DNA from: Pirellula sp.
GTDB lineage: Bacteria > Planctomycetota > Planctomycetia > Pirellulales > Pirellulaceae
Assembly (NCBI GenBank): GCA_025459275.1
Contig: JALOQW010000003.1
Location: forward strand, 1 to 32,419
Direction of reading: 5' to 3'
DNA: 32,419 nt
The notes below the pieces were generated by a model, which worked only from the letters and a program-made list of their open reading frames with translations, had not been told where the DNA came from and searched no databases. How positions within the stretch are numbered: the first letter of the stretch is position 1; each line of letters opens with the position of its first letter. Shown here in pieces: positions 1 through 32,419 of this stretch. The position numbers were made by a program, and so were the translations under genes.

Positions 1-2
1 CA

Positions 3-929
3 GGGGGCCTTGCCGAGCGGTCGGGCTTGCGGGCCGGTGACGTCATCGTGTCGGTGGCGGGCACCCAAGTGGGCCTTGTCAATGGTCGCGTCATCGATGC
101 AGTGTACGAGATGAGCGGCCGCGCCAGTTCCAGTGGTCTTGTATCGATCATGGTATTGAAAGCATCTACACGACTCTTGACACCGATGACGATCAACGTG
201 CATGGCACGACCGAAGCCCGCGCCATCGTCACGGGACGAGTGTTCTTGGGAAACAGCGCGACCTATGGAGGAGGCTCGGTCAAAGTCGAGCTGACGAATA
301 TCTCCAAGCCGTATCTTTCCGCTTCGGGTGGAAACACCTATTTGCCAGTGGTCGGATCCGGTCCCTTTCCGTTCACGATCTCGTTCAACGCCAAGTATGC
401 CAATGCAGGGGATCTGTATCGCTTAACAGCAACCTACTACAACGTGTATCGCCAGATCGTGGCCTTTGCTAACCTGGACATCCCAGCCCCTGTGCCAGGA
501 ACGATGGTTTCTTACGACTTGAACTTGGAACAATCTGCGATATCCAGTACCGTCGGTAGCGTGGTTGCAGGTAGCATTCCAGTGAGCAACAGCTATGCGG
601 GATACTACACGCCTCAACAGAACGTTGTCGACGACACGTTTCGACAGTTGCTTGGCCGCAATCCTTCGGCAAGCGAAGCTCAGGCGTGGTATCAGCAAAT
701 GGCATCTGGAGCCATGAGCGTCAACGAATTGAAGGCTGAGTTGCTAGCCAGCCCCGCCTTCTATGATCGAGCCGGCGACAATCCGGACGTCTTCGTGCAA
801 CAGATGATTGAGATGACGACTCGATTGCCTGCGGGGCGCGATGAGCTGCAGTACTGGCGATCACGGCTCGCCTCTTTAGGTGGCAATCGGTTGGAGTTAT
901 GCCGCGAATACATGATGCAATCTCGATAG
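3..929 (+). CDS. PDZ-domain protein with C-terminal DUF4214-like domain, 5' truncated by window edge
   Basis: Reading frame is open to the window start (GGLAERSGLRAGDVIVSVAG, PDZ-like); C-terminus FRQLLGRNPSASEAQAWYQQM...ELKAELLASPAFYDRAG resembles DUF4214. The listed start at 27 is a TTG inside the PDZ motif. Confidence 0.7.
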   Translation, partial: GGLAERSGLRAGDVIVSVAGTQVGLVNGRVIDAVYEMSGRASSSGLVSIMVLKASTRLLTPMTINVHGTTEARAIVTGRVFLGNSATYGGGSVKVELTNISKPYLSASGGNTYLPVVGSGPFPFTISFNAKYANAGDLYRLTATYYNVYRQIVAFANLDIPAPVPGTMVSYDLNLEQSAISSTVGSVVAGSIPVSNSYAGYYTPQQNVVDDTFRQLLGRNPSASEAQAWYQQMASGAMSVNELKAELLASPAFYDRAGDNPDVFVQQMIEMTTRLPAGRDELQYWRSRLASLGGNRLELCREYMMQSR

Positions 930-957
930 CGTCATTGCTTTGCAGCAACCAAAAGTG

Positions 958-3108
958 CTAACGGCGCGAAGGCATGCCCAGGAATCCGCCGTTGTTCCAG
1001 GGTGCGAAGGGAAGGGCTGACGTGCGCGGGGCTGCGTGGCTTCCATACGTCCACGGACTGCTGAGCATCACGGGTCCTGATTGAGGTTCACGCCAAGAGG
1101 AAGGCACCTGCATACATGAGGCGATCTCCGGCTTTGTGCATGCCTCCCGCAGATGTTCGACAAGGATGCGTCGAACTTCAAGTATAGAACGAGGTGTTGT
1201 ATGGATCGTTGAATGCTGCGCGGCAACGACGATCTCGCTCACCACATCATCCATGTGCGCGCTGTCAACGGTGACGATGCCATCCGAGTCCGGAGATTTG
1301 GACGCAAACCATTGAGACTTCTCCACAATGCCGATGATGTTGTGAAAACGAACCCAAGGAGCACGCCGTGCACGTAGCATCGCAGGGAAAATCGGGGACT
1401 TGGGACTTAGCGAATCAATGCTTGTCGTAGTGGTCAGCAACGCAGTATCTCGAAAGACATCTGGGTTTTGCCGTATGAGCGAATTGCCCAATTCGATCAA
1501 ACTGGCTGGCAGTCGAATGAAGTTGCGAGCAAGCCACTGGGTGTAGTCGTTGGAGTAATCGCTTCCCCGATGAGGAGTACCGATCGTAATCACCCGTTGG
1601 ATCGAAGGATTGGGGTGGAAGAATAAAGCGGCAGCGAGCCGCTCCTTTGTCTCCTCGTCCCCTTTGACTTCGTCAAATGACTTGTCACTGAGAATGCCCC
1701 AGAATTCGTTGCCGCTCTCGATGGTCTGCATGCGTGAGACGAGCCCACCCATCGAATGCCCGACGAGTACCATGTTGTCTAGGACATGATGCTGGAATTG
1801 AGGATCTAGGTCGCGCCGTAGTGACTGCAGGTCAGCTCGCAACTGCGTCGCGCTAACCCAAAACGGTTGTCCGGTTGGATATTGGTAAAACCAGAACTGA
1901 TAGTTCTTTCGAAGTTCACGGAAGGACCTCAGATCGTTGAACATCGGCATCCAAGTCAAGGGACTGGACCACAAACCATGGACCATGACCACAGGGATTC
2001 GCTTTGGATCATACGGTTCCAACATGTAGATCCCCTGAAGTTTCTGAGTCTTGTTCGGATCCAACATGTTGAGTGTGCTGTTGGTTTGCTCCCGGAACTT
2101 GGGGTTGTCGAGGAAGTAAGCCAACGGGGTACTTAAATCGGCTTGAAGCGGTACAAGCCGTGCATTGAGTTCGATATCGGTCGACGCAAGAGGGTCATGC
2201 AGCTCGAGCACGCACGGGTGGCGGTGATGTTGATCCCGGTGGGACTGGAGATTCGGGCTGGTCACTCGTAGCAAAGCCGTAACTGGAAACGAGAGACCTT
2301 CCGGATAGTACTTTTCGCCTGGCTCGTCGGCGGATCGGCGATTGCGCATGGCGATCAGCGGCACACCAACTCCGTAGGTCACATTACTAGCATCGATCCC
2401 CTTGACCTGAAAGTCGCTACTGAACTTGAGATCGCCAAAGTCCTGGTTGGTCCATGGTCCGCGATTCACCACCTGCACGTCGTAATGTGAATCCGAGGTG
2501 CTGATGCGATAGGTGTTTCCCGGCATCAATCGGCCCTCGCGATTGACCAGTCGCAGCATCGCTTCGAGCGACGTGTTGTACAAGTCGCACGCACCGCGAA
2601 ACTGGGGGTCGTAAGGGTTGCGAGAGCAATCGAGTTCAGGGCTGAACAAGTACAGGTAGGCATTGCTCACGGCGACGGTATACATGTCGAGTGCCCCACC
2701 ATATTGGTCGGCATCCTCGAGACGCTTGCCGACGATGTAGGACAGTTCCGAGATCGCGTAGACTTTCTCGGCCCCCTTCTCTTCGAAAGTCAACTCTTGA
2801 AGCTTATCGAGCGCGACCTCGGGAGAGGTTTTGAAGACATCCAGCAGATCATAGTGACGCAGCAGCGAAGAAGTCCGGCTTGTGGGCTGAGGACCATTTC
2901 GGTTCATCAAGCTCAATGCGTCATTGAGCGGATTGATGGGGGTGCGCCGTTCGGTTACGTACCGTTGGCTAGCACACCCGCTGCCGATGGCGAACAAGGC
3001 GCAGAAGCACAAGCACAGGATCCGCCAGCGTCGAATCGCAAAAGCGAATCGTTGTGGTGAATCGAGCTCTTCGAAGGTGTTGGATGTCGGGAAACCGATC
3101 CGGCGCAT
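958..3108 (-). CDS. alpha/beta-hydrolase (lipase/esterase-like) putative lipoprotein
   Basis: VVMVHGLWSSPLTW oxyanion-type motif, GHSMGG nucleophile elbow, TIGTPHRGSDY; N-terminal hydrophobic stretch ending in a lipobox-like GSGC. Confidence 0.8.
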   Translation of the reverse strand: MRRIGFPTSNTFEELDSPQRFAFAIRRWRILCLCFCALFAIGSGCASQRYVTERRTPINPLNDALSLMNRNGPQPTSRTSSLLRHYDLLDVFKTSPEVALDKLQELTFEEKGAEKVYAISELSYIVGKRLEDADQYGGALDMYTVAVSNAYLYLFSPELDCSRNPYDPQFRGACDLYNTSLEAMLRLVNREGRLMPGNTYRISTSDSHYDVQVVNRGPWTNQDFGDLKFSSDFQVKGIDASNVTYGVGVPLIAMRNRRSADEPGEKYYPEGLSFPVTALLRVTSPNLQSHRDQHHRHPCVLELHDPLASTDIELNARLVPLQADLSTPLAYFLDNPKFREQTNSTLNMLDPNKTQKLQGIYMLEPYDPKRIPVVMVHGLWSSPLTWMPMFNDLRSFRELRKNYQFWFYQYPTGQPFWVSATQLRADLQSLRRDLDPQFQHHVLDNMVLVGHSMGGLVSRMQTIESGNEFWGILSDKSFDEVKGDEETKERLAAALFFHPNPSIQRVITIGTPHRGSDYSNDYTQWLARNFIRLPASLIELGNSLIRQNPDVFRDTALLTTTTSIDSLSPKSPIFPAMLRARRAPWVRFHNIIGIVEKSQWFASKSPDSDGIVTVDSAHMDDVVSEIVVAAQHSTIHTTPRSILEVRRILVEHLREACTKPEIASCMQVPSSWREPQSGPVMLSSPWTYGSHAAPRTSALPFAPWNNGGFLGMPSRR

Positions 3109-3195
3109 GCTCTCCTTCCGTCCCTTCCGCTTTCCGAGTGGAAGGTGGTTTGCGGGTCATAGCAAGCGGACGGCAGCCGAAGCAATGGCAACTCG

Positions 3196-3873
3196 TCAAA
3201 CGGGGAGGACTTGGGAAGACGGGTAAGAAGAAGGTTTCTCCGCAACGGCCACCTTGGCTGGGGCGTAAGGACGCACATCCCAGGAAACCGAGTTCGGCAG
3301 CCAAGCTTCGTCGGTTTCGAGTTCCAGTTCGACGGCAAAAAGGGACCCACTTGGGGCTACTTCGAGCCACGCGGCGATGGTGTCGCGAATCGATGCACCA
3401 TCGGTCTCCCAGAGGGCGTATGGTGGGCAGACAAAAAGGATCCAGGGAGCTTCTCGCATCCTCTGAAATTCGTCCCCTTCGATGCCGCCGTCTCGCGTCC
3501 ATCGCATGACATCCATGGCATGGACGGTTACTTGTTCGCAAATCCCCAATTCTTTGGCAAATCGCAGGATATCCGCTGCCCGGGGCCTCAGAATCTCCCA
3601 AATCGTGGCATGGGTCGCTCCTCGCGAAATCGCTTCGAACCCCAAGACCCCGGAACCTCCAAATAAATCGAACGCGTGGAAGCCTGGAAACGTACCACCC
3701 AGAAGATTCATCACCGCTTCGCGCGTCCGATCCTTCATGGGGCGGGTTCGACGATCGCAGGTAAATTGAATCTTCCGAGACCGCAAGTCTCCAGCGATAA
3801 TGCGGAGCTGAATGGTTTCGGATTCCGGAATCCGCGGCATACCCATGACTCCTCGTTTTCGTGTTCGACGCAC
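3196..3873 (-). CDS. rsmD: 16S rRNA (guanine966-N2)-methyltransferase, RsmD family
   Basis: IRIIAGDLRSRKI, TRPMKDRTREAVMNLL, FDLFGGSGVLGFEAISRGA; motif IV reads CPPY. Confidence 0.88.
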   Translation of the reverse strand: MRRTRKRGVMGMPRIPESETIQLRIIAGDLRSRKIQFTCDRRTRPMKDRTREAVMNLLGGTFPGFHAFDLFGGSGVLGFEAISRGATHATIWEILRPRAADILRFAKELGICEQVTVHAMDVMRWTRDGGIEGDEFQRMREAPWILFVCPPYALWETDGASIRDTIAAWLEVAPSGSLFAVELELETDEAWLPNSVSWDVRPYAPAKVAVAEKPSSYPSSQVLPV

Positions 3874-3886
3874 GGTCCATTAACGC

Positions 3887-5200
3887 ATGACTTCAGTAAC
3901 TTTGCGGCCTCAGTATTCCTTGTTCTGGGCCGTCTGTCTATTCGCGATTCTCTTTCGAGGGGCTGTTGGCCAGGAATCGGGTCCCGAGGCATCCCCTCCC
4001 CCGACAAGAAAGCTGACCCCGGAAGAACGGCAAGAACGCAAGCAGGCGAAACAACAGAAGGAACAAGAGGCGGAGCTTAAGCGGATTGAATCTTTCGGGG
4101 TGATCCCAGAGGATGACCGGTCGCCGTTGGCAGACGCCTATCGCAAAGCGGCAGAGGAGTTCCGCAAAGCGACGGCGGAGTTCGCCGACATTCAAGCTCG
4201 ATTGCAATTTCGACTTAATCCGAATGTACCGGACACAGATCGCTTTCGCTGGCTCGAAAAGCTCAAGAATAACTACGAAAAGCTCGTTGCCATGCGCAAT
4301 GCAGCAGCGAACCTGGTCTTGAGCGATCCCAGTCGGTACGAACCGGTGGCAATGATGCTGAGAGAAATGTTAATCACAGAAGTATCCGCCGACCGCAGCG
4401 ACCATTGGTCGCAAGGTGCCCGAGCGGTATTGAGTTGCGAAAACCTCGTCACCGAGGATGTTTTGTTGAACGCGGGCTACGCAGGGTTTTCAACGTGCGA
4501 TTGGGAGCTTGCCACACTCGCATGGTCGAAGTTGGCGGAGAAAGGGAAACTGCCCGAAGTTGAAAGTCGAATGCTGCAAGAAATCCCAGCGATCCGAGAG
4601 TCTTGGGCCATCGAACTGGAACGCCGGAAACAGGACGAGCAAAAGAACAATCCGAGGGTTGAATTTCTGACCTCCAAAGGGGTGATCGAAATCGAGCTCT
4701 TCGAAGACGAAGCACCAGAGTCGGTCGCGAGCTTTATATACCTAGTGGAGCAAGGCTACTACAATCGTAAACCGATCTTTCTCGTGCGGCGGCACTGGCT
4801 AGCACAAACGGGCTGCGAGAAGGGGGACGGAAAAGGAACTGCGGGCTACACCATTGCCTTCGAGGGAAACGCACCGAATCACCGTAAACATTTTCGTGGG
4901 TCACTAGCCATCCCCTTGGGGCTGGACACGGAGAATCAAACCATCGACCCCAACAGCGGCGGTGCCCAATTCTATTTCTCGTTCTTGCCCCTCCCCTTGT
5001 TCGACGGCAAACATGCGGTCTTCGGGCGCATTGTTTCGGGGATCGAAATCCTTGGCTTTCTCAAAGAGGTAAACTTGACGGACGAGGAACAACGCAAAGA
5101 TCCGAATTTGCAGCCTGACCGAGTCATCACAAGTCGAGTTCTCAAGAAGCGAAACCATGACTACCGACCTACACCCGTTTTGGGTCGTTTACCAAGATAG
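3887..5200 (+). CDS. cyclophilin-type peptidyl-prolyl cis-trans isomerase with N-terminal extension
   Basis: Signal-like N-terminus, then VEFLTSKGVIEIELFEDEAPESVASFIYLVEQGYYN...GGAQFYFSFLPLPLFDGKHAVFGRIVSGIEIL. Confidence 0.88.
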   Translation: MTSVTLRPQYSLFWAVCLFAILFRGAVGQESGPEASPPPTRKLTPEERQERKQAKQQKEQEAELKRIESFGVIPEDDRSPLADAYRKAAEEFRKATAEFADIQARLQFRLNPNVPDTDRFRWLEKLKNNYEKLVAMRNAAANLVLSDPSRYEPVAMMLREMLITEVSADRSDHWSQGARAVLSCENLVTEDVLLNAGYAGFSTCDWELATLAWSKLAEKGKLPEVESRMLQEIPAIRESWAIELERRKQDEQKNNPRVEFLTSKGVIEIELFEDEAPESVASFIYLVEQGYYNRKPIFLVRRHWLAQTGCEKGDGKGTAGYTIAFEGNAPNHRKHFRGSLAIPLGLDTENQTIDPNSGGAQFYFSFLPLPLFDGKHAVFGRIVSGIEILGFLKEVNLTDEEQRKDPNLQPDRVITSRVLKKRNHDYRPTPVLGRLPR

Positions 5201-5256
5201 TGAATGGCTTGACCGTTTCTGGGATATGGGATATTCTCGCCCATCCCCCTCGGATT

Positions 5257-5346
5257 GCGGATGTGGCGGAATTGGCAGACGCGCTAGACTCAGGATCTAG
5301 TGGCCTAATACATACGGCCGTGGAGGTTCGACCCCTCTCATCCGCA
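5257..5346 (+). tRNA. tRNA-Leu (anticodon CAG)
   Basis: Acceptor GCGGATG / CATCCGC + A; anticodon arm CTAGA-CTCAGGA-TCTAG; long variable arm; T arm GGAGGTTCGACCCCTC; CCA not encoded. Confidence 0.95.
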
Positions 5347-5389
5347 CTCGAAGAACGCGCGAAAATTCCCGCGAGACCATCCCTTTGAG

Positions 5390-6850
5390 TTGCTCTTTGA
5401 TATGCCGAAAGATTTCCTAGCCGGGGTCCTCCCCGAGTACGACGTAATCGTCATCGGAAGTGGGCTGGCAGGAATGACCGCCGCCAACATCCTGGGACGA
5501 GCGGGCCATCGTGTCCTTCTGTTGGAGCAACACTACAAACTCGGGGGACTTGCCACGTGGTTCAAACGCCCCGGTAGCCACACATTCGATATCTCGCTGC
5601 ACGGGTTTCCCTATGGGATGCTCAAAAGCTGCAAACGCTACTGGAACGACGAGATCGCTTCCAACATCGTCCAGCTAAAGCACATTCGGTTTGATAACCC
5701 GATGTTCTCGCTGACCACCACGTACAATCGCGAGGACTTCACGGATCTTCTGTCAGGCACATTCGGAGTCCCGCGCGAGACCGTGACACGATTCTTCGAT
5801 ACCGCTCGCGGCATGAATTTCTACGACGACCAGTCGCTGACAACGCGCGAACTCTTTGAGCAATTCTTCCCTGGTCGCGAGGACATCGTCCGACTGCTGA
5901 TGGAACCGATCACGTATGCCAACGGATCGACTCTCGAGGATCCCGCAATTACGTATGGCATTGTCTTCTCCAATTTCATGGCCAAAGGGGTCTTTATCTA
6001 CGAAGGGGGCACAGATGACCTCGTCGGAAAGATGCAGGAGGAACTCCATCGGAACGGAGTCGATACTCGCATTCGTTGCGACGTCTCCAAGATTCTTGTC
6101 GGTCGGTCCGGAGTCCAAGGAGTGGTTGTCAACGGGCGCGAGATCAAATGCCGGGCTGTGGTCAGCAATTCTAACCTTCGCTCGACCATCTTCGAGCTTG
6201 TCGGAGAAGAACACTTTGACCGAAACTTCGTCGACGACGCCCGCGCCGTTCGCTTGAACAACAGCAGCACGCAAGTCTACATGGCTCTCAAGCCCGAAGT
6301 CGTCATCCCCGAGGAAACAGGTGACCTCCTCTTCTGTTCGACCGCTCCATTGTTCCGAACCGATCTACTTCTCGATCGACACATCACCTCTCGGACCTTT
6401 AGCTTCTACTATCCACGCACCCGTCCCCAGGGCAAACAGCGGCATGCAATCGTCAGTAGCACCAATGCCAACTGGAGCGATTGGGCCGATCTGAACGAAG
6501 CGGATTATGAAGCGAGCAAAAAGGAATTGATTGAAACCACCTTGGATGCGTTGGAAAAATACGTCCCCAACTGTCGCGACAAGATCGAGCTGATCGACGC
6601 CGCAACTCCGAAAACATTCCACCACTACACCAAACATCAACTGGGGGCGAGCTTCGGAACCAAATTCGAAGGACTAGGCGTCTCGCGCGCTCTGCCTCAA
6701 CAAGTACAAGGCCTCTATCACGCCGGAAGTGTTGGAATCATCATGTCGGGTTGGCTCGGAGCCATTAACTATGGCGTGATCGTTTCGAATGAAGTCGACC
6801 AGATGCTCACTCGAACTGCATCGCTCCCCAGTCCCGCTCCCGCGATCTGA
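5390..6850 (+). CDS. FAD-dependent oxidoreductase, phytoene desaturase / retinol saturase-like (CrtI-type fold)
   Basis: [42 protein letters not shown] dinucleotide-binding motif. ATG at 5402 is an alternative start to the TTG at 5390. Confidence 0.82.
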
Positions 6851-6885
6851 ACTCCACGCCGCAAGACTCATTTCCCACCTAGCTT

Positions 6886-7332
6886 ATGACTACGCGTCGC
6901 CGTGCCCGCGAAATCGTTCTCCAAGTACTCTACGAAGAAGATTTGCATCCGCTGCGTGAAGATGCCGTGGCAGATGAGTTTCTGGCTCGCAGACTCCTGC
7001 ACAGCTCATCACTCGTCGAGTTTGCAAGGCAACTGTGGCATGGCGTGCGAGAGCATCGCGCTGAATTGGACGAGCGGATAGAAAAGCATTCCGCGAATTG
7101 GTCCTTGAAACGGATGGCCACCATCGACCGCAATGTGCTGCGAATGGCCGCCTATGAGATCCTCTACGCTGGCGTCCCAGGCCGTGTAGCCATCAATGAA
7201 GCCATTGAGATCGCGCGACGGTACGGCAGTTTGAACTCTGGACAATTCGTAAACGGCATCTTGGATCGCGTCCTCAAAGACAACCCCGAGCCTGCCCCTG
7301 CAGGACAATCCGAATCAGATGTGCTATCGTGA
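6886..7332 (+). CDS. nusB: transcription antitermination factor NusB
   Basis: RRRAREIVLQVLYEEDLHP..., IDRNVLRMAAYEILY...VAINEAIEIARRYGSLNSGQFVNGILDRV. Confidence 0.95.
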   Translation: MTTRRRAREIVLQVLYEEDLHPLREDAVADEFLARRLLHSSSLVEFARQLWHGVREHRAELDERIEKHSANWSLKRMATIDRNVLRMAAYEILYAGVPGRVAINEAIEIARRYGSLNSGQFVNGILDRVLKDNPEPAPAGQSESDVLS

Positions 7333-7364
7333 TCACGTTCGGTGAAACCGATTGAACGAACCCC

Positions 7365-8261
7365 ATGGAATCGAGCCTGTGGCTCGACTGTGAAATGCCA
7401 ACTCCACCGTCTCCCGAGGATCGTCCAGACCCCAACGATCAGTTGCCAGCCGTTCGAGCCCGAGTCCCCGAACATGTTGCCCGCGGCGATATCAGCACCG
7501 GCGTGATTGTGGTAACCGGTGGAACAGAGTTCGTTCTCGACTTTGTACGCAGCTTGCCTCGCCCGAACGCGATCGTCGCGCGTGTCGTGTTGCCGCATTT
7601 GGTGATGCCGCAATTCATCGAGGCACTGACAACCAACATCGATTTGTATCGGCAACGCTACGGTGACCTCCCAGGCGCCCCTCCGATCGTCCCCCTGAGT
7701 ATGGACAGCCATATCGTCCACGCAGGCGCGAGCGTCCCACCAGTACAGCCGCCAAGTCCCTCCCACCCTCAGCAAGCAGAATTCGGAACAAGTGACTTCC
7801 CCGAAGCCCGGCCTTCACACGAGGCGTCAAATCTCAATGATCCGGGAGCTAGCGGCGTGGCTTCAGGTTCCGCAGACGAATCCTCGCCGATCCATCCGCA
7901 GCCACCCCATGCGGCCCCCCCCGCAGGCGTGCGCCGACAAAATCCGCAAGAGATCTATGATGAACTCAAGATTCGGGACGAGATCCTCAGCGGCGCTTAC
8001 GCCAATGCCGTCATGATCGGGCATGGCCCCCATGAGTTCAGTTTCGATTTCATCACGAATTTTTATCCTCAGTCCGCGGTCAGCTCCCGAGTCTACATGG
8101 CCTCCGGTCATGTTTGGCGAATGCTGGATTCCCTTAAGCAGTCCTGGGATCAACTCCGGCCTCGGCTCGGATTCCCGCCTCCGCCTGGACCTGGCCCCGG
8201 CACCAGCGGACACGGGCCCAGCGGACACGGGCCCAGCGGACACGGGCCGGGCGCCCGATAG
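7365..8261 (+). CDS. protein with two DUF3467-like domains and Gly/His/Pro-rich C-terminal repeat
   Basis: Two similar blocks: VIVVTGGTEFVLDFVRSLPRPNAIVARVVLPHLVMPQFIEALTTNIDLYRQRYG and AVMIGHGPHEFSFDFITNFYPQSAVSSRVYMASGHVWRMLDSLKQSWDQLRPRLG, joined by a Pro-rich linker. Confidence 0.65.
   Translation: MESSLWLDCEMPTPPSPEDRPDPNDQLPAVRARVPEHVARGDISTGVIVVTGGTEFVLDFVRSLPRPNAIVARVVLPHLVMPQFIEALTTNIDLYRQRYGDLPGAPPIVPLSMDSHIVHAGASVPPVQPPSPSHPQQAEFGTSDFPEARPSHEASNLNDPGASGVASGSADESSPIHPQPPHAAPPAGVRRQNPQEIYDELKIRDEILSGAYANAVMIGHGPHEFSFDFITNFYPQSAVSSRVYMASGHVWRMLDSLKQSWDQLRPRLGFPPPPGPGPGTSGHGPSGHGPSGHGPGAR
8205..8249 (+). repeat. three tandem copies of a 15-bp unit (agcggacacgggccc) encoding SGHGP
   Basis: Direct reading: 8205-8219, 8220-8234, 8235-8249; last unit differs at its final base. 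Confidence 0.95.
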
Positions 8262-8272
8262 GATCATGGCTC

Positions 8273-8881
8273 ATGCAGGATGTCTTTTGTCCTCCGGATG
8301 GATTTGTGCCGGATCCGCGTGAGCTGATTTTGGCAAGCTCGTCACCTCGGCGCAGCAAACTCCTCGAATCGTGGGGCTATCGATTCCGGGTCATCGAGCC
8401 CGACCCCACTGCGGAGTGCGGCGTCTGTTCACGCGAAACGCCCCCTGAACTGGTCGCCAGGCTGGCATACCAGAAGGCTGCGAATGTCATTGAAAAGATC
8501 GATCATGGAACCGTCCTGGCGTGCGATACCGTGGCCGAATGTGTTGGCATTATCTTGGGAAAGCCTGCCGATCGCGATCACGCACGCGAAATGCTCCAGC
8601 GGCTCCGAGGTCGCGAACATCGAGTCTACAGCGGCGTCTGCCTGTGGGAGAAAAGCTCCGCGCACCGCAGCGTCCAGGTTGCGGTGTCGACCTTGTACAT
8701 GGACCCTATCTCCGATCATCAGTTAGAGTCGTTCCTCGATTCCGACGAATGGGTCGGCAAGGCCGGAGCCTTTGGCTTCCAAGACGGCCCGCCTTGGATT
8801 GAGCTCCGCTCAGGCTCCGCAACCAACGTTGTGGGACTTCCGATGGAACTGCTGGGCGAAATGCTGAAACGGCATCCGTAA
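8273..8881 (+). CDS. maf: Maf-family nucleotide pyrophosphatase
   Basis: LILASSSPRRSKLLESWGYRFRVIEPD, LACDTVAEC...LGKPADRDHAREMLQRLRGREHRVYSGVCLW, GKAGAFGFQD. Confidence 0.93.
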   Translation: MQDVFCPPDGFVPDPRELILASSSPRRSKLLESWGYRFRVIEPDPTAECGVCSRETPPELVARLAYQKAANVIEKIDHGTVLACDTVAECVGIILGKPADRDHAREMLQRLRGREHRVYSGVCLWEKSSAHRSVQVAVSTLYMDPISDHQLESFLDSDEWVGKAGAFGFQDGPPWIELRSGSATNVVGLPMELLGEMLKRHP

Positions 8882-9085
8882 TCCCTGCAGTCATTTCCCG
8901 GAAAAAATCCACTTCCCCAGATTGTATAGAATCCGCGAAGATCATATACATTCATACTGAGTGGATTGCGTTTCCATTCCGAATCCGATTCCATCGCTCA
9001 TGCAAGCGGCAGGGCGCAAGCCCTCCGGTACCGCACCCGCACCCGTTCTATCTCCTGAGCCTCCCATCAACCAGGCAAGCCTACC

Positions 9086-9907
9086 ATGACGCAATTCCAA
9101 ATCCTTCCCGACGAAGCGGCCTTGAAAGCTTTGGGCCGCGATTTGAAGTTCTATCCGGTAACGAACGACCACCCCAAGACGCTGTCGCTCGCGCAAATCG
9201 AACATTACAACCGCTTGGGATACATCGCTCCGTTGGATGTCTTTAGCGAGAGCGAAATTGGAGCCATTCGGACTTACTTCGATGATCTTCTGGCTCAAGT
9301 GATCGCGGCTGGTGGGGACAGTTATTCGATTTCATCGGCTCATCTCAAGTATGGTCCGGTCTACGACATCCTGACCGATCCACGCATCGTCAGTTACGTA
9401 TCAGATTTGTTCGGCGAAAACGTGATCGCTTGGGGCTCTCACTTCTTTTGCAAGATGCCCCATGATGGCAAGCAAGTCGCATGGCACCAGGACGCGAGCT
9501 ACTGGCCATTGTCTCCGTCCAAGGCTGCAACGGTGTGGCTAGCCATCGACGATGCGGATCGTGAGAATGCGTGCATGAAGTTCGTGGCCGGCTCCCATCA
9601 TTTTGGGCACATGACCTACCGATCGAGCGAGAACGATGACCACAATGTTCTCAATCAGTCGATCGATAATGCGGAGCAGTATGGAGAGGTGGTCTATGAT
9701 CAACTCAAGGCGGGACAGGTTTCGATTCACAGCGACTTGTTGTTGCATGGCTCCGAAGCCAATGATTCGCATCGCCGACGCTGTGGCTTGACCTTGAGAT
9801 ATTGCTCTGCCGATGTACGCGCTGCGATGCGATGGAATGAAAAAGGGGTATGGGTTCGCGGAAGCGATCCGACTGGTCATTGGTTCAACAACGCCCGGCC
9901 CGCTTAG
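9086..9907 (+). CDS. phytanoyl-CoA dioxygenase (PhyH) family protein
   Basis: AWHQDASYWPLSPSKAATVWLAIDDADRENACMKFVAGSHHFGHM ... SIHSDLLLHGSEANDSHRRRCGLTLRY; HxD and distal H of the Fe(II)/2OG fold. Confidence 0.88.
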   Translation: MTQFQILPDEAALKALGRDLKFYPVTNDHPKTLSLAQIEHYNRLGYIAPLDVFSESEIGAIRTYFDDLLAQVIAAGGDSYSISSAHLKYGPVYDILTDPRIVSYVSDLFGENVIAWGSHFFCKMPHDGKQVAWHQDASYWPLSPSKAATVWLAIDDADRENACMKFVAGSHHFGHMTYRSSENDDHNVLNQSIDNAEQYGEVVYDQLKAGQVSIHSDLLLHGSEANDSHRRRCGLTLRYCSADVRAAMRWNEKGVWVRGSDPTGHWFNNARPA

Positions 9908-9931
9908 CATCCCCCGACTAACCATCACTCC

Positions 9932-10879
9932 CTAACACTCCTTGAGAATTTCTCGGACCTGTTCGATCACCGTCTCGGGCGCTTCTTCCATGACGTAGTG
10001 CCCGACGTCGTTCAGTTCCACCGTTCGCGCGTCAGGCCATGCGGCTTCCAACCGTCGCAAGCACTCCGGCCGAAAACACCAATCCTTCATTCCCCAAACA
10101 AGGCGAATCGGCAGGTGTTTCAGTTTCGGCAGATGCAACTCCAGTCGCTGAAGAACGCCGTAGGTCGGATGCAATGGGGAGAAGGGGATGTCCTTCACAA
10201 ACGCATCGATGCCGACTCGATTGGCAGGACTGTCGTAGGGAGCAAGAAGCCCTTCGCGAACAGGTTCGTCCAAATACGGCAAACGATGAATCGCCATCCG
10301 AGTCGCCGCGACGGCAAACGCGTTGGCATATCGAATCGCCCACGAGCCTACATACGGAATGCGACAAGCCGCAATGCGCCAGGGGACGTAGGGCGGCACG
10401 AAGGCGCCGGTATTCAAGACGACGATCCCTGCCATGCGATCGATGCACTGGAGGGCTGCTCCGAGTCCGATTGCACCTCCCCAATCGTGGACCACCAGGA
10501 CAATCCGTTCGAGATCCATGGCTTCGATCCATTGTACCAAACGCTCGGTGTGATTCTCTAGCGAGTATCGGTAATGCTGCGGCTTGGAACTCATGCCGCA
10601 ACCGAGATGATCCAATGCCAACGCCCGATGGGTCGTACGAAGATCTCGAATGAGATCGCGATAATAAAACGACCACGTTGGATTGCCGTGAATGGCCAGA
10701 ACGCACGGCTGCTCCTCTCGGGTCTTATCGCGAGTGCGACGAAAGGCAGAATACCGGTCTGCAACCGGTCCTTCGTCGATGTAGTGCAATCGCAGGCCGT
10801 AGGGCATGGACCAATAATGGGATTGGAACGGGTACAAACGGCGCCACTGGGCATCCACCGATGAAATCATGGTCGACAC
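9932..10879 (-). CDS. alpha/beta hydrolase, haloalkane dehalogenase-like
   Basis: HGNPTWSFYYRDLI, LDHLGCGMSSKP, VVHDWGG (Asp nucleophile), LVWGMKDWCF, DVGHYVMEEAPE. Confidence 0.82.
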   Translation of the reverse strand: MSTMISSVDAQWRRLYPFQSHYWSMPYGLRLHYIDEGPVADRYSAFRRTRDKTREEQPCVLAIHGNPTWSFYYRDLIRDLRTTHRALALDHLGCGMSSKPQHYRYSLENHTERLVQWIEAMDLERIVLVVHDWGGAIGLGAALQCIDRMAGIVVLNTGAFVPPYVPWRIAACRIPYVGSWAIRYANAFAVAATRMAIHRLPYLDEPVREGLLAPYDSPANRVGIDAFVKDIPFSPLHPTYGVLQRLELHLPKLKHLPIRLVWGMKDWCFRPECLRRLEAAWPDARTVELNDVGHYVMEEAPETVIEQVREILKEC

Positions 10880-11877
10880 GCTCGGATATCGTCAAAGTTG
10901 CGCAGTGCGTACGGCAGTCCGACATAGTCCAAGAGTCGGCACAGAGCTCGCAGCGCCACACCAAATCCGTCAGGGCCACTAAAGCCTCCGAACTGGCCGC
11001 CTCCTTTGACATGGGGTTCAAGATCGATGAACAATCCCGGAATTCCTCGAGCCTTCAAGCGTTCCAAAATCGAAGGGTAGTTCTCTTTCAGATCGCGGAA
11101 GATTGCTTCATGGCCACTATCCCCGATATCGGCGGGGACAAACGCCTTGAGGCTCTCTTCATCGACATGAGTTGAGCGCGTCAGTGGTCGCTTGTAGTCC
11201 TTGACATGGATCCAACCCAGTCCGTGCTTCATCGCGTGATACTCTTCAAGGACTTGATCGGTGGACATGCCTTGGCAAACCAGGTTGGCTCCGTCGAAGA
11301 CGAGTACCAATCCAGGATGCGCGACAGCATCGTGGATCCGCGCGAGCAGTTTCCCCGTTTGTCCGACGAGGTTGGCTTCGACTTCCAATCCAAAGGTCAG
11401 CCCGAAGGAATCGCAGACGCGCACGATCTCTCCGATTTGATCGATCGCTTGTGGCATATGCTGCTCTGCATCGGTTCCCCGCGGGTGGTAGAACGAAAAG
11501 CCTCGAATCAATTTGCAATGAAAGCGATTGGCTAGTTCGCACGCCCGTCGTACATCGCGAGAGAGGTATTCGTTGAACGGTACGAAGCGATTGCTGGTTC
11601 CATCGTCGATGTCAAGCAACTTGACCTTACCGATCGGAGAGCCGATGGATGAAACACTCAATCCGTACTCAGACTGCAATTGCAGAATCTGATCGATGGT
11701 GTCCGAATCCAGCTGCATGACGTTTTGAATGCCGGCACCGGCGTCAATGAAGCGGATGGTGTAATACTTCAAGCCCAATGCGGCAAAGGCGCAAAACTGC
11801 TGCATCGCTGTCTTTTGATTCGCAGCTTCGTCAGCCAGTCCGCCCAAAATCAATGGAGGCAAATGCGATGGTGGCAT
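10867..11877 (-). CDS. sugar phosphate isomerase/epimerase (xylose-isomerase-like TIM barrel)
   Basis: [47 protein letters not shown]... TFGLEVEANLVGQTGKLL..WIHVKDYKR. The ORF extends to 11949 but the internal ATG near 11877 avoids overlap with queF. Confidence 0.78.
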   Translation of the reverse strand: MPPSHLPPLILGGLADEAANQKTAMQQFCAFAALGLKYYTIRFIDAGAGIQNVMQLDSDTIDQILQLQSEYGLSVSSIGSPIGKVKLLDIDDGTSNRFVPFNEYLSRDVRRACELANRFHCKLIRGFSFYHPRGTDAEQHMPQAIDQIGEIVRVCDSFGLTFGLEVEANLVGQTGKLLARIHDAVAHPGLVLVFDGANLVCQGMSTDQVLEEYHAMKHGLGWIHVKDYKRPLTRSTHVDEESLKAFVPADIGDSGHEAIFRDLKENYPSILERLKARGIPGLFIDLEPHVKGGGQFGGFSGPDGFGVALRALCRLLDYVGLPYALRNFDDIRACRP

Positions 11878-12251
11878 CAACGTTCCCCGGCGGTTGTGCA
11901 GTTGTATTTCACGGTGATGTTGGAAGTGATCCCGCCGCGGGCTCCCCAACGGCTCTCCAGTTCCGCAGAGCGCGGTGCCACAACGGCCAAGAAATCATCG
12001 AATATGCGATTCGTGACGTTCTCGTAGAAGATCCCCTCGTTGCGGAATCGCTGCAAATAGAGTTTGAGGCTCTTTAGTTCGACACACTTCTTGTCCGGCA
12101 CATAGCGAAACACTAAGGTTCCAAAGTCCGGTTGGCCGGTCTTGGGACACATGGAAGTGAACTCCGGACAAACGATCTCGATGGTGTAGTCGCGGTCGGG
12201 GTAGGAATTGTCAAAGCACTCGAGCTGGTCAACGAAGGGTGTCCCTGGCAC
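11877..12251 (-). CDS. queF: preQ0 reductase QueF (type I, short)
   Basis: [65 protein letters not shown]...PRGG-like ARGGI. The annotated 329-aa ORF runs antisense into queE; a GTG at 12249-12251 gives a normal ~124-aa protein. Confidence 0.88.
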
Positions 12252-12401
12252 AGCAATTTCTCTAAGTTTAGTGTTACCCGGCGGATAGGAAAAAGTCAGA
12301 CGCCTTGGCGTCGTCCGATCGACCGAATATCTTAACAGCCATATTGGTTCGCAACAGATCGTTTCAGTAGAAGCGGTCGTCGGGTTCGGGAGTTCGATCG
12401 C

Positions 12402-13091
12402 GTGATTCGCATCGCAGAAGTGTTCCACAGTGTGCAGGGAGAGGGATTTCTCGCCGGAACCCCGAGCATTTTCGTCCGTACAAGCGGCTGCAACTTGCGT
12501 TGCTGGTACTGCGACACGCGTTACGCCTCCTGGGAACCAGAGGGGGAATTGCAGTCGGTCGATTCGGTGCTTCAAGCAGTCCAGCGTTGGCCAACGCACC
12601 ATGTCGTCGTGACCGGAGGGGAGCCGATGATCTTCGATGAGCTGGCTCTGTTGTGCCAAGGAATCCGGGACTTGGGCAGGCATATCACGATCGAGACCGC
12701 AGGTACCGTGGATCGCGATGTGCCATGCGATCTGTGGTCGATCAGTCCCAAGCTCAGCAACTCGACACCGGTCGGTTACACCAGCGACACTTGGATCGAG
12801 CAGCATGAGCAACGGCGCAAGCAACCGGCGATCGTCGAGTCCCTCATGCAGCGGGGAGAGTATCAACTCAAGTTCGTCGTCGGTTCGATTTTGGATGCCG
12901 AAGAAGTACTCGAGTACTTAAAGGAGCTTCACGGCTGGTCTCGGGATCGCGTCTTGATGATGCCGCGTGGGATCACCTCACAAGAGCTTCAACTCCAGAC
13001 CAGTTGGCTGACTCAATGGTGCCGCGACCATGACTTGCGCTTGTGCGATCGCCTCCACATCCATTGGTTCGGCAACCGCCGCGGCACGTAA
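12402..13091 (+). CDS. queE: 7-carboxy-7-deazaguanine synthase QueE (radical SAM), GTG start
   Basis: [36 protein letters not shown] (CX3CX2C), [18 protein letters not shown]. Confidence 0.93.
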
Positions 13092-13130
13092 ATTCCGTAG
13101 AGCAGTTGTCCTCAACTGTCTCCCGCATCT

Positions 13131-13219
13131 CCTGAGCCGCAAGCGCTAGCTGCGCTCCGGGGTATCGTCTTGTTTAGAACCGCTGCCGCTCACTGCCAAC
13201 CAACGACTGCGGCAGCTGG
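13131..13219. repeat. ~88-bp direct repeat, copy 1
   Basis: cctgagccgcaagcgctagctgcgctccggggtatcg... ending ...cggcagctgg; near-copy at 13299-13387. Confidence 0.85.
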
Positions 13220-13298
13220 TATCTCATAACCCGTCCCTCTAACGCGGCTAACGCCCGCGGCTCACGACGGATCTACGACGGCCTGCGGCCGACGGATC

Positions 13299-13387
13299 CC
13301 TGAGCCGCAAGCGCTAGCTGCGCTCCGGGGTATCGCCATGTTCAGATACGCTACCGTTCACTGTCACTCAGCCATTGCGGCAGCTGG
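13299..13387. repeat. ~88-bp direct repeat, copy 2
   Basis: Same 37-nt head (cctgagccgcaagcgctagctgcgctccggggtatcg), similar diverged body, same tail cggcagctgg. Confidence 0.85.
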
Positions 13388-13394
13388 GAGAGCG

Positions 13395-13410
13395 GTGGGT
13401 GTTAACCCAC
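13395..13410. repeat. REP-like hairpin GTGGGT-GTTA-ACCCAC, copy 1
   Basis: Perfect 6-bp stem in context agcg...ctgtt; second copy at 16097-16112 with a paired substitution. Confidence 0.75.
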
Positions 13411-13442
13411 TGTTTCTGGAACGCCGTGAACCGCAATGCGAG

Positions 13443-13684
13443 CTCAAGTCCATTGGCTTTAGGGCCGAATGGCCCGACAGAACTTAAGCCGACAGCGTAA
13501 GCTGCGGGTTCGCAATGAAAGAGAAGCCCTAAGGGCCTGAAGGGTCGAAAGAAACGCCGGACCTGAGAAGAAGTGTGGCACGATGCTCCGCCGTCGTGAT
13601 CTGTTTCCAAGTTACCGCCCAGACCGGAACACACGATCCCGCTTGCAGGACCTGGATCGCAACGGGTGGCCATGGCCGCCTCAG
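13443..13684. repeat. two-module dispersed intergenic repeat, copy A (uninterrupted)
   Basis: ggctttagggcc..cagaactt..gcgggttcgcaatgaaagag..cctgaagggtcgaaagaaacgccg followed by acctgagaagaagtgtggcacgatgctccgccgtcgtgat...acacgatcccgc...gcatcgcaacggg-like; matched by copy B. Confidence 0.8.
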
Positions 13685-13687
13685 ATT

Positions 13688-14965
13688 CTATTCGTTGACA
13701 GTGTCGATCTCTGCCTCGAGCTCGACGGCGGGGAACGGGTCCTCAAAGGACTGCCATGATTCGGGACCTTGGACAAACTCGAGATCCGTTAGTAGGCACG
13801 AGTCGAGAATCTCTCGGATGGAGTTTTCGTCCATGGCGTTTCCGATGAAGACGAGTTCTTGGCGACGATCCCCGTGCTCTCCCACATACGCGCTTTTTGG
13901 CTTGTCGATCTCTTCTTGGGATTCGGGCCACTCGTCTTCAGGTGCTGCTGCCCACCAGTAACCTGCTGGATCGATCCGAATCGAGCAGCCTGCTTGGGAC
14001 CAGTCGTAAGCCCAGTCGTTTTTTGAGGCGATCCAAGTCAGTCCCTTGCTCCGAAGCACGCCGGTAAAGATGCCGTCGTTCAGGCTCTCATCCAACGCGT
14101 TCGACAAGCGTTGTGGATGGAAGGGGCGTCGGCTGCGATACACGAAGCTCGATATGCCATACTCTTCAGTTTCCGTGGACTCTTCTCCTCGCGGCACCGA
14201 TAGCCAATCGGGCCTCGATTCCGCTTCGGACAACGAAAACAGACGTGTGCCGAGGATTTCGTTCAATGGCACTTGTCCTTCAACGCAGCACAGGATCTTG
14301 GCAGTCCCATTCAGTTTTCGAAGCAAGGTTTTCAGTTGCTCGAGATCGTAGGGTGTGACCAGATCGGTCTTGTTGATCAAGATCACGTTGGCAAACTCCA
14401 CCTGGTCGACAAGGAGATCCACGATGTTTCGCTTGTCATCCTCTCCCAAGCCGATTTGGCGGTCGGAGAGATCATCGAAGGAATCGTACTCTGCCATGAA
14501 GTTGCTTGCGTCGACGACGGTCACCATGGTGTCCAGTTCTGCCAGTAGCGACAGGCTGTTCCCTTCAGAGTCTTCAAAGGTGAATGTTTCGGCGACCGGC
14601 ATGGGTTCACTGATTCCAGTCGACTCGATGAGGAGGTAGTCGAATCGACCTTCTCGTGCGAGCTTGGAGACCTCGATGAGAAGATCCTCGCGAAGTGTGC
14701 AGCAAATGCATCCGTTGGTCATCTCGACCAATTGCTCTTCGGTTCGTGACAGATTGGCGTCCCCTTTCCTGACCAGCGCGGCATCGATATTGATTTCGCT
14801 CATGTCATTCACGATGACGGCCACTCGCATACCGCCTCGGTTGCACAAAACATGATTCAACAAAGTCGTCTTCCCCGCGCCGAGGAAGCCAGACAGCACG
14901 GTTACGGGCAACTTTCGTACGGATCCCTCGTCGTTCGTGGCATGGTTGGGGGGAAGCTTCGTCAT
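13688..14965 (-). CDS. CobW/COG0523 (G3E) GTPase, putative metal chaperone
   Basis: [20 protein letters not shown] Walker [14 protein letters not shown] (CxCC), [18 protein letters not shown]. Confidence 0.93.
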
Positions 14966-15315
14966 GGTTCAAGGTTTGAAAAAGGCCGGTGAATCTCTAG
15001 AGTGCCAACTCCGAGCCGAAGTCAGCAACAGACCTGCTGCGCGTCGATACCGCAATGCACGGAAATGATCGTCGACGCATATTTAGTGCACCCGCATCCC
15101 TTGTGCAGAAGCATCTTAACAGACCATCGCGACATGCACAATAATTGCATAAGCGGATTTCTGAAATCTGTCCGTAACCTTTGGCTCATCAAGGAATGCA
15201 GACTATCGATGCGATGATCTGAGACGGCAGCGAGTGCCCCCGGCGTTTCCCCCCGTGCTGGTTTCGATTGCAGTCCGATGTTGGTACGAGCGTGAACAAG
15301 ATGGGACATAGGGAC

Positions 15316-15337
15316 GCTCGACGATGGAGCGTCGAGC
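15316..15337. repeat. intergenic hairpin (gctcgacg ... cgtcgagc)
   Basis: 8-bp perfect stem; related degenerate element at 15898-15935. Confidence 0.65.
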
Positions 15338-15486
15338 CAAAAAGAAACGCCCCGGGGACACACACTTTCCCACGGGGCTCATTGCACAATGCAAGCTATC
15401 CCCTATCCGTGTTGGGCTCTTGCCTCGGTGTATGCCTCCGCATCGTCCTTGCCTGGGTGTGTGTACTCTCATCGTCAACGGGAGGT

Positions 15487-15865
15487 CGAGTCCGATGGCT
15501 TTAGGGCCGACGGCCCGGCAGAACTTCAGACGGCAGCGATAGCTGCCGGGTTGCGATGAAAGAGGATCCCAAAGGCCTGAAAGGCCGAAAGAAATGCCGT
15601 TTCAGCACAACAAGCACTCGCACCGACAGATCGCTATTGGGCGCAACAAATCATCTGTCGCCCCATTCGGGGCTTTGGGGGTATGTGGGGCCGTGTTACC
15701 CGGACCTATCGGCCCGGGCTAAAGTTCTGCCGGTCCTTCGGACCTGGGAAGTGGTGTGGCACGACGCACCGCCGTCGTGATTCGTTTTCAAGCACCGCTC
15801 AGACCAAGACACACGATCCCGCGTCCGGGACCCGCATCGCAACGGGGGGGCCAATGCGGTCTGAT
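15487..15865. repeat. two-module dispersed intergenic repeat, copy B, interrupted by ~140 bp
   Basis: Module 1 at ~15487-15599 and module 2 at ~15742-15864 align to 13443-13684; the minus-strand conceptual peptides share ETDHDGGASCHTSSQVRR / KTNHDGGASCHTTSQVRR. Confidence 0.78.
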
Positions 15866-15897
15866 GTTTGTTCAAATGTGGGTAAGAATAGACGAAG

Positions 15898-15935
15898 GGA
15901 CACTCGGCGGCGTAGCGTCGAGCCACAATGTCCCC
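15898..15935. repeat. palindromic element gggacactcgg...cgagccacaatgtccc
   Basis: Outer GGGACA/TGTCCC and inner CTCG/CGAG arms. Confidence 0.55.
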
Positions 15936-15960
15936 TCGCCATACACTGAGTGCCACCCAC

Positions 15961-16080
15961 GAATCTCAGCAAGAACTTCAACCACAGACTGGTTGGCTGA
16001 CTCCATGGTGCCGTGACCATGACTTGCGATTTTGTGATTGCTTGCACATCCACGGGTTCGGGAACTTCGGCGGCGCACAA
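15961..16080 (+). pseudogene. decayed fragment of the queE 3' end
   Basis: Conceptual [40 protein letters not shown] aligns to QueE C-terminus [38 protein letters not shown]; nucleotide identity is obvious by eye; no start codon or complete gene. Confidence 0.88.
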
Positions 16081-16096
16081 GCATGGATGGCGAGCG

Positions 16097-16112
16097 GCGG
16101 GTGTTAACCCGC
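16097..16112. repeat. REP-like hairpin GCGGGT-GTTA-ACCCGC, copy 2
   Basis: Same loop and context (agcg...ctgtt) as 13395-13410; stem pair T-A changed to C-G. Confidence 0.75.
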
Positions 16113-16470
16113 TGTTCCTTGGTTTACCAAAGGTAGGCTCAACGCCCAGTTACGGAGATAAACCGTCAACTGACTTAAGCCCATCATCAGAAGGCATGGG
16201 ATGACAACCAACGGGACCGCCGATGCCCATCACCCCTTCATCCAACGTTTACCATCGCCAATGAACGATGTTTCGACGGCAAGAGTCAGAGGAGACAATG
16301 AGAGCATTGCAACATCGACCAGACTCCGCGGCAGCACTTTACTAATGTCAATAGTCGGTTGTTTCCAGTGGTTGTGCAACGCAAATGGTAGCATCAGCAA
16401 ATAGGATCCACCAACGAGCCACCTAAGCGAAGCGGGTATGACTCGCCACCGGAAGGTTTGCGTTACGGAT

Positions 16471-17679
16471 CTACTTCTTGCGTTTGAATTCTTGGGTCAG
16501 CTCAGGAACAGCAACTCCAAGCACTCCGCGTCCTTCTTTGAGACGGTACTCGACATCCTCGCGGATCGATTCGTTATCGAGATCCCAATAGCGTTTGATG
16601 TTCTCCTCCGACTTGGGCTCGAGGGAACGTACGACACGCATGCCTACCATGCGGGCTGGGTCGGTGGTGTACCACCATGGGCTCAATGGCACGTTGGGAT
16701 CGTAGTCCTTCCATTCTTCGTCAGCGGATCCCATCCGGGCTGCTGATCGCAATCGCTCAGGTGGATCTTGCCAGCCACCACCGCGAACACAACGCATCTC
16801 AGGGGAGTCGGGCCATACGATGGCTTCTTCCAAGTCCAGCTTCTTGCCGGCTCGATCGCCGTAGCCTTCGGAGGCATATTGATCGATGGTCCATTCCCAA
16901 ACGCTCCCGTGCATGTCATGCAAACCAAATGCGTTGGGAGCTTTGCTGCCTACTTTAGGAGCACCATCCGGTGCATTGTCGGCAAACGCAGCGTAGCGAT
17001 CGAGTTCGGCTGGATCGTCACCAAACGAGTAAGCCGTCTTCGAGCCTGCTCGTGCTGCATACTCCCATTCGGCTTCGCTAGGCAAGCGATATTGAAGCGA
17101 AGTGATGCCACTGAGCCATTTCGTGTACTGCTTGGCTGCGAATTGGGTCATGGTGACTGCAGGCTGGGCCGGGTTATCCCCGTGCTCGTACGTGTGACTC
17201 GGTTCGTAAAGAGGTGTTGGAACTGTCAATGCGTCCGCTTCGTCGATGTTTGTCACTTTGCGAATGCCTTGACGCGACAATCGCTTGTAAATGTCGTAGC
17301 ACTTCATGAAGGTCTTGTACTCGGCCCAGGTCACCTCGGTCTTGCCGACCCACATCGCGGGAATGGTTACCGTGAATTGGGGGCCTTCGTCTTCGCTCCG
17401 TTGAGCTTCGTCATCGGGAGAGCCCATGACCACCTCGCCTCCCGGAATGGGAATCATCTCAAAGGCGATGTCGCTCGAGTCGACCTTCTGAGTGTAGGGG
17501 ACCATGAACGTCCCATCAGGCAAGGCCACGAACGGACCCGACGCAGGCTGTGTCGTGCTGATCCCCAGCGGTAGAGTCGCGGCCTCCTGGCCCATGGTGA
17601 TTGGTGCCACCGCTGCTAGTAGACATCCCCACAAACCGCGTGAGAGTCCAGTTGCAAGCCAGTTTCGAAATTCGCTCAT
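16471..17679 (-). CDS. FGE-sulfatase/SUMF1-domain protein (formylglycine-generating-enzyme-like), secreted
   Basis: FEMIPIPGGEVVMGSPDDEAQRSEDEGPQFTVTIPAMWVGKTEVTWAEY...YRLPSEAEWEYAARAGS...GLHDMHGSVWEWT...CVRGGGW. Confidence 0.9.
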   Translation of the reverse strand: MSEFRNWLATGLSRGLWGCLLAAVAPITMGQEAATLPLGISTTQPASGPFVALPDGTFMVPYTQKVDSSDIAFEMIPIPGGEVVMGSPDDEAQRSEDEGPQFTVTIPAMWVGKTEVTWAEYKTFMKCYDIYKRLSRQGIRKVTNIDEADALTVPTPLYEPSHTYEHGDNPAQPAVTMTQFAAKQYTKWLSGITSLQYRLPSEAEWEYAARAGSKTAYSFGDDPAELDRYAAFADNAPDGAPKVGSKAPNAFGLHDMHGSVWEWTIDQYASEGYGDRAGKKLDLEEAIVWPDSPEMRCVRGGGWQDPPERLRSAARMGSADEEWKDYDPNVPLSPWWYTTDPARMVGMRVVRSLEPKSEENIKRYWDLDNESIREDVEYRLKEGRGVLGVAVPELTQEFKRKK

Positions 17680-17863
17680 CGTTGGTTAAGCCTTGCCGAG
17701 GTCAATCTTTCCTTCCGTCCATGCATCCAGGTTAACCCGAAGCCTTTCGTATGGCTAGGGTTGCTAACGGTTTGCAATTTCGCCTTGAGGTTTAATAGGG
17801 ATCTGCCAAACTTTCCGTCTCGATACCCCTTCATTTCAACAATGACTGTTTTCTGCGAAACGA

Positions 17864-19078
17864 TTGAATTCTATGGACATTCACAGCTTGACTCGAGAAC
17901 TGCAATTGGAGAACGGGAGCAAGATCGTCATGCTCGTCGCGGACGGGCTCGGCGGATTGCCTATGACACCCGGCGGAATGACCGAATTGGAGACAGCCCA
18001 AACCCCGAACTTGGATGCGTTGGCATGGCGTGGTGTGCAGGGGGCAAGCATCCCTGTGAAACCCGGAATCTCACCTGGAAGTGGTCCAGGGCATTTAGGC
18101 CTTTTTGGATACGATCCACTCAATTACAAGATCGGTCGCGGGGCATTGGAAGCGACAGGCATCGGATTTGAACTCCAAGAAGGGGACGTTGCCATCCGAT
18201 GCAATTTTTGCACGATCGACTCGGAAGGAAAAATCTCCGATCGACGAGCTGGACGCATCAGCAGCGAAGAGAGCGCGCCGCTGGCCATCTCGCTTCGCCA
18301 AGTCAAGATTCCGGGAGTGGAGATCTTTGTCGAGCCGGTCAAGGAGCATCGCTTCGTGGTCGTCTTCCGAGCACCAGGACTTGGCGGCAACGTCGCCGAT
18401 ACCGATCCTCAAATGACAGGAGTGCCTCCGCTAGCCGCCGTTGCCCAAGATGCGGCAAGCAAACGAACGGCCGAGATCGCCAACGAGTTTTTGTCGCAGG
18501 CCAAGAAGATCCTCGCGGGACATCCCAAAGCCAACTTCCATACGATGCGAGGCTTTGCCAACAAGCCATCGCTTCCTAGTTACCGGGAAGTGTACGGATT
18601 GCGAGCCGCCGCAATCGCTGTCTATCCCATGTACAAAGGACTGGCTCGATTGGTCGGAATGGACATCGTCGGCTCGGCCCAGACCCTTTCGGAACAAATC
18701 GATACACTGGAGAAGGCTTGGAACGACTACGACTTCTTCTTCATTCACTTTAAGTACACCGACAGCACCGGCGAAGATGGAAATTTCCAAGGCAAGGTTG
18801 CTCGCATCGAAGAGCTCGATTCCATCCTGCCACGCATCACGCAACTCAAGCCCGAGGTACTGATCGTGACCGGGGATCATAGCACCCCAAGTTACTTGAA
18901 GAGCCATTCATGGCACCCCGTTCCAACGCTGCTGGTTTCGGATTGCTGCCGACCAGATACGCACAAGTCTTTCAACGAGTCGACTTGCATCACCGGCGGA
19001 CTAGGGCACTTTGAGGCTCAGTACCTGATGCCTTTGGCCCTGTCCAATGCCGGACGGATGGGTAAGTACGGAGCGTAG
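17864..19078 (+). CDS. apgM: 2,3-bisphosphoglycerate-independent phosphoglycerate mutase, ApgM (archaeal) type
   Basis: KIVMLVADGLGGLP...AQTPNLDALAWRGVQGASIPVKPGISPGSGPGHLGLFGYDP...GRGALEATGIGF; HFKYTDSTGEDG; VTGDHSTPS; ATG at 17873 also plausible. Confidence 0.92.
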   Translation: MNSMDIHSLTRELQLENGSKIVMLVADGLGGLPMTPGGMTELETAQTPNLDALAWRGVQGASIPVKPGISPGSGPGHLGLFGYDPLNYKIGRGALEATGIGFELQEGDVAIRCNFCTIDSEGKISDRRAGRISSEESAPLAISLRQVKIPGVEIFVEPVKEHRFVVVFRAPGLGGNVADTDPQMTGVPPLAAVAQDAASKRTAEIANEFLSQAKKILAGHPKANFHTMRGFANKPSLPSYREVYGLRAAAIAVYPMYKGLARLVGMDIVGSAQTLSEQIDTLEKAWNDYDFFFIHFKYTDSTGEDGNFQGKVARIEELDSILPRITQLKPEVLIVTGDHSTPSYLKSHSWHPVPTLLVSDCCRPDTHKSFNESTCITGGLGHFEAQYLMPLALSNAGRMGKYGA

Positions 19079-19082
19079 TGCA

Positions 19083-19532
19083 CTAAGCTCGCTTCGAGTC
19101 CTTCAGCAGGTCCCGAATCTCGACCAGGAGCTCCTGGTCCATCGTCAGTTTCGGGGCGGCAGGGGCCGCTGCTTCTTGTTTCCTGCTGCGAAGGATCCAG
19201 CCGAGGAACTTTTTGATGAATAGGAAGAGGGCCAAAGCGACGATCAAGAAGTTCACCACTTCGCTTAGGAAAAGTCCATAGGGGATTTTGCTACCTCCGA
19301 TCTCCGCCACCCAATCTTGATATCCGTTGTCCCCAGGGAGAATCGCCCCAATCAATGGCATCAGAATGTGCTTGACCAGCGAGTCGACAATTTTTCCAAA
19401 GGCTGCACCGATGATGACCCCGACAGCCAGATCGATGACGTTCCCTTTGAGCGCAAACGCTTTGAACTCATCGAACCAGGTCAACGCTTTTCCGGATGCT
19501 ACCGACGCAGCTCCACGCAGATCCTTGGACAT
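19083..19532 (-). CDS. mscL: large-conductance mechanosensitive channel MscL
   Basis: [48 protein letters not shown]...[15 protein letters not shown]. Confidence 0.95.
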
Positions 19533-19679
19533 AACTTAACGCCTCCTGCAGATATGTTTCACGGATGTAACCGACTCGTGAGACTGAATTACGAAGAAAG
19601 TCGAGATTGCGCCAATCCCGATTCGTCGAACAGATAAAAACACCCTTGTTCAGGGCACCTAGATTACCTAATTCCTCTT

Positions 19680-20402
19680 GTGGCTGCGGTTCGGGCGTTC
19701 GTACATTTCCTCCCTATGTTGACGCCACGAAAACGAAATCTCGCTCTTAGCCGTCGGATGGCCCCATATGGGATCTGCGTTGCCATGTTGCTGGCAACCA
19801 GTTTAGGGTGTGTTCGAAAGCGATTGACGTTTCGGACCAACCCTGCCGGGGCCATGGTTTATGTGGACAAACAGCCGATCGGCCTGACACCGGTTTCCAC
19901 CAACTTCACGTACTATGGGACGCGAAGTATTGAAATTGTGAAGGACGGCTACCGAACCGAGAAATTTCTTCGCAAGATCCATCCACCTTGGTACGAAGTC
20001 CCACCTCTCGATTTTGTTTCCGAGACCCTTTGGCCATTCGAGCATCGTGATGAGCGGATTATCGACGTGCAAATGAGTCCCGAGTTGCCAATTCCCAACG
20101 AAGCTCTGATCGCAAGTGGTGAGCAGTTGCGGCTCCAGGCCAGCCAAGGGATCGCGGTCACTCCTCCACCACCTGCAGCAGGCGGTTTGACTCCGATCCT
20201 GGTTCCGGCCAACCCCGAAGTCCTTCCCAACCCAGCCATGACCGTTCCACCACCGGGTATGCTCCCTGCCCCAACGAGCAGCGGCCCCAGTTGGACCCCA
20301 GGCTCCTGGTTGCAAGGAATCTTCTTCCCTAATGGCGAGCCGCTTAGTGTCCCCTCCACTCAAGTGATGCCCGGCGGCGGGTTCCGACCTCCCAGTGAAT
20401 AA
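19680..20402 (+). CDS. PEGA-domain putative lipoprotein
   Basis: TSLGCVRKRLTFRTNPAGAMVYVDKQPIGLTPVSTNFTYYGTRSIEIVKDGYRT; Pro-rich C-terminus. ATG at 19716 (MLTPRK) may be the real start. Confidence 0.78.
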   Translation: MAAVRAFVHFLPMLTPRKRNLALSRRMAPYGICVAMLLATSLGCVRKRLTFRTNPAGAMVYVDKQPIGLTPVSTNFTYYGTRSIEIVKDGYRTEKFLRKIHPPWYEVPPLDFVSETLWPFEHRDERIIDVQMSPELPIPNEALIASGEQLRLQASQGIAVTPPPPAAGGLTPILVPANPEVLPNPAMTVPPPGMLPAPTSSGPSWTPGSWLQGIFFPNGEPLSVPSTQVMPGGGFRPPSE

Positions 20403-21273
20403 GCGCCTTGCCCTAGCGTGGATCCTTGTCATATCCAGTGGGTGCAACCCTTTGTCCCCGCGGCTGATTCCACCATCGAAACAAAACGTTGCACCGAAGT
20501 TGGCAGCGATGAATACAGAGCCTATCGAGAGAGGCTCCAATCGCCCGATATTGGATGCAGTGGGATGGGTCATTGGGATCCCGTCCAAGATTCTGTTATG
20601 GAATATCAACGTCGACAACCATCACATCACCGACGAGACCGAGGTTGCAATCCGAGAGTATCTGGCGGCCAACGAGCTTGGACATGTCAAAGTGCGGTTG
20701 AATCAATACCGGCCACTGGATGATTGGCGACGTTTGACCGCGAATGAGAGCGTCGCATGGCCTTGGCGGTACAGCTTCGGTGCCATCAGTGTTCTCGGAG
20801 AAACGCTCTTACCTGGCCGACTTCTCGGAGGGGATCACTTCAATCCGTACACGAACACGATTCATCTTTACAGTGACGTTCCAACCATCGCGTTGCATGA
20901 AGGGGCACATGCGAAGGATTTCGCACGTAGGGAGTATCCGGGAACTTACGCTGCCTTGTACGTTTTGCCGATTGTTCCGCTGTATCACGAATCGGTGGCG
21001 ACTTCCGATGTCATGGCGTATGTGGAAGCGATGGGGAGCGAGGAGTTGGCTCGCGAAGCCCACCACGTGTTGTATCCGGCTTACGGGACGTACGTCGGGG
21101 GGGCTCTAGGATTCGTTTTTCCTCCTGTTTCTGCCCCCCTTTATTACGGAAGCGTTTTGGGGGGGCATGTCGCAGGCCGCGTGAAATCGCGTAGAATCGC
21201 GAAGCTGCCGATGGACTCCGCCCCGACTTTGTCCACGCCGATTCTCTCCACACAGCCCCCAACCGACGATTAA
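20395..21273 (+). CDS. putative lipoprotein with HEGAH motif, function unknown
   Basis: VISSGCNPLSPR lipobox-like; NPYTNTIHLYSDVPTIALHEGAHAKDF; starts 8 nt before the end of the PEGA gene. Confidence 0.65.
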   Translation: MNKRLALAWILVISSGCNPLSPRLIPPSKQNVAPKLAAMNTEPIERGSNRPILDAVGWVIGIPSKILLWNINVDNHHITDETEVAIREYLAANELGHVKVRLNQYRPLDDWRRLTANESVAWPWRYSFGAISVLGETLLPGRLLGGDHFNPYTNTIHLYSDVPTIALHEGAHAKDFARREYPGTYAALYVLPIVPLYHESVATSDVMAYVEAMGSEELAREAHHVLYPAYGTYVGGALGFVFPPVSAPLYYGSVLGGHVAGRVKSRRIAKLPMDSAPTLSTPILSTQPPTDD

Positions 21274-21303
21274 AACCATCGATGGAACCCATCGATTGAC
21301 ATC

Positions 21304-22437
21304 ATGGCGAATTATCAAGTCCGACCTGTCGAGTCCCGAAGCGATCAACGGGAATTCATGCAGCTGATATGGCGTCTCTACCGAGGGGACCCAAACTGGA
21401 TCCCTCCGATCCGCAGCCACCAAATGGAGCTGGTTGGCTTCAAACCCCACCCGTTTTACGACCATAACAGATGCCAAGCCATGCTCTGCAGCAAGGATGG
21501 CGAGGTGGTGGGGCGAATCGTTGCCCTGATCGATCGCGGTCATAACCTACGTTATCAAGAAGCCCGAGGCTTCTTCGGTTTCTTCGAATGCATTAACGAT
21601 CGAGAGGCCGCGCACGCCTTGTTCAGTGCCGCTTGCCAATACCTGAAGGCCGAAGGGATGACCGATGTTCGCGGTCCATGCAACCCATCATTAAATTACG
21701 AGTTGGGGACGCTGGTTGAGGGATTTGATACACCTCCAACTTTCCTGATGACCTACAACCCGCCGTATCACGATGAATTGATACGTAGTTTCGGATTTGA
21801 AAAAGTCCAGGATCTGTATTCCTATGTCGGGGATATCAGCATGCTGGACACGATGGATCCAAAGATCATGAAGATGATGGAGCAGGTCAAGGACCGATTC
21901 AATATCAAGGTCCGGCCAGCCAGTCGGAAGAATTTTGCGGCCGACGTCGAGTTGTTTCTCAATATCTACAACCGGGCGTTGCAAGGAACCTGGGGATTCG
22001 TCCCGATGTCCGCTGCGGAAACGCGATTCGTCGGGGCTTCGCTCAAGTACTTGATCGATCCTGAAATCACCAGTGTTATCGAAGTCGACGGGGAACCGGT
22101 GGGAGTGGGTTTAGGCCTGATAGACTACAACCCGATCATCAAAAAAATCGATGGACGCCTGTTCCCCTTCGGAGCGCTGCGCCTGATGTGGGAACGAAAG
22201 AAAATCAAACGCATCCGACTCATCAGCACGAATGTCGTACCGGAATGGCAACGATGGGGGCTGGGATTGGTCCTCCTTAACCGGATGCTTCCGGATTGTC
22301 TGGCTCGCGGGATTACCGAGGCCGAGTTCTCTTGGGTCTTGGAAAGCAACCATCTTTCGCGTGGTTCGTTGGAGCGAGCGGGAGTCCCTCGAACTAAGAC
22401 GCATCGGGTCTACGACCGCAACCTCTCCGATCTTTAA
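21304..22437 (+). CDS. GNAT-fold N-acyltransferase-like protein
   Basis: QVRPVESRSDQREFMQLIWRLYRGDPNWIPPIR...VVGRIVALIDRGHN...ISTNVVPEWQRWGLGLVLLNRML...AEFSWVLESNHLSRGSLERAG. Confidence 0.65.
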   Translation: MANYQVRPVESRSDQREFMQLIWRLYRGDPNWIPPIRSHQMELVGFKPHPFYDHNRCQAMLCSKDGEVVGRIVALIDRGHNLRYQEARGFFGFFECINDREAAHALFSAACQYLKAEGMTDVRGPCNPSLNYELGTLVEGFDTPPTFLMTYNPPYHDELIRSFGFEKVQDLYSYVGDISMLDTMDPKIMKMMEQVKDRFNIKVRPASRKNFAADVELFLNIYNRALQGTWGFVPMSAAETRFVGASLKYLIDPEITSVIEVDGEPVGVGLGLIDYNPIIKKIDGRLFPFGALRLMWERKKIKRIRLISTNVVPEWQRWGLGLVLLNRMLPDCLARGITEAEFSWVLESNHLSRGSLERAGVPRTKTHRVYDRNLSDL

Positions 22438-22474
22438 TTTTCCCGGCTGGGCTCATACGAACGGAATGTCATTT

Positions 22475-22484
22475 GTGGTATACT
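22475..22484 (+). promoter_or_regulatory. possible extended -10 element (TGTGGTATACT) upstream of glgC
   Basis: TGNTATACT-like string in the long glgC leader; no convincing -35. Confidence 0.3.
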
Positions 22485-22642
22485 CGCGAAGGGCGATGTA
22501 AACGCTCTTAATATTCCTGCTGCGGCAAGGTATTCGCCGTCGATGTAGGAATCGGGTGAGATCGGGTTTTGGAGGGCCAAGTCTCCTTACGATGGGCAGT
22601 TAGTCCATCACGAAGAGATGTACTACGCGTTGGAGTAGCGTC

Positions 22643-23992
22643 ATGCGAGATGTACTGGCGGTGATTTTGGCAGGGGGCAAGGGGACTCGGCTGGAGCCCC
22701 TGACACGCGATCGCGCCAAACCTGCAGTCCCTTTTGGAGGCAGTTATCGCATTATCGATTTCGTGCTGTCTAACTGCCTCAACAGCGGCATTCGCAAGAT
22801 GCTGATGCTGACTCAGTACAAAGGCATGAGCCTCGATCGGCATGTGCATCTCGGGTGGAGCGATTTTTTTAGTCGCGAACTGGATGAGTTCATTGACATT
22901 CTCCCACCCCAGCAGCGGATCGATGAAAACTGGTATCAAGGGACGGCCGATGCCGTTTATCAGAACATCTATTCGATCGAACGGGACAAGCCAGAGTACA
23001 CGCTGATCCTGGCCGGGGATCACATTTACAAGATGAACTATGGAGTCATGGTCGATTTCCATCGCTCTGTGGGAGCAGACCTCACGATCGGCGCGTTGAG
23101 GGTCAAGCGGTCCGAAGCCACCGAGTTCGGCGTGATGCAGATTAACCAGGAATCACGCATTGTTGGGTTCCAGGAAAAGCCGCAAGACCCACAACCCATT
23201 CCGAACGACCCCGATTATGCATTGGCATCGATGGGCATCTACGTTTTCAACACACGGTTCCTGTTCGAGCAGTTGTGTGCGGACGCCAACGATCCGAAAA
23301 GCCACCACGACTTCGGCAAGAACATCATTCCTTCGAACATCCACCGATCGCGCGTGTTTGCGTTCCCGTTTCGGGACGAGAATAGGAAACGCGATGCCTA
23401 CTGGAGAGACGTCGGAACGCTCGATGCTTACTACGAAGCCAACATGGACCTTGTCAGTGTCGATCCGCTGCTGAATTTGTATGACTCCGCCTGGCCCATT
23501 CGAACCCATCAACCCAATCTTCCCCCTGCCAAATTCGTCTTCGGGGCTCAAGGGGATTCCGATCGAATGGGCGTTGCAATCGATTCGATCGTCTGTAGTG
23601 GAACAATCGTCAGTGGCGGTAGGGTTCAACACAGTGTTGTGGGCCCTCGTGTTCGAGTGAACTCCTACGCGCAGGTTTCAGATAGTATTTTGTTCGAGGG
23701 TGTGCAAGTCGGTCGCCATGCGAAAATCCGCCGGGCGATCATCGACAAGCATGTTCAGATTCCACCGGGATTCGAAATCGGCTATGACCTGGAACGCGAT
23801 CGCGCTCGTGGATTTACGGTTTCGCCTGGCGGGATCGTCACCATCGCCAAGACGGAAGATCTATCGATGATCCCTCCCTCGGATGGACTCACTTCCGTTT
23901 CATCCGATGGCTTGGTCCGCCAGCCCTATTACCATCGCTCTATCCCTGAAATGACGAGCGCAGACAACGCTCGAACTCGAGAAGCAACGTGA
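22643..23992 (+). CDS. glgC: glucose-1-phosphate adenylyltransferase
   Basis: VLAVILAGGKGTRLEPLTRDRAKPAVPFGGSYRIIDFVLSNCLNSGI, WYQGTADAVYQN, LAGDHIYKMNY, YWRDVGTLDAYYEANMDL. Confidence 0.96.
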   Translation: MRDVLAVILAGGKGTRLEPLTRDRAKPAVPFGGSYRIIDFVLSNCLNSGIRKMLMLTQYKGMSLDRHVHLGWSDFFSRELDEFIDILPPQQRIDENWYQGTADAVYQNIYSIERDKPEYTLILAGDHIYKMNYGVMVDFHRSVGADLTIGALRVKRSEATEFGVMQINQESRIVGFQEKPQDPQPIPNDPDYALASMGIYVFNTRFLFEQLCADANDPKSHHDFGKNIIPSNIHRSRVFAFPFRDENRKRDAYWRDVGTLDAYYEANMDLVSVDPLLNLYDSAWPIRTHQPNLPPAKFVFGAQGDSDRMGVAIDSIVCSGTIVSGGRVQHSVVGPRVRVNSYAQVSDSILFEGVQVGRHAKIRRAIIDKHVQIPPGFEIGYDLERDRARGFTVSPGGIVTIAKTEDLSMIPPSDGLTSVSSDGLVRQPYYHRSIPEMTSADNARTREAT

Positions 23993-25062
23993 ACCAAGCC
24001 CAAGTCCTGTATCTGATGACCGGTCTACTGTTTGGTACGACGTTATTGGCTATCGGGATGACTCTGGGCTACTGGATGGCGAAACGAAATGGTAGTGGCC
24101 GGTCGCACGACGGCGAATCCGGCAAGTTCGATCCGCGCGAGTTTTTGTCGATGGTTCGATCGATCGCCGATTGGACAAGCGACATTGCCGTGGATGTTTC
24201 GAAGTATCAATCGCAAATGCACCAATTGGCGGAATTGGCGCGAGAGCATTCCGGCAAGAACGCTGATGAGCTTCGCCCAATCCTGGATCAGATTCTTGTG
24301 GCGAATACCCAATTGCAATCGAGACTCGAGGCCGCCGAACGCAAGCTCGAAGAGCAAACCGGACAGTTAGAAGGCTATTTGTCAGAGGCTCGCACCGATG
24401 CACTGACTGGCTTGCCCAATCGCCGTGCATTTGATCACTGCATGGACGAGTTGTACGCCAAACATCTGCGAACGCATCAACCCTTGTCTCTTGTATTGAT
24501 AGACGTCGATCACTTTAAAAAGATCAATGACACCTACGGGCATTCGTCAGGTGACATCGTGTTGAAAAGTGTGGCTGCACATCTTGCAGGGTTCGCGAAG
24601 GAATGCCATCTCGTGGCACGCTACGGCGGTGAGGAGTTCGGCCTCATCTTTGCCGCACCTCGCCAGCAAGCAGCTGCAGTTGCCGAGCGCATTCGGGCTG
24701 TCGTGTCAGCTAGCCCCGTCGAAGCCGAAGGGAAAACGATCCGTGTGACCCTGAGTGCCGGCGTCGCACAACTTGCGACCGGCGAGCGACTTGGGGAGTT
24801 GTTCCGCAACAGCGACCAAGCCTTGTACAGTGCCAAAGAAAGCGGCCGAAACCGTGTTGTCGTGTTGGAAGGACAAGCAACCTCTGCCCATGCAACTCCA
24901 GGTTTCATGAAAACCGAAACACCCACACATGTTCTGAACGCCAGCAAGCAGGTTCGGTCCGTCGCGCCCGAGCATTCCGAGGAACTTTCGGAAGCCGACC
25001 AGATCGAAAATCGCGTGCTCGCCCACTTGGATCGATTGGTCCACGAAGAATCGCACCGGTAG
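23989..25062 (+). CDS. membrane-anchored GGDEF diguanylate cyclase
   Basis: N-terminal TM; DALTGLPNRRAFDHCMDEL, LIDVDHFKKINDTYGHSSGDIVLKSVA, ARYGGEEFGLIF; GTG start overlapping glgC stop by 4 nt. Confidence 0.93.
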   Translation: MNQAQVLYLMTGLLFGTTLLAIGMTLGYWMAKRNGSGRSHDGESGKFDPREFLSMVRSIADWTSDIAVDVSKYQSQMHQLAELAREHSGKNADELRPILDQILVANTQLQSRLEAAERKLEEQTGQLEGYLSEARTDALTGLPNRRAFDHCMDELYAKHLRTHQPLSLVLIDVDHFKKINDTYGHSSGDIVLKSVAAHLAGFAKECHLVARYGGEEFGLIFAAPRQQAAAVAERIRAVVSASPVEAEGKTIRVTLSAGVAQLATGERLGELFRNSDQALYSAKESGRNRVVVLEGQATSAHATPGFMKTETPTHVLNASKQVRSVAPEHSEELSEADQIENRVLAHLDRLVHEESHR

Positions 25063-25095
25063 CGAATCGGGAATAAGCCTTGCAGATCGCAGGCT

Positions 25096-26028
25096 TTGCG
25101 CTACCATACTGACGAGATGAGTGCGATCCCATTACCGAAATCTGCTTCCGTCGAACTTCCCTCGGACACCCCTGCGATGTCGCGAGGTCTTCAGGCTGCG
25201 TGGATGCTGGCGAAACGGGAGTGGATCCGGTTCTTTCGGCAACCATTCCGCGTCATTGCGGCACTGGGGCAGCCGATTCTGTTCTGGATCCTATTCGGAA
25301 CCGGCCTGCATGGTGCCTTTCGTGGTCCCGACGCGGGTTCGAGCTTCATGACCTATTTCTTGCCTGGCACGACCGCCTTGATTCTGTTGTTCACGGCCAT
25401 CTTCGCCACGATCTCGATCATTGAAGATCGCCGCGAAGGATTTTTGCAGGGCGTTCTCGTCGCCCCACCCGGACGATGGTCGATCGTCCTCGGGAAAGCC
25501 CTCGGCGGGTCTGCGATCGCTTGGGCACAAGCCAGTCTGTTTCTTGCCTTGGCCTGGTTATCTGGATCGATGTCCATAGGCTGGCATTGGATTCCCATGT
25601 TGGCCTTCCTGTTCATCGCCGCGATGGCGATCACATCTCTTGGAGTATTGTGCGCATGGCCTATGGAAAGCACGCAAGGTTACCACGCCATCATGAACCT
25701 GGTGTTGATGCCGATGTGGCTATTGAGTGGAGCGTTCTTTCCTATTCCCGCTTGGACAGCGGGACAACCGATCGGTCAGTCGGTGATGCATTGGATCATG
25801 GTCCTCAACCCAATGACCTACATCGTTGCAGGACTTCGCCAGCTTCTAGCGACCGGTCCAGCTTTGAGCAACACTGTCTCGAGCAACCCAATCTCGAGCA
25901 GCACTGACAACTCGTTTTGGAACGCTGGGATTGCACAATGTTGGTGGGTGACGTGTCTTTTTGCTGTCATCGCATTCGGTACAGCAGTATGGATGGTCCA
26001 AAGGCGACAACGAGGTGAGTTCCAATGA
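25096..26028 (+). CDS. ABC-2 type transporter permease
   Basis: Multiple TM segments; ILFWILFGTGLHGAF, MTYFLPGTTALILLFTAIFATISIIEDRREGFLQGVLVAPPGRWSIVLGKALGG. ATG at 25117 is a likely start. Confidence 0.85.
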   Translation: MRYHTDEMSAIPLPKSASVELPSDTPAMSRGLQAAWMLAKREWIRFFRQPFRVIAALGQPILFWILFGTGLHGAFRGPDAGSSFMTYFLPGTTALILLFTAIFATISIIEDRREGFLQGVLVAPPGRWSIVLGKALGGSAIAWAQASLFLALAWLSGSMSIGWHWIPMLAFLFIAAMAITSLGVLCAWPMESTQGYHAIMNLVLMPMWLLSGAFFPIPAWTAGQPIGQSVMHWIMVLNPMTYIVAGLRQLLATGPALSNTVSSNPISSSTDNSFWNAGIAQCWWVTCLFAVIAFGTAVWMVQRRQRGEFQ

Positions 26029-26747
26029 GTCGTAGCGGTTTTCGGGTCCTTGGAATCCTTTTGGGCCTGTTCGCTGGCACCATGGCCGCGATGGTTTCGA
26101 TCAATTATCGCCGGTCGCAACGGAATGGGTTGGATACCGCTACCACGTTGACGCCGGCGGAGTCTGGGAATACTGAATCGGAACTTTCCGATGAACCGGA
26201 GATCGATGCCCCGCCTCCCGATCCGGGCGATCGGCGACGTTTGGTCGAACTGAAGAATGCGGTGGAGAGCGAACCGAATTGGACTCGAAGTTTTTCGCTC
26301 ACGGAGCGCAGCGGACGAACCGTTCGGTCAGAAGACTTGTTGGGTGAGCCGTATGTCGTTTGCTTCTTCTTCACGACCTGCCCTGGGACCTGCAAACGGC
26401 AAAGTAGCGAAATGCGATTGCTGCAGTCCAAATTCAAGGACAAGCCGATCAAGCTGGTCAGTATTTCCGTGGATCCAGAAGTCGACACCCCTGAGGTCCT
26501 GACTCAGTACGCAGAGAACTTCAACGCTGACAAAGATCGTTGGCTGTTTCTGACTGGTTCCTTGGAGGAGATCGTGCGCGTTGGCACCGAGATGTTCTTT
26601 CTATCTGGAGTAGAACGTCGCGGCCATCCGGATCGGTTCTGCCTCGTCGATGCCAAAGGGGAGCTGGTTGGATCGTACGTTTGGCTCGAGCCCGAAGAAC
26701 GGCAACGTCTCGTCGAGCACATCGAGGAATTGCTCGCCACGAACTAG
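26025..26747 (+). CDS. SCO1/SenC family protein
   Basis: YVVCFFFTTCPGTCKRQSSEM (CxxxC), LVSISVDPEVDTPEVLTQYAENFNADKDRWLFLTG, distal H in RRGHPDRFCLVD; ATGA overlap with the permease. Confidence 0.9.
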   Translation: MSRSGFRVLGILLGLFAGTMAAMVSINYRRSQRNGLDTATTLTPAESGNTESELSDEPEIDAPPPDPGDRRRLVELKNAVESEPNWTRSFSLTERSGRTVRSEDLLGEPYVVCFFFTTCPGTCKRQSSEMRLLQSKFKDKPIKLVSISVDPEVDTPEVLTQYAENFNADKDRWLFLTGSLEEIVRVGTEMFFLSGVERRGHPDRFCLVDAKGELVGSYVWLEPEERQRLVEHIEELLATN

Positions 26748-26760
26748 CTGAAACTAGGAT

Positions 26761-28134
26761 CTAGCCGATACCGAATCCAGGCCGATACTCCTTGGTTAAC
26801 ATCGCGATCGCTTCGGCCGGGCCTTGCAAACGAAATGCCTCCGTGTCCCAGGTCAAGGTCTTGCCCGGAACCCGCGCGGCGATGTTGCCAAGCTGAACTG
26901 CTTCGGTCAAAGGCCCAGCATACTCAAAGCCATCGGTCGTCTTTTTACGATTGATCACCGCATCCACCCAGTCATGCCAGTGATTGGTCCCGAGACCGGT
27001 GTGAACCTGGTGGGTTACGTAATCTCCTTCCCGATACCACCTCGGTTCTCCCACATGCGGCAATACCAAGAAGAATCCATTTTCGTAAAGGAATAGTGAG
27101 CCGGCCCCGGGCAATTCGACCCCCGGCGGAAGTTTTGCCAGCCCGGCCGGCGGTTTGCGTCCCCCGTCGTACCATGTGACCTTCAGTTCCTTGTCGACGG
27201 TGTACTGAGTTCCAGGAAACATATACGTGATCGTCTCCGGTCCCGGCCAAACTTCGCGTGTGGTTCCCTCGTTCTCGGCGACGATCCGAGTCGGGGCCGT
27301 CAACTGCAACGCGGTAAAAACGGGATCGAGGATGTGACAACCAAAATCCCCCAAGGCACCGGAACCAAAATCCTGCCAATCCCGCCATTTGAAAGGGTGA
27401 TAGACATCCGCAGCAAACGGTCGCCATGGCGCTGCCCCTAACCATAGATCCCAATGCACGCTAGCGGGCACAGATGCTTCCGAAGGGCGATCGGTACGGT
27501 TGCAGTATTGTCGACCTTGCACACCGACCCACGAGTGAACTTCGATTACCTTTCCCCCTACGTCTCGTCTATCCTGAATCATCTTCACAGCAGCGCGGTA
27601 CTCGTTCGCTGAATGGATCTGGTTCCCCATTTGCGTGGTCAGATCTTTCTTAGTAGCCAGCAGTCGCATTTGCCGTGCTTCCCAGACCGTATGCGTTAAC
27701 GGCTTTTGGCAATAGATATGCTTCCCCATGTTCATGGCCATCATGGCGATGGGAGCATGCATGTGATCGGGAGTGGAAACGACGACTGCATCGACGCGAT
27801 CTCCCAACTCCGTCAGCATTTCGCGGTAATCGAAGAAATGCTTCACACCCGGATAAGCTTTATCGACTTCGTTGAAACGAGACTCATCGATGTCGCAGAA
27901 GCCGACGAATTTCACTTTCGAGTGCGAACCAATGGCGGAGATATCCGACCAGCCCATGCCATTGCACCCGACTCCGGCCACATGCAGTTCCTGGTCACGA
28001 TGCTTCGCCCGCAGGATGCCTGGAACTCCTAACACAGCTGCCCCCGCAGCCGCTGATCGCCCGATCCATGTTCGCCGATCCCAATTCACCGTATTTTTCA
28101 TGCTCATGGTCTCCTTGCATCGATTGTCGCTCAT
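26761..28134 (-). CDS. Gfo/Idh/MocA family oxidoreductase with Tat-like signal
   Basis: RRTWIGRSAAAGAAVLG twin-arginine start; VAGVGCNGMG, VDAVVVSTPDHMHAPIAMMAMNMGKHIYCQKPLTHTVWEAR. Confidence 0.92.
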   Translation of the reverse strand: MSDNRCKETMSMKNTVNWDRRTWIGRSAAAGAAVLGVPGILRAKHRDQELHVAGVGCNGMGWSDISAIGSHSKVKFVGFCDIDESRFNEVDKAYPGVKHFFDYREMLTELGDRVDAVVVSTPDHMHAPIAMMAMNMGKHIYCQKPLTHTVWEARQMRLLATKKDLTTQMGNQIHSANEYRAAVKMIQDRRDVGGKVIEVHSWVGVQGRQYCNRTDRPSEASVPASVHWDLWLGAAPWRPFAADVYHPFKWRDWQDFGSGALGDFGCHILDPVFTALQLTAPTRIVAENEGTTREVWPGPETITYMFPGTQYTVDKELKVTWYDGGRKPPAGLAKLPPGVELPGAGSLFLYENGFFLVLPHVGEPRWYREGDYVTHQVHTGLGTNHWHDWVDAVINRKKTTDGFEYAGPLTEAVQLGNIAARVPGKTLTWDTEAFRLQGPAEAIAMLTKEYRPGFGIG

Positions 28135-29321
28135 CGGACAGAAGTCAGCAAATGAAATTGCATCAATTGCCCCATGTGCAGTTCGTCCAAGACGGATAGT
28201 CGCATCTCAGCGATCTGGTTACCCGCTGCGCGTCGTGACTCTTGATCCTGCTCGATGGCTCTTCGAAGATGACTCGGCGCGGTATCCGTGCCATCCAGAA
28301 AGATCGGATCAAACCGGGGCTGCTCGACGACGATATCCCATTCCTTTTTCAGTCGCGGACGATCCACCGATTGGGCATTCGGGTCGCTATGGTCGTTGGC
28401 AAGCGAATCGACAGATTCCATCCATCGAACCCACGATTCCAATCCTGAGTTCCAGACTCGGCATGCAACGTGTGTGGGTGGGTTGGGCTTCTCTCCGTCT
28501 CGCCATCGAAGGTAGCGTGTTACAAGATCGGGCTCAGAAGTCGTTTCAGTCATTTGTTCCGACATCCATGCTGCGCCGGCGGTTAGCTCCATCACATTGA
28601 TTCCTAAGAGTGTCGCTGGCAACAATCCTAATGGAGCGAAACATTGCAAGGGTGAGGGCTCGCCTGATGCTTCAAAAAGATCCTTCACCCCCATGGCCTC
28701 GAGCTGATTCCTCAACGGTCCTTCGCCAGGAACAACGCCCATCAGGCGTTGGGAGATGGTCGCCGCATCTTGATCGACGTGAGTTTGCAATGCTTGAAGG
28801 AGCGGCTTGAGTTGCCAAAACAAGTCCGGTGTTGGATCAGAGGAAGGTGCCAGGATCAATAACGCCCAACGATCAAGATCAGTAACCTTAGAGGTTTGCC
28901 GATTCGTTCCCAGGATGTGAAGCAGGCCTTGAAGCTCATCATTGTCGCAGTTGGACGCGATGAAGAACATGCGAGGCTTGCTGCCTCGATCCGCGCGTGA
29001 CAGAAGGTTCCAATAGGGCTGACAGCAGGCCTGCATGAAGGCTTGTGCTCCCAAGCCAGAGTCGCGTTGACATAGGACGACCACATTATCGACGCAGGTC
29101 TGGATTCGATTGGCCACATGAAACATCTGAGCCAGTGCGCTGTGGCGACGATCTTGTGAATAGGCTTTGAGCATCGCCCCGGGGCGTGACGCGAAATGGC
29201 GATCGCCGAGCGAGATCAGCGATCGGTACCATTCGCTTCGCACCGATGCGTTGGTGCGATTTGGGGGCTCACGATCCAGAGAGAGACGAAGCGGCTGTAG
29301 AACATTCCTCCGTAATTTCAT
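28131..29321 (-). CDS. glucose-6-phosphate isomerase-like protein, apparently lacking catalytic/ligand motifs
   Basis: NVVVLCQRDSGLGAQAFMQACCQPYWNLLSRADRGSKPRMFFIASNCDNDELQGLLHIL; FAPLGLLPATLLGINVMELTAGAAWM; LDELHMGQLMQFHLL, all collinear with bacterial GPI signature regions. Confidence 0.65.
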   Translation of the reverse strand: MKLRRNVLQPLRLSLDREPPNRTNASVRSEWYRSLISLGDRHFASRPGAMLKAYSQDRRHSALAQMFHVANRIQTCVDNVVVLCQRDSGLGAQAFMQACCQPYWNLLSRADRGSKPRMFFIASNCDNDELQGLLHILGTNRQTSKVTDLDRWALLILAPSSDPTPDLFWQLKPLLQALQTHVDQDAATISQRLMGVVPGEGPLRNQLEAMGVKDLFEASGEPSPLQCFAPLGLLPATLLGINVMELTAGAAWMSEQMTETTSEPDLVTRYLRWRDGEKPNPPTHVACRVWNSGLESWVRWMESVDSLANDHSDPNAQSVDRPRLKKEWDIVVEQPRFDPIFLDGTDTAPSHLRRAIEQDQESRRAAGNQIAEMRLSVLDELHMGQLMQFHLLTSVR

Positions 29322-29341
29322 AGGAGATTATGGAGGGCCGC

Positions 29342-30535
29342 TCAATCCACCAACGATTTCTTGTAGGCGTCTGCGATCGATTCATCGAGCCCAACGGTCC
29401 ATCGTTTTCCATCGGTCTCGAGTTCGACGAAATCAGGACGGACTTCGATGACCTTGCCAATGACATCTCCCAATTTGAGTTCGTCCCCTTTACGCAGGTA
29501 AATAGTCTTGCCTTCGGTCTTGGACCGAACCCATGCAGCCGGACCTTTTGTATCGGCAATCAATGCCGTCAGATAAGCTTGGGATGCGATATCAAACTTG
29601 GGCGGTTCTTTGGCTGGCGGTGGCGGCTCCGCGACGCGAATGGAAACCATTTGAACGGAGGAACGAGAGGGGATACCGGAGTCGGAAGCTCGAACGGCGA
29701 CTTTGAACTCCCCGAGTTCGTTCGAGGTCCATGTCAATTTTCCAGACTGCGGGTCGATTTCCATTCCCTTCGGTGCTTCGCCTTCGATGGCATAAGTCAC
29801 GGTCTGTCCTGGATCGCTTTCCTTAGCTTCGATACCCACATCCATCCGAATGCCGACGGTCGCATCGACGCGACGTGTCGATGCGAGGACTGGCGGCTGG
29901 TTGGTGGGAGCAAAAATATTGCGACCGGCGATGGTAGCGAGATACTCGTCCAATGGTTTGCTGATGCGAGGCGAATTGTTGCCCGGAGGTGGTTGATTGG
30001 GTTTCGCCGACTTCATGGCCAACACTTCAATATCCAACACAATGTTCATGCGATTGGGGGGATTGCTGTTGGTGATGGGGCGCAAGTCGAATCGCTGGAC
30101 GCGATGCAAGTAATCTTTGGCTTGAAACGCATAAAGCAAGCTCGTTGCATTCTCAATGGTTCCGATCCCTGAAAGCTGGAACTTGAAAGACTGATAAAGG
30201 TCACCTTCGGTACTGCTTCCCAAAGCCCGAGGCTGCGGGTCAACCAGCTTGGCTTCTTCGGCGAGCGCGATCAACCATTCCATGTACTCCGCTTGGGCGC
30301 GTTCTTCGTTGCTGGGTAGCGAGCTGGGCAGGATCCGATTCATCTTGGCTTTGGCGATGGTGCCAGCAACGATTTGCAGTGCCTTGTCTTCTTTTTCCTT
30401 TTGCAAAGCAGCAATCGTTTCCAGTTTGGCATCGAATGCTTTCCGAATCGTGCCCCAGAAATAGTTTCCGAGCAGGAGGATTACCACCAATCCGACGCCA
30501 CCTGCCAATAGCTTTTCTCGTTGACTCAGGTTCAT
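29342..30535 (-). CDS. PilO/GspM-like inner-membrane protein with Ig/cadherin-like insert and C-terminal PilP/GspC-like domain
   Basis: N-terminal TM + coiled coil; EIDPQSGKLTWTSNELGEFKVAVRASD (putative-Ig/cadherin-like); AAWVRSKTEGKTIYLRKGDELKLGDVIGKVIEVRPDFVELETDGKRWTVGL (GspC/PilP HR-like). Confidence 0.6.
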   Translation of the reverse strand: MNLSQREKLLAGGVGLVVILLLGNYFWGTIRKAFDAKLETIAALQKEKEDKALQIVAGTIAKAKMNRILPSSLPSNEERAQAEYMEWLIALAEEAKLVDPQPRALGSSTEGDLYQSFKFQLSGIGTIENATSLLYAFQAKDYLHRVQRFDLRPITNSNPPNRMNIVLDIEVLAMKSAKPNQPPPGNNSPRISKPLDEYLATIAGRNIFAPTNQPPVLASTRRVDATVGIRMDVGIEAKESDPGQTVTYAIEGEAPKGMEIDPQSGKLTWTSNELGEFKVAVRASDSGIPSRSSVQMVSIRVAEPPPPAKEPPKFDIASQAYLTALIADTKGPAAWVRSKTEGKTIYLRKGDELKLGDVIGKVIEVRPDFVELETDGKRWTVGLDESIADAYKKSLVD

Positions 30536-31488
30536 GATGCGTCTCCAGTAGCTACCGACTCCGATTCGGTTTTCGCAGAGGGGGCAGGTGGTTCGGCAGG
30601 AGTTATAGCAGGAGTTATGACAGGAGGCTCAGCAACTGGTTCCTGGATGGTTGGGGATTCCTGTTTCTCGCCAGTTTCAGGTGCATTGCTCACTTCTGCA
30701 GAAGCGGGGCTGGCTTCATTTTCTGTGGGCTTGGCGGCCTCTTCCTTTTTCGCGTCGACTGCGGGTGCGGCTTTCTTGACATTGCGTGGATCCGGGACCT
30801 CGCCTGGAGCCAATGCGATGGTCAAGTCGGAGGCCCACGGATAGTTCTTGTCTGGGCTTTGGGTGACAGCGGTTCCTTTCACCGTGTGTGCCGAGTCGCG
30901 GTATGCGGCTTGCACTTCAGGAACCACATCCTGCAATTTGGCGAAATATTTGGCAGAGATCGACGCAGCATTCGTTCGGGGCTCGATCATGAAGGTTGTT
31001 GTGCCGAAGTATGCCCGATCCGATCCCTTGGCATTCATCGAAAGTCTTTCGAGTTCATCCAACCAGCGGACGTCCCCTCGAAGAAAGTTCTCGATCTTCT
31101 TCCAATCAGCGGCATGTTTGTTGGCAGCTTTCAAGGTCCCGGCTTCGTTGTTGATGGTTTCGCGAAGCAGGGCTATTTCATTATCGAGCGCTGAGTGGCT
31201 GGAATAATACCACCACCATCCTCCGGCCAAGGTTGCGATTCCCAAGGCTGCAGCAGCCACGTAACGAGCGATCGGTTTCTTCTTTTCGACGCGCTTTCTC
31301 GGGTTGGCGAAGTCGATCAGTCGATTTCGATGTTGCAAGAAGTGAAACGCCCCGAGGACGGGTGCGAAACGACCAACGGTTTGCGTGGTCGCTGCGATGG
31401 CCACCGTTGCCTTCTCAGCCCAAGCGAAGGGATCCAGCATGGTGACAGGGAGCTCAAGCGATTGGCTCAACGACTCAGCTACCGGAGC
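30532..31488 (-). CDS. PilM C-terminal/PilN-like (GspL-like) protein, 5' end replaced at an apparent junction
   Basis: VAESLSQSLELPVTMLDPFAW...FAPVLGAFHFLQHRNRLIDFANPRKR (PilM-end-like) then TM and coiled coil; upstream codons are compositionally foreign. Confidence 0.65.
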   Translation of the reverse strand, partial: APVAESLSQSLELPVTMLDPFAWAEKATVAIAATTQTVGRFAPVLGAFHFLQHRNRLIDFANPRKRVEKKKPIARYVAAAALGIATLAGGWWWYYSSHSALDNEIALLRETINNEAGTLKAANKHAADWKKIENFLRGDVRWLDELERLSMNAKGSDRAYFGTTTFMIEPRTNAASISAKYFAKLQDVVPEVQAAYRDSAHTVKGTAVTQSPDKNYPWASDLTIALAPGEVPDPRNVKKAAPAVDAKKEEAAKPTENEASPASAEVSNAPETGEKQESPTIQEPVAEPPVITPAITPAEPPAPSAKTESESVATGDAS

Positions 31489-31686
31489 CATTGAATATTT
31501 GCCATAAGGAAATAAATATTCGCCCGTTGCGTCGCTGTAAATTTTCTTTTTTACGATTTCAGATTTTGAAAGCTCCAATGTGGCAAAATTGCCTTTTCTT
31601 TCAATTACCTTAATTGTAGGTCTCAGGTCATAATCTGAAATAAATCTGACTTGCAGTGTTGATCCGGTTTTGATTGTGTTTTGCAT
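31489..31686 (-). CDS. N-terminal fragment of a small Bacteroidetes-like protein, fused in frame to the PilM/N-like gene
   Basis: MQNTIKTGSTLQVRFISDYDLRPTIKVIERKGNFATLELSKSEIVKKKIYSDATGEYLFPYGKYSM; AT-rich codons contrasting with the downstream part. Confidence 0.5.
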
Positions 31687-31888
31687 TGCTGATTGATTTG
31701 ATAGTGTAAAGATATATATATTTATCAATACGCTGTATCTATTTATCAAGCATTTTGATATATATTTTTTCTAATAAAGTATAATTGCCTGATTTTCAGC
31801 ACACATTAAAAAAATAAAAATTTGTTTTTGATAGTTAACCCTTACTTATAGGCATGACGGGCTCTATATCCTCCAAACAAGGGACATT

Positions 31889-31941
31889 ATTGAGACCTTT
31901 ATAAACAAAAGATAGTATTCATCATACTAAAAAGTCTCAAT
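31889..31941. repeat. nested inverted repeat in AT-rich tail
   Basis: ATTGAGAC (31889-31896) / GTCTCAAT (31934-31941) enclosing TAGTAT-tcatc-ATACTA (31913-31929). Confidence 0.6.
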
Positions 31942-32190
31942 TCGCAAATTTTAAAACCGGCCAAGGTGAACTCCGGCTGCTCATTACTGCCACGCTTTCA
32001 GGTAATTATAAAACTTTTTGTTTGGAGTCAGGTGTTGTTAGCCCGTGAAACATTGCACCCACTTTTGAAGCGTGTAAAATCTACGTTATCCGGATTGAAT
32101 ACATGGCGCAACCGGAAACGCCCCCGACTTATTAAAATGCGCTCTTTTGACACATCCCGGAAAAGTCAGTAAACAAACCGGGGCAAAGAT

Positions 32191-32221
32191 AAATAAAAAA
32201 GCCGAAGATTTTACCTCCGGC
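32191..32221 (-). terminator. intrinsic terminator, minus strand
   Basis: Minus-strand reading GCCGGAG-GTAAAAT-CTTCGGC (one G-T pair) followed by TTTTTTATTT. Confidence 0.7.
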
Positions 32222-32419
32222 CTAAAGTGGTTTGTCGTTCGGGCTAAAAAAAGACAGGGCAAAGTTATATTTATTTTTCAAATAGCATACAAAAAAATGG
32301 ACACGACTCGCAATCGCATCCATTTAAAAAATTTTGCTAAAACAAAAGTACATCACAAAGATATACATATTTTTTAAATCCAAACTTTTTAAATAAAAAA
32401 AAGTACCCCCTAAGTTTGC

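Follow-up and report, generated by a model that had tools for sequence, protein, structure and literature searches.

That contig ends can carry chimeric sequence is a known fault of assembly (PMC8172020), and misassembly has been treated further elsewhere (PMC8201837). In flavobacteria, sigma-A promoters have TAnnTTTG as their -7 box (PMC9723704). The window analysed here is the whole of contig C450 (G000:C450; 32,419 b), so that the anomaly we describe lies at a contig end, and it comes from an assembly of 544 contigs with 80.4% completeness and 1.36% contamination. An earlier note on this DNA had offered a chimeric metagenomic contig join as the simplest explanation for an ORF that changes character midway, and this is the reading supported by our finding of the gene's N-terminus on another contig (C62), of unfused relatives and of a separate phage protein. 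From these comparisons, we are highly confident that C450 is chimeric and that the fusion join would be an artefact of sequencing or assembly.

Compositional break at the contig end

Fitting a two-segment maximum-likelihood GC model to C450, we placed the change point at 31,489 (log-likelihood gain 83), with GC at 55.3% left of the break and 34.1% in the final 928 b, in agreement with the GC-rich to AT-rich break previously put at ~31,490. As a control, we sampled 100 other contigs of the same genome and excluded 8 that read as N; across the 92 readable ones (with contigs >20 kb covered up to 20 kb) the best gain was at most 12.2, making the C450 break unique among the 93 contigs sampled. Native windows of 928 b had a minimum GC of 48% (n = 8,329 overlapping sampled windows), all of them above the tail at 34%, and the tetranucleotide distance of the tail was 0.84 versus 0.31 ± 0.03 (maximum 0.43) for native windows of equal length. 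Taken with the separate protein homologues of the two sides, these measures point to two origins, as had been claimed when the left side was called planctomycete-like and the right side foreign. The features concerned are as follows.

29342–30535, minus strand: next operon gene, GspM/PilO-like by position; same place in 17 related loci; He_PIG match, E = 2e-8
30532–31476, minus strand: C-terminal part (PilM-end plus PilN-like) of the putative GspL-like gene, truncated at the very probably false join; 51–62% identity to the C-terminal half of the closest relatives' intact gene
31477–31491, minus strand: join zone ATG GCT CCG GTA GCT (MAPVA); native and phage gene families encode the motif alike
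31477–31686, minus strand: small phage-type gene (MQNTIKTG...GEYLFPYGKYSMAPVA), complete but for its final codons and stop, which the join removed; 41–53% identity, 25 IMG/VR contigs
31492–32419, no strand assigned: AT-rich tail of foreign origin (928 b), reaching the contig end; 34.1% versus 55.3% GC, tetranucleotide outlier
32260–32293, minus strand: second match to the same Bacteroidota promoter pattern, by pattern search
32356–32384, minus strand: match to the Bacteroidota promoter pattern TTTG-N17-23-TANNTTTG, by pattern search

The native gene and its missing N-terminus

The ORF at 30,532–31,749 (minus strand, 405 aa) spans the break in one open frame, and the shared motif codons at residues 87–91 agree with the 87-codon split that had been reported for it. 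Comparing the two halves of the protein separately, as the earlier note had proposed, we found that each matches its own distinct homologues, while scans of genome contigs returned no close relative of either half of the fusion. Translated between 31,491 and 30,532, the native part corresponds to the C-terminal half of a gene present in 50 of the 60 genomes searched (own genome included); identity is 51–62% in the closest relatives, where the intact gene has open frames of mostly 570–680 aa. The N-terminal half of this gene, evaluated on C62 and in relatives, is weakly but consistently PilM-like (TIGR01175, E = 2e-5; PDB 3jc8 by profile, E = 4e-4; PDB 2ych also by profile). Searching for a curated GspL model, we saw no Pfam or NCBIfam model reach its cut-off, and no Pfam family covers the whole protein. 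Given its PilM-like plus PilN-like architecture and its gene order, the native gene is best called GspL-like, in a T2SS-type operon; the PilM-end/PilN-like layout that had been read in the C-terminal part is thereby kept and refined to a GspL-like protein encoded directly after gspK.

Querying the window's own genome with the intact homologue of a relative (G007; L010), we recovered the native PilM-like N-terminus, rightly noted earlier as absent from the ORF, at positions 2–637 of C62 (minus strand; 211 residues, 75% identical to the G007 homologue), where it runs into the contig end. The gap from C62 to C450 amounts to 38 residues in the alignment, and 38 residues stand there in all 19 aligned relatives. 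Upstream on C62 are gspE, F, G and K by family match, with prepilin-like ORFs between them in the places of gspH, I and J. The order of genes continues across the gap, in that gspK directly precedes the gene on C62 and in 18 related loci, and the gene that comes next on C450 (29,342–30,535) directly follows the same gene in 17 related loci, contig ends cutting two of these 17. In relatives the gsp gene order is uninterrupted, and related genomes carry the gene unfused. The N-terminus on C62, the matching 38-residue gap and the operon order together indicate that C62 and C450 are most simply neighbouring pieces of one T2SS-type operon, with ~115 unassembled bases between them.

These observations bear on a real insertion or microhomology-mediated recombination that put phage-derived DNA into this strain's gspL-like gene and separated its N-terminal part, an event that we regard as very unlikely. 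The end of C62 is purely native sequence that stops 38 codons before the site and has no foreign tail, and none of the 19 aligned relatives has the same junction; the genome is a draft, however, and a second junction could lie within the 115 unassembled bases. The earlier note had named related genomes with the same fused gene as evidence that would overturn a chimeric join, and we found none, the 19 aligned relatives being native through the site.

Several further observations were made on these loci. The GspM-like gene at 29342–30535 (minus strand) holds an Ig-like He_PIG domain (E = 2e-8) within an apparent secretion-system subunit, and the genome's own gspK (C62 640–3339, minus strand; L084) contains, mid-gene, a glycine-rich insertion about 200 residues long. 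Contig C295 carries a second, more canonical PilM gene at 1378–2190 (plus strand; L029; PilM_2, E = 7e-10), cut by the contig end, which we considered as the missing piece and rejected as a different PilM-like gene. Within the window, 28131–29321 (minus strand) encodes a protein that lacks any Pfam domain and resembles glucose-6-phosphate isomerase only in part and weakly (PRK14097, E = 4e-7, far below cut-off).

A phage-type gene in the foreign tail

On the other side of the break, residues 22–90 of the fusion (from the ATG at 31,686) match proteins of 25 IMG/VR contigs at 41–53% identity. Because these phage homologues align from about there, the true start of the small protein is probably this ATG rather than the TTG at 31,749. 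The closest homologues are 73 aa long and end in EYVFPYGKYSMAPIAY, a few residues past the motif, and in the closest phage group the small gene sits among portal, endolysin, holin, Gam-like and Erf genes. The first ~87 codons of the ORF had been taken as the start of an unrelated small protein; unrelated they are, but what is present is nearly all of a 73-aa phage-type protein rather than only its start. Proteins of this kind (L032–L056; 65–73 residues, conserved ending YSM(A/C)P(I/V)) are common in IMG/VR contigs.

No Pfam or PHROGs family matched the small protein in the two members tested, and Pfam, PHROGs and Rfam gave no family for the tail (Rfam matches were far below gathering scores). 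In blastn searches of phage and plasmid sequences the tail had short AT-rich matches only, and tblastn of the small protein gave no plasmid match and weak phage matches, the best being Butyrivibrio virus Arian (39% identity, E = 1e-4). Outside the small gene, the tail shows no sizeable ORF that has a homologue. The exact parent was not found in the phage, plasmid or IMG/VR searches, where the nearest relative is 53% identical.

The promoter pattern TTTG-N17-23-TANNTTTG matches twice in the tail, upstream of the small gene and on its strand, and not once in the 31.5 kb of native DNA, with 0.055 matches expected in mononucleotide shuffles of the tail. The tail derives from another organism, and its likely source is phage or prophage DNA from a Bacteroidota-like host. 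The motifs agree with the earlier description of this DNA as Bacteroidetes-like; the phage-type gene shifts its source from a plain chromosome to what may be a phage or prophage. For recombination into the gspL-like gene, promoter motifs and composition that correspond to those of another phylum count against it, as does the lack of any integrase or transposase among the ORFs of the 928 b, although a longer insert could carry one.

The join zone

The MAPVA codons lie at 31,491–31,477, and the motif MAP(V/I)A is read by both parent proteins exactly at the join (DAMAPVAEAL in the native G007 homologue, YSMAPIAY in the phage protein). Pairing all five-residue windows of a native relative with those of a phage relative, we found that only 1 of 41,883 pairs had at least 4 identities, namely the join motif. 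Left of the motif the window DNA is identical to the phage at 32 of 45 positions and to the native gene at 18, and right of it to the native gene at 17 of 30 and to the phage at 7. With similarity switching from phage to native in this way, the crossover is placed within or beside 31,477–31,491. Since the sole near-match among 41,883 pairings sits at the join, it was probably this short stretch in common that brought the two DNAs together and preserved the reading frame, the 405 codons staying open as both parents carry the motif in the same frame.

That single open frame is what would speak for a genuine expressed fusion, a new architecture joining a small phage protein to the C-terminal part of GspL, to which we give next to no credence. 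The shared motif, in the same frame in both genes, accounts for the open frame; the phage homologues end a few residues past the motif; and the N-terminal half of the native gene is present on C62. No fused homologue was found in the 60-genome search of relatives (own genome included) or in the collections scanned. The caution voiced earlier against annotating the fusion as a novel architecture is upheld, the parts being of separate origin. An in-frame join at a short shared motif is also what illegitimate recombination uses, and a phage segment could in that way have entered the gspL-like gene at 15–20 nt of shared sequence, inactivating the secretion system; we see only a very slim chance of this.

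Under a chimeric contig, native DNA would run to ~31,491 and end inside the GspL-like gene, with the last 928 b coming from another organism, and the two DNAs would have been joined where both genes encode MAP(V/I)A. Native and phage nucleotides may have been identical over ~15 nt, and perhaps up to 20 if ATTCA closes the native codons before it (KDS is encoded at that place in most close relatives), and we infer that this identity guided the join. Such ~15–20 nt would be enough for a false assembler overlap or for template switching while the library was made. Since common assemblers use no k smaller than this, a chimeric molecule is as possible as a graph error.

Implications for annotation

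The fusion is almost certainly no real feature, and there is nothing new to annotate. We recommend cutting C450 back to about 31,491 and deleting the fusion ORF, so that neither a spurious fusion nor a supposedly 'decapitated' secretion gene enters the annotation. The case also shows that two parents sharing a motif by chance can produce an in-frame chimera which ORF-based checks let through. For the draft genome, C62 and C450 are indicated as neighbours in one T2SS-type operon.

Comparison with known systems

Compared with GspL-like proteins of T2SS-type operons, the native gene is alike in its PilM-like N-terminal half and in its place after gspK and, in related genomes, before a gspM-like gene; it differs in scores that are far below curated cut-offs and in having no whole-protein Pfam match. 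The small gene is closest to a 73-aa tailed-phage protein of uncharacterised IMG/VR contigs (e.g., IMGVR_UViG_3300044695_002636; 53% identity over query residues 4–69), with which it has the ending KYSMAP(I/V)A in common, but on C450 the native gene stands in place of the final codons and stop, and the 740 b upstream of it resemble IMG/VR contigs only in short matches. As in other chimeric contigs of metagenome-assembled genomes, composition and lineage change abruptly at a contig end and the true continuation lies on another contig of the bin, whereas the C450 join differs from these in keeping an open frame, and so looks like a real fusion gene.
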